A stretch of DNA of 64,000 nt from NCBI GenBank assembly GCA_012031265.1, contig JAAUTY010000016.1, positions 1 to 64,000 on the forward strand, written 5' to 3'. Positions within the stretch are counted from its first letter, which is position 1; each line of letters starts with the position of its first letter. Below the pieces are notes generated by a model. That model saw only the letters and a program-made list of their open reading frames with translations, had not been told where the DNA came from and did no database searches. Below are positions 1-64,000 of this stretch, piece after piece. The DNA is from Spirulinaceae cyanobacterium SM2_1_0. Lineage in GTDB: Bacteria; Cyanobacteriota; Cyanobacteriia; Cyanobacteriales; Spirulinaceae. The translations under genes were made by a program, and so were the position numbers.

Positions 1-82
1 CTTCATCCAACGCGCTTCCGCTCTCTCAAACTCTATTCTTTTGTCTCGGTTCAGGTCGCTCGCTCTCGCAAGCGCATTTACT

Positions 83-111
83 AATCTATCGGACTCTGTG
101 GGGATTGTCAA
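83..111 (-). promoter_or_regulatory. strong sigma70-type promoter reading out of the left edge
   Basis: On the minus strand, TTGACA (111-106) is followed after exactly 17 bases by TAGATT (88-83), a near-consensus vegetative promoter. No gene lies between it and the left edge of the window, so the transcript must be encoded outside. The sequence downstream (CTGAACCGAGACAAAAGAAT) has the look of a ribosomal RNA leader, but that is only an impression. Confidence 0.45.
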
Positions 112-242
112 GTGTCTCGGTTGGATTGCATTCTTGCTACAAACCCAATAGGCTTCATGCCCTCTCTCTGCAAGAGTTTCACGGTTTCGGCGTAAGCATT
201 AATCGAGGCTGTGGTTTCGAGCCGGGACGATCTGCGACAATA
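108..242 (-). other. short coding-like stretch, unidentified
   Basis: Read leftward, about 44 codons are open from just after a TAG near 242 to a TGA at 110-108. The peptide contains ETVKLLQREGMKPIGFVARM and looks like a folded protein C-terminus. There is no ATG in frame; GTG and TTG occur only well inside. I do not recognise the family. It may be the remnant of a truncated gene or a chance reading frame. Its stop overlaps the -35 box of the promoter-like site at 83-111. Confidence 0.2.
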
Positions 243-283
243 CTACTGTAATTCGCTCGTTTACATGGAGCATTTCTATAAGC

Positions 284-1168
284 GTGTCTGCAAGTTTTCA
301 GGCTGTTATCGCACAGTTACATTATTTTTGGGGCGATCGCGGCTGTCTGATCGTCCAGCCCTATGATTTGGAAAAAGGTGCGGGAACGAAAAATCCCCAT
401 ACGTTTCTGCGGGCGATCGGCCCGGAGCCTTGGTCGGTGGCCTATGTGGAGCCTTGCCGTCGCCCGACCGATGGCCGCTATGGCGAAAATCCTAATCGCT
501 ATCAGCACTACTACCAGTACCAAGTGCTGATCAAGCCGTCTCCGGAGGATATTCAGGAGACTTATCTGGAATCGTTGCGCGCTTTGGGCATTCACCCGGA
601 GGATCACGATGTGCGTTTTGTGGAGGATAACTGGGAGGATGCGGCGGTAGGAGCTTGGGGGGTCGGCTGGGAGGTGTGGCTGGATGGGATGGAGGTGACA
701 CAGTTTACGTATTTTCAGCAGTGTGGGGGTTTGGACTGTCGGCCGGTATCAATTGAGATTACCTACGGGCTGGAGCGATTGGTGATGTACTTGCAGGAGG
801 TGGATGCGATCGCCAAAATTCGTTGGAATGACATTGTGAGCTATGGTGATGTGCATTTGCAGGGTGAAATTGAACAATGTACTTACAACTTTGAGGCGGC
901 AGATCCCGAACTCCTGTTTGAGTTATTCAGTCTCTATGAAAGCGAAGCCGAGCAACTGATTGAACGGCAACTGGCCTTGCCGGGCTATGACTATGTTCTC
1001 AAGTGCTCGCATACCTTTAATCTCTTAGATGCACGTGGTGCTATATCTGTCACTGAGCGAACACGCTATATTCAAAGGATTCGTGGTTTGGCGCGCCGAG
1101 TGGCACAACTCTATTATCAGCAGCGCGAAAGCCTTGGGTTTCCCTTACTCGTTACAGTGCCAAATTAG
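284..1168 (+). CDS. glyQ: glycyl-tRNA synthetase alpha subunit
   Basis: 294 aa, the usual length for the bacterial class II GlyRS alpha chain of the alpha2beta2 enzyme, which charges tRNA-Gly in the cytoplasm. The N-terminus ([31 protein letters not shown]) and the segments [42 protein letters not shown] and [14 protein letters not shown] are highly characteristic. The start is GTG at 284 (SASFQAV). The beta subunit (glyS) is not adjacent, as is common in cyanobacteria. It converges on the DUF2064 gene, with which it shares 17 bp at the 3' end. Confidence 0.97.
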
Positions 1169-1784
1169 TCTCATTGGTTGCCTGAGACTGATACCAAATC
1201 GGTAAATCTTCTGGACGGTCAACATCGGCGAGAGGGTCAAGCTGCGTCACGATGAGTTTTGAGCGTTGTGCGTGTGCCAAGGTTTGCTTGAGAACCTGTC
1301 CTGTTCCCCAAGCAATATCCTGGAATAATTCTGGAACTGGTTGTTGCAATCCAATCAGGTAGTAGCCGCCATCGAGAGCTGGTCCGAGAACCAGCTCAGC
1401 GGATTCGAGGGCTGCAAACGCTTGCTGAAGCAGGTCACGATCAATCGCTGGGCAGTCGATTCCGATAGTGACCACACGTCTGAAACCACGTTGGAAAGCA
1501 TTGGCAAAAGCCGTCGTTAAGCGGATCCCCAAATCGCCTTCACTTTGAGGATGTAAGTTGATCGCTGTGCCCAGCCAAGCCTGCATCTCTGTCAGGCTCC
1601 CTCCCGCGAAATGTAGTTCAATGGCTAACGGTTGTTGAGCCTGTAGCTGGAGCGCGCGTGCCAGGATATGTTCAGTCATTTGTTGTTGAACCTGTGCCGC
1701 ACCTTCAGCACCTAGTGCGGGGATCAGGCGTGTCTTCGTGTGCCCAGCTTCTGGGTAGCGGCTAAAGATGATCAGGCAATCCAC
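1152..1784 (-). CDS. DUF2064 / TIGR04282-type glycosyltransferase
   Basis: 210 aa, GTG start at 1784. Family hallmarks are the N-terminal [17 protein letters not shown] nucleotide-binding segment, [16 protein letters not shown] and [13 protein letters not shown]. The family has a GT-A-like fold; members are annotated as glycosyltransferases and some lie in arsenosugar pathways, but the substrate here is unknown. The start lies 23 bp inside the upstream histidine-kinase gene, so translation is probably coupled. The 3' end overlaps glyQ by 17 bp. Confidence 0.85.
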
Positions 1785-3279
1785 TGGATTCAGCCGCTTT
1801 CGTGAGCGGTAGACAGACTTGGAAACTCGTACCTAAACCGACAGTACTACTGCACTCGATTTTACCCCTATGTAAGTCAACCGCTTTTTTGACAATGGCG
1901 AGACCTAAACCGGTACCGGCAATATCGCGAACATTGCGAGCACGATGAAAGGAATCAAAGATGTGCTGGCAGTCATCGGGAGGGATACCAATTCCGTGGT
2001 CGCGCACGATGAACTGGAGGTGATCGCCAGTCCGGGTAAGCGTGAAATCAACTGTGCCGCCCTGTGGCGAATACTTGATCGCATTGGAGAGCAAATTGGT
2101 AAAGATGTGGCGCAGCAATTTCTCATCCAGCCATGCTTGACGGATCAAATCGGCTTGGCAGATAAATTGGATCGTGTGCTGTTGTCCGATAGTGAGTTGC
2201 ATTTCCTCAGCCAGATTGCAACAAAACTCTGCTGGATCAAGCAAACTAGGCTTAAAATCCAGCTTGCCAGACTCAGCGCGTCCAATTGTCAAGACGTCCT
2301 CTAACAGATCTTTCATGTTCAATGAGCATTGGCGGATCCGTTGTAGATGGGTTTGTTTTTTCGTTTCTGACCATTGGTCGGCAAAATTCTCTAATAGGTC
2401 AACAGACATCAAAATACTGGTCAATGGTGTGCGGAACTCGTGTGAGGTCATAGACACAAAACGGGATTTTAACTCATTTAGCTCTTTTTGTTGAGCAAGA
2501 GCGCGATTTGTTTCTGCCTCAGCACGTTTGCGTTCGGTGATGTCACGACCGATGTAGACAAATGCTAGTAACCCCTTTGTTGTCGTTTGGATTGCTGAAC
2601 AAGAAAACTCAACAATAATCTCCTGAGAATCTTGCGTACGGCAGAGCACTTCAACATTCTTGAGAAAGTCACCGGAGAGAAGATTCTGCTGACTTGCACG
2701 GTAGAGAAAATCTCGATCAGTAATAATTTTACTGATCGATGTCCCGATCAATTCGGATTCGGTATAGTGAAATAATTTTTGTGCAGCTTGATTCGCTGTT
2801 TTGATACTGCCTGAAACCGTTGTCACGAAAAGTGCGTCACCCATAGAAGAAATGATCTTCTTGTTATAGTCTTCTGATGCTGTTAGGGCGCTGAGCAACA
2901 ACTCAGCTTCATTTGCACGCTGCATCAAAGACTGTCGCAACACCATCATTTCTGTAACATCTTCCGCTAGCAGAATCAGATTGTCGCCGATTTTTTCACA
3001 GGTCAAATTGAGATATAGCGTTCTGCCGTCGCTGGTCGAACGGGCAATTCCTTGAAGCTCGAAGTCAGAACGCTGACCGCAAAGAATCTCTTGTAGGATC
3101 GTTTCTATTCCTACCAATTCAGGAAATGCTAGGCGAGCATCTTGACCCAGTTTGAGTTCTTGGGGGCAGTCAGTAAATTGATGTACTTTAGCAGAGAGCT
3201 CGAGAATAAACAATTGAGCATCAATGGCGAGATACTCAACGGAGCTAGGAATGAAGAGTTTGTTTAGCAAGACACTCAT
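1762..3279 (-). CDS. PAS-domain sensor histidine kinase
   Basis: 505 aa, cytoplasmic, with no membrane segment. Order: a divergent N-terminal PAS-like region (about 1-115), a canonical PAS/PAC (about 135-260, ending YIGRDITERKRAEAE), a HisKA domain with SHEFRTPLTSI (phospho-acceptor His near residue 280), then HATPase_c with N box NLLSNAIKYSP, G1 DHGIGIP and G2 GTGLGLAIVKKAV. It should autophosphorylate and signal to an unlinked response regulator, since none is adjacent. It overlaps the following DUF2064 gene by 23 bp and lies 95 bp downstream of the small-GTPase gene, so it may be the tail of that operon. The stimulus is unknown. Confidence 0.92.
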   Translation of the reverse strand: MSVLLNKLFIPSSVEYLAIDAQLFILELSAKVHQFTDCPQELKLGQDARLAFPELVGIETILQEILCGQRSDFELQGIARSTSDGRTLYLNLTCEKIGDNLILLAEDVTEMMVLRQSLMQRANEAELLLSALTASEDYNKKIISSMGDALFVTTVSGSIKTANQAAQKLFHYTESELIGTSISKIITDRDFLYRASQQNLLSGDFLKNVEVLCRTQDSQEIIVEFSCSAIQTTTKGLLAFVYIGRDITERKRAEAETNRALAQQKELNELKSRFVSMTSHEFRTPLTSILMSVDLLENFADQWSETKKQTHLQRIRQCSLNMKDLLEDVLTIGRAESGKLDFKPSLLDPAEFCCNLAEEMQLTIGQQHTIQFICQADLIRQAWLDEKLLRHIFTNLLSNAIKYSPQGGTVDFTLTRTGDHLQFIVRDHGIGIPPDDCQHIFDSFHRARNVRDIAGTGLGLAIVKKAVDLHRGKIECSSTVGLGTSFQVCLPLTKAAESSGLPDHL

Positions 3280-3373
3280 AAGCCACGTCGTGCTAGGGCG
3301 TACTAATTTTTACTTGGTTGATATGGCTTTCAATCTCCGGGCGCACCCTTAAACTAAATCGATTTAGCCCTTT

Positions 3374-3904
3374 TTAATTACCCTTTGTCCAAATCCTCTT
3401 GGTCAAGTGCTCGAAAATGGTGTCAACACTTTCACCTGTTTTGGCAGAAGTTTGGTAAACACCGATTACCTGTTCACTGGGCTGCTCTAGCAGATTCCTG
3501 ATCTGAGCCAGTTCCTCGCGGTCAATCAAGTCTGCTTTATTCAAAGCTACAGCAATAAAGCCATGCTGATTAATCGCGAGGAAATTGCGGATATGGTCGG
3601 CTAGATGTTCCACAGTCTCTTGGCGGGTTAAATCGGCAACCGCTAGAATTCCACTTGCACCTTGTAAGTAGGAGGGAGCGATCGCCTTGAACTTCGTCTG
3701 ACCCTCAATATCCCAAATCAGCAATTTAAGATCTTGTGTCCCTCGCTCACTATCAGCGATGGTCATGGTTTTGCGCGAAATTTTCACCCCCACTGTTGAC
3801 AGGTAGCGATCACTAAACTGGCGCTCCACGAAACGGCGGATCAGGCTGGTTTTACCAACACCGAAATCTCCGACCATACAAAGCTTTTTAGAAAGAATCC
3901 CCAT
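3374..3904 (-). CDS. Rab/Ras-like small GTPase
   Basis: 176 aa. All five G motifs are visible: G1 GDFGVGKTSLI (near the N-terminus), an effector-loop Thr in YLSTVGVKI, G3 WDIEGQTKF, G4 NKAD and G5 TSAKTG. This is a stand-alone Ras-superfamily GTPase without a lipidation signal, resembling the Rab/Arf/MglA-like proteins scattered in bacteria. WDIEGQ keeps the Gln expected for GTP hydrolysis. It starts 7 bp after the stop of the OmpA/BON membrane protein, so the two are almost certainly co-translated. I infer that the GTPase acts on the cytoplasmic part of that protein. Confidence 0.93.
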   Translation of the reverse strand: MGILSKKLCMVGDFGVGKTSLIRRFVERQFSDRYLSTVGVKISRKTMTIADSERGTQDLKLLIWDIEGQTKFKAIAPSYLQGASGILAVADLTRQETVEHLADHIRNFLAINQHGFIAVALNKADLIDREELAQIRNLLEQPSEQVIGVYQTSAKTGESVDTIFEHLTKRIWTKGN

Positions 3905-3910
3905 AGCCGT

Positions 3911-6493
3911 TTAGTTCGCTCCTGCCGGAGCAATTTGCTCAAAGCGAACAATGCGACTTAGCCACAGCGGATCTTCTAAGCGTACATTGGGTGGAGGTTG
4001 GGTTGAACCTGTCACTTTTAGGCGATCCGCAGCGATGCCCTGGGCGACTAGAGCTTGCCTGACAGCGGCAGCGCGCTGTGGAGCTAGCTCAAGATTCCGC
4101 TGTTCGCTACCACTGCGGTCAGTATGACCAATAATTTGCAGTTGGAGGTCTGGATATTGATTGAGGAATGACCGAATGGGCATCAACTTACTTTCGAGAT
4201 CGTAGGGATCGATAAAGTTCGAGTTCGTATCGAAGTAAATGCGCCGCTGGATCGGGGTCTGGGCAGTGGCTAACATCAATACCACTACATCGACACCGGG
4301 AATCTGCTCGAATGCCTGGGTGATCGTTCGAGCATCCTGTCCTTGATGGATACTGCCTTCCACGATAACGCGATTCGTCTCGTGATCGTAACGACTGCCG
4401 ACCTGAATCCCCTGCATCTGATTGAATGTTTGCGTCAGGCGCGCCACTTCCGCTTGGATGGCACCCGGATCAGGTGGAGGGTTGACCATCTGGATCTCGT
4501 TCACGACGTTGAGATGAGCGGGTAGTGCTGCTGTGGCTGTCGTAGCTGCCTGTTGGCTGAGGATTTCGTTGGGAAGCTGGCCTTGCAAGCGAACCTCACG
4601 ACCCTTCACTGTCGCATCCAGTTGGTAAACCGTCAAGTTTGGGTTGGCATCTAGCGCTGTAGTCACGCGGTCGGCGAGCTGTTGGCGGCGAGCCTGCTGC
4701 CAACTGTAGAGTACGAATGGCAGCATCAGCAAGCCGAGCAATACAGCCCAAGAAGCGATCACCCCTGAGCGTGATCGCCAAGTCTCGTGGTTCTCAGTCG
4801 TATGGCGCTGCGGTGGCAGCATTACTTCTGGGCTGCGGAGTAAGTTTTCGATCAAGTCAACAACGGCTTGCGGGATGGAATCAGGATCGCCATCAAACTC
4901 AGCGATTAGCTCACCATAGCCGTAGTTAAGAATAATCGCACTCAAAGTTTGGCGCAGTTGTGTGGCGAAGCCTGCCGGTGGATCACCTTGGGTCACAGCG
5001 GCGATGTAGCAATAGCCAGCAACTTCCATGACAATTTTAAAGTCGTCATAGTCAATCTCCGTCAGCTCCGAGGTTTTCTCCGGATTGACCGTGCATTCGC
5101 TGGCAAAGCTGCGAATCGCGGTCAGCATTCCGGCGAGCATATCTGCTTCCAGGGCTTGACCATCTTCGCGTTGTATTTCCACGATTACGAGGCCGGAGGT
5201 TTTATGAATCAGAAAAACGGCCTGGACGGTGAATGGCAGCGCTTCCGAGAGAATCAGTTCTGCCTCGGAGATGCCGCGCAGGCGGGCGTTGAGTTTGCGA
5301 TAGATGCCCCGAATGCTAAAGGTCTCTTCCACGCGTTGGTTGATTTGTCGAACAACCTCGCCCATGTATTTTGAGATGGTATTGCCAATTACGGGGTAGA
5401 GGGCATCGACCATCGCGTCGCGTTCGAGACGGACTTGCTCATGCAAGGCACGTCCCATGATCGGCGCGATCGCCTGGATGACCTCTTCGGGGGCATCGCC
5501 GATCTGTTTCGAGAGAGCACCGGGCAAAGCGGCAGCGAGCGCAAGGCTCATCGCGGTCTTGTCAGTTTGGCTTTTGCAGGTGATCGCCTGGTCGATGATC
5601 GGAGCCAATGCCTGAATGACTTCTTCGGGAGCAGTGTCGATCTGCTGGGCGATCGCACCGGGCAAGGCAGCAGCGAGCGCTTGGCTCATCGCCAGCTTAT
5701 CGGTTTGGCTCTTGCGGGCAATCGCTCGGTCGATGATCGGAGCCAGTGCCCGAATGACCTCCTCCGGCGCTTGGGCAACCTTGCGTTCGAGGAGCGAGGC
5801 AAACAAGGGCAGCAAGCGATCACTGAGCACCTGCGGGTCATGCAACTGCTGTTCCAGTTGCTGGAACCGCCCTTCCCACTCACCGACTTGGTAACTACTT
5901 TCACCGAGCAGAAGTTCGGAGAGCAGATCCCGTAAGCGTTCAAGAGCCTCCTCATCGACATCGCCATGAGTCGCCGTCACCGCGATCGCATCATCAGCAG
6001 TGTCGTGGCTTGAGTGCGATGACCCCACCGGTGGCCGGGCCACTTCAGTCGTGCGGGGCATGGGTGCCGGTGGATTAGGCGCAGCCGGTGGGTGGTTTGG
6101 CCAAGAGACCAACTCAATGGCATCCAAACTGTCCGGAAGCGTTCCCTCGCCGTTGGCGAAGAATGGAGCGGAGTGCCAGAAATCTTGTTCGAGGTCGAAG
6201 CCGACTATCGGTGTGGCATTGGAGTTAGCGGCAGTTGCTGCGGTGCCGTTGGCGGCAGTCGATGGCGGCCTTGGCTCAGGGACGGCTTGGGGTGGCGATG
6301 TTGGTTTGGGGGCGGCTTGGGACGGGGTCGGTTCTACGGCGGATTCGACCATTTCCAGATCAAGATCGCAGAGCAGACTAAACAAGCCCTCAAGTTGGTC
6401 GGTATCTTGAGGGCTTGACTCACGAGCAGAAGTTTGAGAAAGAGCCTCGGTCAAAGAATGGCGAGGCGGAGGATCTTTGGACGAGAAAGGCAT
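3911..6493 (-). CDS. membrane protein: helical repeats, longin/roadblock-like domain, TM, two BON, OmpA C-terminal domain
   Basis: 860 aa from ATG at 6493; a TTG 48 bp upstream would add 16 unlikely residues. Order: Pro/Ala/Thr-rich linker (about 1-180), three tandem 46-residue repeats beginning APEEVI (about 242-379), an alpha/beta domain containing FLIHKTSGLVIVEI and YCYIAAVTQGDPP (about 410-535), a single TM helix (about 576-597), two BON-like domains (about 600-745), and an OmpA-like peptidoglycan-binding domain with IYFDTNSNFI and IIGHTDRSGSEQRNLEL. Topology suggests an inner-membrane protein with the N-terminal two thirds in the cytoplasm and the OmpA domain gripping peptidoglycan. The alpha/beta domain looks like a longin/roadblock fold, the usual partner of small GTPases; that is my inference. 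Confidence 0.85.
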   Translation of the reverse strand: MPFSSKDPPPRHSLTEALSQTSARESSPQDTDQLEGLFSLLCDLDLEMVESAVEPTPSQAAPKPTSPPQAVPEPRPPSTAANGTAATAANSNATPIVGFDLEQDFWHSAPFFANGEGTLPDSLDAIELVSWPNHPPAAPNPPAPMPRTTEVARPPVGSSHSSHDTADDAIAVTATHGDVDEEALERLRDLLSELLLGESSYQVGEWEGRFQQLEQQLHDPQVLSDRLLPLFASLLERKVAQAPEEVIRALAPIIDRAIARKSQTDKLAMSQALAAALPGAIAQQIDTAPEEVIQALAPIIDQAITCKSQTDKTAMSLALAAALPGALSKQIGDAPEEVIQAIAPIMGRALHEQVRLERDAMVDALYPVIGNTISKYMGEVVRQINQRVEETFSIRGIYRKLNARLRGISEAELILSEALPFTVQAVFLIHKTSGLVIVEIQREDGQALEADMLAGMLTAIRSFASECTVNPEKTSELTEIDYDDFKIVMEVAGYCYIAAVTQGDPPAGFATQLRQTLSAIILNYGYGELIAEFDGDPDSIPQAVVDLIENLLRSPEVMLPPQRHTTENHETWRSRSGVIASWAVLLGLLMLPFVLYSWQQARRQQLADRVTTALDANPNLTVYQLDATVKGREVRLQGQLPNEILSQQAATTATAALPAHLNVVNEIQMVNPPPDPGAIQAEVARLTQTFNQMQGIQVGSRYDHETNRVIVEGSIHQGQDARTITQAFEQIPGVDVVVLMLATAQTPIQRRIYFDTNSNFIDPYDLESKLMPIRSFLNQYPDLQLQIIGHTDRSGSEQRNLELAPQRAAAVRQALVAQGIAADRLKVTGSTQPPPNVRLEDPLWLSRIVRFEQIAPAGAN
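5357..5770 (-). repeat. three 138-bp tandem coding repeats in the OmpA/BON gene
   Basis: The gene contains three consecutive 46-codon units, each starting APEEVI. The first two are close copies (ALAPIIDRAIARKSQTDKLA against ALAPIIDQAITCKSQTDKTA). The third has diverged and runs into the following region. The pattern suggests recent duplication of an amphipathic helical module. Confidence 0.8.
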
Positions 6494-6604
6494 GGCTGCC
6501 ACCCGGTCGATCGCCTTAGCAGATTGAAGCTTACATGACAAGCTGATTCACCCTAATTGTAGGAGATCACATAAGAATGCCATCTCTTGACAGTAGCGTC
6601 CTTG

Positions 6605-7246
6605 CTAGGAGTTGGCACCAGATGACTCAGGCATCTCCGCATCGTCGCTGGCTTGGTCAGGCAGCAAAAAGTCAGCTTGCAGGCGACTCTCCATCGCTTC
6701 GCGCAGGTCAGGGACGAACTCTGCCCCTTTGACCTTGATGCAGAGGTCAAACAGCACCTCAGCCAAATCGGAGCGCGACACCTTGTTCTCGCGTAGACTC
6801 GCAAAAGACTTTTCAAGTTCCTCAAAAATCTTCGCTTTCAGGAGTTGCAGTTCTGTTTGCACCTGCTCGCGCGTCTGAGACAGCTCCTCCTTCATGGTGC
6901 TGGCGCGACCATTGAAGCTTTTGTTCAGCGCCTCAATGGTGTTGTAGTTCTTTTGTGTTGTCTGATCGATCTTCTGCCAGAGTTTTGTGGTCTCGTCGTG
7001 GGTGGTGAGGCTGAGGTACTTCAGCTTCTTTTCGAGGGAGTCGGCGATCGCCTGTACCTCAGCCGACAGCGAGTCCTTGATCTTATCGAGGCGGTCGTGG
7101 ATTTCTTGCTTGAGCGTTGCGAAGTCGGCTTCCATCTTGTCGAGGCGCTGGTCGTACCCTCGCAATTGGTTGCCAAACAGAATTTCGCGGATCTGCTCGA
7201 CATTGCCGAGACGCTCGCGCATTTCGCGCTTGTTCAATTCAGCCAT
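6605..7246 (-). CDS. coiled-coil protein of the GTPase/OmpA cluster
   Basis: 213 aa from ATG at 7246. The start is fixed by AGGAG six bases upstream; the longer reading from 7282 has no comparable site. From about residue 15 to 160 the sequence is heptad-like and highly charged (RLDKMEADFATLKQEIHDRL, then EELSQTREQVQTELQLLKAK), predicting a long coiled coil. A short conserved-looking globular end (SDLAEVLFDLCIKVKG) and an acidic tail follow. No signal peptide or TM. The gene precedes the OmpA/BON gene by 111 bp on the same strand. I do not recognise a named family; a scaffold or filament role is plausible. Confidence 0.75.
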   Translation of the reverse strand: MAELNKREMRERLGNVEQIREILFGNQLRGYDQRLDKMEADFATLKQEIHDRLDKIKDSLSAEVQAIADSLEKKLKYLSLTTHDETTKLWQKIDQTTQKNYNTIEALNKSFNGRASTMKEELSQTREQVQTELQLLKAKIFEELEKSFASLRENKVSRSDLAEVLFDLCIKVKGAEFVPDLREAMESRLQADFLLPDQASDDAEMPESSGANS

Positions 7247-7508
7247 ACTTAACTCCTGTGCTCGTAACCACGCGCACGCCATCCCCAGGGGTTTTGCCTT
7301 ACGCTGCTATTAGGTTAGCCTACTTTCACGCTCTGACCGGAATCAATTTGAGCACTACAACGCCGTCGGATCAGTGCCGCGCCACTGCTCAGTGAGCCAA
7401 CGATGAGCGCAGCGTCCCTTAAACTTGGGGGCAGGTGCAAGCACGGGGTCTCGTTAGTGATCACCAGTCTCGCTCCTACTGGTTGTCATTGTCATTTTTA
7501 TTAAGTAT

Positions 7509-8099
7509 ATGAATCTATTGCAAGTTATCGCTCGTTGGGTTCGGTTACCTGATTGGCAGCGGTTGAATGCGATCGGGCTTTGCCTGGCGATCGCCCTGTT
7601 AACCTGGCTATCTTGGCCGCTTGCGGCTCAAGCGAGCTTGGATGATGACCGCTACGACGGTAATATCTTTGTGGTGTACGCCGGGAACGGTTCCCTCGTT
7701 CCCCCCAAGTCTTCCCTGGCGGAATCGCTGCGCCAACAGAAGCCGGCCATTTTGATCTACTACGTTGACGACAGTCGCGACTGCAAACAGTTCGCCTTGA
7801 TCGTTTCGAGTCTCCAGCGTGGCTATGGTCGGGCGGCTAGCTTTATCCCCGTCGCTGTCGATGCAATCCCGCCGCAGCCGGAGTATAGCGATCGCGAGCC
7901 AGGTCACTACTATGCCGGGGTCGTGCCGCAGGTGGTCATCTTTGACCAGATGGGTAAAGTCGTCCTCAATCGCACCGGGCAAGTGCCCTATGAGGAACTG
8001 GATGACCGTCTGCGTGAAGTGTTTGACCTGCTGCCACGCTCTGAGACGACCGCACTCAAGCGGCGTTCATTCAACGAGTTCAATGCTGAGCTGAACTGA
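7509..8099 (+). CDS. thioredoxin-fold thylakoid membrane protein (PSI accumulation factor-like)
   Basis: 196 aa. An N-terminal hydrophobic segment (about 20-42, GLCLAIALLTWLSWPLAAQA) looks like a signal or anchor. A thioredoxin-like domain follows, with FVVYAGNGSLVPPK, ILIYYVDDSRDCKQFALIV and GVVPQVVIFDQMGKVV. There is no CXXC; the equivalent position reads DSRDC, so it is unlikely to be a classical disulfide reductase. It resembles the cyanobacterial family annotated as thylakoid membrane photosystem I accumulation factor, by recall only. Start ATG 7509. Confidence 0.65.
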   Translation: MNLLQVIARWVRLPDWQRLNAIGLCLAIALLTWLSWPLAAQASLDDDRYDGNIFVVYAGNGSLVPPKSSLAESLRQQKPAILIYYVDDSRDCKQFALIVSSLQRGYGRAASFIPVAVDAIPPQPEYSDREPGHYYAGVVPQVVIFDQMGKVVLNRTGQVPYEELDDRLREVFDLLPRSETTALKRRSFNEFNAELN

Positions 8100-8292
8100 G
8101 TAAGCTGTTGCCATACTTGTTGGTCCGAAGACGCCCGCTCTAGTGGGATCAGCGGAGCGGTCACGATATATTTCGTTAAATTTTGGTCACAAGATTCGCC
8201 GTATCCTAGAAAGATTAGAGACAGGCTGAGAGCGCGCCGTGCGTGCGACGATTTGGTGCTGTCAAGCTGAATTTACGTTCGGGATTCACACG

Positions 8293-9150
8293 ATGATTAA
8301 TAAAATTCTCTTAGCAGATTCGGGTACTGGCAATCCCAAGGAAATGCTGCAATCGCTGCTGGAGTTGCCTGCTGTCGCCGGGGCAACGGTCACGGTGCTG
8401 CACGTCGTTCCTACACAAGTTTCGATGGCGGGAATGGCGAGCAAGACCGAGGAAGGAGGCAAAATTCTGGCGGAGGCAATCGCCAGCCTCAGCTTAGACC
8501 CTAGCAAGGTCTCCACGATCCTGCGGCAAGGCGATCCCAAAGATACGGTTTGTGAGGTTGCCGAAGAGATTGGCGCAGATTTGATCGTGATGGGTTCGCG
8601 GGGCCTGAAGCGGCTGGAAGCCATCCTCGAAAACTCGGTCAGCCAATACGTCTTCCAGCTCACCGACCGACCGATGCTGCTGGTGCGCGACGATATTTAC
8701 GTCAAAAAGATCAAGCGAGTAATGGTCGCGCTGGATAAGTCGGCCAAAGCGCAACTTTCACTTGATTTAGCCCTCTTCCTTTTGCGGAGCAGCCAAAGTG
8801 TGGAGCTATTTCTCACGCGCATCAACCCCGATCTCGACCCTCGATTGTTACCGCTGTCGGCGGCAGAAATGGAGAATAATCCCGTCATTGCTAGTATCCT
8901 GCCGCAGGTGAAACGTGCTGGGATCAAGTATCGCTGCTTGGTCACGGGGGGCAAACCGGGCGAGCAACTCTGCAAGCTTGCCGCCGATAACAATATTGAT
9001 CTGCTGATCCTCGGCTCACCCGATCGCCGTCCGTCGATCGCCAAGGGTTTGCCCGATCTCGACCGTTTGCTGGGCAGTTCACTCTCCGATTACGTGCGGG
9101 TGAATGCGGATTGTCCGGTACTGCTGGCGCGCCAAGACGCCGACAACTAA
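8293..9150 (+). CDS. tandem-domain universal stress protein
   Basis: 285 aa from ATG at 8293 (MINKILLADSG); a GTG at 8239 would add 18 residues without family character. It has two UspA folds in tandem (about 1-140 and 145-283). Each ends in the ATP-binding pattern G-2X-G-9X-G(S/T): GSRGLKRLEAILENSVSQYV in domain 1 and GSPDRRPSIAKGL...GSSLSDYV in domain 2, the latter interrupted by a longer loop. Both C-terminal beta strands are canonical (DRPMLLVRD; DCPVLLARQ). Probably a cytoplasmic nucleotide-binding stress protein. Confidence 0.92.
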   Translation: MINKILLADSGTGNPKEMLQSLLELPAVAGATVTVLHVVPTQVSMAGMASKTEEGGKILAEAIASLSLDPSKVSTILRQGDPKDTVCEVAEEIGADLIVMGSRGLKRLEAILENSVSQYVFQLTDRPMLLVRDDIYVKKIKRVMVALDKSAKAQLSLDLALFLLRSSQSVELFLTRINPDLDPRLLPLSAAEMENNPVIASILPQVKRAGIKYRCLVTGGKPGEQLCKLAADNNIDLLILGSPDRRPSIAKGLPDLDRLLGSSLSDYVRVNADCPVLLARQDADN

Positions 9151-9322
9151 GAGTCAGCAGACCAACCCAATATTCCCGGTTGGCTGTCAGGAGCATCGCT
9201 GACAGCGATGCTCCGGCCAAAAGGGTGCCGCTGGTTGGCGATCGCCCACTCCGGGCAGAATCGAAAAACCAGCGGCGCTCAGAACCAAGGCAGCCAACAA
9301 CCAAAATACAGCGCAGCCAAAC

Positions 9323-9433
9323 TCAGTTGCTGCTATTCTGGCTCGCAGTTTGAATATAGAGAATCAGCAAAAAGACCGTGGGCACTAGGACAAATAGAAT
9401 ACTCGCCACGAAACCGAGATTATTGACTTCCAC
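9323..9433 (-). CDS. psbM: photosystem II reaction centre protein M
   Basis: 36 aa. The central stretch [17 protein letters not shown] matches PsbM almost residue for residue, after an N-terminal [14 protein letters not shown]. One TM helix. PsbM sits at the dimer interface of photosystem II in the thylakoid. The start is GTG at 9433 with GGAGG nine bases upstream. It lies 56 bp downstream of the ferredoxin gene on the same strand and may be co-transcribed. It is short enough to be missed by automatic calling. Confidence 0.93.
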
Positions 9434-9489
9434 AACGCTGCGCCTCCAACTGATCGCAGTGACAGCTCCAGCATATCACTGGCAGCTCC

Positions 9490-9792
9490 TTAACGCTGCG
9501 GCTTGGCGATGACACGCACCGGCCCATTCACCAGTGTCTGGCAGGCCAGACGGTAGCTTTCAGGGTACTTACGGAGCTTACGCTGCTCGGCTTCCGTGCG
9601 CGGGGAGAGGTTCTCCATGCCCGACTCGATTTCAACAATGCAGGTGCCACATTGCCCATAGCCGCCGCAATTCATCAACTTGCCCCTCAGGGTGTAGAGG
9701 TCAATGTTCTGTTGCACCGCCTTTTCGCGCAGGTTGGCACCATCCGCTGCGATAATCTCCTGCCCTTCCTTGACGAACGTGATGTTGGCCAT
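9490..9792 (-). CDS. 2Fe-2S ferredoxin (CX5CX2C type)
   Basis: 100 aa. The cluster ligands are visible as [10 protein letters not shown] plus a distal Cys in YRLACQTLV, giving C-X5-C-X2-C-Xn-C. This spacing is that of adrenodoxin/bacterial-type [2Fe-2S] ferredoxins, not the CX4CX2C of photosynthetic PetF. The end VRVIAKPQR is basic. It is likely a low-abundance specialised electron carrier. psbM follows it. ATG at 9792 is preceded by AGGAG. Confidence 0.93.
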
Positions 9793-9923
9793 GTGCGCTC
9801 CTAATGAACGTTACTTCTCATCAAGAAATGCTAAAGGATCGAGCGCGATCGCGTCAGACTCGCGGTGCAGAGTTTTGTAGCCCGCGCGCAAACGGGTTGT
9901 CCAATGTCCAGCATTGCCCCGAT

Positions 9924-10601
9924 TCAGAACCGGAAGGTCAGAATGCTCTGCTCAAAATCGCGACGGCGCTGCTCAAATTCTTGCTTCGGCGTTGAGTAGC
10001 GCACCAACCAAAAGTTTTGCTCATTGGGGATCGCATAGAACAGTTGCACGATCTCGATATCGCCAACCTGAATATCGACTACCAGTCGCCCCACTTCATT
10101 GCCATTGATCACTTCGACGCCGGTTTGTTGCACCGCGTACCCCTCCAAATCCCGGAGCTGGTTCGCCAGCACGCCAATATACTCCTGCGCTGAGAGCGCT
10201 TTGGGGAGTTCCTGAGACGCGATATTCACATTCGTCACAAACCCGGCCGTCGCCTGCTGAGTATCAAACGCAATCAGCGAGATATTTTCCTTGCTCTCAC
10301 GCAGCGCTTCGCTGAGCTGTTCATATTCCGTCCCGGCCCCATCGAGACGATTGGCGATTGCTTCGATGTCAGCTTGAGGATTGCCACCCTCGTAGCCGGG
10401 CGGCAGCAAGAGGCTGACACCATTGCCCTTGACCTCGTGAAAATCAGGATTAAACGGTTGCGCGGCAGGAATGGATGCGGCGGGCTGAGGCTCCGGGGCC
10501 GCCTCCGTCGCTTGCTGCACTGACTTCGGCGCGCCACCACAGCTGACAATCGCGATCGCCAGCAGGAATCCGCCCAATTTTCCTTGATCAATACGAAGCA
10601 T
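9924..10601 (-). CDS. putative lipoprotein, unknown function
   Basis: 225 aa from ATG at 10601, with GGAAGAG just upstream; the open frame extends further but would run into sfsA. The N-terminus MLRIDQGKLGGFLLAIAIVSC has a short hydrophobic stretch and a lipobox-like IVSC, so the protein is probably lipidated and exported. A Pro/Ala/Gln linker follows, then a compact domain (FHEVKGNGVSLLLPPGYEGG...FWLVRYSTPKQEFEQRRRDFEQSI) resembling the PsbP/Mog1-like pattern of many cyanobacterial lipoproteins. The function is not recognisable. Confidence 0.75.
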   Translation of the reverse strand: MLRIDQGKLGGFLLAIAIVSCGGAPKSVQQATEAAPEPQPAASIPAAQPFNPDFHEVKGNGVSLLLPPGYEGGNPQADIEAIANRLDGAGTEYEQLSEALRESKENISLIAFDTQQATAGFVTNVNIASQELPKALSAQEYIGVLANQLRDLEGYAVQQTGVEVINGNEVGRLVVDIQVGDIEIVQLFYAIPNEQNFWLVRYSTPKQEFEQRRRDFEQSILTFRF

Positions 10602-10749
10602 ACTCTTCCGCACGTCCCTGACCAATGTAAAGAATCGTAACGCCAGAAATTTCAAGAGTTGAGTGTAGCATGGAAAAGCGGCATTTAGAGCCATCGCACT
10701 AAATAAATATTCAGCGATCCCCACCAGGTTTGCACGCGAAACGAGCCGA

Positions 10750-11487
10750 TTATCCCGCAGCCGGCTGCCAGGAGCAAAAGTCTGCCAAGCCGAGATAGCG
10801 CAGACCCGTTGACGTGACTTCAAAACGACAGGGCAATACTTGCACGCCGCTAGCCACTGCTGTCCGGAGTAGCTTACCGTAGGCAGGATCAGCGCGATCG
10901 CCCGGTGCAAACCTCAGACAGTCGCTGCGATTGATGAAATAAAGCATCACCGCCCGCGCCTCCGGCAACACCGCCATCAACTCACGCAGATGCTTCTGGC
11001 CGCGCGTCGTCACTGTATCTGGGAACAGCGCCATGCCGTCCTGCGCCCAAGTCGTGTTTTTGACTTCCAAAAAAAGTGGCGGTTCATCGCCCACTCCCGC
11101 CAGCCAAAAATCCACGCGGCTACGGTTATCAATGCCAAAACGGACTTCTGGGCGCACCTCGCCATAGTCGAGCGGCAGCGATCGCGTCGCCAGCATCTGC
11201 TTAACCACCCGATTCGGCAGGCTGGTGTTGATCCCCACCCAGGTTGGCGGCCCGTCATTGACCTGGATCGTCTCCAGGGTGTAAGCCAGCTTCCGCTTGG
11301 GGTTGTCACTGCGGGACACCTGCACCCAACTGCCAGGGGTACAAACCCCTGTCATCGGGCCGGTGTTGGCACAATGCGCGGTGATCACCTCGCCGGACGC
11401 CAGCTCAATATCGGCAAAGAAACGCTTGTAGCGCCGGAGCAAGACCCCTGTGGTCAGCGGCGGGAAAGGGTAAACGAAGTCAGCCAT
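10750..11487 (-). CDS. sfsA: SfsA family DNA-binding protein / nuclease
   Basis: 245 aa from ATG at 11487 (MADFVYPFPPL), matching the usual length of about 235. Signature segments are GVLLRRYKRFFADIEL, HCANTGPMTGVCTPGS, NTSLPNRVVKQML, FLEVKNTTWAQDGMALFPDTVT and GQKHLRELM. The acidic DFWL/EVKN pair fits the PD-(D/E)XK-like core proposed for the family. SfsA was named as a sugar fermentation stimulation protein; its actual role is still unclear. It is a single gene, 149 bp from the lipoprotein on the same strand. Confidence 0.95.
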   Translation of the reverse strand: MADFVYPFPPLTTGVLLRRYKRFFADIELASGEVITAHCANTGPMTGVCTPGSWVQVSRSDNPKRKLAYTLETIQVNDGPPTWVGINTSLPNRVVKQMLATRSLPLDYGEVRPEVRFGIDNRSRVDFWLAGVGDEPPLFLEVKNTTWAQDGMALFPDTVTTRGQKHLRELMAVLPEARAVMLYFINRSDCLRFAPGDRADPAYGKLLRTAVASGVQVLPCRFEVTSTGLRYLGLADFCSWQPAAG

Positions 11488-11668
11488 GCACAGCAGCCTG
11501 CTCATTGGGTGCGAGCAGTGTAGCAAGCGATCGCCCGCCAATTCGTAAATTTTCGCGTGCTTGCCTCGGGCAATCAGCGGCCGGCTCTAAGAAGCATGGT
11601 TTAATCAGGACAGGAATTTTGTCCCCTCACCCTTCCAGCCCATTTCTGGCTGGTCATCAATACGGTCT

Positions 11669-12409
11669 ATGGAGAAACTCATTCGTGGGCTGCGTCAGTT
11701 CCAAACTGAGTATTTCAGCACCCACCAAGACTTATTTGCTCACCTGGCTCAAGGGCAGCATCCGCGTGTTCTCTTCATCACCTGCTCAGACTCGCGCGTC
11801 GATCCCAACCTGATCCTGAACGCCGAAGTCGGCGAACTCTTCGTGATTCGCAACGCTGGCAATATGATTCCACCCTACGGAGCCACCAACGGCGGCGAAG
11901 GCGCGGCGATGGAATACGCCCTGCAAGCCCTCGACATCGAACAAATCATCATCTGCGGTCACTCCCACTGCGGCGCGATGAAGGGCTTGCTGAAACTCAA
12001 AGAACTCGAAGACAAGATGCCGCTCGTGTGCGAGTGGCTGCACCAAGCCGAGGCGACGCGCCGTCTGGTGCTAGAGAATTACAGCGATCTTCAGGGTCAA
12101 GATCTGCTGAATGTCACGATCGCCGAGAACGTGCTGACCCAGATTGACAACCTCCGCACCTACCCGGTCGTCCACTCGAAACTGCGCCAAGGTCGTCTCT
12201 CAGTTCACGCCTGGGTCTACCATATCGAGAGCGGGTCTGTCTACGCCTATGACGCAGTTCGTCATGCTTATGTCGCCCCCAACAGCCCGCTCGAACCGCA
12301 CGATCCGGAAGAACTCTTGCAGCCCGATGACCACCCGCCGCGCTGGCTCTCGCCCGAACAAGCCCAGCGGATCTATCGTGGCACGGTCTCAACAGCAGTA
12401 CCGCATTAA
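11669..12409 (+). CDS. ccaA: beta-class carbonic anhydrase, carboxysomal type
   Basis: 246 aa. The zinc site is complete: CSDSR (Cys about 39) and HSHCGA (His about 98, Cys about 101), with the Asp-Arg dyad in SDSRVDP. GELFVIRNAGNMIPPYG and GGEGAAMEYALQALDIEQIIICGHS are typical of the cyanobacterial IcfA/CcaA branch, which dehydrates bicarbonate inside carboxysomes. The C-terminal extension (DPEELLQPDDHPPRWLSPEQAQRIYRG) is the short tail that in this branch mediates recruitment. It is monocistronic, with convergent hypE only 24 bp away. Confidence 0.93.
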   Translation: MEKLIRGLRQFQTEYFSTHQDLFAHLAQGQHPRVLFITCSDSRVDPNLILNAEVGELFVIRNAGNMIPPYGATNGGEGAAMEYALQALDIEQIIICGHSHCGAMKGLLKLKELEDKMPLVCEWLHQAEATRRLVLENYSDLQGQDLLNVTIAENVLTQIDNLRTYPVVHSKLRQGRLSVHAWVYHIESGSVYAYDAVRHAYVAPNSPLEPHDPEELLQPDDHPPRWLSPEQAQRIYRGTVSTAVPH

Positions 12410-12433
12410 CAGCAAGCAGATCGCCCGCCCCGA

Positions 12434-13476
12434 CTAGCAGATCCGGGGTAATTGCTCGCCACTGAGCCAATCCAGCACCCGCTCAGTGCCGATGTGGCTG
12501 CGGAGCGTGACGCGCCCCGAATGCGGCTCGCGCAGCGCGTTAACCTGTCCAATTGCAATGGCTTGGGGATCATAGGTTCGCAAAATGGCAAGTGCTTGGG
12601 TGGCGTCAGCAGGAGCGACAAAAGCAATGAAACGCCCCTCATTGGCGACATAGAGCGGGTCAAAGCCGAGGATTTCGCACGCACCCTGGACATCCTCGCG
12701 CACTGGAATCAGCGTCTCATCGATGGCGATCGCCAACTTGGCACTCGCCGCAATTTCATTGAGCGCACTCGCCAGCCCCCCACGGGTCAGGTCGCGCAGA
12801 CAACGGACTTGCAACCCAGCCCGCAGCAGCGCCAGCACGGGGTCAACCACAGGTGCCGAATCACTCTCGATCGTGGTTTCAAACTCCAACCCCTCACGCA
12901 CCGCCATAATCGCGATCCCATGGCGACCCAGATCACCACTCAGGAGCAGCACGTCATCGGACCGAATCGCGGTTGGGCCGATCGCTAAATCATGCTCCAG
13001 CACGCCCACCCCGGTTGTATTGATAAAAATGCCATCACCCTTCCCCCGATCAACCACCTTGGTATCGCCGGTGACGATCTGTACCCCCGCCTGCTCTGCC
13101 GCCCGTTGCATCGATTGGACAATCTGCCAGAGTGTTGCCATCGGCAGTCCTTCTTCCAAAATAAAGCCGACACTCAGGTAGAGCGGTCGCGCCCCTCCCA
13201 TCGCCAAGTCATTGACCGTGCCATGAACTGCGAGTGAGCCAATATTGCCGCCAGGAAAAAACAGTGGCTGCACCACGTAGGAGTCGGTCGTCAGCGCCAC
13301 GCGCCCTGGTGGCAAGCGAAAACGGTGGCATCATGCTGCGGGGTTTGCGCGGCAAAGGTGGGGGCAAAGACTTGCTCAATCAACTGGTGCATGAGCTTGC
13401 CCCCGCCGCCGTGAGCAAGAAGCACAGTTGGGTAGCGGTCGAGGGGCAACGGGCAGGTCAATTGGAAGTCAGTCAT
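12434..13476 (-). CDS. hypE: hydrogenase maturation protein HypE, frameshifted
   Basis: HypE dehydrates the carbamoyl group passed from HypF to make the cyanide ligands of NiFe hydrogenases. The N-terminus ([12 protein letters not shown]...[18 protein letters not shown] 13476) and the rest ([20 protein letters not shown]...[20 protein letters not shown] to the C-terminus ...PRIC) are in different frames. The break is at the AAAA run 13319-13322 (plus strand). One extra base there restores [19 protein letters not shown], exactly the family pattern. The C-terminal PRIC keeps the essential terminal Cys. Either a sequencing error or a true frameshift; every other hyp gene here is intact. It diverges from the hyp operon on the plus strand. 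Confidence 0.9.
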
Positions 13477-13486
13477 GGCAAGCGGA

Positions 13487-13588
13487 TCAGGCGGTAGACA
13501 GGCGAGCAACTTTAAAATTGTAGAGTTCCTCGGCCAGTTGTTGTAGAGTTAAGAATTCGTTTAATTTCGCCACGACACGGGGAGTCAT
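13487..13588 (-). CDS. small ORF immediately upstream of hypE
   Basis: 33 codons from ATG 13588 to a TGA 10 bp before the hypE start: [20 protein letters not shown] and [14 protein letters not shown]. The same frame stays open further upstream (ITPYRIPISIIE...) to about 13640, where a TAG closes it and no standard start is seen. Composition and length of the open frame look coding rather than random. I do not recognise it. It could be a hyp-associated small protein or the tail of a truncated gene. Confidence 0.35.
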
Positions 13589-13695
13589 CTCGATAATGGA
13601 GATGGGGATGCGATAGGGTGTGATCGCGGACTCAATTGGTGATCGCCCCTAGCGAACCCAGCCGTAGCCAACACTGTTCAGAACGGCAAAGCAGG

Positions 13696-13968
13696 ATGAT
13701 TAAAGAAAATCTTTTTCTCTGTATGGGCTCCGCCTGCCATCAACTCGGTGTCTATGAAGTGCTACCCAAACTACAGAGTTTGATTCGTGATTGTGAGCTG
13801 GAAGACACAATTGAGCTAAAAGGTTCGTTTTGTCTAGAAACTTGCAGCCACGGTATTGTGATGAAGTTCCACGATACATTTGTGACAAACGTTAGCGCGC
13901 AGAACGTTGAGGCGAAATTTCGGCAGGAAATATTGCCCGCGATTCAGAACTCCAGGGCAAAAGTATGA
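13696..13968 (+). CDS. thioredoxin-like [2Fe-2S] ferredoxin (NuoE/HoxE/HndA-like)
   Basis: 90 aa from ATG 13696 (MIKENLFLCMGSACHQLG); the longer frame to 13636 has no family support. The four Cys ligands follow the thioredoxin-like 2Fe-2S pattern: C-X4-C (LCMGSACHQ) and C-X3-C (GSFCLETCSHG). In NuoE/HoxE and the HndA subunit of NADP-reducing hydrogenases this domain relays electrons. Here it is a free-standing unit, overlapping the PAS gene by 4 bp (ATGA), and is the first gene of the rightward hydrogenase-maturation operon. Likely a redox input to the following PAS/SpoIIE pair (inference). Confidence 0.85.
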   Translation: MIKENLFLCMGSACHQLGVYEVLPKLQSLIRDCELEDTIELKGSFCLETCSHGIVMKFHDTFVTNVSAQNVEAKFRQEILPAIQNSRAKV

Positions 13969-14477
13969 CGGATGATACAGAATGTAAATCACTTTGGCAA
14001 TTACTTTGGGAGCATGATCCAAATGGTCTGATTGTGGTTGATGCGGATATGTACATCAAGCTTGCTAATCCAGCCTTTTGTCAATTATTCCAGGTCGAGG
14101 CTGATGCCGTGGTTGAGCAGCCGATCAGCACAATTCTGGACAATGTAGAGGACTTCAAAAACGTCTGGCAAACGGGCAAGGTATTGCGTGATCGCTTCTA
14201 CGAACATCCTGATCGTCAACTGTATGTCAGTCAGATTCTGTTTCCGATTGAGGAAGAGAGTGTCGTGGTCTGTATTGCCATTGACGTTAGCCATGACATT
14301 GAGCGCCGCCGCGAGCTAAAGCGACTCAAGCAAGAAACGGTTCGTCAAGTCAATGAGGTCGTCGATAATCAAATGAAAGCAGTTCAGGAAATTGCTGGGC
14401 TGCTGGGTGAAACTACCGCAGAAACCAAAATCAGCTTGCTCAAAATTATTCAGGCTATTGAGCAAGAAGGTGTTTAA
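13965..14477 (+). CDS. single-PAS-domain signalling protein
   Basis: 170 aa, starting at the ATGA overlap with the ferredoxin gene. An N-terminal PAS domain (about 10-120: LWEHDPNGLIVVDADMYIKL, NPAFCQLFQVEADAVV, PIEEESVVVCIAIDVSHDIE) is followed by a helical tail (RRRELKRLKQETVRQVNEVV...). There is no kinase or output domain. Products of this shape occur beside SpoIIE-type phosphatases and thioredoxin-like ferredoxins near hydrogenase genes in anaerobic Firmicutes. Probably a sensory adaptor for the downstream phosphatase; ligand unknown. Confidence 0.8.
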   Translation: MTDDTECKSLWQLLWEHDPNGLIVVDADMYIKLANPAFCQLFQVEADAVVEQPISTILDNVEDFKNVWQTGKVLRDRFYEHPDRQLYVSQILFPIEEESVVVCIAIDVSHDIERRRELKRLKQETVRQVNEVVDNQMKAVQEIAGLLGETTAETKISLLKIIQAIEQEGV

Positions 14478-14507
14478 CGTTGTTCTTTTATCTTATTAGC
14501 GATCGCT

Positions 14508-15674
14508 ATGCCGGTTAGCAATTTTCTGGACATCTGCGAGCTGAGCCTGAATAAAAAAGGCGAGGAGCTATGCGGGGATAAGGTTAAGTACATCAAGACA
14601 GATAAGTATGCCACGATTGTCTTATCAGATGGCCTTGGCAGCGGGGTCAAAGCGAATATTCTAGCCACTTTGACCACCGAAATTCTGATTAGAATGCTCA
14701 GGGCGGAGCTACCGCTCGAGGAGGTTCTAAAGACAATCATTGCAACATTGCCAATCTGCCAAGTTCGGAAGATTGCCTACTCTACTTTCAGCATCATCCA
14801 GGTCAACTGTGAGACTAATCACTTCCGAACCATCAACTTTGACAATCCGCCGCTCTTCTATTTTCATCATGGTCATGTGATTCGGTTTGAAACCCATACC
14901 GAGAAAATTCTTGACCGCAACATCCACATTGCTGAGGGGCAACTCGAGCGCGGCGACTTCCTTGGTGCCGTGAGTGATGGCGTTCTCTATGCTGGTATGG
15001 GTGTCGCCCTCAATTTTGGTTGGGGTTGGGACAACATTGCCCATTATATTGAAGAAATTTGGGAGCATAAGTCCCACACTGCGCGCGCGATTGTTCAAGA
15101 AGTCATTCACAAGACCTATACCCTCTACCAAGGTGAAGTTGGTGACGATGCCACCTTTGTTGGCATCTACGTCCGCCCTCGCAAACCCTTGATGATCTTC
15201 ACGGGGCCGCCGTTGGATGAGCACCGCGATCACGAGTACATTGAACGCTTACTCAGTTTCGATGGTCGTAAGGCAATTTGCGGCGGTACGACCGGCAATA
15301 TTGTTGCCAAGTACCTGAATGAACGAGTCGAAATGGACTTGGCGACTATGCGTAAAGACCTCCCCCCGATCGGACACTTAAGCGCTGTGGATTTAGTAAC
15401 AGAAGGCATCTTAACGATCTCGAAAGCGACTGAATATATTCGTAACTGCAATGGCGATGTCTCCCGTCTACAATTTGATAACAACGGAGCTTATCTTCTG
15501 GCGCGCGAAATCCTCGAAGCGGACTCAACCCTATTCCTAGTCGGTCAACAGATCAACGAGTTCTACCAAAACCCGCTGCTGCCGAAAAATATTTCGATCC
15601 GGCGCAGCCTTATTGAAGAACTGGTTCAGTTTCTGCGCGATCGCCAAAAAGAAGTCACGATTGAATATTGCTGA
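14508..15674 (+). CDS. SpoIIE-family PP2C-type phosphatase with C-terminal domain
   Basis: 388 aa. Residues about 1-230 form a PPM/SpoIIE phosphatase: GDKVKYIKTDKYATIVLSDG carries the first metal-binding Asp, then GLGSGVKANILATL, GDFLGAVSDGVLYAG (second Asp) and GEVGDDATFVGIYV (third). The C-terminal 150 residues (PLMIFTGPPLDEHRDHEYIE, KAICGGTTGNIVAKYL) are the segment found in hydrogenase-linked SpoIIE proteins. It is 30 bp downstream of the PAS gene and 11 bp upstream of the hydrogenase protease. Predicted to dephosphorylate a Ser/Thr target that gates hydrogenase expression or assembly; the target is unknown. Confidence 0.88.
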   Translation: MPVSNFLDICELSLNKKGEELCGDKVKYIKTDKYATIVLSDGLGSGVKANILATLTTEILIRMLRAELPLEEVLKTIIATLPICQVRKIAYSTFSIIQVNCETNHFRTINFDNPPLFYFHHGHVIRFETHTEKILDRNIHIAEGQLERGDFLGAVSDGVLYAGMGVALNFGWGWDNIAHYIEEIWEHKSHTARAIVQEVIHKTYTLYQGEVGDDATFVGIYVRPRKPLMIFTGPPLDEHRDHEYIERLLSFDGRKAICGGTTGNIVAKYLNERVEMDLATMRKDLPPIGHLSAVDLVTEGILTISKATEYIRNCNGDVSRLQFDNNGAYLLAREILEADSTLFLVGQQINEFYQNPLLPKNISIRRSLIEELVQFLRDRQKEVTIEYC

Positions 15675-15685
15675 ACATTTCTATT

Positions 15686-16141
15686 ATGAAAACCTTGGTG
15701 CTTGGTTATGGCAATACACTGCGCAGCGACGATGGGGCTGGCTACCGTCTGGCTGAGATCGTGGAAGCTTGGCAGCTTCCAGATGTCGAAGCTTGGGCAA
15801 CGAATCAGCTCCTGCCAGAGATGGCAGCCACACTGGTGGCATTTGATTTAGTCATTTTTGTTGATGCCACTGCCTTTCCCGATGAGACGGTAGAACTGAC
15901 GTGCCGCCCGCTAACTGCCGAGATCCAAACCCTCCGCACCCACTACCTCGAACCGGCTACCCTACTGGCATTGGCACAACAGCTTTATGCTCGCCAGCCC
16001 CAAGCCTATTGGCTTCTGATCTCTGCCGAAAATTTTGCGTTTGGTGAGCAATTTTCGGCTCGCACGCAAGCGGGAATTGGGCGCGCCCTTGAAAAGATTG
16101 TTGAATTGGCAGGACTGGTGCCTGAATTGGTTCATGCATGA
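15686..16141 (+). CDS. hydrogenase maturation endopeptidase (HoxW-like)
   Basis: 151 aa from ATG 15686. The N-terminus MKTLVLGYGNTLRSDDGAGY is the HybD/HoxW family signature, with the nickel-ligand Asp in RSDDG; a second acidic ligand lies in VIFVDATAF and a His near TLRTHYLEP. The enzyme clips the C-terminal peptide of the large subunit after nickel insertion. NQLLPEMAATLVAFD resembles proteases of group 3 (bidirectional or cofactor-coupled) hydrogenases more than HupW. It overlaps hypA by 8 bp (ATGCATGA). Confidence 0.88.
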   Translation: MKTLVLGYGNTLRSDDGAGYRLAEIVEAWQLPDVEAWATNQLLPEMAATLVAFDLVIFVDATAFPDETVELTCRPLTAEIQTLRTHYLEPATLLALAQQLYARQPQAYWLLISAENFAFGEQFSARTQAGIGRALEKIVELAGLVPELVHA

Positions 16142-16475
16142 AGTGAGCTTGATGGCACAAACTTTGGAGTTGGCGATCGCCCAAGTCCATACTCAACAAG
16201 CCAATCGCATTCACCGCCTCAAAATGCGGATTGGCGAACTATCTGGTGTGGTTCCGGAAGCCCTCGCCTTTGCATTTGAGGTTGCGATCCCGGGCACTCT
16301 GGCGGCGGGTGCAGTGCTCGAATTAGAAACGGTGCCCGCTCGTTGCCACTGCCGCGCCTGTGAGCGCGATTTTCAACCGACCGACTGGTTCTACGAATGT
16401 CCGCATTGCGGTCAGCTCAGTAGTCAAATTCTCGCTGGCAAAGAAATCGAATTAACATCTCTAGAGGTCTCCTAA
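16134..16475 (+). CDS. hypA: hydrogenase nickel incorporation protein HypA
   Basis: 113 aa from ATG 16134, the canonical MHEVSLM start whose first His and the following Glu help bind nickel. The zinc site is two CXXC pairs, CHCRAC and CPHC. Family segments are [23 protein letters not shown] and IEL near the C-terminus. HypA delivers nickel with HypB to the hydrogenase large subunit. Overlaps the protease gene by 8 bp; hypB begins 2 bp after its stop. Confidence 0.96.
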
Positions 16476-16477
16476 TC

Positions 16478-17344
16478 ATGTGTGGAACTTGTGGCTGTGC
16501 AACCCGCGACGACATCAAAATCGCCAGCAGTACCGGACACCAGCAGCAGCATCATCCTGGCGATGAACCTCATCATCACCACGACCATGATAGCGATGGA
16601 CATCATCATCATCACCACGACCATGATGGCGATGGACATCATCATCACCACCATCAACCGATCACCAAAACACGCGAAATCGCCATTGGTCAAGCCGTTT
16701 TGGCTCAAAACGAGCAGTTGGCCGCCCGCAATCGGGACTATTTCCAGGCTCAGAACCTTTTGGTGCTGAATGTCATGTCCTCGCCGGGATCGGGGAAAAC
16801 GACCTGGATTGAGCGGACGCTGACTGATCTGCGCGATCGCCTCTCTGCTGGAGTCGTCGTCGGTGATCTGGCCACTGACAATGATGCTCAACGCCTGCGC
16901 CGCAGTGGTGCGCCCGTCGCCCAAATTACGACCGGCACCCTCTGTCATTTGGAAGCCGATTTAGTCCTCGCGGCGGCTCAACACCTCCCACTTGAGCAGC
17001 TCGATTTGCTGGTCGTTGAAAATGTTGGCAATCTTGTCTGTCCCGCTGCCTATGACCTTGGTGAAAGTTTGCGCGTCGTCCTGCTTTCCACGACCGAAGG
17101 CGAAGACAAACCACTCAAGTATCCGACTGCTTTTAAATCGGCGGATGTGGTGATTCTCAACAAAATCGACATTGCCGATGTGGTGGGATGCGATCGCGAG
17201 CTGGCTGTGAACAATATTCGCCAAATCGCCCCGCAGGCCCAACTCTTTGAACTCTCTGCTCGCTCTGGAGAAGGTCTAGATGCTTGGTATCAATTTCTCG
17301 GTGACAAAGTGAGGGAGCTGGTCACAGCGAAGGTACTTGCCTAA
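16478..17344 (+). CDS. hypB: hydrogenase nickel incorporation GTPase HypB
   Basis: 288 aa. The N-terminus MCGTCGC is the high-affinity Ni-binding motif. Residues about 25-60 form a very His/Asp-rich nickel-storage segment of repeated HHHHDHD and [12 protein letters not shown] blocks, encoded by an imperfect 36-42 bp direct repeat. The GTPase core follows: P-loop [22 protein letters not shown], a metal-binding Cys/His in [12 protein letters not shown], and NKID. HypB uses GTP hydrolysis to hand nickel from or to HypA. It starts 2 bp after hypA, so translation is coupled. Confidence 0.97.
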
Positions 17345-17419
17345 AGCCGCCATCATTCTCAGTTGCGGCGTGATTCTTTACCTTGTGCCAGCCCACTCTA
17401 GCCGTAACAATTGACCTTG

Positions 17420-19846
17420 ATGCCGACCCAAACGACCCTGACTCGACGCCTCTGCCTCAATCTGCGCGGTGCTGTGCAAGGGGTTGGCTTCCGGCCGTTT
17501 GTCTATCGGCTCGCGCGCGAATTGCAGCTCAACGGTTGGGTGAACAATTCAGCGCAGGGCGTGACGATTGAAATTGAGGGTTCAGTTGAGCAGCTCCAGA
17601 CGTTTTGCGATCGCCTCTACCAGGATCTCCCATCGCCCGCCAGCATCCACCATTGCGGCGAGACCTGGCAAACCCCGATTGGCTACAACGATTTCACCAT
17701 TCGCGCCAGCAGCGGTGGCGACAAATCGGCACTCGTGCTACCTGACCTCGCTACCTGCCCTGCTTGTCAGCGGGAGCTATTGACTCGCGGCGATCGCCGC
17801 CATCGCTATCCCTTCATCAACTGCACCCACTGCGGCCCACGCTACACGATCGTGCGCTCGCTCCCCTACGACCGACCCCGCACGACCATGCAGGGATTCT
17901 CACTCTGCACGACCTGTCAGCGCGAATACGCCGATCCGGGCGATCGCCGTTTTCACGCCCAACCCAATGCCTGTCCCGATTGCGGCCCGCAACTCAGTTT
18001 CCGGGACAGGGCTGGGAGTTGCCTTGGCGAGCCGCTGAGTCTGGCTGTCCAAGCGTTACAAGTAGGAAAAATCGTGGCGGTGAAGGGGTTAGGCGGCTTC
18101 CATCTGCTCGTCATGGCGAGTGACGAGGCAGCGGTGCAACGGCTGCGGCAGCGCAAGCACCGCCCCGACAAGCCCTTGGCGGTGATGTACCCCGATTTCG
18201 CGACGATTGAGCGCGATTGCCACCTCAATCCGGTTGAAGCAGAACTATTGCGATCGCCCGCCGCGCCTATCGTCTTGTTGCGGCGACGAGCTGCTCCCCC
18301 GACGCTCGCCGCCACCGTAGCATCCGGCAACCCTTACTTGGGCATCATGCTGCCCTACACGCCGCTCCATCACTTATTACTCGCCGAGTTGCGGCAACCC
18401 ATCGTTGCCACCAGCGGCAACTTGGCGAGCGAACCCATTTGCATCGACGAGCAGGAGGCGGTGCAGCGGTTGCGGGATATTGCCGATTGTTTCCTGCTGC
18501 ACAACCGACCGATCGTGCGGCCGGTCGATGATTCAGTCGTGCGCGTTGTTGCCCAAAAATCATTAACGCTGCGTTGTGCGCGCGGCTACGCTCCGTTACC
18601 ATTGCCGCTGCCGCCAGCCCTCGCCGCCAGCCAACGCAAGGTTTTAGCAGTGGGCGCACAACTGAAAAGTAGCCTCGCGATCGCCCACCACGGGCAAGCC
18701 TTTCTCAGTCAGCATCTAGGCGATCTCGAAAATGTTGCTACTATGGAAAATTTTCAGCAGGCGATCGCCAGTTGCCAAGACCTTTACGAATTTCAGCCCG
18801 ATTGCCTCGCCTGTGATGCCCACCCCGACTATCTCGCCAGCCAATACGCGCAGGCTACCGGTCTGCCACTGGTCACGGTGCAACATCACTATGCCCACGT
18901 CTTAGCTGGCATGGCGGAGCACCAGTTGCTCGGACAAACTGTTCTCGGCGTGGCTTGGGATGGCACCGGCTATGGACTTGATGGCACGATCTGGGGCAGC
19001 GAATTTCTGCGGGTAGAGACTACTGCCCAAGACTGGCAACGGCTGGCTCATCTGCGGCCCTTTCCACTGCCGGGGGGCGATCGCGCCAGTCGCGAACCGC
19101 GCCGCGCCGCCCTAGGGTTACTGTATACTACCTTCGGGCTGGAACTCTTTGAGCGCCCAGACTGCCAGGCCTGGCTAGAGCGCGTGTTTACCGTCAGCGA
19201 GCGACGAACGCTCAGCCAGATGCTGACTCGCGGCCTCAACTCGCCGCTGACCTCCAGCCTAGGTCGCCTGTTCGATGGAATTGCCGCGCTGGTTTGTGGT
19301 CGCGATCGCGCCAGCTTTGAAGGTCAAGCGGCGATGCAACTCGAATTCGCAATTGGTAACTTGCAAACTGATGCCGCCTACCCCTTGCCGTTGTTGCCGC
19401 CGTCGCAACCCGGACAAGCTAGGCAACTGGACTGGCAACCCTTGTTAATCCATGTCCTTAACGACTTAAGCAACCAGGAACCGGTGGAGCAAATTGCCGC
19501 GAAATTTCACAATGCCTTAATTGACGGCCTGGTGGCGATCGCGCGACAACTAGCGATAGAGCATGTGGTTCTCACCGGCGGCTGTTTTCAAAATCACTAT
19601 CTGCTCACGCGGGCGATCGCCCAGCTCCGTGCCGCTGGCTGCCAACCCCATTGGCCCCAGCGCGTCCCGATCAATGATGGCGGCATCGCCTACGGTCAGT
19701 TGATCGCCGCGCTCCTCACTGACCCTTGTCCAGTACAAGAGGACGGAAATGAGATGCTCATTCAAAATTCACAAGATTCCCGTATTGCACGCACTCAGAA
19801 CTCGGAACTCAAAACTCCGCGTAGCGGCACAGCTCCCAGCCCATGA
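17420..19846 (+). CDS. hypF: carbamoyltransferase HypF with repeat-derived C-terminal tail
   Basis: 808 aa from ATG 17420 (TTG 17411 is less likely). Order: acylphosphatase-like domain (GAVQGVGFRPFVYRLA), two zinc fingers (CPACQREL...CTHCG and CTTCQREY...CPDCG), a YrdC-like domain (GGFHLLVMASD, KHRPDKPLAVMY, ATSGNLASEP) and the Kae1-like carbamoyltransferase domain (HHYAHVLAGMAEH, GVAWDGTGYGLDGTIWG, LTGGCFQN, NDGGIAYGQ). HypF makes the cyanide precursor with HypE. The normal family end is near ...YGQLIAALL; the last ~43 residues come from a degenerate copy of the dispersed 111-bp element read in frame. Overlaps Uma2 by 4 bp. Confidence 0.96.
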   Translation: MPTQTTLTRRLCLNLRGAVQGVGFRPFVYRLARELQLNGWVNNSAQGVTIEIEGSVEQLQTFCDRLYQDLPSPASIHHCGETWQTPIGYNDFTIRASSGGDKSALVLPDLATCPACQRELLTRGDRRHRYPFINCTHCGPRYTIVRSLPYDRPRTTMQGFSLCTTCQREYADPGDRRFHAQPNACPDCGPQLSFRDRAGSCLGEPLSLAVQALQVGKIVAVKGLGGFHLLVMASDEAAVQRLRQRKHRPDKPLAVMYPDFATIERDCHLNPVEAELLRSPAAPIVLLRRRAAPPTLAATVASGNPYLGIMLPYTPLHHLLLAELRQPIVATSGNLASEPICIDEQEAVQRLRDIADCFLLHNRPIVRPVDDSVVRVVAQKSLTLRCARGYAPLPLPLPPALAASQRKVLAVGAQLKSSLAIAHHGQAFLSQHLGDLENVATMENFQQAIASCQDLYEFQPDCLACDAHPDYLASQYAQATGLPLVTVQHHYAHVLAGMAEHQLLGQTVLGVAWDGTGYGLDGTIWGSEFLRVETTAQDWQRLAHLRPFPLPGGDRASREPRRAALGLLYTTFGLELFERPDCQAWLERVFTVSERRTLSQMLTRGLNSPLTSSLGRLFDGIAALVCGRDRASFEGQAAMQLEFAIGNLQTDAAYPLPLLPPSQPGQARQLDWQPLLIHVLNDLSNQEPVEQIAAKFHNALIDGLVAIARQLAIEHVVLTGGCFQNHYLLTRAIAQLRAAGCQPHWPQRVPINDGGIAYGQLIAALLTDPCPVQEDGNEMLIQNSQDSRIARTQNSELKTPRSGTAPSP
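19730..19830 (-). repeat. degenerate copy of the 111-bp CTAG element inside hypF
   Basis: The 3' end of hypF carries the reverse orientation of the dispersed element: ...GTACAAGAGGACGGAAATGAG, then a diverged middle, then AACTCAAAACTCCGCGTAG. The CTAG termini are lost. The insertion adds in-frame codons (CPVQEDGNEMLIQNSQDSR...) instead of ending the protein. Confidence 0.8.
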
Positions 19847-20418
19847 CCTCAGCACCCACCCAGTCACTAACGCTCCGCGAGTTTCTGACCTGGCCAGAGA
19901 TCAAACCGGCGCGGGAATATTGCGCGGGCATCGTGACACAAAAAATCATGCCCAAGGCGCGACATTCGCGATTACAAATCAAATTAGCAGCAGCCATCAA
20001 TCAGGTGGCGGAAGCGGAGCAAATTGCGTTTGCATTCCCCGAATTGCGCTGTACTTTTGGCGATCGCTCCATCGTCCCTGACATCGCAGTTTTGTGTTGG
20101 TCAAATCTTGAATTTGATGCGGCTGGCGAACCGCTCGATGATGTTCTACGGCCGCCTGACTGGTTGATCGAAATCCTTTCGCCGGGGCAGAGTGCCAATC
20201 CAGTCACAGACCAGATCGTCTACAGCCTTCAGCATGGTAGTGAGCTGGGCTGGTTGGTTGAGCCGAGTGATCGCTCGCTGCTCATTTTTCGACCCCAACA
20301 ACTCCCCCAGCTTGCTCGCGGCGACACTGTTTTACCCGTTTTGAGTAATCTGGCATTGCAACTTACCCCCAACACCCTCTTCGACTGGCTCCAAATGCGC
20401 TCCGCCGAAGCACCTTGA
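19843..20418 (+). CDS. Uma2 / DUF820 family putative nuclease
   Basis: 191 aa. The PD-(D/E)XK-like fold is recognisable: an N-terminal LTLREFLTWPEIKPAREYCAGIV, RHSRLQIKLAAAIN, FAFPELRCTFGDRSIVPDIAVL (catalytic PD) and PDWLIEILSPGQSANPVTDQI (catalytic E near EILSP). Such proteins occur in large paralogous sets in cyanobacteria and their physiological role is not settled. It sits between hypF and hypC with a 4-bp ATGA overlap with hypF, an unusual place for it. Possibly arrived together with the repeat at the hypF 3' end. Confidence 0.9.
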   Translation: MTSAPTQSLTLREFLTWPEIKPAREYCAGIVTQKIMPKARHSRLQIKLAAAINQVAEAEQIAFAFPELRCTFGDRSIVPDIAVLCWSNLEFDAAGEPLDDVLRPPDWLIEILSPGQSANPVTDQIVYSLQHGSELGWLVEPSDRSLLIFRPQQLPQLARGDTVLPVLSNLALQLTPNTLFDWLQMRSAEAP

Positions 20419-20449
20419 GTTTTGAATACCACTATCCCCTAAACCCAAA

Positions 20450-20686
20450 ATGTGTCTAGCCGTCCCTGGAAAAGTCCTCAGCATTCATGGCGATGATCCC
20501 CTCACTCGGAGCGGTCGTATCAGCTTTGGTGGCGTGATCAAAGAAGCCAGCCTCGCCTATGTGCCCGAAGTCGAAGTCGGTCAATATGTCGTGGTTCATG
20601 TCGGTTTTGCGCTCAGCATCATTGATGAGGAAGAAGCCGCTGAAACTTTAAGCTACTTATCACAACTTGAGATTGCGCCAGCCTAA
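20450..20686 (+). CDS. hypC: hydrogenase assembly chaperone HypC
   Basis: 78 aa. MCLAVPGKVLSI contains the essential N-terminal Cys2 and the PxK/PGKV motif; YVPEVEVGQYVVVHVGFALSIIDEEEAAETL is the OB-fold remainder. HypC partners HypD to carry the Fe(CN)2CO unit to the large subunit. hypD, its usual neighbour, is not found downstream in this window. Last gene of the rightward maturation cluster, 31 bp after Uma2. Confidence 0.97.
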   Translation: MCLAVPGKVLSIHGDDPLTRSGRISFGGVIKEASLAYVPEVEVGQYVVVHVGFALSIIDEEEAAETLSYLSQLEIAPA

Positions 20687-20904
20687 CACTGACAGTCACT
20701 GGGTCGTGCAGGCTTGACAATTTGGGCATCATTGCCGGTGTCGCGCCGCTCGGACGCGGCTGCCATCTCCTAAAGTAGGCTGGGGTGATTGGTCTGACCC
20801 TCATCAATGTTCACCAACCAACTCAGCGACAGCGGCTGCTAGGGTGAATTGGGGGCGATCGCCGCGTCCCTTGAGATTATTCGGTAAGCTCTCTGAAGGT
20901 TTTC

Positions 20905-22512
20905 ATGGCTACTCCATCAGTTCGCCACACCACCCGCCGCTGGCAACAGCGCCTGGGATTGGCATTCAGTTCAGTCCTCCTCTGGGCGACCCCAGCCACC
21001 AGCGCTGAGCAGATCGTTCTGCGCTATGGCCCGTTGGAGTTTTCGGTCGCGGTTGAATCGCTGGAGATCTACGCGGCAGAGGGGCGCATCGAACCCGATC
21101 TCAGCGACTTTGCTCGCTACCTCAATGTCACGCAGTTAGAGAACCTCCGCAACGCCTTGACCACGCGCATTGATCTCGATGCCTTTATATTGTCGCAGTT
21201 TCTCTATTCGCCCCAAGGTGAGGCAATCCTGCGCCAACTGGGGGAATTGATTCAGACGCAACAGGGCGAGCCGGGCTTCTATGCCCTGCGCTCGGCATTG
21301 CTGCTGGCGGCGGCTGACGCCGAGCAGGGGTTGACAGCGTTGAATATCCTCGAAAAATTTCCGACGGCGGGGATCACGATCGACTCGGCTTTAGCTCTAG
21401 CCGTGGTCAATGAAGTCAGTCGCACGGTGCAGCAAACGAACGAGGCGATCGCGGCGATCCAAGCCGCAGCCGCGGCAGAAGCGGCAGAAGCGATCCACTT
21501 CGAGCGCGACCTTCGCCAAGCGGGCAATATTCCCTTTGAGCTGTTGGCACTGAGCCTCGACGATCGTGATCGCGATCGCCGCTTCCCCGTCAACCTTTAC
21601 TTGCCGCAAACGGGTAGCCGCGCGCCGCTCGCCGTCATTTCGCACGGGCTGGGGGGCGATCGCCAGACCTATGCCTACCTGGCTGAACACCTCGCCTCGC
21701 ACGGCTTTGCGGTCGCAGTTCCTGAACACCCCGGCAGCAATGCCGCCCAACTGCAAGCCCTGGCGCGCGGCCTGACCAGCGACGTGACACCGCCGCGCGA
21801 GCTGATTGACCGACCGCTGGATATCCGCTTCTTGCTCGACGAGTTGGCGCGAGACTATGGCGATCGCCTGGTGAGTGATCGCGTAGCCGTGATTGGTCAG
21901 TCCTTTGGGGCCTATACCGCTTTAGCGCTCGCGGGCGCGCGCCTCGACTTTGCCCATTTGACGAGCCGCTGCCAAGGCTCGCGCTACACGCTCAACCTCT
22001 CGCTGCTGCTGCAATGTGCCGCCCTCGACCTGCCGCCAGAAGACTACGAGCTGGCCGATCCGCGCGTCGCGGCAGTGCTCGCGATCAATCCGCTGACGAG
22101 CGCGATCTTTGGGCCGCAGCCGCTGGCATCGGTTCAGATCCCAGCCGTGGCGATCGCCAGTGGCAGCGCCGACACCGTGACTCTAGCACTGGCGGAGCAG
22201 ATCCAGCCCTTCGCGACCCTGAACAGCGACCGGCGCTACCTCTTGCTCCTGCAAGGTGGCACCCACTTCTCCACTCTGGGAGCCTCGGAAAATGATGTCC
22301 CGCTGCCAGCCGCCGTCGTCGGACCGAACCCGGCGATCGCCCACAACTACGTGAAGGCGATGAGCCTGGCACTGCTGGCCGTTGAGCTACGGGGACAGAG
22401 CGAATTGCAACCCTACCTGAGCGCCGCCTACGCGCAACAGCTCAGCCAGACTGCCATGCCACTGTCATTGACGGAATCACTCCCGGCAGTGGGGTCGGTG
22501 CTAGGTGAGTAA
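20905..22512 (+). CDS. secreted alpha/beta hydrolase with N-terminal DUF1400 domain
   Basis: 535 aa. A signal peptide (about 1-33, ending PATSAEQ) leads to the cyanobacterial DUF1400 domain (about 34-165: LRYGPLEFSVAVESLEIYAAEG, FLYSPQGEAILRQLG). Then a hydrolase fold: LAVISHGLGGDRQTYAYLAEHLASHGF, nucleophile elbow GQSFGAYTA, and a late QGGTHFST holding the catalytic His. PAF-acetylhydrolase-like family; substrate unknown. Probably periplasmic. The 218 bp before it hold no gene. Confidence 0.9.
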   Translation: MATPSVRHTTRRWQQRLGLAFSSVLLWATPATSAEQIVLRYGPLEFSVAVESLEIYAAEGRIEPDLSDFARYLNVTQLENLRNALTTRIDLDAFILSQFLYSPQGEAILRQLGELIQTQQGEPGFYALRSALLLAAADAEQGLTALNILEKFPTAGITIDSALALAVVNEVSRTVQQTNEAIAAIQAAAAAEAAEAIHFERDLRQAGNIPFELLALSLDDRDRDRRFPVNLYLPQTGSRAPLAVISHGLGGDRQTYAYLAEHLASHGFAVAVPEHPGSNAAQLQALARGLTSDVTPPRELIDRPLDIRFLLDELARDYGDRLVSDRVAVIGQSFGAYTALALAGARLDFAHLTSRCQGSRYTLNLSLLLQCAALDLPPEDYELADPRVAAVLAINPLTSAIFGPQPLASVQIPAVAIASGSADTVTLALAEQIQPFATLNSDRRYLLLLQGGTHFSTLGASENDVPLPAAVVGPNPAIAHNYVKAMSLALLAVELRGQSELQPYLSAAYAQQLSQTAMPLSLTESLPAVGSVLGE

Positions 22513-22668
22513 CCGAGGTCAGGATGTGACCCAGACTGGGGTAGAATCTTAAGCAATTGCGAAGCTCGCAGCGCTCAGCTCCACCAAACATCAGGGGTTG
22601 AGGTTTTGTGTGGCGATCGCCAGTTTTATCGCGACGGACGCATTCACTTATCTCCAGGAATTACGACT

Positions 22669-23061
22669 ATGATTAACGGTCTGAAAAAAATGTTCGGCGG
22701 TGGCGACGCCTACTACCTCGAACTCGATAGCGCGCAGCAAGGCAAGACGCCAGCCGCAGATACTCCCCCCAGCCCACCAGCAGCTCCAGAACCAGCTCAA
22801 GCCGCCCCGGCTACAGCGGAGCCGCCCGCCAACGAAGCCAAGCCTACCGCTAAGAAGGCGAAGCAGCAGTCGGCTGCCAAGGCTGAGCCAGTTGCTAAAG
22901 CCGAGCCAGTCGCCCCGCCGGCTGAACCCACTGAGCCGGTCGCCACGACCTTTGCGCCCAACTACCTTATGCCGGTCACAGCACTGCCCTCACGCCGCCC
23001 CGGCCCCAGTATGAACAAGTTCCTCGATTTGGCACGTGCCGTACGAACGCCCAAGTCCTAG
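22669..23061 (+). CDS. Pro/Ala-rich conserved small protein
   Basis: 130 aa from ATG 22669, with AGGA upstream; the GTG at 22606 adds residues without similarity to anything I know. A short N-terminal module (MINGLKKMFGGGDAYYLELD) and a C-terminal one (NYLMPVTALPSRRPGPSMNK) are joined by about 65 residues of Ala/Pro/Lys/Glu low complexity. The two ends look conserved, as in small cyanobacterial proteins of unknown function; the linker is likely disordered. Confidence 0.65.
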   Translation: MINGLKKMFGGGDAYYLELDSAQQGKTPAADTPPSPPAAPEPAQAAPATAEPPANEAKPTAKKAKQQSAAKAEPVAKAEPVAPPAEPTEPVATTFAPNYLMPVTALPSRRPGPSMNKFLDLARAVRTPKS

Positions 23062-23123
23062 GCGCACTGGTCGAACCTGGCTGGGATGATGCTAGCCATA
23101 CTCCGGTGATCGCCATCCTGCTC

Positions 23124-24317
23124 ATGCCAACCCCGCCTTATCGCGTCCTGATTGTCGCGACGCACCCCATTCCCTACATCGTTCCGCTCTTCCGGCTGAT
23201 GGCGGCGCAGCCGCAGTGGAAGTTACAGGTGGCGTTTTGCTGCTTGGCTGGGGTGGAGTCCTACCGCGATCCCGAGTTCGCAACCCAGATTCAGTGGGAC
23301 GTGCCCGTGCTAGAGGGTTATCCCTGGGTCGAACTTCCCAATCGCTCGCCGCGTCCGGGGCTGGGTCGCTTTTGGGGCTTGGTGAATCCCCAAGTGCTGG
23401 CGCGGGTAGCAGAAGCTGATGTGGTGCTCGTCTACACCGGCTATGTCTATGCCACCTTCTGGCTGGCGCTGTTGGCCGCGAAGTGGCACCGCAAGGCCTT
23501 CATCTTCGTCACCGATGCCAGTAGCAGCGCCCCCCGCGATCGCGCAACCTGGAAATCTCGCCTCAAGCCGCTGCTGCTGCCGCCGCTCTTTCGTCAAGCC
23601 GATGGCATCATCGTCTCCTCAGATTTTGGCATTGAGGTCGTGGCTGATCTGGGGGTGCCCCGTGATCGCATCTTCATGACCCCCTCGGCGACTGACAATG
23701 ATTGGTGGCTCGCCCAAGCCGCGACGCTTGACCACAAAATCGCTCGCCAGCATTGGGATTTGCCCCTCGACGCACCGATTGTCCTCTTCTGCGCCAAGCT
23801 ACAATTCTGGAAACGACCGCAGGATATTCTGCGCGCCTTTGCCCAGGCGGGCGTGCCCGACAGCATTTTGCTCTACGCCGGTGACGGCAGTTTGCGCGCC
23901 GAGCTGGCGGCTGAGGCGATCGCGCTAGGTGTGGGCGATCGCGTGCGCTTTCTCGGTTTTGTGAATCAGACCCAGCTTCCGGCCGTGTACGTCGCCGCCG
24001 ATTTGCTCGCCCTCTGTTCCGAGTACGAGCCATTTGGCGTCGTGGTGAATGAAGCAATGCTCTGTGCGCGACCGGTAGTGGTGAGCGATCGTGTCGGCGG
24101 TCGGCAGTTGGTCACAGCGGGCGAGAATGGTTTTGTCTATCCTTGCGGCGATGTCGCAGCGCTGGCGCAGGTGTTGCAGGACGGGTTGGGCGATCGCGAT
24201 CGCCTCGCTCAGATGGGTCTAGCCGCCCGCGAACGGATGCAAACCTGGTCGCCGCGCGAAAATGTCGCAGAGCAGTTGCGGGCAGTGGAGACCAGCCTAG
24301 CGCGGCGTGAGGCATAG
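23124..24317 (+). CDS. GT4-type glycosyltransferase
   Basis: 397 aa from ATG 23124; GTG 23106 is an alternative giving 403 aa. GT-B fold: N-terminal RVLIVATHPIPYIVPLFRLMA and C-terminal nucleotide-sugar domain with VLFCAKLQFWKRPQDILRAFA, LLYAGDGSLRAELAAEA, VRFLGFVNQTQLPAVYVAADLLALCSEYEPFGVVVNEAMLC. EX7E is present as EPFGVVVNE. Probably transfers a hexose to a cell-surface glycan. Acceptor unknown, and no other polysaccharide genes are adjacent. Confidence 0.9.
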   Translation: MPTPPYRVLIVATHPIPYIVPLFRLMAAQPQWKLQVAFCCLAGVESYRDPEFATQIQWDVPVLEGYPWVELPNRSPRPGLGRFWGLVNPQVLARVAEADVVLVYTGYVYATFWLALLAAKWHRKAFIFVTDASSSAPRDRATWKSRLKPLLLPPLFRQADGIIVSSDFGIEVVADLGVPRDRIFMTPSATDNDWWLAQAATLDHKIARQHWDLPLDAPIVLFCAKLQFWKRPQDILRAFAQAGVPDSILLYAGDGSLRAELAAEAIALGVGDRVRFLGFVNQTQLPAVYVAADLLALCSEYEPFGVVVNEAMLCARPVVVSDRVGGRQLVTAGENGFVYPCGDVAALAQVLQDGLGDRDRLAQMGLAARERMQTWSPRENVAEQLRAVETSLARREA

Positions 24318-24352
24318 CGAGGTCGAGGCTGTCAGCCACTGGCGGAATTTGT

Positions 24353-24358
24353 TATTCT
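24353..24358 (+). promoter_or_regulatory. -10 box of the tRNA-Thr gene
   Basis: TATTCT lies nine bases upstream of the tRNA 5' end; CTGTCA is a weak -35 candidate 18 bases further upstream. Position fits a stand-alone tRNA promoter. Confidence 0.35.
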
Positions 24359-24367
24359 GGATGATGC

Positions 24368-24439
24368 GCTGGTGTAGCTCAGTGGTAGAGCAGCTGATTT
24401 GTAATCAGCCGGTCGCAGGTTCAAATCCCGTCACCAGCT
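24368..24439 (+). tRNA. trnT: tRNA-Thr (anticodon UGU)
   Basis: 72 nt. The acceptor stem GCTGGTG pairs with CACCAGC; the D arm contains GCTCAGTGGTAGAGC; the anticodon arm CTGAT-TTGTAAT-CAG exposes TGT; the T arm is GCAGGTTCAAATCCCGTC. No CCA is encoded. Decodes ACN threonine codons. The degraded ISAs1-type insertion lies 72 bp downstream. Confidence 0.97.
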
Positions 24440-24511
24440 TGCAAGTAAGACGGCCAAAACTCTTCCTAGGAAAGGGGTTCGACCGTTCTTCTTTTGGTTG
24501 GCATGGAAAAC

Positions 24512-25444
24512 CAGGGCTATTTCATTCTAAAAATATTTTTGAGGCTATCTATGCCGAATTTGCAGAGTCGTTCAGCCTGAGCCATATTGGAGAACTCATG
24601 GGAGCGATAGAAGTTGAGCGCGAAGTTACGAGCGACCGCGAAGATTTGCGGCAACTGATGCATACGGACGCGCGAAGCCTCTTCTCCCTGGGTTACATCC
24701 CGGACATGGTGTACCTTGTTTTCAACACCCCAATAGCCCCGAATGCGCCGAGCAATGGATTCTGCTGACTCTAAAAACGAGGCGATAGAGTAGCGATTCT
24801 CAGTTTCTCGGCGGAGTTGTCCACCTTTCTTGAATTGACGCTCACTCTCGACGCGCACCAGGGTCTTCAACCCCAGCCAGGGCTTGATGTTATCGAGGGT
24901 TGTGCAGATACTGACCAGTCGCTTCTCAACGCGCCCATGCCCTTTACTCAGCTCAGTGTAGCTGGCTTCAGCGATAAAGTTGGCTTGAACGCTTTGGTGC
25001 AAGTTGCCTTGATTACCTTTGAGATCCCCTAAGTAATGATTGTCGGTGTCAATGATGAGCTGACAGTTTTTTTGGGGTGCTAATCGCATCCAAGGCAATC
25101 ACTACACCCTTGAGCGCCAGTTGCTCGATGAACGCTGGTAAGGCTTTGATTTCATTGGTTTTGCGGTCTACTGGATAGGGGTCTAGAATCACGCCCCGTT
25201 CTACCAGATAGGCACTCACCAACATAATTGCGGGGTGAGGAGGAGAGTCAGGGTGTCGGTCTCCAGTTGATACGACGGGCCATGTGATGCCGCTTCCCAG
25301 AAGCCTTACGCACGTCCGGCAGGTCACCGAAGGCTTCGAGAATCTCAATTCTCTCAGGCCGCGCCTCTAGGGTAGGTTGTGAGGCAACAACAGGGAATTG
25401 CGCGGGGAGATTCATACGCCTTACGGAAAAAGTGGTTTAGCCTG
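24512..25444 (-). mobile_element. degraded ISAs1-family insertion sequence
   Basis: About 933 bp between end sequences CAGGGCTATTT (24512) and, inverted, CAGGCTAAACCAC (ending 25444), which fit the CAGGG-type ends of the ISAs1 family. Full elements are about 1.1-1.3 kb, so roughly 200 bp or more are missing from the transposase. I see no clear target duplication. Confidence 0.65.
24517..25415 (-). pseudogene. ISAs1-family transposase, frameshifted and internally deleted
   Basis: Three frames must be joined. The N-terminus starts at ATG 25415 (MNLPAQFPVV...RIEILEAFGDLPDVRKASGK, the family's DDE-associated domain). A middle piece follows (AYLVERGVILDPYPVDRKTNEIKALPAFIEQLALKGVVIALDAIST), then the C-terminal piece (IIDTDNHYLGDLKGNQ...IRGYWGVENKVHHVRDVTQGEEASRVR). 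The part carrying the first catalytic Asp is missing between the first two. It cannot encode an active enzyme. Confidence 0.85.
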
Positions 25445-25503
25445 AAACTCTAGCATCTTCCGCTGGGGTTAAATCGGCATAGTTGGAAACGTACCCACAG
25501 ATT

Positions 25504-25532
25504 GTAGGGGTGGGTTTCAAACCCACCCCTAC
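25504..25532. repeat. perfect 14-bp palindrome (hairpin)
   Basis: GTAGGGGTGGGTTT and its exact complement are separated by one C. Hairpins with the core GGGTTTCAAACCC recur in cyanobacterial intergenic DNA; a related 8-bp-arm version is at 39734-39750. It may act as a bidirectional terminator between the IS and the methyltransferase gene, or be a mobile repeat. Confidence 0.7.
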
Positions 25533-25595
25533 CCATGCCAATTGATCGCTGCAAGGTTTTAATTGGCCGCATCGATAGGCAGGAATACGACTTAC

Positions 25596-26234
25596 CTAGG
25601 GGTTCAAATCAGCCGTGCCACAGGTGCAAAAAAATTGCCCATTGCCCGCGCTCTCGCCCGTGACTGTTTGGATGTCTACGAACCCGAGGTATTGCAGTCG
25701 ATGCTCGAGGTCGGGGGGATCGTAGGCGGTGAAACCGTATTGGGTCATCTGGCGCTGTTCTAGAAAGGCACGGGAGGCGTAAGCGATCGCCAACCGACCT
25801 CCCGGCTGCAAGACACGCGCGCACTCGCGCAACACGATGTCTGCCTCTGACCAGAAATATAAGGTATTGACAGTGACAACAGCGGCAAACTGGCGATCAA
25901 CGCTGGGGATGGCTTCGGCGGCGGCGAGGTGGAGTGTGAGTTGTTGACTGGCGATCGCCCGCCGAAAACGCCGCTGCACGAAGCCCATCGCGGCTGCCGA
26001 CGGATCGATGCCGGTCACCTGCAAGGACAGGGACATCTGTAGCAGGCGCTGCAACAGGTCACCCCCCCCAAAGCCCAGCTCGAGCACGCGCTGCCCCGGC
26101 TGCAAGGCGAGTTGTGCCAGCGCCAGTTGATTCATTGACGCGTTGCCCCGATTGAGCAGGCGCAGCAGCAGCCGACCGCCCCAGCCGGAGGGGTGGCTGA
26201 GCTGACGACAGAGGTAGATTTGGAGGCGATTCAT
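25596..26234 (-). CDS. class I SAM-dependent methyltransferase
   Basis: 212 aa. Motif I VLELGFGGGDLLQRLL, motif II acidic residue in VTGIDPSAAAM, post-II LAAAEAIPSVDRQFAAVVTVNTLYFW, and motif IV/V RECARVLQPGGRLAIAY define the UbiE/COQ5-like fold. An N-terminal helix cluster (LQIYLCRQLSHPSGWGGRLL) is typical of small-molecule methyltransferases. Substrate unknown. Cys residues near the C-terminus (FFCTCGT) are unusual. Confidence 0.88.
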   Translation of the reverse strand: MNRLQIYLCRQLSHPSGWGGRLLLRLLNRGNASMNQLALAQLALQPGQRVLELGFGGGDLLQRLLQMSLSLQVTGIDPSAAAMGFVQRRFRRAIASQQLTLHLAAAEAIPSVDRQFAAVVTVNTLYFWSEADIVLRECARVLQPGGRLAIAYASRAFLEQRQMTQYGFTAYDPPDLEHRLQYLGFVDIQTVTGESAGNGQFFCTCGTADLNP

Positions 26235-26354
26235 GGCCGGTTCGCCGCATCAAGGAATGATCGCGAGCCTACCAAAAAACGACGACTGGGAGCGAATGGG
26301 GCGATCGCCGCTGGTGGGAGCCAAGGGGAAGTGGCGATGTGGACAGAAACCACC

Positions 26355-26388
26355 ATCAGAACTCAAAACTCCGCGTAGTGGTATTAGG
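26355..26388 (-). repeat. terminal remnant of the 111-bp CTAG element
   Basis: CAGAACTCAAAACTCCGCGTAG is the CTAGTACCGC-side end of the dispersed element in reverse orientation; the other two thirds are gone. It sits at the 3' end of the FAD-oxidoreductase gene. Confidence 0.6.
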
Positions 26389-27648
26389 CGGCGGAGTGCG
26401 ATCGCCCACTGACATTGTTGATGAGGGTCGGCACAATCCGTTTGCTGGCTAACTTCGCCCCAAAGAGGTTGCGTGCCACCGGCCCCAATTGCAACGCAGC
26501 CGCTCCTCCCATAATGAACAGGTTGCATCCTGCCCAGCGCAGTTGGGAATCCAGAACAGGCAAGCCCTGTATGAGCGACAGGCGATGGGTCGCATGGATA
26601 GCCGACAACAGCGGCCAGTGGTTCACATCCAGCGTGCTGCCGGTTGCCAACCAAATGCGGTCAATCGCTTGTTGGGCGATGCAATCATGAGTGCTCGGTT
26701 GGTTGCAGATCACTTTCCAGGCATCCCCCTGCCACTCTGCTGACTGCACTTCGCACTGTTCATAAAAAGACAGCTTGCCTTCTCGTTCCAGGCGTCGAAG
26801 TTTGGTGAAAATGGCGGGGGTGAGGGAGCCACCATTGCGCGCCGATTGAATCATTTGCCAGCGGGTTTCCCAATTGGGTTCGGCGTCGAAACCCTTGAGG
26901 TATTTGGGACCAAGCCATCCGGGTTCGGTATCAAACAGCTTTTCGTAGAAGGTGCGCCGCGCCATCATGCTCACGTTTGCACCACGGCGATCGCCCCCAA
27001 TGCCAGATGCCCGCTGGTCAGTCCACTACCGACAATCAACACCCGCTCTCCCGCAAGCTGTAGTCCTCGCAGATCAATCTGGTGGGAATGGAGTAGGCGA
27101 TCGCTCGGATAAGTAAGCGGCAGAGTGCGTGCCCATTCGGGAAGATTGGGCGTGCCACCCGCGATCGCCAGTACCACCTGTTTAGCAACCAACCATTGAC
27201 CATCCGCCAGTTCCAGCCGCAGCTGTTGTGGCTTTCTTTTTGAGGAAAACACTTCCAGCTGCTGCACCCGGCCCGAAATCACCCGCTCCTGGAGTCCCCA
27301 GCGTCGAATGACATCCTGGCAAAACTCCCGAAACAACTGGGTTCCAGGCAAATCATAGGGCGGGAATAACTCATCCGGTTGCTCCTCTGCAAAGGCGCGC
27401 AGCGCATGGGGGTTGGGATCCGGGTGATGCACCGCTGGAGAACGCAGGTGGGGAATCTCTAAGGCCGCAAACTGATGGTTCCACTGGTGCAGCCAATCCC
27501 CAGCCGGATCGATGACGACAAAGCGGCTCCGCATGGACTGCTTCTTTTTCAGCAGGTGCGTGACCAGCGTGAGTGCCTGTGGCCCAGCCCCCACAATGGC
27601 AATATCGACGTTGGTTCCATTCAGGGTCGTCATTTTTAGATCACGCAT
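26384..27648 (-). CDS. FAD/NAD(P)-binding oxidoreductase, split by a frameshift
   Basis: Two adjoining frames make one protein of about 420 aa. The first part (start ATG 27648) has the Rossmann motif VDIAIVGAGPQALTLV, an FAD segment PHLRSPAVHHPDPNP and the second Rossmann motif VLIVGSGLTSGHLALGAIA, where the frame ends at 26971. The second part (from 26974) resumes with MMARRTFYEKLFDTEPGWLG and ends with the FAD-binding GCNLFIMGGAAALQLGPVARNLFGA. One additional C at 26982-26983 (plus strand) restores IAVGANVSMMARR. A 4-bp GTGA overlap would also allow two coupled polypeptides. Family: lysine/ornithine monooxygenase-like flavoproteins. It diverges from the CobW-like gene across a Fur/Zur-type box. 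Confidence 0.8.
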
Positions 27649-27682
27649 CACTTCCCAGAGTCGCTCAATCTACTTATAATTT

Positions 27683-27701
27683 GATAATGATTCTCATTCT
27701 A
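27683..27701. promoter_or_regulatory. Fur/Zur-type operator in a divergent promoter
   Basis: GATAATGATTCTCATTCTA matches the 19-bp Fur-family consensus at about 15 positions and contains the inverted repeat AATGA-TTC-TCATT. It is centred between the FAD oxidoreductase and CobW-like genes and abuts a TATAGT (-10 candidate). With a CobW-family protein downstream, Zur (zinc) is the likelier regulator; Fur cannot be excluded. Confidence 0.7.
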
Positions 27702-27718
27702 TAGTCCATGTTCTTATT

Positions 27719-28522
27719 TTGAAGCAGACTTTGACAAATTCAATCGCCTTGATTGCGGTGGCTGGGCCGCCCGGCAGTGGCAAAACCACCTGGATCACTC
27801 AGTTTCTCCGCGACCCGCAGCGTCCTCTTTTTTATTGCTGTCCAGGGATGGGGTCGGGTTCAGTGGATCAAGCGCAGATTGCGTATCGCTTTCCCGGGGT
27901 GCATTTGCTCCCTGAACATCAAACTCCGCAGATATTCGCTGACTTGCCCGCTCAGGCGCTGGTTTATCTGGAGCTGGGCTTTCATCTAGATTTGACCTCG
28001 CCGTCACTGGCGTCGTTGCCCTGCCAGCGAGTCGCCGTGCTCCCTGCCGGCCTGAAGGAATCAGACTGGCATGACTGGGCCGACGAGGTAATTCCGGGCA
28101 ATGACCTCACGGTACCGGCTCCCAATAATCTGCCAGAGTTGTGGCGATCGCCTTTGACAGGACAGGTCTTTGACGCACCGAGCCTGGATGAGCTGTTGAT
28201 TGAACTCACGGGCGGCGCTTACGGTCAGGTGCAGCGCGTCAAAGGAATTTTTGAACTGCCGGATGGTCGCGCCTTTCTCGTTGATTTTGCCGAAGGCTTA
28301 CCCGGCATCGCATACACCGAATTGAACATCCCCCGTTGGCTGGAGGGTCGCCCGGATCGCTTCAGTGGCATTGAGGTCGTGGGCTGGAACCTGGAACGGG
28401 CAACCATTGCCCAAACCTTGCTGGCGGGGTGTTTGTCTGAGGGCGCGATCGCCCACCATCAGGAACAGTACAAATCCCTAATCTCAAGTGAAACCGATCA
28501 AGCGGAGACAATCTTGGCATGA
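27719..28522 (+). CDS. CobW/COG0523-family protein
   Basis: 267 aa, much shorter than the usual 320-400. TTG at 27719 is the first available start. Walker A is [12 protein letters not shown]-terminal CobW_C-like domain is seen (YGQVQRVKGIFELPDGRAFLVDF...GIEVVGWNLERATIAQTLLAG). The canonical CXCC metal motif is absent; the nearest is YCCPG early on. The NKXD motif is not evident (LPAGLKESD in its place), so GTP specificity is doubtful. COG0523 members are metallochaperones, several under Zur control. Followed with a 4-bp overlap by a metallophosphoesterase-like gene. Confidence 0.8.
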   Translation: MKQTLTNSIALIAVAGPPGSGKTTWITQFLRDPQRPLFYCCPGMGSGSVDQAQIAYRFPGVHLLPEHQTPQIFADLPAQALVYLELGFHLDLTSPSLASLPCQRVAVLPAGLKESDWHDWADEVIPGNDLTVPAPNNLPELWRSPLTGQVFDAPSLDELLIELTGGAYGQVQRVKGIFELPDGRAFLVDFAEGLPGIAYTELNIPRWLEGRPDRFSGIEVVGWNLERATIAQTLLAGCLSEGAIAHHQEQYKSLISSETDQAETILA

Positions 28523-29331
28523 AACTCGCCGTTATTTCCTGCATTCACGGCAACTATGAAGCCCTCAATACGGTGTTAGCGGATATCGATGCTCAGCAAG
28601 CAGAGCAAATCTATTGCCTGGGCGATCTAGTCGGTTATGGCCCCCATCCTAATGCCGTCGTCGAACTGATTCGTTCCCTCGATATTCCCACCTGTCAGGG
28701 CTGTTGGGATGAAGATATTGTCGAGGGTTTGAATGCGTGCGAATGCAGTTACCCGTCGCAACTGGCTGAGAAACGTGGCCACATTGCCCACGAGTGGACA
28801 AACAACGTGATTCACCCCGAAGTGCGGGAGTATCTGGCCACGTTGCCCATGACCTTGCGACTGGACAATTTGTGTTTTGTTCATGGCAGTCCGCATAGTC
28901 AGCACGAGTATCTGTTGCCCAGCATGGATGGCTTTACCGCACTGGAACGAGTCTTATCGGCTAATGCCGAGGTTCTATTCTGTGGTCATACCCATGTGCC
29001 CTATGTGCGAAACCTAGAAGATGGCAACCTAGGCATCCGGGTGCAACAACCGGGTCAAGATGAATCGATCGCTCAAGTTCAGATTCCGCTGAAGCGAATT
29101 ATTAATGCCGGGTCAGTGGGAGAACCTCGGCACGGTCGCCCCAATGCAACCTATGTTCTCTACGATACTGATACAGCCCAAGTGAGCCTGAGAGAAGTGC
29201 CCTACAACTACCAAAAAACTTGCGCCGACATCATTGCCAAGGGATTACCGCCGATCTTTGCCTGGCGATTGGCGCGGGGCATGGAGTTTGCGGAACGAGC
29301 CGATGACCCGAGTCATGTGTGTCAACGGTGA
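28519..29331 (+). CDS. metallophosphoesterase-fold protein with Cys substitutions
   Basis: 270 aa. The calcineurin-like fold is clear: VISCIHGNYEALNTVLADID, YCLGDLVGYGPHPNAVVELI, LCFVHGSPHSQ and LFCGHTHVPYV. Two canonical metal ligands differ. The D of S-D-I-H-G-N is Cys, and GNHD is replaced by GCWDEDI, followed by LNACECSYP. The result is a Cys-rich active-site region. Overlaps the CobW-like gene by 4 bp, so it belongs to the same putatively metal-regulated operon. Possibly a zinc-dependent variant or a metal sensor. Confidence 0.85.
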   Translation: MKLAVISCIHGNYEALNTVLADIDAQQAEQIYCLGDLVGYGPHPNAVVELIRSLDIPTCQGCWDEDIVEGLNACECSYPSQLAEKRGHIAHEWTNNVIHPEVREYLATLPMTLRLDNLCFVHGSPHSQHEYLLPSMDGFTALERVLSANAEVLFCGHTHVPYVRNLEDGNLGIRVQQPGQDESIAQVQIPLKRIINAGSVGEPRHGRPNATYVLYDTDTAQVSLREVPYNYQKTCADIIAKGLPPIFAWRLARGMEFAERADDPSHVCQR

Positions 29332-29349
29332 GAGGATATTAGAAGATCG

Positions 29350-30111
29350 ATGCAGTCGCAATGGGCAATTTTGAGTGGCATTGAGGGCAATTTAGCGGCC
29401 TATGAGGCGGTGTTGCAGGATATTCGACGGCAGCGCCACCCGGTTACCGAGCTATATGTCGTGGGAGATGTGGTCGGGCTGAAGGGGGATAATGAGGCGG
29501 TGATCCGGCGACTGCGATCGCACAGCAGCTCCTCTGGAGCATCGCCCCATCCTGGAGAATTCGTACCCCAGGTTTGTGTCGGTTGGTGGGAAGAGCAATG
29601 CTTTAGCCTGCATGGTTTCAGTGGTGTACTCAATGCGCCCGAACTGATGGCCCAATTTGGGAGCGATGGCGTGAAGCACCTGTGGGAATCGGTCTCGCGG
29701 GAGTCGGTGGAGTGGTTGCGATCGCGTCACTTCGGCTTTCATGAGCTGGATTGCTTACTCATCCACGGCAGCACCGTCAGCTATGCCGATGAACTGACCC
29801 CAAAGACGCCTGCAATCCAGTTGTGCGATCGCCTTATCCGCGCCGATGCCAATACTCTCTTTTGTGGGCGATCGGGCTTGATTTTTGAGTGCTGGGTTGA
29901 ACCAAGTATGCTGCGGTCTACGGTCACGACGCTAGATGGTGTGCAAGACCTCATTGAGCAAGGAAAAACGCCCCGTCGCGTCGTCGGTGTTGGCTCAGTC
30001 GGGCGCACCCCTGGCCAGGCAACCTACACGCTCTACAACCCCGCCAACAATCAAGTCACTTTTAACGCTGTTTCCTACAACTCAGTCAAAGGTTTTGGCA
30101 CTGTATCATAA
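29350..30111 (+). CDS. degenerate metallophosphoesterase paralogue
   Basis: 253 aa, clearly homologous to the preceding protein in architecture: ILSGIEGNLAAYEAVLQDIR, YVVGDVVGLKGDNEAVIRRL, LLIHGSTVSYAD, VVGVGSVGRTPGQATYTLYNP. Nearly all metal ligands are gone. D-X-H became GIE, GNHD became GWWEEQ, and GHTH became GRSG; only GDVVG and the HG of LLIHGS persist. It should be catalytically dead, perhaps a partner subunit of its neighbour, from which it is separated by 18 bp. Confidence 0.75.
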   Translation: MQSQWAILSGIEGNLAAYEAVLQDIRRQRHPVTELYVVGDVVGLKGDNEAVIRRLRSHSSSSGASPHPGEFVPQVCVGWWEEQCFSLHGFSGVLNAPELMAQFGSDGVKHLWESVSRESVEWLRSRHFGFHELDCLLIHGSTVSYADELTPKTPAIQLCDRLIRADANTLFCGRSGLIFECWVEPSMLRSTVTTLDGVQDLIEQGKTPRRVVGVGSVGRTPGQATYTLYNPANNQVTFNAVSYNSVKGFGTVS

Positions 30112-30305
30112 CGCCCCGCACAGGCACTGAGCTACTAATGGGTGATAGGAGTTGTAAGCCTTGTGAGATAAAGGGTGCTGACGATCACTCTGAAAATACC
30201 TCAAAACCCCTGGTGTATCAGGGATTCAGCACGTTTATCACCTTTTAAGAGTCCAGTGCCCTGCATCAGCGACGTCGCTTTGCTACATCCGGCTGCCAGC
30301 GGATG

Positions 30306-30688
30306 TTATGCCTTTGTTGTGATGATTTCATGGCCGTATGAGTTATCGATTGAACACAGCCAATTTCCATTTGAGTCTTTTGTAAATACATAAGTAGCTT
30401 TGCGTTCTGTTTCCGGTAAGTCGGGGGCAGAAATTAGCGTATTTGCTAAAACCAAGGCGATATTTCCAGATTCAGGTATTTCCATCCCATTTTGTTTTAC
30501 TTACAATCCGTTCTTGAAATAAACTGCGATTTTTTCAAACGCTTCTCGTATCGCCTCTTTTCCCTGTGCAATTTTCCCTAGTTCCGCCACTAAAATTGCA
30601 TCATCACTATAAATGTTTAGAAGAGTGTCAAAATTCTCAGCAACAATAGCTTTATCAGCTCTTTCTATCTCGATTTCTTTAGCTAGTC
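30306..30688 (-). pseudogene. NTF2/SnoaL-like (DUF4440-type) protein remnant
   Basis: Reading leftward from about 30688: AKEIEIERADKAIVAENFDT, LLNIYSDDAILVAELGKIAQ, GKEAIREAFEKIAVYFKNGL, an in-frame TAA, then VKQNGMEIPESGNIALVLAN...ATYVFTKDSNGNWLCSIDNS. This is the cystatin-like NTF2 fold with its start missing and a stop in the middle. Markedly AT-richer than the surroundings, so probably acquired and decaying. Confidence 0.75.
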
Positions 30689-30694
30689 AAGGAG

Positions 30695-30840
30695 TTACAC
30701 AGGAGTAAAAAGAGCGGATAATCGTCGCAACAAACTGAGATTACGAGCGCCATGACCACACCGCACCCGCGAGCGGTCTTCCTTATAAACCACATCCAAA
30801 CACCCGTACAGAGAATTCTCAATTGATGTGATGCAGCCTA
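30695..30840 (-). pseudogene. ISAs1-family transposase C-terminal fragment
   Basis: Leftward reading gives ITSIENSLYGCLDVVYKEDR, SRVRCGHGARNLSLLRRLSA and a stop at 30695. This is the C-terminal helix-rich end of ISAs1 transposases (compare WHLDVTFGEDASRVRTGHAAEN). No other part of the element is recognisable here. Confidence 0.7.
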
Positions 30841-31222
30841 CAACGGACTGACGCCTTCATTTGTATAATTTGTAGTCTAACTGGTTGGGTGTCAGGTGCT
30901 CGGCTCGGGTGGAGGCGCAATGATACAGACTATGATCGGCGCTCCCCATTGATTCTCTCGTGATGCGCCACTCGGTTGTTCGGGCTGGCTGGTTCAGAGC
31001 GAGTTTGTCACCAGATTTGTACGGTGTAGCGTACCTACAGCCTCTGAGTGATCGCCGCCAAACTGGGCAGCGATTCAGAGTTTGACTCACGGCATCATGG
31101 GGCTAGACTTAACATATTTCATCACCTGGCAGTAGTTGGCTGACGGGTGCAGTCTGAGCGGATCATGGCGAGATTTTGACTGTGATCGCCGTCCGCGCTT
31201 TCCCCTCGCTCCGCTCGAAAAC
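30841..31222. other. non-coding or decayed stretch
   Basis: About 380 bp between the transposase fragment and the Cache kinase. A 77-codon leftward frame (30857-31090) shows no family character and high Arg/Ser content. I see no RNA gene. It probably belongs to the decayed zone that starts at 30.1 kb. Confidence 0.4.
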
Positions 31223-33045
31223 ATGAATACCGAAAGCAAAAGCCTTATTGTTGCGGAGTCCTCGCGCTTCGTAACTCAGGCGAGCAATGCAATTGTCTTG
31301 CGGCTCAGTGCGCGTGTCCGCGAGATCGAAGCCCTCGCCCGTACCCTGAGTAGTACCGTCGCGGCGCTGCCCAGAACTGATGAGCTGCTGCGGCGTCTCG
31401 TCCCGAGTCTGATCGGTTTTCAAGGTGATCGGGCGATCGCTGGTGGCGGCATTTGGCCAGAACCCTATGCCTTCGATCCCCAACGCGAGCGGTACAGCTT
31501 ATTTTGGGATCGTGCTGATCGCGGCGAGCTGACCTTTGTTGACAGCTATAATCAATCGTCTGGTGGCTATCACGGTGAGCCGTGGTATGTCGTCGCTCGC
31601 CATCTCCAGCCGGATCAATGTTGCTGGAGTGCGTCCTACATGGACTCCCATTCCTACCGGCCGATGGTGACCTGTACCGCTCCACTTTGGGACAACGAGC
31701 AGTTTCTTGGTGCGGTCACCATTGATCTCCGCCTTGACCAGTTGAACGCGACGATCGCCAGTTGGCAGCAGACCACGGGTGGCTACATTTTCACGGTTGA
31801 TCGCAGTAATCGCTTCATTACCTTTCCGGAACCGGCCCGCGTGACCCGGCATGGACACGATGCCAGCGGTCGGCAAACCAGCGAGTTGATCCAGGCGCTG
31901 GAGCTGGGCGAAGCGGAGCCAGCCTTTTTACCGATTGCTACTGCCTTGGAAGCGGTGAATCAAAAATTGATCGCGGCGGCGGCGAGTGAGGAGATTGAGG
32001 CGATCGCCACCGCGATAGAAAAGACAGTCCCACTATTGACGCGACCGAAGCCAAATTGATGGCGGCGGCGATCGCCAATGTCCTACCTGTCGCTGAAAAC
32101 CAGGTCTGGCTCTACAACAAACTGGAAATCGAAACCGATTTGCTCCTCGGCGAAGCTGCAACCGTTTTTGTGCTCAATGTCCCTTCAGCCTACTGGAAAG
32201 TCGTCGTCGTCAAGCCTTTCTCCGAAGCAGCCATGGCTACTTACAGCCTCGTGCAGGCCGAGAAAATGGCGAGCCTCAGTCGCCTCGTCGGTGGCATGGC
32301 CCACGAAATCAACAATCCGATTGGCTTCATTTACGGCAACCTCAACTTCGCTCGTGACTATAGTGAACGGCTACTGCACTTAGTCAAGCTCTACCAGCAG
32401 CACTACCCCGAACCGGTTGCCCCGATTCGCGACTGTCTCGCTGACATGGAACTAGACTTCATTGCCGACGACCTCCGGGATGTCTTCCAATCCATGCAGG
32501 ATGGCGCTGACCGCGTGCGCCAAATCGTGCAAGCACTGCGGAGTTTTGCCCGCATGGATGAGTCCGAATCCAAGGCAGTTAATCTGCATGACGATTTAGA
32601 AAGTGCCTTACTGCTGCTGTCTGACCCCTTGCAAAATCACGGTCATCCGATTGGTGTGCAGCGTCAGTACGGCGACCTGCCCCCGGTTGAATGCTACGCC
32701 AGCTTGCTGAACCAGGTGTGGATGAATATTTTGTGGAATGCGATCGAGGCATTCAGTGATTGCAATCACCTACAACCGACAATCTGGCTGCGGACGTGGC
32801 AACCCAGCCGTGAGCAGGTGGCGATCGCCATTCGTGACAATGGGGCTGGGATGAGCGAATCAGTGCGATCGCAGATCTTCAACCCCTTCTTTTCCACCAA
32901 GGCCGTGGGCAAAGGCACGGGCTTGGGCTTGGCGATCAGCCACCAAATCGTCGTTGCCAAGCACAACGGTGAGCTAACCTGCAACTCGACTCCCGGGGTC
33001 GGCAGTGAGTTTCGCATCGTGATTCCGGTACGACTCACGACCTAG
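31223..33045 (+). CDS. Cache-domain sensor histidine kinase, frameshifted
   Basis: About 607 aa when joined. From ATG 31223: a Cache sensor domain (RVREIEALARTLSSTVAALP, GGIWPEPYAFDP...YHGEPWYVVARHL, APLWDNEQFLGAVTIDLRLDQL), a helical linker, HisKA with GGMAHEINNPIGFIYGNL and HATPase_c with NILWNAIEAF, RDNGAGM and GTGLGLAISHQIV. The frame breaks at CCC 32029-32031; one more C gives KTVPTIDATEAKLMAA and rejoins the second frame. No TM helix precedes the Cache domain, which is unusual. The TAG stop (33043-33045) is contributed by the left end of a 111-bp element. Confidence 0.85.
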
Positions 33046-33152
33046 TACCGCTACGCGGAATTTTGAGTTCTGAGTTTTGAGTGATGAGTGCAGACAATAC
33101 AGGCATCCTACGGATCCTGAATGGGGATCTCATTTCCGCCGCCTTGTACTAG
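33042..33152 (+). repeat. 111-bp CTAG element, copy A
   Basis: Begins CTAGTACCGCTACGCGG and ends CCGCCTTGTACTAG. It occupies the whole gap between the histidine kinase (its first TAG is the stop codon) and dnaE-C. See the findings for the family. Confidence 0.9.
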
Positions 33153-33167
33153 GCCCGCCAGCCCCCA

Positions 33168-34520
33168 TCAGCTCCGCGCCGGAGCGGCGAGGCGGGGCAT
33201 GGTCGCGACGTAATCCGCCCGGGCGAGAGCAGCGATCGCCGCCTCCGGATCACTCACCCAGTACTGGCTGTCGAGGCGCACAAACCGGCGCTGCGGGCCA
33301 GATTCAATCGCCGCCAGCACCGGCACCCGCGTCTGACTCGGTTTCCCAGCCTGCTGCGACAGCAGTGTTTGCAGGGTTTGCTGGGCGTCGCGGTCGGCGG
33401 CCTGTTCGGGGGTAAGGCGCACTACTACCAGCCGGGGCGACTCGACCGGCTCGACATCTTCCACGATCAATTGCGATTTATCGTCGTCGCGCACCTCGAC
33501 CTTGCCCCAGACCACTAGGCGCGTATCGACTTGCAACAGTTCCGCGATGCGCTCGTAGACCTTGGGAAAAACCACACCCTCGACCTGTCCCGACAGATCC
33601 TCCAGTTGCAGAAAGGCCATCGGGTCGCCCTTCTTGGTCGTGATCTGCTTGAGGCCGATCAGCATGGCGATCGCGCTGATCAGTTGCCGCTTCGGGGCAT
33701 TCGCCAGCTCGCTCGTAGGAATCGGTTGCAACACCTTCGCTGCCGCGAGATTATCCAGCGGATGCTCCGAGATGTAGAAGCCGAGCAATTCCTTCTCACG
33801 ATTTAATTTCTCCTGGGCAGACAGATCGGGCACATCGGGCAGACTTGGAGCTGCATCAAAACGAGCCGTCGCCGTCGCCGCCTCATCCCCCTCGGTCTGG
33901 TCAAACAGATTCATTTGCCCCTGCTCACGTTCCTTGGCGCGACTCTGTGCCCAGGCCAGGGTGACTTCCAGCGCTTGCAGCAGTTGGTTGCGGTTCGGGT
34001 GCAGGCGATCAAAGCAGCCACACTCGATCAAGGTCTCGAGAGCACGGCGATTGACATGGCGTAGATCGACGCAGGTGCAGAAGTCGGCGAAGCTCTCGAA
34101 GTGCCCCCCTGCTTCCGCCCGCGCCCGGAGAATCGTGTCAATCGCGCCTTGACCGACATTTGGCACGGCCGAGAGACCGAAGAGAATGCGATCGCCCGAC
34201 GGGGTGAAATCGACATCGGAGCGATTGATGTCAGGGGGTTCAACTTCAATGCCCATCTTCTGACAGGTAGCAATGTAGTTACGCACCTTGTCCTTGCTAC
34301 CGCTGCAATCGGTGAGCAGCGCCGCCATGTACTCCACCGGATAATTCGCCTTGAGATACGCCGTCTGGTAAGTCACGTAGGCGTAGGCGGTGGAGTGCGA
34401 TTTATTGAAGCAATTGGACGCGACCAGGCCGGAGGCGAGGAGGAAGTTGTGATCGCGGGCGACACCAATGTCGTAGACCGGCTGGCGGCCGAGGCAACGG
34501 CGGCTGACAATTTTGACCAT
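33168..34520 (-). CDS. dnaE: DNA polymerase III alpha subunit, C-terminal half with split-intein C-fragment
   Basis: 450 aa. Residues 1-36 (MVKIVSRRCLGRQPVYDIGV...DHNFLLASGLVASN) are the Int-C of the cyanobacterial DnaE split intein: block F with DHNFLL, then the terminal Asn36. Cys37 begins the C-extein (CFNKSHSTAYAYVTYQTAYL). The N-terminal polypeptide with Int-N is encoded elsewhere; both must associate and trans-splice to give functional DnaE. The extein covers part of the fingers/helix-hairpin-helix region (LRHVNRRALETLIECGCFD) and the OB fold (ISAIAMLIGLKQITTKKGDPMA). Serine/His penultimate residues differ slightly from Npu/Ssp (GLVASN here). Confidence 0.97.
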   Translation of the reverse strand: MVKIVSRRCLGRQPVYDIGVARDHNFLLASGLVASNCFNKSHSTAYAYVTYQTAYLKANYPVEYMAALLTDCSGSKDKVRNYIATCQKMGIEVEPPDINRSDVDFTPSGDRILFGLSAVPNVGQGAIDTILRARAEAGGHFESFADFCTCVDLRHVNRRALETLIECGCFDRLHPNRNQLLQALEVTLAWAQSRAKEREQGQMNLFDQTEGDEAATATARFDAAPSLPDVPDLSAQEKLNREKELLGFYISEHPLDNLAAAKVLQPIPTSELANAPKRQLISAIAMLIGLKQITTKKGDPMAFLQLEDLSGQVEGVVFPKVYERIAELLQVDTRLVVWGKVEVRDDDKSQLIVEDVEPVESPRLVVVRLTPEQAADRDAQQTLQTLLSQQAGKPSQTRVPVLAAIESGPQRRFVRLDSQYWVSDPEAAIAALARADYVATMPRLAAPARS

Positions 34521-34796
34521 GGGGGGAAGCTGATACGCAAGTCTCTCGACTCACTATAACAAGTTGGCTCAGCAGCAATCCGGCGTCGATAAAATCAGGT
34601 CAGGTAAACACATCATTCACAAAATGTACGCCTCAGGCATGGGGGTTGATGAGGCTCGAGCGAGTGCTCAGAATTTGGTGTCAGTTCATTCTTGCCATGG
34701 GGCGCAGCTTCCTGGTTTCTGGGATTATTTAGACCGCTGACACACACTTCTGCTCAGTCTCACTGGGTATGACTTCTGCGTCGGAGTATTAGCGGG
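34521..34796. other. intergenic region upstream of dnaE-C
   Basis: About 276 bp with no gene seen. It should hold the dnaE-C promoter (leftward) and the end of the Cache sensor gene. No Shine-Dalgarno is evident before dnaE-C (AGCTTCCCCCC precedes ATG). Confidence 0.4.
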
Positions 34797-36273
34797 CTAT
34801 TCTGAAGGGCGATCGCGCCGCTGCCGACGAATCGCGCGCGCCTTGCTCTGCAAGTCCTGGAAAAAATCACTATCGACAATCTCGCTGACCTGCTCCTGTC
34901 GCTTACTCTCATCGATCTCGATCTTCAGATCCTGCACCTGCTTTTGCAAGCGCTGTTCGCGGGCTTGCACCTCATTGCTCATGCCCTGAAAGACCCGTGC
35001 CAGTTGCCCCAGCTCATCGCGACGGCGGCTCGCGGCCTGGAGATCCACCGCTGCAAAGTCACCGGCTTCAATCGACGCCGCCGCCGCAGCAATGCGTAGC
35101 AGCGGCCGGCGATCGCCCGACTCACGACCCAGACCGCCAACCCCGCTGCCGTGATCACGAACAGACTGACGGTGAGATAGAGCTGGCGATTATTGCGCTG
35201 GATGTCCTGGAGGTACAGGGATTCCGCGATCGTAGTTCCCAAAATCCAGTCAAGTCCTTCGTAGCGTAGTGGCACCAGCGAAACGTAGTATTTTTCGCCC
35301 CCGCCCGGCTCTTGATGGATAAAATCGCGCCGCTCGGTCACCTGGTCGAGGGTGATCGAATGCTCGTCCAAGGTTGCGCTGACGATCTGCAAGTGTGGGT
35401 CTTCTGACTCGGATAATTGTTTGAGGCGGAGGTCGTCGTTGGGCGACATCACATAGGTCTTTTCCTCCGGCTCCGTAAAAGCGACCAGCTCACCAGCGGT
35501 ATTGGTGATGAAGATGGCACTGACGCGATCGCCCCGCAAGTCTTGTAGAAACCGGGAAATCCGCTGCAACTCAAACGCCACGCTAATCGTGCCGAGAAAC
35601 TGCCCCTCACGCTCCAGACCCAGGGAGGAATTGATCCCCGGCACGCGATCAGTCGCAAAAACATACACATCCGTCCAGACCGGGCGACCCGGCTGCGCGG
35701 CACCGACTTGATACCAGGGCGCTCCTGAACCCGAAAGCTCTGCTCGTCAGCAATGCTGGTGATCGGGTAAAGTTGACCGTCCTGGATGCCCAGCGTTTCT
35801 ACCGTGCGCGTCACCGTGCGGCGTTCGGGATTCCAGCGCCGATTCAACAAGTTGATCACCTGTGGACCCACTCGCTGCACTCCCAATTGGTCGCCGTTGG
35901 GGAACCCCAAGACTAGCCAGGCAAAATTGGGGTTGGCTTGCATCAAGCTCAGGTAGAGCGAGGCGCGTTCATCGGCGTTATTGATGTCCACGAGACCGCG
36001 GGTAAAGGCGGCGGCGATCGTCGCCTGAGCAACCCGGCCATTATCAAAAACGGCGCTGACTTCCTGAGAGGTGCTGCGGGCGATCTCTTCGTTGACTTGC
36101 GAGACGACGCGGTCGATATTGCGGCGCGAGGTCAGCAACCAAGGCACATGCACGAGGGCCGCCGTGGCGCTGATCGTGATGAAGATGGCACCGGCGAGTG
36201 TGGCTTTGAGGCTGAAGCGCCAGCGAGAGCGCGGCGATTGAGCAGATTTCATGCGAGGAGTAGTGGCGGCCAA
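34797..36273 (-). CDS. membrane Cache-HAMP sensor protein without output domain, twice frameshifted
   Basis: About 492 aa after joining three frames. TM1 (SLKATLAGAIFITISATAALV), an extracytoplasmic dCache domain (RRNIDRVVSQVNEEIARSTS...WLVLGFPNGDQLGVQRVG; PGINSSLGLEREGQFLGTIS; YYVSLVPLRYEGLDWILGTT), TM2 (LYLTVSLFVITAAGLAVWVV), HAMP (DLQAASRRRDELGQLARVFQ) and a coiled-coil tail ending RRQRRDRPSE. Breaks: GGG 35717-35719 (one base restores VQERPWYQVGAAQPG) and near 35101-35110 (restores GRxLLRIAAAASIEAGDF). There is no kinase, cyclase or phosphatase domain. It may work with another protein, or the output part was lost. Confidence 0.78.
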
Positions 36274-36386
36274 CGTCTTAGTCAGGGTTCAAGGGGTTCT
36301 TGGACTAGCCTAGCCTAGCGATCGCCTTTACCGTAGCCCGCCCTGAATTGTCAACGGATGAACGGTCAGCATTACGACCCAAGACG

Positions 36387-36497
36387 CTAGTACCGCTACG
36401 CGGAATTTTGAGTTCTGAGTTTTGAGTGATGAGTGCAGACAATACGGGCATCCTACGGCTCCTGAATGGGCATCTCATTTCCGCCGTCCGATACTAG
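36387..36497 (+). repeat. 111-bp CTAG element, copy B
   Basis: Full length with both CTAG ends. The middle reads AATACGGGCATCC and the right end CCGCCGTCCGATACTAG. Lies in the 300-bp gap between the Cache sensor and pgeF, both transcribed away from it. Confidence 0.9.
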
Positions 36498-36578
36498 TAA
36501 AATGCGCCAATGTGCCCCCGCTCAACTCTCCTCTGATTTGTTAGCGTTAAATCAAATGCTCTGCTCCCCGCCACCGCT

Positions 36579-37403
36579 ATGGCAACTCCCACTGCGATCT
36601 CCCTCCCCGAACTTGTGCCCGGTTGGCATTGGCAATTCGCCGCCGGTTGGCCCTACCTCACCTGCGAGCTACTGCGCGATTGGCCGCACGGCTTTTTCAC
36701 GCGCCATTTCCTGGGTCTGCCGCCCGCGAAGCTAACGACCTATCTGAATGCGATCGCTGAACCCTATCGCGTCCAGCAAGTCCACGGCCATGCCGTCCTG
36801 ACGCCCAGCGAGATCCGCACCCAACAGCAGTCGGGGAAGCTGACGAGTGAATGGCCGCTCGCGGATGGACTCCTGACGGAAACGGTCGAGCAAGCTGTGT
36901 GGGTGGCGAGTGCAGACTGTACGCCGGTGCTGATCGCCGATCGGGGTACAGGCCGTGTCGCGGCCTTGCACGCGGGATGGCGAGGCACGGCGCAGCGGAT
37001 TGTGCCGATGGCGATCGCCCGACTCCTCAACTCCGGCAGCCAACTCACCGATCTGGCTGTGGCACTGGGGCCGGCGATCGCCGGTGAAGTCTATCAAGTT
37101 TCCACCACAGTTGCCGCTGAAGTCGGAGCCAGCATCGTGCCCACCGAACGGGTCACGGAACCGGCCGCGATCTGCGCTGAGCTACAGGCGCAACACCATC
37201 CTCCCCTCCTCCCTGACCCGAAACCCGGTCACCTTCGCCTCGATGTGCGCCGCATCAATACCATCCAGCTCAAACAACTGGGGCTGAGCCACGCACAAAT
37301 TACGCAGGCTCCCTGTTGCACCTATCAGCAGCCGGATCTCTTCTTTTCCTATCGCCGCACCCATGAAAAGCAGGTGCAATGGTCAGGGATCAGTAGCAAT
37401 TAG
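36579..37403 (+). CDS. pgeF: peptidoglycan editing factor / polyphenol oxidase-fold protein PgeF
   Basis: 274 aa. The DUF152/YfiH fold has its three zinc ligands: His in VQQVHGHAVL, Cys in VASADCTPVLIAD and His in ALHAGWRGTAQRIV. A Cys pair in QAPCCTY and FFSYRRTHEK close to the C-terminus are also typical. In E. coli YfiH removes misincorporated amino acids from peptidoglycan precursors; purine nucleoside phosphorylase-type activity is also reported for the family. Start ATG 36579. A copy of the 111-bp element is 81 bp upstream and another 145 bp downstream. Confidence 0.92.
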   Translation: MATPTAISLPELVPGWHWQFAAGWPYLTCELLRDWPHGFFTRHFLGLPPAKLTTYLNAIAEPYRVQQVHGHAVLTPSEIRTQQQSGKLTSEWPLADGLLTETVEQAVWVASADCTPVLIADRGTGRVAALHAGWRGTAQRIVPMAIARLLNSGSQLTDLAVALGPAIAGEVYQVSTTVAAEVGASIVPTERVTEPAAICAELQAQHHPPLLPDPKPGHLRLDVRRINTIQLKQLGLSHAQITQAPCCTYQQPDLFFSYRRTHEKQVQWSGISSN

Positions 37404-37548
37404 CTTGACCAGCCTGCAAGGCAGAGGAATCTGGATTGGCGCTCACCGCCGTCACGATTGGGATTGTTTCGCCTGCCATCACTGTCTGGTAGAAGAGACT
37501 GCGCCAAAATTAATGATCGGGCGCGGTTTCCCACGAATTGAGGCGACT

Positions 37549-37659
37549 CTAGTACCGCTACGCGGAATTTTGAGTTCTGAGTTTTGAGTGATGAGTGCAG
37601 ACAATACAGGCATCCTACGGCTCCTGAATGGACATCTCATTTCCGCCGCCTTGTACTAG
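37549..37659 (+). repeat. 111-bp CTAG element, copy C
   Basis: Full length. Its right-hand CTAG (37656-37659) contains, on the minus strand, the TAG stop of the kinase-FGE gene once that gene's frameshift is corrected. Confidence 0.9.
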
Positions 37660-39571
37660 CGCGATCGCGCCACTCGAAATCCTAGACTGAGAAGGCGATC
37701 GCCCGGCCGACTGTGAAAGCGGTAGGCTGAACGGCAGAAGCGCGGAATGCTGTCCCACGCACCGCCGCGAATCACGCGCGAATGGCGATCGCCCCGCTCC
37801 CAAACCCGCCCCGTGGCTGGCGCGCCTGGTAGTCCTCATGCCAGAGATCTGCACACCACTCCCAGACATTGCCGTGCATCGCCAGCAAGCCGAAGTCGTT
37901 GGCATAGGTGAAGGTGTTGCGTGGCATTGGCTGCCGTCGGTAAGCGCTGGGAGGGGCGATCGCGTCGGTTACCTGACCGTCGTAGTTTGCCAAGTCAGCC
38001 GTCAGTGTCGGCCCGAAGTGAAACGGCGTCGTTGTCCCCGCCCGACAAGCATATTCCCACTCGGCTTCGCTGGGCAGCCGGTACTCCTGCCCCGTGAGCT
38101 GCGACAGACGCGCACAAAACTCGACGGCTTCGTACCAGGAAACCTGACCGATGGGTAAATCAGCAGGATTGTCCACACCCGCTTCTGGCAGCGGCAGCGG
38201 CTCTAGCGCCAGATCGCGCTCAATCCGCCCGACCTGAGACACGACGGCTTGCCACTGCGATCGCGTGATCGGAAACTCGCTCAGATAGAACGACTCGACC
38301 CGGACGCGATGTTGCGGTGACTCGGCGGCGAAGCGTCCTACCTCCGTCGGCGGCGATCCCATGCTGAACCGGCCGGGGGCGATCGCCACCAGCCGCAATG
38401 ACGCCGCCGCCGTCAGCGCTTCGGCAATGTAGGCGGCATTGCCCGGACGCTCAGCGATAATTTGCCCCGTCACAGCGACCGTCACCGCCCGGAAGGAAAA
38501 TGTGGCGGGCACGAGATTGACCCCAGCGCTCGTGGCGAATTTGAGCCGGGGCCAGCGCCACGGGTTCAGCGCCCAGATGCCCACGAGGCCGCCCGCCAAG
38601 CCGGTCAGAAATCGTCGCCGCGAGAGCAGCCGCTCGAGAGCGGTTTTAGCCTTCACCCCACGCCGCCGCATCATTGGCATTTTGACCGGATGCTGGGGGC
38701 GGCTGGGCGGGTTGAGCGCTTGGAGAGCGGCCGTCGCGTTTTGATAGCGATCGCGCCCCCGCTCCTGCACCAAGCCATCCAGGAGTCGGCCCAACTCGCG
38801 ACTGACCGGCTGAGGCAAATACTCGCGCCAGCACCAAGTGCCCGTGTAGGGATCGAACAACTCGGCTGGGGGCAGCCCAGTCAAGAGTTGCAGACTCGTA
38901 ACACCGAGACTGTAGAGGTCACTGGCATAGGTCGGCTTGCCGTGGCGCTGCTCGCGGGCCATGTAGTCCGGTGTCCCGATGATGGTTCCCGGTTGTCGGG
39001 TTTGGGCGATCGCCTCCTTCGCAGCACCAAAGTCGATCAAGACCAAGCGGCCGTCGCTTTGGCGGCGGATGAGGTTGTCGGGTTTGATGTCGCGGTGGAT
39101 CGCACCGTGGCCATGAATGAAGGCGAGGACGGGCAACAGGTCTTGCAACACGCGGCGAACCTCGGCGGTTGAGAGCGACCCGCGCCGCGCTAGCTCAGCC
39201 TGCAAGGTCTCCCCAGCGATCAATTCTTGGACGATGTACTGGTGACCCGCTTGCTCGCAGTAGGCATAGAGCGCAGGGATTTGGGGATGCTGACCGAGAA
39301 TACGGAGTTGGGCAGCTTCGCGGGCGAATAGCTCAGCGGCTTTGGGACTAAAATTCTGGGTGTCGGGATAAAACTGTTTGATCGCGCAGGTTGGCTGTGT
39401 AGGTTGCTGTTCGTCGTGGGCGCGGAAGGTGCGGCCGAATGCCCCCTGACCGATGACCGTGAGGGGCCGGTAGCGCTGCTGGAGCAAAATGGCTGTACCG
39501 CAGTGCTGACAAAACTGGGCTGAGAGTGGGTTTTGGGGGCGATCGCAGCGCGGATTCAAACAATGGCTCAT
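37656..39571 (-). CDS. Ser/Thr kinase fused to FGE/sulfatase-modifying domain, frameshifted near the end
   Basis: About 638 aa when corrected. Order: zinc ribbon (CLNPRCDRP...CQHCG), Hanks-type kinase (GQGAFGRTF, AIKQF, HRDIKPDNLI, DFGAAKE, IGTPDYMAREQ), a basic segment plus hydrophobic helix with a twin-arginine look (SRRRFLTGLAGGLVGIWAL, about 325-345), then a formylglycine-generating-enzyme/SUMF-type domain (FSMGSPPTEVGRFAAESPQH, LPIGQVSWYEAVEFCARLSQ, RLPSEAEWEYACRAGTTTPF, GNVWEWCADLW). One extra base at 37825-37826 restores RVIRGGAWDSIPRFCRSAYR...GFRVARSR, the usual C-terminus. The FGE-like half is presumably periplasmic or lumenal and may sense or modify rather than oxidise sulfatase Cys. 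Confidence 0.88.
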
Positions 39572-39733
39572 GAGTTAGCTCCAGTTCGGCACAGCAAACC
39601 AGCGAGAGCAAAGCATTCTCAATACATTTTTACTACAAAATTGGGGTCTCAGCCTAAATCCGTAATCTGGATCGTGAATCCCACCAATCCACAATCTGGA
39701 AGGGTTGCAAAAATCCCGTCAATCCCAATCTGG

Positions 39734-39750
39734 GAGGGTTTCAAACCCTC
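39734..39750. repeat. small palindrome GAGGGTTT-C-AAACCCTC
   Basis: Eight-bp arms around a single C, sharing the GGGTTTCAAACCC core with the hairpin at 25504. Just to the left is a partial direct repeat (AATCTGGAAGGGTTGCAAAAATCC, in pieces). It lies between two divergent genes (kinase leftward, amine oxidase rightward). Confidence 0.5.
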
Positions 39751-39768
39751 TCCTACCTGGTATAGCTA

Positions 39769-41175
39769 ATGCGATCGCCCACGCTCCCCCTTGCTCGCTG
39801 CAATCGCCGACAACTATTGCGGTTGGCAGCCCTGACGGCTCTCAGCCGCCCCCTCAGCGCTTGTCGCCCAATATCCCCCTCTATGTCACTGGACTCGGCT
39901 GATGTGTTGGTGATTGGTGCGGGGATCGCTGGCTTGGCGGCGGCTCAAGCGCTACGCGCGGCCGGTCGGCGGGTTCTGGTGCTGGAAGCGCGCGATCGCC
40001 TCGGCGGACGTATCTGGACCAACCGCGAGCAAGGAGTGCCCATCGACCTTGGTGCTGCCTGGATTCACGGCCGTGTGGGCAATCCTCTCGTTGCCTTAGC
40101 CACGCGCGCCCAAGCACCAACCTTTGTCACGGACTACGACAGTGTGGTGGTTTACGACGAGCGGGGGCAGATCGTGCCCGATGTGATCGCCGACCGCGCT
40201 TACCAGGACTACCGAGAATTGCTCGCAGCGGCGGGTCGATTGGCCGAAAATCTGGATGCCGACACCAGCCTGGCGGCGGTCTTGCAACAGCTTGCTCCTG
40301 ACCGCCTGACCGAGCCACTCTGGCGCTACTATCTCAATGCCGACCTCGAATTTGACACGGGCGGCCGTCTCGAGCAGCTCTCAGCCCAATACTGGGACAG
40401 CGACGCCGCTTTTGCCGGGCCTGACCTGCTGCTGCCCCAGGGATTCGATGCGATTGTGAAGCGGCTGGCGACGGGGCTTACGATTTACCGCCAGCAGGTC
40501 GTTGAGCGTATCGATAGCCGCGATCCCGACCGTGTTGTTGTGCAGACCGATCGCAGCGAGTTCAGCGCCCCGGTGGCGATCGCCACCCTGCCCCTAGGGG
40601 TCTTGAAGCAAAACCAGGTCGAATTCCTGCCCGCTCTCCCTAGCCGCCAGCAGGTTGCGATTCAGCGTTTGGGATTTGGCGCGGTCAACAAGGTAGCTTT
40701 GAGATTTGTAGAGCCGCTTGCCTTGCCAGCCGTGCAGTACTGGGGATATGCGGGGGCGGCGACCGCGAAATTTACCTATTGGCTCAATGCCCACGCTGTC
40801 AGTGGCGAGAATCTGGTGATCGCGATCGCCAGCGGCCAGCAGGGTCTTGACCTAGAAACACAATCTGACGCGGAGATTGTGGCCGCCGCGACCAGAATTC
40901 TTAAAACAATCTGCAATTGTCGCTTACCCACTCTGGCGGGAGCCGTAATCTCGCGCTGGCAGCGCGATCGCTTTGCTGCCGGGACTTACAGCTACGCCGC
41001 CGTCGGCTCGACCCCAACTGACTTTGCCGCCCTCGCTGCGCCAGTGACGCCGCGACTGACTCTGGCTGGCGAGCATACCGATGCGACCTATCGCGGCACG
41101 GCGCATGGTGCCTATCGTTCGGGGCAGCGGGCCGCGCGCTGGGCGATCGCCACCCTCAACCAAACCAGAAGCTGA
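39769..41175 (+). CDS. flavin monoamine oxidase family protein, exported
   Basis: 468 aa. The N-terminus RCNRRQLLRLAALTALSRPLSAC combines a twin-arginine-like motif with a lipobox-like LSAC, so it is probably Tat-exported, perhaps lipid-anchored. FAD-binding Rossmann motif VLVIGAGIAGLAAAQAL, ELARDRLGGRIWT pattern (EARDRLGGRIWT), AAWIHG, and the C-terminal FAD motif LTLAGEHTDATYRGTAHGAYRSG. Related to polyamine/L-amino-acid oxidases. A start at the internal ATG (MSLDSAD) would give a cytosolic form. Confidence 0.88.
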   Translation: MRSPTLPLARCNRRQLLRLAALTALSRPLSACRPISPSMSLDSADVLVIGAGIAGLAAAQALRAAGRRVLVLEARDRLGGRIWTNREQGVPIDLGAAWIHGRVGNPLVALATRAQAPTFVTDYDSVVVYDERGQIVPDVIADRAYQDYRELLAAAGRLAENLDADTSLAAVLQQLAPDRLTEPLWRYYLNADLEFDTGGRLEQLSAQYWDSDAAFAGPDLLLPQGFDAIVKRLATGLTIYRQQVVERIDSRDPDRVVVQTDRSEFSAPVAIATLPLGVLKQNQVEFLPALPSRQQVAIQRLGFGAVNKVALRFVEPLALPAVQYWGYAGAATAKFTYWLNAHAVSGENLVIAIASGQQGLDLETQSDAEIVAAATRILKTICNCRLPTLAGAVISRWQRDRFAAGTYSYAAVGSTPTDFAALAAPVTPRLTLAGEHTDATYRGTAHGAYRSGQRAARWAIATLNQTRS

Positions 41176-41209
41176 GCATCGCTCCACAGTTATTTCTGAG
41201 CGATTCGGT

Positions 41210-41215
41210 TATAAT
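41210..41215 (+). promoter_or_regulatory. consensus -10 box (TATAAT)
   Basis: A perfect TATAAT lies 30 bp before the ATG of the small protein gene at 41245. No good -35 box is visible at 16-18 bp. Confidence 0.4.
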
Positions 41216-41244
41216 TTGTTACGAAACATCAAGCGAATTTTGCT

Positions 41245-41571
41245 ATGAGTAACGCCGCCACTCGTGCCTTCTTCATCGGTCGCGCCCTCGCGGCGGTCGC
41301 CGGAGAGAAGGTTGAAGAAGCTGTCACCGAAGCCCTCAGCGAACTCGGTAAATTTGATGCTGAACAGCGCGAAAATCTGCGCCAGTTCACAATGGAGGTG
41401 ATTGCCCGCGCGGATCGCGAGCTGGCTCAGTATGGCAGCGGGGGTAATGGTGGCGGGGGTCATGCCGACGCCACCAACCCCAATGACCTACAAGCGACAA
41501 TCGACGACCTGCGGGCGGAGATCGCCCAACTGCGCTCTGCCCTCCACACTCGCCAGAGCCGCTCGGCTTGA
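41245..41571 (+). CDS. DUF6825-like conserved small protein
   Basis: 108 aa. N-terminal helical part (NAATRAFFIGRALAAVAGEK, VEEAVTEALSELGKFDAEQR, ENLRQFTMEVIARADRELA), a Gly-rich hinge (GSGGNGGGGH), and a short C-terminal coiled coil (DLQATIDDLRAEIAQLRSAL). Matches by recall the cyanobacterial/plastid DUF6825 family of unknown role. Soluble. Start ATG 41245. Confidence 0.75.
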   Translation: MSNAATRAFFIGRALAAVAGEKVEEAVTEALSELGKFDAEQRENLRQFTMEVIARADRELAQYGSGGNGGGGHADATNPNDLQATIDDLRAEIAQLRSALHTRQSRSA

Positions 41572-41643
41572 GTAGCGGGCCATTGCATCCCCACTTTGCT
41601 TAATAAACTTTTTTAATACCCTCTCTTGCCCGCCCCAGATAAC

Positions 41644-43399
41644 GTGTCTGCCCTATCTTCAAACGTGACATCATCTGCCCTAACCTACGAGGCGCGACCG
41701 GCTGCCACGGCGCGATCGCCCCGTCCCGAACGGGGTAAGAAACGCTATCGCTGGAACCACCAGAACTACTCGCGGCTGCGGCGGCGTGCAGATATTTGGG
41801 CGTTCGTGGCAACCTTTCTGACCGAACTTTGGTGGGACAGCAAGCATTGGTCGTACTGGGGCGGCTACAGCGACGAGCGCCGCCAGCGCCGCCGTCAGGC
41901 ACAAGCAGCCTGGATCCGCGAGAGCCTACTGGATCTCGGCCCGACCTTTATTAAAGTCGGTCAACTGTTTTCAACCCGCGCTGACCTGTTTCCTAGCGAG
42001 TACGTCGAAGAACTCAGTAAGCTCCAAGACCGTGTGCCCGCCTTCAGCTACGAGCAAGTCGTTGAGATCGTCGAAGCCGATACCGGCAAGTCAGTCAACG
42101 AACTATTCCTGAGCTTTGACCCCGTACCCCTCGCGGCGGCAAGTCTCGGTCAAGTCCACCGCGCCCAATTACACTCGGGCGAGGAGGTCGTGGTCAAGGT
42201 GCAGCGGCCCGGCCTCCAAAAGCTTTTCTCCATCGACCTCGGCATTCTGAAACGGATTACGCAATACTTTCAGAACCATCCCCGTTGGGGTCGCGCGCGA
42301 CTGGCTGGGGATCTACGAAGAATGCTGCCGGATTCTCTGGGAAGAAACCGATTACTTGAACGAAGGCCGCAACGCGGACACCTTCCGTCGCAACTTCCGC
42401 ACCTACAATTGGGTGAATGTACCGCGCGTCCACTGGCGCTACACCTCACCGCGCGTACTGACGCTGGAGTATTTGCCCGGGATCAAAATTAGCCATTACG
42501 ACGCGCTGGAAGCGGCTGGCCTCGACCGTAAGACTCTCGCTCGCCAAGGCGCAGAGGCCTATCTTCATCAGTTGCTCAATGACGGCTTCTTCCACGCTGA
42601 TCCCCACCCCGGTAACCTAGCTGTGGCTCCCGACGGTGGCTTGATCTTCTACGACTTCGGCATGATGGGCCGCATCCAGGCTAATGTCCGCGAGAAGTTG
42701 ATGCAGACGCTGTTCGGCATCGCCGAGAAAAATGCGGAGCGAGTGGTCGCGTCGCTGGTCGAGCTGGGGGCGCTAGCGCCGGTGGGCGATATGGGACCGG
42801 TGCGGCGTTCCGTGCAATATATGCTGGATAACTTTATGGACAAGCCCTTTGAGGAGCAGTCCGTCAGCGCTATTAGCGACGATCTCTATGAGATTGCCTA
42901 CGACCAACCCTTTCGCTTTCCCGCGACGTTCACCTTTGTGATGCGGGCTTTTTCGACGCTGGAGGGGGTGGGCAAGGGTCTCGACCCGGAATTTAACTTT
43001 ATGGAAGTGGCAAAGCCATTTGCCCTTGAGGTGATGTCCAATAGTGATGCAAGCAATGGCAACAGCATCCTTGATGAGCTGAGTCGGCAGGCAGCGCAGG
43101 TCAGTAGCACGGCGCTGGGCTTGCCGCGCCGTCTAGAAGATACGCTAGACAGTCTGGAGCGGGGCGATATTCGCGTGCGGGTGCGGGCAACCGAGTCCGA
43201 CCGCTTGTTGCGCCGCCTGAACTCGATGCAGATGGCGACCAACTACACGCTACTGGTGGGAACGTTTACGATCGCGGCGACGATTTTGCTGGTGCACTTG
43301 AGCTATTGGCTGGCGGGCGCAGCCGCACTGATCGCGGCGGGCTTTGCGATTCGCCTCGTGCAACTCCTGCGCCAGATCAAACGCTATGACCGCTTCTAG
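41644..43399 (+). CDS. ABC1/UbiB-family atypical kinase, frameshifted
   Basis: About 585 aa. First frame: RRADIWAFVATFLTELWWDS, LLDLGPTFIKVGQLFSTRADLFPSEYVEEL (the KxGQ motif unique to the family), AAASLGQVHRAQL (Ala-rich loop) and VVVKVQRPG (catalytic Lys). Second frame: RILWEETDYLNEGRNADTFR, LTLEYLPGIKISHY, DGFFHADPHPGNLAVAPDG (catalytic loop), IFYDFGMMG, and two TM helices near the C-terminus (YTLLVGTFTIAATILLV; AAALIAAGFAIRLVQLL). The frames meet at about 42291-42300 (TCGCGCGCGA), where one inserted or two missing bases restore GRDWLGIYEECC. Start uncertain: GTG 41644 or TTG 41626. Family members support quinone/tocopherol or lipid homeostasis in thylakoids. Confidence 0.87.
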
Positions 43400-43494
43400 G
43401 GCGCTGACTGTGACGAATTAAACGATGCGGGTAAGAAATTGGGCTAGAATCATGAGGCCTATTTTTGGGGATATAAGTCGTAGCTTAAAAACAT

Positions 43495-44226
43495 ATGGCA
43501 CGTCGCTTCACAGGGCTTACAGATACGGGCGTTGTTCGCCAGGTTAATCAAGACGATTTTTATATTGATCCGGCTGGGCGTTTTTTCGTCGTCGCGGATG
43601 GCATGGGCGGTCATGCCGGTGGCCAGGAAGCGAGTCATATCGCCACGAAGGTGATTGCCGATTATCTAGACAAACATTGGGCGGCAGCCGTTGAGTCCCC
43701 GGTTCTACTTGAACAAGCAATTGTTGAGGCAAATGAGGGGATTCTAGAAGATCAGGCGGCTCACCCGGAGCGCGGCGATATGGGCACTACTGTGGTGGTC
43801 GTGCTTGAACGCGATGGCAAACCCTGGTGTGGTCACATCGGCGACTCGCGCTTCTATCGCTGGCGGGCTGAGCAGCTTGAACAGATCACGGAGGATCAGA
43901 CCTGGGTGGCACGGGCAATGAAGGTCGGTGATCTGACCCCGGAGGAGGCACGGCTGCACCCCTGGCGGCACGTCCTCTCCCAGTGCTTGGGACGGCGGGA
44001 TCTTCAGCAGGTGGAGATTCAATCGATTACGATTGAAGCGGGCGATCGCCTCTTGCTCTGTAGCGATGGTCTCACCGAAGAGGTGGGTGACGAAGAAATT
44101 TGCAACTGCCTGGCAACGGCTGAGAGTTGCGAGCAAATCGCCCAGAAGCTAGTCGAGACAGCCAAGAATAATGGTGGCTCCGATAATATTACGGTGGTGA
44201 TTGTCGCTGAAGATCCAGAAACTTAA
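43495..44226 (+). CDS. PP2C-type Ser/Thr phosphatase (Stp1/PphA-like)
   Basis: 243 aa. The PPM motifs are complete: TGLTDTGVVRQVNQDDFYID, FFVVADGMGGHAGGQEASHI (metal Asp), GDMGTTVVVVL, CGHIGDSRFYRWR, LLLCSDGLTEEV and GGSDNITVVIV (metal Asp). Cytoplasmic, without an extra domain. In cyanobacteria such enzymes dephosphorylate PII and other Ser/Thr-phosphorylated proteins; the target here is unknown. Start ATG 43495. Confidence 0.94.
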   Translation: MARRFTGLTDTGVVRQVNQDDFYIDPAGRFFVVADGMGGHAGGQEASHIATKVIADYLDKHWAAAVESPVLLEQAIVEANEGILEDQAAHPERGDMGTTVVVVLERDGKPWCGHIGDSRFYRWRAEQLEQITEDQTWVARAMKVGDLTPEEARLHPWRHVLSQCLGRRDLQQVEIQSITIEAGDRLLLCSDGLTEEVGDEEICNCLATAESCEQIAQKLVETAKNNGGSDNITVVIVAEDPET

Positions 44227-44383
44227 GGGTTGGTGCGAGCGGCTTGCACCTGACTGGATTCTGGTTGCGTCGTGTTGATTCTGACTGGGTAGCAAGCGGT
44301 TGCGCTCGATGTTAGGGTTAACTCGTTGCTTTGCTAGGGTTGTATTTCAACCCATCTTGCCTGCTGTTATGTAAAGAGTTGTT

Positions 44384-46867
44384 GTGCTAGTTGAAACCGA
44401 ACCCGCGATCGCCCTTGTCGAAGATGCGACGCAAGAGTTACTTGCCTGGGCAACGGAGATTGACCATTCCAAGGACACTATTTTTGAGAAGGCGAGGCAA
44501 CTGGCTCGCAAGCTCGGCGCGCATTACCGAGCGGATGGTCTTGTGGAGATCGGCTTTTGGACGCCGAGCCTGATGGCACAGGTGATGCGGAAGCTGGAGA
44601 TTTATCTCGAAGTGCTGACGCCGCTTGACCCAATCGATCCCCGCGAGCGTGAGCAGATTGTCCGCTTTCGGCGCGATCGCCTCAACCTCGTCCAACAGGG
44701 CGAATTTCACTGGGGCGTCATTGCCGGGATGAAGCCCGGAAGACGCGGCGAACTCGGCTCCTTCTACTGGCTTCGCTACCTCGACCCCAACGATCTGCTG
44801 CAAGCGATTCGCGATCCCGTTCCGCACTCGCTCCCCTACGGTGTTTTTGGGCCAGCCGAACTCTACGATGTTGATGATCTACAACGTGATCGCGCTGACC
44901 TCGACTACTTTGCTCGTACCGGGGCATCCCACGTTCCGGGGGCAACGGTGCCCCGTATCCCGCGCGTGCGATCGCCCCGCAACATCCTGCAACTCCACAT
45001 CGGCACCGCCTCCGAAGGCAGCTCCTTTGAAGGCCTCGCCCAAGTCTACCAGCAGATCTCCGATAAGTTGGCTCGCGGCGAAGCGCTGACCCCCGCCGAA
45101 GAAAACTACATCGGCTACGACGCGGTGCAGTTTCTACCCGTAGAACCAACTATTGAATACCGCGACGAATACAGCCCCGAGAGCGAATTTTTCTCCTTCG
45201 TCGGCGACGAGGGCAATGGCATCGTCAGCATCGAACTGACCAAGCCCAATACCCAGGATTGGGGCTACGACGTACCGATTGTCGGTTCCAGCGCGACCAA
45301 TCCGGCCCTGCTCGCCAGCCTGCGCCCTGATGAAACTGTCGATCTCATTGCCACACTGCACAACTTCTCAACCGGGCCGATTCAGGTCATTTACGACGTT
45401 GTTTACGGCCACGCTGACAACCAATCGGAACTACTGCTCTCCTACCACTTCCTCAAAGGGCCGAATATGTACGGCCAGGATCTCAACCATCAATTGCCGA
45501 TGGTGCGGGCAATTTTCCTTGAGATGCAGCGGCGCAAGATTAACACCGGTGCTGATGGTATTCGTGTCGATGGCGGTCAGGATTTCCGCTTTTTTAATCC
45601 CCTATCCGGACGGGTTGAATATGACGATGCTTATCTCAAAGCGATGAGTCATGTTGTGCAAGAGATCGGTGACCATCAACGCCTCCTTTTTACAATCTAC
45701 GAAGATGGTCGCCCCTGGCCACAGGAGGGTTGGGAAGAGATTTCAACTTATCGCGAACTCATTCAAATTGAACCGGAATCTTATCAGTGGGGGCCGCTGA
45801 TTTTTGCTCACAACACCCCGACGCTGCGAGGCTTCTGGGAGCGCAAATGGCGACGAGTTTGTGAAGTGATCTACGAAGAAGATCACTGGATCACCGGCTG
45901 TGCCAACCATGACACCGTTCGACGCGGCAACCAAGTGGCAACTGATGCGGAGATTAACTGGAATCTCGGTAATTCCTTGCCGGAAGTGCTTCGCAATGCC
46001 TATGACAATCCGGCGGTCACCCTCTGGGTCTACGGCTTTAGTCCTGGTTTGCCTATGGACTTTATTAATGCCACCATGCACGCGCCCTGGATGTTTTTTC
46101 GCAACACCGATGAGCGTTATGGGGTCAAGGTCGTGTCCGAGGAAGTTGGCTTCCTGGACTGGCAAGTCACCCCGGAGATGTTTCGCAAGGCGGGTAACTT
46201 CAAGCGTCTCAAAGCCCAAGGATTTAAGCATCTGGATGAACTGCGCGAGTTCGGCAGCATTTTGCAGGATGTGATGGCGGAAAAGGACTTCAATATTTCC
46301 GAAGTGGTCAAAGCGGTGCGGCTTTGTATGGAAGGAGATGATGCGTGTGAGGTTCCACGGGTGCGATCGCTCACCCGCCCCGGGATGCTGCGTTTCCTCG
46401 CCAAGCTCGACCTGGATCGCCTCAAAGGCTTCGCGCGGCAGTTTATGGAAGACTGCTACGAGCTGTGCAATGTCTCGCACTATACGAAGAAAGTGGCTGC
46501 CGAACGTGCCCACTACAACCTGCAACTGCGCCAGTTTCGTCACCACAACGCTTGGCTGCAAGTCAATCTCTCCGGTACAGATCGCTTCAATAAAATTAGC
46601 AGCGGTGAAAACACGCTGTTTTATGGCAGTCGTAGCGACCCGCAGCATGAGGAAACGCGGGTGGCGATGGTGGCGCACTTGGGCGGTGAACCCTGCCTGG
46701 TGCAATTGCAGGAGTGGCTGCAACTGGATGTGAATGAATGGGACGTAGCGATCGCCTCTCCCGGTCTCGATCCCAAGACCCTGCAAGCCGACCTCAGTGA
46801 ATTCAAGCTGCAAGACTCGCAAGCACTGCTACTCGTGCCGCGCGCTGCCGCGTCAGCCACAGCCTGA
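44384..46867 (+). CDS. gghA: glucosylglycerol hydrolase (GH13-like)
   Basis: 827 aa, GTG start. GH13 catalytic features: GADGIRVDGGQDFRFF holds the nucleophile Asp, FTIYEDGRPWP the general acid Glu, and CANHDTVRRG the His-Asp pair. A long N-terminal helical region precedes it. YDVVYGHADNQSELLLSYHF and INATMHAPWMFFRNTDERYG match by recall the cyanobacterial GghA family (Synechocystis Slr1670), which hydrolyses the compatible solute glucosylglycerol after osmotic down-shift. This implies glucosylglycerol as an osmolyte. gg synthesis genes are not in the window. Confidence 0.85.
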   Translation: MLVETEPAIALVEDATQELLAWATEIDHSKDTIFEKARQLARKLGAHYRADGLVEIGFWTPSLMAQVMRKLEIYLEVLTPLDPIDPREREQIVRFRRDRLNLVQQGEFHWGVIAGMKPGRRGELGSFYWLRYLDPNDLLQAIRDPVPHSLPYGVFGPAELYDVDDLQRDRADLDYFARTGASHVPGATVPRIPRVRSPRNILQLHIGTASEGSSFEGLAQVYQQISDKLARGEALTPAEENYIGYDAVQFLPVEPTIEYRDEYSPESEFFSFVGDEGNGIVSIELTKPNTQDWGYDVPIVGSSATNPALLASLRPDETVDLIATLHNFSTGPIQVIYDVVYGHADNQSELLLSYHFLKGPNMYGQDLNHQLPMVRAIFLEMQRRKINTGADGIRVDGGQDFRFFNPLSGRVEYDDAYLKAMSHVVQEIGDHQRLLFTIYEDGRPWPQEGWEEISTYRELIQIEPESYQWGPLIFAHNTPTLRGFWERKWRRVCEVIYEEDHWITGCANHDTVRRGNQVATDAEINWNLGNSLPEVLRNAYDNPAVTLWVYGFSPGLPMDFINATMHAPWMFFRNTDERYGVKVVSEEVGFLDWQVTPEMFRKAGNFKRLKAQGFKHLDELREFGSILQDVMAEKDFNISEVVKAVRLCMEGDDACEVPRVRSLTRPGMLRFLAKLDLDRLKGFARQFMEDCYELCNVSHYTKKVAAERAHYNLQLRQFRHHNAWLQVNLSGTDRFNKISSGENTLFYGSRSDPQHEETRVAMVAHLGGEPCLVQLQEWLQLDVNEWDVAIASPGLDPKTLQADLSEFKLQDSQALLLVPRAAASATA

Positions 46868-46930
46868 ATGTTGATCTGAAGTTGAACATCAACGGCACCA
46901 GAAACCCCAGCAACCCCATCCGCTGCGCTC

Positions 46931-49144
46931 GTGACTGCCTCTACGACTACACCCGACTCCCCCGCTGACCTCACCGACGCGCTGAAGCAGTATTTTGGCT
47001 ATGACTCCTTCCGCCCGGGTCAGCGCCAGATCGTCGCGGCTGCTCTCGCTGGGCGCGACCAACTGGTGGTCATGCCCACCGGTGGCGGCAAATCGCTCTG
47101 TTTTCAACTCCCGGCACTCCTGCAACCCGGTTTGGTGATCGTCGTCTCGCCGCTGATCGCGCTCATGCACGATCAGGTGACGGCGCTGAAGGCCAATGGC
47201 ATCGCGGCGACTTATCTCAATAGCAGTTTAGAGTTCGAGCAGATTCGCCGCCGCGAGCGCGCCGTGCAGGCCGGTCAGGTGAAATTGCTCTATGTCGCTC
47301 CCGAACGGTTGCTGAGTGAGGGATTTCTGAGATTCCTGGATGACCTGGCAGCAGACAATCGCCTGGTGAGCTTCGCGATTGACGAAGCTCACTGTGTCTC
47401 CGAGTGGGGGCACGACTTCCGGCCGGATTATCGGCAGTTGGGAGGGTTGCGCGATCGCTATCCCGGTTTACCCTTCATGGCGTTGACGGCGACTGCCACC
47501 GAGCGCGTCCGCCAAGACATCATCATGCAACTGCGTCTGCGCGAGCCGCATTGCCATGTCGCCAGTTTCAACCGCCACAATCTCTACTACGAAGTCCGCG
47601 AAAAACGGGGCGATCGCCAAGCCTACAACGAACTCCTAGCCTTACTCGAGCAGAACCAAGGCGCGACGATCATCTATCGCTTTAGCCGCAAGCGGGTCGA
47701 ACAACTGACTGAAAAGTTGACCACGGATGGGTTTGAGGCACTCCCCTACCACGCCGGTTTGCCAGCGGCAACACGCACCGAGCACCAGGAGCGCTTCATC
47801 CGCGACGATGCCCGCATCATCGTCGCCACGATCGCCTTCGGCATGGGCATCAACAAGCCGGATGTCCGCCTGGTGGTGCATTATGACCTGCCGCGCAGCC
47901 TCGAAAGCTACTACCAAGAATCGGGTCGGGCCGGACGGGACAGCGATCCCGCCCATTGCCTACTCTTCTTTGGCAGTGGCGATATCCGCAACATTCAGTA
48001 TCTCATCGACCAAAAATCTGATCCCGACGAGCAACGCATCGCCTCGCAGCAACTGCGACAGGTCACGGACTATGCCGAAGGCACCAACTGCCGCCGTCAG
48101 ATTCAGCTCGGGTATTTTGGCGAGGCCTTTCCAGGCGGCTGCGACAACTGCGACAACTGCCGCTATCCGAAGCCGCTCGAAGATTGGACGATTGCCGCCC
48201 AGAAATTTCTCTCCTGTGTCGCCCGCGTGCGCGAGCGCTTCGGGACGGCGCACATTATCAATATTTTACGTGGCTCCAAGGAGCGGCAAGTCCTCGAACG
48301 CCGCCACCATGAACTCTCGACCTATAACATCGGACGCGATCGCTCCGTGAACGAATGGCGACTGCTCGCCCGCACCCTACTGCACCAAGGCTTGGTCAGC
48401 GAGACCAATGATGGCTACCGCGTCCTCAAGCTCAATGCCTACAGTTGGGAGATTTTACGCAAACAGCGCCAGGTCATGGTCGCTGTGCCCCAGCAGCAAG
48501 CGGTTGTCACCGCGCAACCCGACGAACTGAGTGCGGAAGAACGCGAGCTGTTTGATCGCCTGCGTGATCTGCGGAAGAGTTTAGCCCAGGAGCAAGGTGT
48601 TCCCCCCTATGTCATTTTTCATGACGCCAACCTACGCGAGATGGCGGCGCGACGACCGCAAACCGACGCGCAATTTATGGCGATTTCCGGGGTCGGCAAC
48701 CGCAAGCGGGAGCAGTATGGCGAGCCGTTTATGGACATGATTCGGGATTTTTGTACCGAGCGTGGCTTGGAAGCGGATCGCTCAACGCCAGCGCCGCCGC
48801 CTCACCAGCGGGCGAGCGATCGCCTGCCCAGTACCACAGCGAAGCAAACCCTGGCGTTGTATCGGCGCGGTTTGAGTCCGAGTGAAATTGCGACGGAGCG
48901 GGGCTACCGGCGGGCGACGATCATGACGCACTTGGCCGAATTGCTCAGCAAGGGGGAGGATATCGATCTGGATGACCTAATCGAGCCGGCGCGGCGACAG
49001 GAAATCGAGGCGGCGATCGCCCATCTCGACTATCCCAAACATCTCAGCGCCGTCTTCCAGTACCTTGACGGCCGCTTCACCTACGAGGAGATCCGCCTCG
49101 TCTACGCCGCCCCGCCGCCATCTAGTACAAGGCGGCGGAAATGA
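46931..49144 (+). CDS. recQ: ATP-dependent DNA helicase RecQ
   Basis: 737 aa, GTG start. Motif 0 FRPGQRQIV, Walker A PTGGGKSLCFQLPA, DEAH box FAIDEAHCVSEWGHDFRPDY, motif III LTATATERVRQDI, motif VI QESGRAGRD, then the RQC zinc region (NCRRQIQLGYFGEAFPGGCDNCDNC), winged helix, HRDC (LRDLRKSLAQEQGVPPYVIF...ISGVGNRKREQYG) and a C-terminal helicase-associated HTH. 3'-5' unwinding in recombination and fork repair. The last residues (SSTRRRK) and stop come from a 111-bp element inserted at the 3' end. Confidence 0.96.
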   Translation: MTASTTTPDSPADLTDALKQYFGYDSFRPGQRQIVAAALAGRDQLVVMPTGGGKSLCFQLPALLQPGLVIVVSPLIALMHDQVTALKANGIAATYLNSSLEFEQIRRRERAVQAGQVKLLYVAPERLLSEGFLRFLDDLAADNRLVSFAIDEAHCVSEWGHDFRPDYRQLGGLRDRYPGLPFMALTATATERVRQDIIMQLRLREPHCHVASFNRHNLYYEVREKRGDRQAYNELLALLEQNQGATIIYRFSRKRVEQLTEKLTTDGFEALPYHAGLPAATRTEHQERFIRDDARIIVATIAFGMGINKPDVRLVVHYDLPRSLESYYQESGRAGRDSDPAHCLLFFGSGDIRNIQYLIDQKSDPDEQRIASQQLRQVTDYAEGTNCRRQIQLGYFGEAFPGGCDNCDNCRYPKPLEDWTIAAQKFLSCVARVRERFGTAHIINILRGSKERQVLERRHHELSTYNIGRDRSVNEWRLLARTLLHQGLVSETNDGYRVLKLNAYSWEILRKQRQVMVAVPQQQAVVTAQPDELSAEERELFDRLRDLRKSLAQEQGVPPYVIFHDANLREMAARRPQTDAQFMAISGVGNRKREQYGEPFMDMIRDFCTERGLEADRSTPAPPPHQRASDRLPSTTAKQTLALYRRGLSPSEIATERGYRRATIMTHLAELLSKGEDIDLDDLIEPARRQEIEAAIAHLDYPKHLSAVFQYLDGRFTYEEIRLVYAAPPPSSTRRRK

Positions 49145-49232
49145 GATGCCCATTCAGGAGCCGTAGGATGCCTGTATTGTCTGCACTCATCACTCAAAAC
49201 TCAGAACTCAAAATTCCGCGTAGCGGTACTAG
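49122..49232 (-). repeat. 111-bp CTAG element, copy D
   Basis: Reverse orientation, both CTAG ends intact. Its GTACAAGGCGGCGGAAATGA end is translated as the tail of RecQ and supplies the TGA stop. Confidence 0.9.
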
Positions 49233-49585
49233 GTAGAGGACTGACGCTCGATAACGCCTCAAATCTCCCGAAATCGGGGGGCTGAGGGGGGTCAAATACA
49301 GCATCTTGAGCTTCATCGAGAGCTGCGTATCCGCAGTAGCCCCGCTTGGGAAAGGGTTGGGGAATCGCGCTGAGTGATCAGGGATGGAGAGCGGATCTGG
49401 GATCAGACCCGTAAACCGGCTACCACCACTCGCAGTTCGCGGCTCCCATTGCATGATGGCAGGCGGCTCGCTACACTGTGGGCACTTGCGGCGCGATCCC
49501 AACCGTGACCGCCCATCAACCCTAACCGACGACCGTTCGCTCGCAAAGAACCTGTGGTGTTGAGATCGCAGAACTGGGGCTGCTT
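49233..49585. other. intergenic region, no gene seen
   Basis: About 350 bp. Contains a G-rich imperfect hairpin (CTCCCGAAATCGGGGGGCTGAG). A leftward frame encodes CPQCSEPPAIMQWEPRT but without family resemblance. No RNA gene recognised. Confidence 0.4.
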
Positions 49586-50371
49586 ATGGAATCATTCGCA
49601 TTAACTTACTGGGTTTTGGCGTTCGAGGCTGACGACCGTGAGGCTCACTGCCAGCGAACCAGGTTTGCCTGGCTCCTGGCAACGGCCATATTTCTACCGG
49701 GCAGTGGGGCGATCGCATCACCCCTGCCAACCTTTGAATTCGAGCCAGATGGAGATTATTCGCTGGCGCAGGATGCCACCGTGGCAACATTTCAGCTTGA
49801 TACAATCGTCAAGCTACAAAAGCCGGAAGTGAGAGCAGACGCGGCACCAACAACAGAGCAGGAAGAATTCGCACCTAGCGCCGGGGTGGGCGATCGCGAC
49901 CCTGAGACCAGCGCTGTGGAAGTCGTTCCAGCCGCCGCCGCACCCATCCCCCCCGCTTGGCAAGAAGAATTCCCGACTGAATCGACTCCCGTCGCTCAGC
50001 CACCGGACTTTCGGCAGTGGGTCGAGCTGCGGCTGGAGGCAAGAGCACGGGATCGCCAAGCGGCGGCTGAAGCCGCCGCCGCACCCCGCAGTAGCTACCG
50101 CTACTATCCCCGTCCCTACTACAGCCGGGCAACCATCCCAGATGAGCTAAAGATTTCGCCCTTCAACCTCGTTTATCGCGCCTACCAAGGGGGCTTCAAG
50201 GACTCCGAAATTCCCAGCTACGGCGCGTTGCTGACCGCTTACAGGTCGGGCAAGATTGCCCCGGAAGATTTGGTGCGGGCGGGCATTGTCCAAGGACGGC
50301 TGACGGCGGCTGATCTCTACGACCAAAGCTACCTGCAAGCGGTCAAGAGCCAAATGGAAAATCTCGATTGA
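49586..50371 (+). CDS. hypothetical exported protein
   Basis: 261 aa. A hydrophobic stretch at about 27-45 (FAWLLATAIFLPGSGAIASP) resembles a late signal peptide, so the true start may be later than ATG 49586. The middle is Pro/Ala/Glu-rich. A C-terminal folded part (YRYYPRPYYSRATIPDELKI, SPFNLVYRAYQGGFKDSEIP, SYGALLTAYRSGKIAPEDLV) looks like a small helical domain. Not recognised. Confidence 0.65.
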   Translation: MESFALTYWVLAFEADDREAHCQRTRFAWLLATAIFLPGSGAIASPLPTFEFEPDGDYSLAQDATVATFQLDTIVKLQKPEVRADAAPTTEQEEFAPSAGVGDRDPETSAVEVVPAAAAPIPPAWQEEFPTESTPVAQPPDFRQWVELRLEARARDRQAAAEAAAAPRSSYRYYPRPYYSRATIPDELKISPFNLVYRAYQGGFKDSEIPSYGALLTAYRSGKIAPEDLVRAGIVQGRLTAADLYDQSYLQAVKSQMENLD

Positions 50372-50429
50372 GATCCAACTCTTGCTAAGCTGCTTGACTA
50401 TTCTGGTCGCAGGCGGGCAGTCCGAGACC

Positions 50430-50554
50430 TTAAACGGATGTGGAGGCAGGCCTCAGACTGCCGCCAAGGGAGCCGCAGCCGGTGAAGCGTCAACCCATCG
50501 AAAGGCTCTAGCCTGGTAGGAATCTTCGCCCTGCTAGTGCGGAGAGGATGTCAA
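50430..50554 (+). mobile_element. right-end remnant of an IS200/IS605-type TnpB element
   Basis: The stretch GGTGAAGCGTCAACCCATCG, then a hairpin region AGGAATCTTCGCCCTGCTAG and GCGGAGAGGATGTCAA, is the form seen at the 3' end of cyanobacterial TnpB transposons (canonical ...AGGAATCCCCGCCC...GGGGAGGATGTCAA), where the omega/reRNA scaffold and right end overlap. No tnpB or tnpA gene is present, and the hairpin has lost complementarity. Confidence 0.55.
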
Positions 50555-50611
50555 TGTTGAATCTCATGCGCTTCGTGCTATGAGCCAAGCCATGAGCTAG
50601 CATGAATGCCC

Positions 50612-51499
50612 TCACGCCAGCGGCAGAATGCGATGGAAGTCATCGTAGTCAATGCTGCGATCGCCCGTCTGCGGATCGATAGTGACGACATCCACAAAGC
50701 GCCGCTCCGGCAGAATATCAGGTGCCAAATAAATGTGGCGAGCGTGAATGGTTTGCGAGACGGTCGTGTCCAAGCCGGTCATGCTCACGACGATTTGCAT
50801 ATCGGAGTTTAGTAAAGCTTCACCTTCAGAGCCGTAGAATGGACTGTCGGCGTCGAGCGGATGCATGACCATCCAGCTCAGCGCAAACACCGGGCTGTCC
50901 GAGCGCATTAGCTTCAGGGCACGCACGCGCCGAATCCGTAATGTCCCGTCGGGGTTTTCCGGCAAGACGACATTGACCTTGACTTGGGCTTCGACGATCA
51001 GGCTGCTGCGCTGGTTGGCGGCGCGAAACATCAGCGTCGGCACTCCTTCATAAGGGCAGATCACCGCCACACGACTGAAGAGAATCTGCGCCGTCGGCTG
51101 CGAAAAGCGAGCGAACATCAAGCCCGTCGCCATCGCCACCCCGACCAAACCGATGAACACTTCCAACACCACCAGCGCATTGGCATAGGGCGTAATCGGA
51201 TACATCGCCCCGTAGCCGATCGTCGCCATCGTCTGCACGCTGAAGAAAAAGGCATCCCAAAAGGAACCGGGGCGGGCATTTTCGATATTCGGGGCGCGTT
51301 CGGCTAGGTAGGCGATCGCAAACAGCAGATTTAGCGCGATGTAGGTGAAGCTGATGCCACCGAGCAGGGTCGGCCAGGACATGGTGAACAGCCAGTGATA
51401 CAAGTTAGCCCAGGTGAATTGAGTCGCGCCGTAGCGCAGAATCCGCGTCGGGCCGAGCTGCATGATACGAGGTGGGCGGCGAGTCGGGGGGATGCTCAT
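50612..51499 (-). CDS. inward-rectifier-type potassium channel (KirBac)
   Basis: 295 aa. Two TM helices (WPTLLGGISFTYIALNLLFAIAYL; YANALVVLEVFIGLVGVAMATGLMFARFS) flank a pore helix and the filter TIGYG in FFFSVQTMATIGYGAMYP. The C-terminal 170 residues form the immunoglobulin-like cytoplasmic gating domain (AVICPYEGVPTLMFRAANQR, LSWMVMHPLDADSPFYG, IVVSMTGLDTTVSQTIHARH). Length and order fit bacterial Kir channels, regulated by phospholipid, pH or cations. The gene is alone, followed by the AT-rich island on its 5' side. Confidence 0.95.
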   Translation of the reverse strand: MSIPPTRRPPRIMQLGPTRILRYGATQFTWANLYHWLFTMSWPTLLGGISFTYIALNLLFAIAYLAERAPNIENARPGSFWDAFFFSVQTMATIGYGAMYPITPYANALVVLEVFIGLVGVAMATGLMFARFSQPTAQILFSRVAVICPYEGVPTLMFRAANQRSSLIVEAQVKVNVVLPENPDGTLRIRRVRALKLMRSDSPVFALSWMVMHPLDADSPFYGSEGEALLNSDMQIVVSMTGLDTTVSQTIHARHIYLAPDILPERRFVDVVTIDPQTGDRSIDYDDFHRILPLA

Positions 51500-51593
51500 G
51501 GTTGTAGGCAGGGCAATGCGGGTTATTGGTGAGTTATGCAGCCATGCAGGCTACTGATAAATACCCAGATGGACTTATCTTGCAGTTTCGAGT

Positions 51594-52145
51594 TCACCGC
51601 ATCATATCTTCCCACCAGCCTAGTAAAGGATGACTGTGGTGTGGGATGTAACGTCCTCTGGTTCGTATAGCGGTAAGCACAGATCGTAAAGTAACAGAAG
51701 AAATATTCTCTGCCTCTGACCAATGCCTGACTATTGCTAAAGTCGATAGAATTTGCAGGTTGGGCGCTTCCCGTTGAAAAAAGGAAATTGCTTTCTTATC
51801 ATCAGTAGCGATTACCCATTGTCGATGCACTGCAATTGCACAGGTTGCTGATTCACCATCATCTCCCAGCTCAAAAACATAGTTTACAAATGTTTCTTCC
51901 TCACTCTCTGAATTAAAATCCACAACTGCAAGTAACCCCTTTTTCATAGCTGCTTCAAACTGGTTTGTATCTTCGTCATTCTCGTCTGTCAGGCGTTGGA
52001 GAGTCAGCAGTTCTCTTTCTCTGACGACTTCAGTAACTACGACTTGAGCTGGTATAGACTGTATAATCTCGATCAAATATCCAGAAGCACAGAAGTTCAA
52101 GACACAGCAGGCATCAAAAACTACATGGGAGCGTTTGATTTCCAT
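51594..52145 (-). CDS. PIN-like nuclease-fold protein
   Basis: 183 aa. HVVFDACCVLNFCASGYLIE holds the first acidic residue, VVVTEVVRERELL the second, GDDGESATCAIAVHRQWVIATDDKKAI the G-E...A and DD of the PIN (DUF3368-like) pattern. Such proteins act as toxin RNases; here it is the last gene of an AT-rich operon and starts 17 bp after the XRE-ImmA/IrrE gene. That gene order fits an effector controlled by the upstream protease/regulator. Confidence 0.7.
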   Translation of the reverse strand: MEIKRSHVVFDACCVLNFCASGYLIEIIQSIPAQVVVTEVVRERELLTLQRLTDENDEDTNQFEAAMKKGLLAVVDFNSESEEETFVNYVFELGDDGESATCAIAVHRQWVIATDDKKAISFFQREAPNLQILSTLAIVRHWSEAENISSVTLRSVLTAIRTRGRYIPHHSHPLLGWWEDMMR

Positions 52146-52162
52146 AACTTATCTCCCAATCC

Positions 52163-53365
52163 TTACGCCTGACGCAAATCCAGATAGGCAGATTCTTCTT
52201 CCATCCCGCTGGAATGTTCGCGTAGTATTTCTGCTATGCGTCGCGCTTCTAACCGATCAACACCAAGGAAATCTGCAAAGCGTCCTTCGGTTATAAGCCC
52301 TTGCTCCAAAGCTTCGATAGCAAGATGTTGGTAGTGGATAGGGAAAATATCCGCCCGCTGGTCGATTTCTTCTAAACCCAGCTCTTTTTGTACTTGTCTA
52401 ACCTTTAACCCTCGATCTCGCAAACGATCTAAAGTTCCGGATGGAATAAGTTTTATATCTTCCAACCGATAACCAAGGGCTTCTATAGACACCCCATAAT
52501 AATGAGCAAGAGTAAATAAATTAGTTGGAGTAAACTTGCCATGAGTCTGATACATATCGTTGAAGCGTTTCATCAAGCCACTAGTTGGCATTAAAAAGTA
52601 GTTTGGAAAGGCGTCTCCCAAATGTTCACTCCTTGGTTTTCTTTGATGTTTTTTTTCGTAATCAGTGTAATCAATCACAGGCTTGCAACGGTGAGCCAGA
52701 AAGTGTAAATATTCATGTGCCAGTGACCAACGGCGTCGTTCTTCTGGATGATTAGAGTTGATGGCGACACATCCACCCAATTCCTCGCCATAGCTATAGA
52801 ATCCTGAATACTTGGGCGGCATTTCCAAATAGAAAATGCGAAGTCCCACACTTTGTTCTAGAATGTCTCGCAGAAGAGGAATGGGGCCATCACCAAGCCC
52901 AAGCCTCTGACGCTCTGCAATTGCGATGCTTTCCGCAGCCGCCTCTAAAGGCATATCTGTTACATCATATTCTTGAGGATAGTTTTGAGGTAAAGGAGCA
53001 TCAACAACATTCTCAAGCTCTAAATAATTGTGACAAAGTTCTTCCAATCGCTGAATACTTGAACTAATTAGTGCCTCTTCCTTAGTGTTCCGCTGGTAAG
53101 CCGCACGGAACTGAACCTCAAATGGCTCAGTGATAGGACTGGAACGAACGAAATCGCTGACAGCTCGTCCGTAAGCACGAGCTAATTTTATCAATTCATT
53201 TGGCTTTAGGCGCCGCTCTCCCTTTTCAATGGCAACAATGGTAGTGCGTGCAGCGTCAATAACCTTAGCCGCATCAGCTTGGGTCAGCCCGCTCTTCTTC
53301 CGCGCCTGTTGTAGGAGTGCTCCTAATTTTCGTAAATCAATCTTGTCGAGAATGTTGTTAGCCAT
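52163..53365 (-). CDS. XRE regulator fused to ImmA/IrrE metallopeptidase
   Basis: 400 aa. N-terminal HTH_XRE (LGALLQQARKKSGLTQADAA, TTIVAIEKGERRLKPNELIK), then an ImmA/IrrE zinc peptidase with the HEYLH motif (WSLAHEYLHFLAHRC) and a downstream region (FLMPTSGLMKRF, LAHYYGVSIEALGYRL) that is standard. Such fusions sense damage or a ligand and cleave a repressor or themselves to derepress neighbours, as in IrrE/ImmA systems. Located between the QueC-like and PIN-like genes; likely regulator of the island. Confidence 0.93.
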   Translation of the reverse strand: MANNILDKIDLRKLGALLQQARKKSGLTQADAAKVIDAARTTIVAIEKGERRLKPNELIKLARAYGRAVSDFVRSSPITEPFEVQFRAAYQRNTKEEALISSSIQRLEELCHNYLELENVVDAPLPQNYPQEYDVTDMPLEAAAESIAIAERQRLGLGDGPIPLLRDILEQSVGLRIFYLEMPPKYSGFYSYGEELGGCVAINSNHPEERRRWSLAHEYLHFLAHRCKPVIDYTDYEKKHQRKPRSEHLGDAFPNYFLMPTSGLMKRFNDMYQTHGKFTPTNLFTLAHYYGVSIEALGYRLEDIKLIPSGTLDRLRDRGLKVRQVQKELGLEEIDQRADIFPIHYQHLAIEALEQGLITEGRFADFLGVDRLEARRIAEILREHSSGMEEESAYLDLRQA

Positions 53366-53383
53366 AGCGTTTCCTTTCCAGCC

Positions 53384-54814
53384 TTACTGAATCGCCATCT
53401 GAAAATCTTGAGATGCTGGCTGATCGATCACTTGACTCAAGAAAGCTCTTGAAATCTGAGGCTCTACAGCATCCCACTCCAAAACATAGGTTTGATAGAG
53501 CCGAATTAAATTCTTCCTCATTTCAGGAGGTGTTAAGCTTTCCATCCCATGAGTTCTATCTACTATATCGTCAAGGTCAGGAAATCTTCGGGTTAATGAC
53601 TCCCATCGAGGGATGGCATCTTCTGAATAATTCAGCAATCTCTTGAGCGTAGAAACTTGCGCCAGCATATTTTGACGATGCAACCTGATGTCACCCACTG
53701 GACGAATACCATGAGGCACTATGTAATGAGTTCGGTCTTCTATCTGTGAGGCGGCAAGCGCCTGTTTTCTCAATATGCAAGATGAGCAGTAGCCACATTG
53801 AATAGGTTGCTTACGATGCGGACTATCGCATGATTTCGTCAACGGTGGTAAATCATGTCTTGCATCTTCCGACAATTGCTGACACATCTCAGCTTTAGTC
53901 CAAAAAAGGAAAGGATTCCGGACTCTAAATTCCTCTCCCATAATTTCTGACATAAGATCGCTAACCCGAAGCAGGGTTAAGGGATGAACTGACCGAGAGT
54001 GATCGAGACCAACAGCAGATTTTCGATAGGGGAGATTGATTGCACCAATACCGTTTTCGTATAAATAAAGTACTTTCTGACCCATTAAGTACGTACAAGC
54101 TGCGCCAAGCAATGTAAACACAACCCCTCTTGCACGGGGAATCTTGTTTTTGATATGCAAATTGCTCTCAGAAAAACGAATTGGAACTCTACAAAGATTT
54201 AATCGATTAGGAAAAGATGGCAAGAGTGCTTGAAAGATCTGTTTTTGACGTGCATAGGCATTGTCATTACTTCCTGTTCCAAATAGCATGAAAGATATTT
54301 GACGATTTTCCTTAAGGTGAGTGTAAAGCCCAGCTAAAGCATCAAGTCCACCACTCCAAAGTACTACTTCGTCTATATAGGGATCAGATGAAGCAAGTAG
54401 GGGTTGTTGCTCAACAAAACGTCCCAAGTCAACTCTTTTAGAAAATTCAAATATCCATCTGCTTCCGGTGGCCCATTCGAGAAAACTAGAGAGCTTATTT
54501 TGAAAAGAGCTTTGGTTTAAAATCTCTGGATGACGTATTGGAAGGACAATATGAATTTTGGTTTGCTGTTGCCTCAGACTTTGAGAAATCAAACGATCAG
54601 CTGCATGAATAGCAACAGCCAGATCAATAATATCAGCAACGATAGAGGGAAATTCTTTTTGTGTTCGATAACTAAATTCACTATCGTCTACAGCAATTCT
54701 CACATTACTTTCTGTGTTCCCAGAGTAGTCATGTAAGCATATATTTCCACCACTATTCATCACAGACTCGAAAAGCAAGGTGAAATCGGGAGTTTGCGTA
54801 CTTTGTCTTTCCAT
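53384..54814 (-). CDS. QueC-like PP-loop protein (QatC-type)
   Basis: 476 aa. The N-terminal third (FPSIVADIIDLAVAIHAADR, KIHIVLPIRHPEILNQ, LSSFLEWATGSRWIFEF) resembles the extension seen in defence-associated QueC homologues such as QatC. The PP-loop is VVLWSGGLDALAGLYTHL (SGGLD, with Ala replacing the usual Ser next). A QueC-like zinc site follows: CDSPHRKQPIQCGYCSSCILRKQAL. QueC makes 7-cyano-7-deazaguanine; the defence homologues are thought to use related chemistry. No QatA ATPase or QatD TatD nuclease is adjacent. AT-rich. Confidence 0.82.
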   Translation of the reverse strand: MERQSTQTPDFTLLFESVMNSGGNICLHDYSGNTESNVRIAVDDSEFSYRTQKEFPSIVADIIDLAVAIHAADRLISQSLRQQQTKIHIVLPIRHPEILNQSSFQNKLSSFLEWATGSRWIFEFSKRVDLGRFVEQQPLLASSDPYIDEVVLWSGGLDALAGLYTHLKENRQISFMLFGTGSNDNAYARQKQIFQALLPSFPNRLNLCRVPIRFSESNLHIKNKIPRARGVVFTLLGAACTYLMGQKVLYLYENGIGAINLPYRKSAVGLDHSRSVHPLTLLRVSDLMSEIMGEEFRVRNPFLFWTKAEMCQQLSEDARHDLPPLTKSCDSPHRKQPIQCGYCSSCILRKQALAASQIEDRTHYIVPHGIRPVGDIRLHRQNMLAQVSTLKRLLNYSEDAIPRWESLTRRFPDLDDIVDRTHGMESLTPPEMRKNLIRLYQTYVLEWDAVEPQISRAFLSQVIDQPASQDFQMAIQ

Positions 54815-54819
54815 TTTAC

Positions 54820-55452
54820 TTAACCTGCTAAAAGATCCTCATCTAAATCGATTGCTTTTCGAGAAGAACTTCGAGGCATGGATAACCTGGCTACACTTTG
54901 ATTTCTGATAGCAGTTTGGGTGAATTTTCGAATCCCAGAATCTATACTTGGCTTCATTGCCTCAATTCGCTTGTCAAGTATTTCTTGAGCAACGCCTGCA
55001 TGGTGTTCTGAAGTCAATGGAATACGTTCTTTAAACTCTGATTCATAAACTTCATGAGCATACCGTCTCCAAATAGATTCTGAAGTATGGGTAATGTCTA
55101 CCTCTCGTCCATATCTAAGGTCGTTGAGGTAACTCTTGCCTGCGCTCAACATCAGATCTTTGACATAGCGCGATCCATCTGACTGTTGAACTAGGTTGTC
55201 GAATTCCACACTAAGTTTGGCGAAGTCACTTTCCCTGGCTTCTTCAAGATTGCTAATTATTTGTGCAATACTAGCCGCCATTTGTTGAGATAGTGTAATA
55301 GAGAGATCGCCTTTATCTTTCAGGTCTTTCTTGAGTGCTTCTAGTAAAGCTCTGGCACAGTCGTCGCTGGTGGCAACCCCTTCGCAAAGCCACTTGTACG
55401 GTTCTTGATAAAGCCGTCTCAATCTGCTGTGGACAATATCTCCATCGGGCAT
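54820..55452 (-). CDS. unknown protein, first gene of the QueC-like island
   Basis: 210 aa. ATG 55452 has a strong Shine-Dalgarno (GGAGG five bases before). Predicted all-helical and charged: RLRRLYQEPYKWLCEGVATS, ARALLEALKKDLKDKGDLSI, AASIAQIISNLEEARESDFA, SIWRRYAHEVYESEFKERIP. No motif that I recognise. Only 5 bp separate it from the QueC-like gene, so the two are co-translated and probably partners. Confidence 0.7.
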   Translation of the reverse strand: MPDGDIVHSRLRRLYQEPYKWLCEGVATSDDCARALLEALKKDLKDKGDLSITLSQQMAASIAQIISNLEEARESDFAKLSVEFDNLVQQSDGSRYVKDLMLSAGKSYLNDLRYGREVDITHTSESIWRRYAHEVYESEFKERIPLTSEHHAGVAQEILDKRIEAMKPSIDSGIRKFTQTAIRNQSVARLSMPRSSSRKAIDLDEDLLAG

Positions 55453-55505
55453 GAAAACCTCCGCCTCTTGGAGTTCTTTAATACTCCAAAGCTAACTCAC
55501 GCACC

Positions 55506-55516
55506 TGACATTGTCA
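55506..55516. promoter_or_regulatory. palindrome TGACATTGTCA overlapping the -35 of the island promoter
   Basis: On the minus strand TTGACA is followed after 17 bases by TAGCTT, about 30 bases before the GGAGG of the first island gene. TGACA-A-TGTCA overlaps the -35 box and is a natural operator candidate for the XRE-ImmA/IrrE protein. Confidence 0.45.
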
Positions 55517-55840
55517 ACTATTTATTGAATTTTTTTCTGAAAATGTCAGCTCAGGGTTTTGACGGATGCCCAAATGGCTTGATTGATGCAGCAGTCAGCC
55601 ATGATCTCTGAAAAGATTCAGGCACTAAAACCCAGGAACAGCCAGGCTTTCAGCCCCAATCAATTTTTAGCGATCAATCCAGATTGCCATAGATAATGCG
55701 ACGGAGAGAATAATCTTCGTCAAGATGAAGCTGTGGCTCCAGTGTCAGGTGGGCAGTATGAAAATTCGCTTGGAGCGTGCTGCCGGAAAGATCCTGGTGC
55801 TGAGTTCCAAGTTACTTGTGGCTGCTCAAGCGCACCGTTC
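55517..55840. other. gap between the island and the collapsed kinase
   Basis: About 320 bp without a recognisable gene; AT-rich up to about 55.7 kb, then composition returns to that of the chromosome. Confidence 0.4.
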
Positions 55841-56494
55841 TCAAGTGCTGGTCGCGGCCGTCGCGGCGGGGAGTGGCAGGCAGACTGTGAAGCAGGTGCG
55901 CCCCGGTTGCGAATCAACGCTCACAGTTCCCTGGTGGCGATTGCGAATGATGCGGCTGACGGCATCGAGGTCCAGACCGGAGCCTTCGCCCATCGCTTTG
56001 GTGGTGAAAAATGGCTCGAAGATGCGCGACTGGATCGACGCGGGAATGCCGCTGCCAGAGTCAATAATTTCCACCCGCAGGTGGTCATGGTCGCGGGCGA
56101 TCGCCACTGTCAGCGTCCCTTTGCCGTCCATCGCCGCGATCGCATTGTCAATCAGATTCGTCCACACCTGATTCAACTCACTGCCATAGGCGCAAACCTG
56201 CGGCAGCTCCGGCTCATACTGGCGGTGAACGGTAATCCCGGACTTGAGCTTGTAGGCGAGGAGTTTGAGGGTATCTTCCAGCCCGTCGCGAACATCTACA
56301 ACCTGCTGCGCGCCGCGATCGAGATGCGAGTAGGACTTCATCATGAAGAAACCGTTGGGGTTGCTGCCTTCGGCCAGCAGGGTGGTGCCTGCCGGGACGG
56401 TGAGTTCGTGGGCGCGATCGCAAACCCACTGCAATTGCGACGGCGGCAATTGTTGAAACGGCTCCAGCGCCAGCAACTCATCCACACACAACAT
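55841..56494 (-). pseudogene. cNMP-binding/histidine-kinase protein with large internal deletion
   Basis: The frame is open for 217 codons but joins two ends of a longer protein. The start is the beginning of a cyclic-nucleotide-binding domain (LLALEPFQQLPPSQLQWVCD, VPAGTTLLAEGSNPNGFF). From about residue 52 it is the C-terminal part of a histidine kinase (KSYSHLDRGAQQVVDVRDGL, VWTNLIDNAIAAM, DSGSGIP, FTTKAMGEGSGLDLDAVSRI). The rest of the cNMP domain and the H-box region are absent. Preceded by GAGGAGGG and a matching truncated partner gene. Confidence 0.75.
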
Positions 56495-56506
56495 CAGCGG
56501 CCCTCC

Positions 56507-56697
56507 TCAGAGATTGCTGAGATAGCGATGGACAAACTGAACGCAGATGCTGCCCTCGCCGACCCCCGCCGCCACGCGCTTGATCGATCGGTGCGGAGGA
56601 TGCGATAGCGCTCGCCATACTGCCGTCGCAGGTCACGAGCGATCGCCTGCAAGACTTCTGGATCGTCGTCAACAGTGAGGATTACAGGTTTATTCAC
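56507..56697 (-). pseudogene. fused response regulator/thioredoxin reductase reduced to its two ends
   Basis: Starts as a receiver domain (MNKPVILTVDDDPEVLQAIA, RDLRRQYGERYRIL). Then, with a change of frame at about 56595, it continues as the extreme C-terminus of a thioredoxin-reductase domain (SIKRVAAGVGEGSICVQFVH, RYLSNL, stop 56507). About 480-500 codons between are missing. In bacteria this RR/TrxR gene is the usual partner of the cNMP-kinase gene next door, which is collapsed the same way. Confidence 0.75.
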
Positions 56698-56736
56698 AGT
56701 CCAAAGACACTCGCGAAAATGAAGCGTCGGGCATGG

Positions 56737-56970
56737 CTAGAGCGCAGGCATCCCCGCCAAGACGTAATGCAGGAAGGCGTAGGTGCTTCTGGCTGGCAGC
56801 CGCAGGGATTCGCCCTGATACTCGATGATGTGCTCGCCCCGCACCTCGCCGCAGGCGGTGCAAGTCAGGGCGGCGCGGCTCAAGGCATCAACACTGAGGG
56901 TTAGAATTTGCCGTTCGAGCCAGGGATCGAAGTTTGGGAAGGCGGGCGGCATGGCGGAATTTGCAGTCAT
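56737..56970 (-). CDS. hypothetical small protein
   Basis: 77 aa. PNFDPWLERQILTLSVDALS, ALTCTACGEVRGEHIIEYQG, ESLRLPARSTYAFLHYVLAG. One CXXC (CTAC) but no second pair, so zinc binding is uncertain. 39 bp upstream of the collapsed RR gene on the same strand. Not recognised. Confidence 0.45.
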   Translation of the reverse strand: MTANSAMPPAFPNFDPWLERQILTLSVDALSRAALTCTACGEVRGEHIIEYQGESLRLPARSTYAFLHYVLAGMPAL

Positions 56971-56990
56971 TGGCGGGAGCGATCGCGCGG

Positions 56991-57095
56991 CTAGTACCGC
57001 TACGCGGAATTTTGAGTTTTGAGTTTTGAGTGATGAGTGCAGACAATACGGGCATCCTGCGGATCTTGAATGGGCATCTCATTTCCGCCGCCTTG
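56991..57095 (+). repeat. 111-bp CTAG element, copy E (right end lost)
   Basis: Left CTAGTACCGCTACGCGG intact; the right end stops at CCGCCGCCTTG and continues as GGCTGGGG instead of TACTAG. A second copy follows 25 bp later in the same orientation. Confidence 0.8.
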
Positions 57096-57119
57096 GGCTG
57101 GGGTGCTGACAAGCGCTAG

Positions 57120-57230
57120 CTAGTACCGCTACGCGGAATTTTGAGTTCTGGGTTTTGAGTTTTGAGTGCCTGCAAGACGGGAATCCTGGGAATTTTGAAT
57201 AGGCATCTCATTTCCGCCCTCTTGTACTAG
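57120..57230 (+). repeat. 111-bp CTAG element, copy F (diverged)
   Basis: Both CTAG ends present, but the central part differs (GTGCCTGCAAGACGGGAATC, CTGGGAATTTTGAATAGGC). This makes it a separate subfamily, nearer to the hypF copy. Confidence 0.85.
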
Positions 57231-57450
57231 GGTGCTCGCGTCCAGATGCGGAGTGCAAACGAGCACATTGTAATCGCAATCGCCCCAATATGACTGACGA
57301 TGCGACGTGGCGCGACGCGGTGTCTCCAATCCTGACTAGTGTTGGCTATTTCCGAAAACCCGGCACGCCCCAGAGGCTCTCAAAATACCGTATGCTATTG
57401 GGCAGATTTGCTTAGACGGCATCGTAGCGCCGACCGCTCAATCTGCCGCC
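57231..57450. other. gap upstream of the TIR-AAA gene
   Basis: 220 bp without a gene; holds the promoter region of the following gene. Confidence 0.35.
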
Positions 57451-59370
57451 ATGCCCATAGCAGGCGACATGAGAGACACCATCAGGGCTTCTGAACTCGG
57501 ACTCGGCATCGTCGAGATTGCTAGACGAAAGAAAGGCTGGACGCGCACCAGTACTCCCCTCTGGTGGGATCTCGCCCGGACGTCGCGCGCCACGCTGCGG
57601 CGTTTTTGGCGCGGCATCGCCATCCAGCGGGACGCCTTTGAGGAGATTTGTCGCGTCGTCGGCATCCGCGACTGGCAGTTGATCGCGGACGATTGGCTGT
57701 GGCCGGAAAATTTGACCCTGAATCTCGAGGCGCTCTACTGGTGGGCGGTGGGGCAACATGAAACCGCCACGCGGCTCGCCCCCGGACTGATTGAAGAGCT
57801 GCGCCGACTGGCAAAACCGCTGCCCGCAACGACTCAACGCCTGACGGTACTCTACTGCACCGATCCAGAGAGCGAGGCATTGGCGCGCCACTTGCAACTG
57901 GGCTTGCTCGCCGCTGGCTATACTCTGTCGCTGGCGGGCGATCGCCAGCGACAGGGATTGACCTGGGTACAGCGGCTGTCTGAGGAATTCGTGCACTGCG
58001 AAGGCCTACTCCTGCTCCTGTCCAATGTGGCGGCTCGCAGCGAGTGGCTGACCGATGCGGTGCGGCAGGCGCGCGAACAACAGGTCAACCACGAGGGTAA
58101 GCCTTGTTTGCTGCCGATTCGGGTCGGTTCCGGGGCTGTTCGCTTGAACTACGACCTTCAGGGTTATCTCATTGACCGACCGGTTTGGAGTTGGCAGGAC
58201 GAACGCGATACACCGGGCTTGCTGCAACGCCTCTGCCAACAATTGCAGTCCGATCAACGGGCGATCGCTCCGCCTTCGTTCTCCGAGCCGCTCGCCCCGT
58301 TGCTGCCCGACAGCCAGCCCTCGCCCAGTGCCGAGCCAGAGTTGCAACTCGAACATCCCGGCGGTCAGGTCAACCTCGACTCGCGCTTCTACATTCCGCG
58401 GCCACCGAGCGAGGATGAGGCGATCGCCGCCATCTTGCAACCCGGCGCGCTGATCCGCATCAAAGCCCCGCGCCAGATGGGCAAAACCTCACTGATGGCA
58501 CGCATTTTGCAGCGCGGTCGCCAGGCCGATTACAACACGGTGCCACTCAGCTTCCAGCTTGCCGATAGCCCCGTATTCAGTGACCTCGAGCGTCTGTTGC
58601 AATGGTTCTGTGCCAGTGTCGGGCGGCGCTTGGGGTTGTCGCAGCGTCCCCGCGAGACTTGGGATGCGATGTACAGCAGCAAGGAAAACTGCACCATCTA
58701 CTTCGAGGATCATGTCTTGCCCAACCTGACGCAGCCTTTGGTTCTGGGGCTAGACGAGGTGGATCGGGTCTTTCAGCACCCGGCGATCGCCGCTGACTTT
58801 TTCAGCCTGCTGCGTGCCTGGTATGATGCCGGTCGCGATGGCGATCGCCCCCACTGGCAACACCTCCGCTTGGTCGTCGTCCACTCCACCGAAGTCTACG
58901 TGCCGCTAGCGCTGAACCGCTCCCCTTTCAATGTCGGGCTGCCGGTCGTGTTGCCGGAGCTGACTGGCCCACAAGTGCAACAGTTGGCCGCGTTGCATGG
59001 GTTGTCCGGGACGGCGGCGGATTGCGAGGCACTGATGGCGATGGTCGGCGGTCATCCTTATCTGATTCGTCTCGCCCTCTACCACGTCGCGCGGGGCTAC
59101 CAGACGCTGCCGGCACTCTTGACCACGGCCCCGACAGAGGCCGGCATCTATGGCGATCACCTCCGCCGTCACCTCTGGCAACTGGAGCAGCATCCTGAGT
59201 TGGCCGAAGCGATGGAGGATGTTGCCGTTACCGAGACGCCGGTGCGTTTGGAGACGGCGATCGCTTTCAAGCTGCACAGCATGGGCCTGGTTCACTGGGC
59301 AGGCAGCCATGTCGTGCCCCGCTGCGAGTTGTATCGTCGCTATTTTCAGGATCGCTTCGGGGCGTCCTAG
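57451..59370 (+). CDS. TIR-like / AAA STAND-type conflict protein
   Basis: 639 aa. An alternative start is ATG 57469 (MRDTIRASE), which fits relatives better. An N-terminal HTH-like module (about 7-85: GLGIVEIARRKKGWTRTSTP, ARTSRATLRRFWRGIAIQRD, FEEICRVVGIRDWQLIADD) is common to cyanobacterial effector-associated proteins. A TIR-fold domain follows (about 128-235: RLTVLYCTDPESEALARHLQ, FVHCEGLLLLLSNVAARSEW). Then an AAA_35-type P-loop domain (GALIRIKAPRQMGKTSLMAR; Walker B PLVLGLDEVDRVF; VVVHSTEVYVPL; MVGGHPYLIRLALYHVARG). The usual catalytic Glu three residues after the SEW Trp is Asp, so NADase activity is doubtful. Confidence 0.82.
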   Translation: MPIAGDMRDTIRASELGLGIVEIARRKKGWTRTSTPLWWDLARTSRATLRRFWRGIAIQRDAFEEICRVVGIRDWQLIADDWLWPENLTLNLEALYWWAVGQHETATRLAPGLIEELRRLAKPLPATTQRLTVLYCTDPESEALARHLQLGLLAAGYTLSLAGDRQRQGLTWVQRLSEEFVHCEGLLLLLSNVAARSEWLTDAVRQAREQQVNHEGKPCLLPIRVGSGAVRLNYDLQGYLIDRPVWSWQDERDTPGLLQRLCQQLQSDQRAIAPPSFSEPLAPLLPDSQPSPSAEPELQLEHPGGQVNLDSRFYIPRPPSEDEAIAAILQPGALIRIKAPRQMGKTSLMARILQRGRQADYNTVPLSFQLADSPVFSDLERLLQWFCASVGRRLGLSQRPRETWDAMYSSKENCTIYFEDHVLPNLTQPLVLGLDEVDRVFQHPAIAADFFSLLRAWYDAGRDGDRPHWQHLRLVVVHSTEVYVPLALNRSPFNVGLPVVLPELTGPQVQQLAALHGLSGTAADCEALMAMVGGHPYLIRLALYHVARGYQTLPALLTTAPTEAGIYGDHLRRHLWQLEQHPELAEAMEDVAVTETPVRLETAIAFKLHSMGLVHWAGSHVVPRCELYRRYFQDRFGAS

Positions 59371-59469
59371 CAAGCCAGCCGGGTGAATCACTCCGGAAGC
59401 AGGCAGGCGGACGCGCAAGGTTTATAGTGGGTTGCAGATTCATAACGTTCGTGTTGTAGCAGTGAGGAA

Positions 59470-60063
59470 ATGAAGACGGTGATGCCATCACAAGCGAGTC
59501 CACGGCGACGAGTGCGGCGCTATCCGAACCTAAAGCGGCGATCGCCCCTCGTCTTGCTGGCGATTTTGCTGCTCTTCTGCTGCATCGCCCTGGGAACCAC
59601 AGCCTCGCTCGCCCTCACACCATCCCATCTGGCCCAACAGTCGGCGGCGGGCGATCGCAACCTGATCGAGGCCGTCGATCCGATCCCGGCCGATCTGCAA
59701 CTGTCCGCAGAAGTGTACCTAGAGAAATGCGGGACTTGCCACCTTGCCTTGCCGCCCGAGGTGATGCCCTCAGAAACCTGGCGGCAGCTTCTGATGAATC
59801 CCCAAGACCACTACAACGTCTCACTAGACTTGATTACGCCAGAAATTTTGTTGATATGGCGTTACCTCAATAACTTCTCGCGCGCCCTCAACGAGGGCGA
59901 GTCCGAGCCGTATCGCGTCGCCGATTCCCGCTTCTTCCAAGCCTTGCACCCGCGAGTTGAATTCAGCGAGACGCCGGGGCTAGAAACCTGCGCCACCTGC
60001 CACAACCGCGCCGCCGAGTTCAACTTCCGCAGCCTGACGCCCGAGTGGCTCGATGCTTCTTAG
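59470..60063 (+). CDS. dihaem cytochrome c
   Basis: 197 aa. Basic N-terminus, a TM/signal segment (RRSPLVLLAILLLFCCIALG, about 23-43), then two haem motifs: CGTCH at about 92 and CATCH at about 178. Between them WRQLLMNPQDHYNVSLDLIT and ILLIWRYLNNFSRALNEGES are typical of the cyanobacterial dihaem cytochrome family with a membrane anchor. Probably a lumenal or periplasmic electron carrier. Converges on the ABC ATPase gene. Confidence 0.9.
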   Translation: MKTVMPSQASPRRRVRRYPNLKRRSPLVLLAILLLFCCIALGTTASLALTPSHLAQQSAAGDRNLIEAVDPIPADLQLSAEVYLEKCGTCHLALPPEVMPSETWRQLLMNPQDHYNVSLDLITPEILLIWRYLNNFSRALNEGESEPYRVADSRFFQALHPRVEFSETPGLETCATCHNRAAEFNFRSLTPEWLDAS

Positions 60064-60169
60064 GACGTGCCATCAATGATTGTGTCGGTCAGTCAGCTTA
60101 CACATCCCTCTGGATCCAAGGGGCAATAGTATCCCTCAGGATCACGATACGGCTGTCAGCCTGCAGGTG

Positions 60170-60937
60170 CTAAACGCTCACCTCACTCATGGCGGCTTGC
60201 AGATGTTGGCTGACGGTGCGGCAATAGTCGAGGCATTGCACCGAAGTGCGGAAGTCGGGCGATCGCGGATAAGGCGCAGCGATCGCGACTTCCGCAAAGA
60301 CACGGCCCGGACTGGCTGCCAAGACCACAATGCGGCTAGAGAGATAGACCGCCTCGTAGATATTGTGCGTGACGAAAATCGTCGTCCACTGCTGCTGCTG
60401 CCAAAGCACGAGCAGCTCCTCATTCAGCTTGCCGCGGGTGATTTCGTCCAGCGCCCCGAATGGCTCGTCCATGAGCAACACCCGGGGTTGCATCACGAGA
60501 GCACGGGCGATGGAGACGCGCATCTTCATGCCGCCGGACAGTTGGCGAGGGTAGGCACGCTCAGAACCCTGCAAACCGACACGGTGCAGTGCGGCTTGGG
60601 CGGCAGCGCGTGCCTGACGGCGTGGCATTCCAGCCAGTATCAGGGGCAGACTGATGTTCTCGATCACGGTCGCCCAGGGCATCAGTGCTGCTTCTTGGAA
60701 GACAAAGGCGAGATCCCGTTCGGGGCGATCACCCGACCAGTGCAGTTCCCCTGCTGTCAGTGACGAGAGCTGGGCGATCGCCCGCAGCACAGTACTTTTG
60801 CCGCAGCCCGACGCGCCCACCAAGCTGACAAACTCCCCGGCTCTCACAGTCAGACTGAGAGCCTGCAAGGCAACAGTGCCGTTGGCATAGACCTTGGTAG
60901 CGTTTTTTAACTGGAGTAAGGGGCGATCGTCGCTCAT
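60170..60937 (-). CDS. ABC transporter ATP-binding protein (SsuB/TauB/ThiZ type)
   Basis: 255 aa. Walker [11 protein letters not shown]-loop [12 protein letters not shown], signature [15 protein letters not shown], Walker [15 protein letters not shown]-loop [23 protein letters not shown] and the downstream [10 protein letters not shown] are typical of the nitrate/sulfonate/THI5-like subfamily. Overlaps the binding-protein gene by 4 bp (ATGA). No permease gene is adjacent. Confidence 0.93.
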
Positions 60938-61980
60938 AAAGCCGGTTGACCTTGATTGACGAATTCGAGCGTAAACGCCTGGGTATAGTCCACATCCGCA
61001 GCGTAGACCCCAGCCGCCACCATCGATTCAAAGAATGTCTGCCAGCGTTCCGCCGTCATCGCCCCGATCCCCAGTTCTTTCGTCTCACCGGAGAGCACTA
61101 GGTCATACTCCTGCATCTTTGCCAAACCGTAGGCGAGCTGCTCGTCACGCATCTCGGGGTTGGCAGCTTGAATCAACTGATTACCGGGTTCAGGGTTTTC
61201 AAAATAGCTGTACCAGCCCGCAATCGATGCCTTGACAAAACGCTGTACGAGGTCGGGATTTTGCTCAACGATCTCGCGGCGAGTTTCAATCGTCGTAGAA
61301 TAGGGGTTGTAGCCATAGTCAGCGAGCAAGAGGACAACCGGTTCAAAGCCGCCTTCTTGCTCCACTTTCAGAGGCTCCGAGGAGAGATAGCCCTGCTGTG
61401 CGACTTGCTTGTCCGCGAGGAAAGGACCGATGGTGAAGTTGTAGGGACGCTTCTGATCATCGGTGAAGCCGTACTTGGCTTTTAGCAAGGGCCAGTAGGT
61501 TGTGTTGGCACTGGCTGAGATGTAGATGGGGCGACCCTTCAAATCAGCCAGATCGTCAACGCCGGTATCGGGATGGGCGAGCAAAATTTGCGGATCTTTT
61601 TGAAAAATCGCCGCGACCGTGACCTTGGGAATACCCTCAGCAACAGCCCGGATGGCATCCGCCCCTGAACTCATATAAAAGTCCAGGACACCCGACATTA
61701 ATAACTGTGTGCCATTGACTTGCGGGCCACCCATTTCGATCGTGACATCAAGCCCATACTGCTCATAGATGCCGGTGGCAACAGCTTGATAAAAGCCGCC
61801 ATGCTCGGCTTGAGCATACCAATTCGTCCCGTAGGTCACACGGTCGAGTTCGCTGGTGCTAGTCTCTGCGGTGTCGCCCGTATCGTTCTGGCTGCGACAG
61901 GCGCTAAAGAGAGCACCAGTCAGGGCGAGGGAACTGTACTGGAGAAAGCGGCGACGCTGAAACAAGGGGGAATGTGGCAT
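60934..61980 (-). CDS. NMT1/THI5-like ABC substrate-binding lipoprotein
   Basis: 348 aa. The N-terminus FQRRRFLQYSSLALTGALFSAC has a twin-arginine motif and lipobox FSAC. Mature domain: RVTYGTNWYAQAEHGGFYQAVATGIYEQYGL, the His-Gly-Gly-Phe segment typical of pyrimidine/thiamine-precursor binding proteins, then VNGTQLLMSGVLDFYMSSGADA and DLADLKGRPIYISASANTTY. Probably imports a pyrimidine or related heterocycle; the ligand is not certain. Confidence 0.9.
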   Translation of the reverse strand: MPHSPLFQRRRFLQYSSLALTGALFSACRSQNDTGDTAETSTSELDRVTYGTNWYAQAEHGGFYQAVATGIYEQYGLDVTIEMGGPQVNGTQLLMSGVLDFYMSSGADAIRAVAEGIPKVTVAAIFQKDPQILLAHPDTGVDDLADLKGRPIYISASANTTYWPLLKAKYGFTDDQKRPYNFTIGPFLADKQVAQQGYLSSEPLKVEQEGGFEPVVLLLADYGYNPYSTTIETRREIVEQNPDLVQRFVKASIAGWYSYFENPEPGNQLIQAANPEMRDEQLAYGLAKMQEYDLVLSGETKELGIGAMTAERWQTFFESMVAAGVYAADVDYTQAFTLEFVNQGQPAL

Positions 61981-62028
61981 GGGTCTAGGGCAGAGAGAGA
62001 GGCGATCGCCGCAGCAACTGGGGTCGCA

Positions 62029-62250
62029 CTAGCCATTATGGCTCAAGCGGGCGGCGCGGCGTGGCTGGGCAGAACTCGCATGAGCGTTGAGTGAGTTGGC
62101 CAGGGTAATGGTCGTTGCTCCCTTCTGACTGATGGGCGCAGGCTGCATCTCGCCACGAAAATCGAGGAGTTGCACCAGTAGCAGATAACCCACGGCGAGC
62201 AAGATGGATATTGCACCGGTCACAATCGCCAGCCATTTCCCTCGATTCAT
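62029..62250 (-). CDS. small single-TM conserved protein
   Basis: 73 aa. MNRGKWLAIVTGAISILLAV, GYLLLVQLLDFRGEMQPAPI: one TM helix followed by a conserved-looking LLDFRGEMxPAP and a variable tail. It resembles small cyanobacterial membrane proteins of unknown function. ATG 62250. 48 bp upstream of the THI5-like binding protein, possibly the same transcript. Confidence 0.7.
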   Translation of the reverse strand: MNRGKWLAIVTGAISILLAVGYLLLVQLLDFRGEMQPAPISQKGATTITLANSLNAHASSAQPRRAARLSHNG

Positions 62251-62460
62251 GATGCTAAGTCTGAAATCTTAGTCCGCATTGTAGCGGATGCCCACTTATC
62301 TCGGCTGGGGCTGAGGGGTCATCCTGCTTTGACGCTGTGATTTCCCACGCTGCGAGCAGCGGCGGCGCGTCTACCTCCCCCCACTGCTATTGGGTTTCAC
62401 TCCGTTCAACCCAACCGACGCCTCGCCTGCAATGTCCCCCTAATCAAGCCTGACTGAGCA

Positions 62461-62564
62461 CTAGTACTGCTACGCGGAATTTTGAGTTCTGAGTGATGAG
62501 TGCAGACAATACAGGCATCCTACGGCTCCTGAATGGGGATCTCATTTCCGCCGCCTTGTACTAG
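62461..62564 (+). repeat. 111-bp CTAG element, copy G (104 bp)
   Basis: Both CTAG ends present. Lacks 7 bp (one TTTTGAG-type unit) in the left half. The right CTAG (62561-62564) contains the TAG stop of the PIN/TRAM gene on the minus strand. Confidence 0.9.
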
Positions 62565-63646
62565 CCCTCCGCGATCGCCGTCGCGTGCGACTTCGCAAAG
62601 ATCATCCGCCCCGCCGAGGTTTGGAGTGCCGAAGTCACGATCGCACGTACCTCATCGCCGACGCGGTCATTGCCATCCTCGACCACGACCATCGTGCCAT
62701 CTTCCAGATAGCCGACGCCTTGGGTCGGTTCCTTGCCCGGTCGCAAAATCTTCAGATCCAGAGTGTCACCGGGCAGATAAATCGGGCGCACCGCTTGGCT
62801 GAGGTCGTTGACATTCAGGACATCCACCTTCTGCAAGTTTGCTACCTTGCTGAGGTTGTAGTCATTCGTCAGCAGCAAGGCATTGATCTCATGGGCGAAG
62901 CGCACCAGCTTCGCATCCACCGTGTTGACATCTTCGTAGTCAATGGGATTAATCACCACCCGATCGGGATAAGCCGCCTGCATCCGGTTGAGGATATCCA
63001 AGCCACGCCGACCGCGTGTCCGCTTCTGGTCATTGCTCGCGTCCGCCAGCATCTGCAACTCGTCCAGGACAAAGTTAGGCACGAGCAACTGGCCCTCGAC
63101 AAAACCCGTCGCTAATAGCTCTTCAATGCGACCGTCGATGATGCAGCTCGTATCCAGTACCTTGGTTGCGGCTGGTGCTAAAGTGCCCTCGGCGACGAGC
63201 ATGGACTCGATGCTGTTGGGGTTGATCAGGCGTAGGAAGGTGCGACCATGCGTGTCTGCCAAACTGACGCCCAGGAAGGAGAACATGATGCTCGCCAGCA
63301 CGGCCATTAGCGGCTTCACGAAGCCAAATTCAGACGGGATCGGCAGCAGAAAAATCGGGGCGAGGGTGAGATTAGCCAGCAGCAAACCGAAGACCCAACC
63401 CACCGCCCGGGTTAGAATTACCTCGATCGGCTGGCTACGGACATTCGCTTCAATGCGGCGATAGGTCGTCTGAGCGGTCAGACCGAGCGCCAAGCCGACA
63501 ATTGCCCCGAAGCAACCAACGATCAAGCGTACGGCTTCAACATTGGTGACTTGGGTAAGGATGTCAGCGGGTAACAGGTCGATCGACCCATAACCAACAC
63601 CAGCGCTGGCGATGACGAATAGGATGATAATGACGGCGTCTAGCAC
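62561..63646 (-). CDS. PIN/TRAM-domain membrane protein (YacL-like)
   Basis: 361 aa. Four predicted TM helices in the first 135 residues (AVIIILFVIASAGVGYGSI; LIVGCFGAIVGLALGL; VGWVFGLLLANLTLAPIFLL; PLMAVLASIMFSFLGVSL). Then a PIN domain (VLDTSCIIDGRIEELLATGF, VPNFVLDELQMLADASNDQK, VDAKLVRFAHEINALLLTND) and a C-terminal TRAM-like RNA-binding segment (GYLEDGTMVVVEDGNDRVGD). Widely conserved in cyanobacteria and Firmicutes; presumed RNase. The stop codon lies inside a 111-bp element. Confidence 0.94.
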   Translation of the reverse strand: MLDAVIIILFVIASAGVGYGSIDLLPADILTQVTNVEAVRLIVGCFGAIVGLALGLTAQTTYRRIEANVRSQPIEVILTRAVGWVFGLLLANLTLAPIFLLPIPSEFGFVKPLMAVLASIMFSFLGVSLADTHGRTFLRLINPNSIESMLVAEGTLAPAATKVLDTSCIIDGRIEELLATGFVEGQLLVPNFVLDELQMLADASNDQKRTRGRRGLDILNRMQAAYPDRVVINPIDYEDVNTVDAKLVRFAHEINALLLTNDYNLSKVANLQKVDVLNVNDLSQAVRPIYLPGDTLDLKILRPGKEPTQGVGYLEDGTMVVVEDGNDRVGDEVRAIVTSALQTSAGRMIFAKSHATAIAEG

Positions 63647-63777
63647 GAATCTTGCCTACAGCGAAATTATGAATCGGAAATGAATGTGAAGTTTAGATCG
63701 GTATTGGCAAATACCACCTAACTAACTAGGGGATAATTATTCAATATTATATCTCGGTCTTTTGTTTGCGCTGGACG

Positions 63778-63826
63778 TGAGATAACCGTCCCTATTGTCC
63801 CTATGCTCCCTATTGTCCCCATGCTA
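63778..63826. repeat. 18-bp imperfect direct repeat
   Basis: TCCCTATTGTCCCTATGC is followed at once by TCCCTATTGTCCCCATGC, in the gap before hemW, with a further part-unit to the left. Confidence 0.5.
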
Positions 63827-63864
63827 ATGCAGGTCACTGGCGATCGCCGCCGCTGTTGCCAGTG

Positions 63865-64000
63865 ATGAAGTCCGCGTCACTTGCTGGCCTGGTTGCCCCC
63901 CGCGACCCCTCCGTGCAGGCGGCTTACGTCCACATTCCGTTCTGCCGCCGTCGTTGCTTCTATTGTGATTTTCCGATCTCGGTGCTGGGCGATCGCGCCC
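63865..64000 (+). CDS. hemW: HemW-like radical SAM haem chaperone (cut by window end)
   Basis: Only the first 45 codons are in the window. From ATG 63865 the protein reaches VQAAYVHIPFCRRRCFYCDF, containing the radical-SAM CX3CX2C motif (CRRRCFYC) and the family-typical PFC(R/A)RRCFYCDF context. HemW inserts haem into respiratory proteins; older annotations call it oxygen-independent coproporphyrinogen III oxidase-like. Confidence 0.88.
   Translation, partial: MKSASLAGLVAPRDPSVQAAYVHIPFCRRRCFYCDFPISVLGDRA

Follow-up and report, generated by a model that had tools for sequence, protein, structure and literature searches.

Remnants of a response-regulator/thioredoxin-reductase-like gene and its neighbouring cNMP-binding histidine kinase gene in a Spirulinaceae cyanobacterium: a probable decaying operon with two internal deletions

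Two neighbouring signalling-gene remnants on the minus strand of a cyanobacterial window (the whole 64,000-nt stretch of DNA analysed here, from Spirulinaceae cyanobacterium SM2_1_0) are very likely the ordinary pseudogenes of a decaying former operon rather than a new system. The locus, positions 55841–56697, exactly spans what is left of a fused response-regulator/thioredoxin-reductase-like gene (56507–56697) and of a cNMP-binding histidine kinase gene (55841–56494), both of which are full length and adjacent in the relative G008 (548 and 466 aa). In tblastn searches, the G008 reductase matched the locus through residues 1–41 (71%) and 521–548 (89%), which lie side by side, and the G008 kinase matched it through residues 1–52 and 306–463, again side by side. 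As judged by alignment, this likeness to the intact G008 proteins far exceeds chance, with E-values of 2.5e-71 for the kinase part and of 7.1e-12 and 2.7e-9 for the reductase ends.

The intact pair is also found in G097, a genome in one 5.1 Mb contig, where genes of 556 and 474 aa stand 9 nt apart and are 82% (first gene) and 77% (kinase) identical to the G008 copies; their Pfam domains are Response_reg and Pyr_redox_2 in the first protein and cNMP_binding and HATPase_c in the second. In G061, a reductase-like gene and the kinase are likewise together, in the order seen in G097 and G008. These intact pairs bear out the gene identities given in the original prediction, together with its reading of two separate central deletions in adjacent genes, and the comparison with an intact operon that it had proposed as a check placed the deletion end points as listed in Table 1. 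Among 13 relatives' loci examined, a reductase-gene match was present at eight, one of them damaged (L164) and one on the other strand and non-adjacent (L038). Since no reductase match was seen at the remaining loci (L040, L162, L163, L165 and L166, of which L162 ends at a contig edge), the kinase can also stand without a nearby reductase. For the cyanobacterial fusion we assume the name "response regulator/thioredoxin-disulfide-reductase-like protein". The passages of PMC9025218 and PMC13421787 consulted hold no description of it, from which we do not conclude that the fusion is new to the literature.

Table 1. Positions of the features of the remnant locus and of the adjacent gene cassette in the window
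Feature	Position	Strand	Basis or remark
N-terminal 37 codons of the response-regulator/thioredoxin-reductase-like gene, GTG start	56587..56697	-	tblastn and comparison with relatives
C-terminal 25 codons and stop of the reductase-like gene, in a different frame	56507..56586	-	~1480 nt gone at 56586/56587
GGAGG, Shine-Dalgarno-like, 5' of the kinase start	56502..56506	-	direct reading of the sequence; putative role
N-terminal 51 codons of the cNMP-binding histidine kinase (only the start of the cNMP domain)	56342..56494	-	
C-terminal 166 codons and stop of the kinase, complete HATPase domain	55841..56341	-	~762 nt gone at 56341/56342
Kinase codon 175: Asp	55970..55972	-	Gly in all 29 compared rows (GxGLGL)
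Cassette genes	51594-55452	-	unknown, 210 aa; QatC-like, 476 aa; HTH/M78, 400 aa; unknown, 183 aa

Measured against G097, the first deletion comprises ~1480 nt, a length that leaves a remainder of 1 on division by three and is thus frameshifting, and takes the flavoprotein domain together with the bulk of the receiver. Past the junction, the N-terminal reductase frame continues through 30 out-of-frame codons to a TGA stop at 56494–56496, which overlaps the kinase ATG. No Response_reg match was obtained for the reductase remnant ORF in Pfam at E up to 0.1, a domain which the G097 protein does have; with just 37 N-terminal residues kept, a receiver with its phospho-accepting Asp is absent, and so is the FAD/NADPH Pyr_redox_2 domain, residues ~38–531 on the G097 scale being missing. 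Frameshifted and deprived of most of its receiver and of its flavoprotein domain, the first gene is, by its sequence, dead. The original prediction had rightly seen both of its ends as kept, with about 35 and about 26 codons, counts that are corrected here.

The second deletion, of 762 nt on the same scale, is in frame; the histidine region and the greater part of the cNMP domain are lost with it. The 51-codon part is joined to the 166-codon part in an open frame of 217 codons, as had been anticipated, and the kinase keeps its start and its ATPase end; more than a terminus has been retained, however, as HATPase_c is complete (Pfam PF02518, E 4.6e-24). No cNMP_binding match was found in this remnant in Pfam at E up to 0.1, versus a match at residues 31–115 of the G097 protein, and the AHELNNP region, presumably the phospho-accepting His region of the kinase, lies within the deleted part in the alignment with relatives. 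The second gene may still use its own ribosome site to yield a 217-aa HATPase-only protein, which can hardly signal as a kinase because both the sensor domain and the phospho-accepting histidine are gone. A consensus scan of 55500–57500 detected no terminator-like site, and on the minus strand of the same interval no promoter-like site matching the sigma-70 consensus, the one consensus used. Directly upstream of the remnants, an ORF of 77 aa with a CxxC motif (56737–56970, minus strand) was found only in its own genome among 39 genomes searched.

If G097 and G008 are taken to represent the vanished parent sequence, the two ends of each deletion would have had 0 to ~3 nt in common. The retention of both ends in both genes had been described as unusual, a view that weakens on simulation: when two such deletions are placed at random and without overlap in a 3.1-kb operon, each comes to lie within a different gene in 10.3% of 200,000 trials, so that the layout is weak evidence for anything beyond two deletions. 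HIP1 (GCGATCGC) was considered as a deletion site and discarded; the first junction does have a CGATCG core, at 56585, yet the window holds 156 CGATCG and 123 GCGATCGC, and its position there is no evidence. The course that we propose would have started from an intact fusion of a receiver with a thioredoxin-reductase-like flavoprotein, followed directly by the cNMP-binding histidine kinase. The function of the pair would have been lost in this lineage, and the two internal deletions would have arisen at junctions with little or no homology, in an order and by a mechanism that are presumed; the deletions were presumably neutral, and the remnants would be devoid of function.

Counting against decay are the 217-codon open, in-frame kinase remnant, the ribosome-site-like sequence before it and the small number of altered ATPase residues, features which could also belong to a truncated kinase retained as a useful HATPase-only protein, for example one binding or blocking partners of paralogous kinases. 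In the ATPase part, the window departs from 2 of 53 invariant residues (T132I and G175D), and in the N-terminal part from 0 of 4; intact rows subjected to the same test show 0 to 3 changes among 53–56. This test compared 29 rows representing 28 genes (L137 and L166 are one G078 gene), left from 32 rows after removal of L148 and L149, the N-termini of which were unmatched, and of a 31% second match in L160. Such conservation is expected under either recent deletion or continued constraint. Because just 2 of the 53 ATPase residues are altered, the loss looks recent; recent loss fits the conservation best, and weak constraint on the remnant is possible. Retention of a useful product is nevertheless unlikely, since a Gly universal in the 29 rows, in the GxGLGL motif that we take to be the G2 box of the ATPase, is Asp in the window, the phosphotransfer region has been lost and the partner gene is frameshifted. 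Moreover, when the window, G097 and G008 are compared over 158 codons, the window carries the most private residue changes (22, versus 9 in G097 and 14 in G008) and the highest dN (0.19 and 0.20 versus 0.15); synonymous sites are saturated, and no dN/dS ratio is given.

A retained short form would also gain from the existence of another HATPase-only remnant, which lies in G239 (L163, 4416–4856, minus strand) on a 7-Mb contig; its match, however, begins at residue 316 versus 306 in the window, and no common short form is indicated. Across the order, kinase matches at E up to 1e-50 occur in 66 of 388 genomes, with the best seven candidates per genome scored. Full length is the norm, as in 94 of the 100 matches listed (hand count) the open frame reaches 425 aa or more; a stop within the matched stretch is listed for 9 of these 94, three of which (L138, L152 and L157) are stop-free over the stretch aligned for the residue test. 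The six shorter ones are the window itself, G239, G243:C68 and G242:C186, both cut by contig ends, G243:C152, in which the first 117 kinase residues are unmatched beside a full reductase match, and G224 (L164, 3652–5845, plus strand), with its damaged reductase gene and a 227-base N run inside the kinase that leaves the middle not judgeable. G239, G224 and G243:C152 thus look reduced as well, L163 and L164 with end points that differ from those in the window. A wider contig collection gave at least 80 loci, among the matches listed at most 57% identical and mostly from other phyla; records close to this organism may be missing from that collection.

Decay of the operon presupposes that the deletions are real, and the original prediction had suspected an assembly collapse. 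It is very unlikely that faulty assembly or a chimeric clone produced the short genes while the organism carries the full ones. The assembly is a draft of 149 contigs, and none of the other genomes in the samples searched, the 388-genome sample among them, showed these junctions, so that the deletions may be confined to this one assembly. Against this, searches of the assembly, whose listed completeness is 99.98%, did not recover the missing middles, the locus sits within a 71-kb contig, and shortened copies are known from other genomes too (G239, G224). Searched against the genome itself at E up to 1e-5, the G008 reductase matched nothing besides the two ends of the remnant and four stretches of receiver type (at most 43%), and the G008 kinase, at E up to 1e-15, had 26 matches besides the remnant, none above 53%; no second copy of the locus DNA was detected there, only pieces of at most 104 nt at 70–80%. 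The same genome has 26 matches in a Pyr_redox_2 search and 78 matches to the truncated kinase, the remnant itself counted. Repeat-driven collapse is unlikely because, judging from relatives, the end-point sequences share at most ~3 nt, which would leave no repeat to collapse; a repeat scan of 54800–57600 is blind on this point, as a single copy would remain. Outside the locus, at 56990–57236, two direct repeats of 118 nt, 85% alike and 129 nt apart from start to start, are rich in GAATTTTGAGTTTTGAG-like runs. A role for the truncated kinase as a translated and retained HATPase-only decoy that interferes with paralogous histidine kinases is highly improbable.

Directly downstream of the remnants, a block of 39–45% G+C between stretches of 52–63% holds a row of four genes on the minus strand (Table 1), a cassette which is more interesting than the remnants themselves. 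The QatC-like protein, which resembles a defence protein, matches NCBIfam NF041925 at E 2e-45, below the cut-off, and the HTH/M78-protease protein matches PADLOC RmrA at E 5.3e-24. The four genes occur together in identical order, at 31–81% identity, in all six genomes examined, which were drawn from the 13 others with a match to the QatC-like (third) gene among 195 searched. The cassette is conserved, defence-like and probably mobile, and the low G+C suggests that the block is an acquired island; such an island would mark a spot tolerant of insertions and deletions, in keeping with a decaying locus. On the other side of the remnants, a 639-aa protein (57451–59370, plus strand) has an AAA_35 domain (E 6.3e-137); its TIR_2 match is weak and falls just under the cut-off.

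The locus is best marked as pseudogenes, lest the 217-aa ORF count as a working kinase, and beyond annotation it is of little importance. It does furnish a further case of the repeated reduction of the gene family in cyanobacteria. Set beside the fused response regulator/thioredoxin-reductase-like and cNMP-kinase pair of G097, G008 and G061, the window shares the gene order and the terminal sequences; it differs in that both middles are gone, the first gene is frameshifted and the kinase is without sensor domain or histidine region. The remnants resemble ordinary bacterial internal-deletion pseudogenes in their large low-homology deletions, frameshift and loss of catalytic parts, the only notable difference being that both ends of both genes are kept, an outcome with a frequency of ~10% under random placement.
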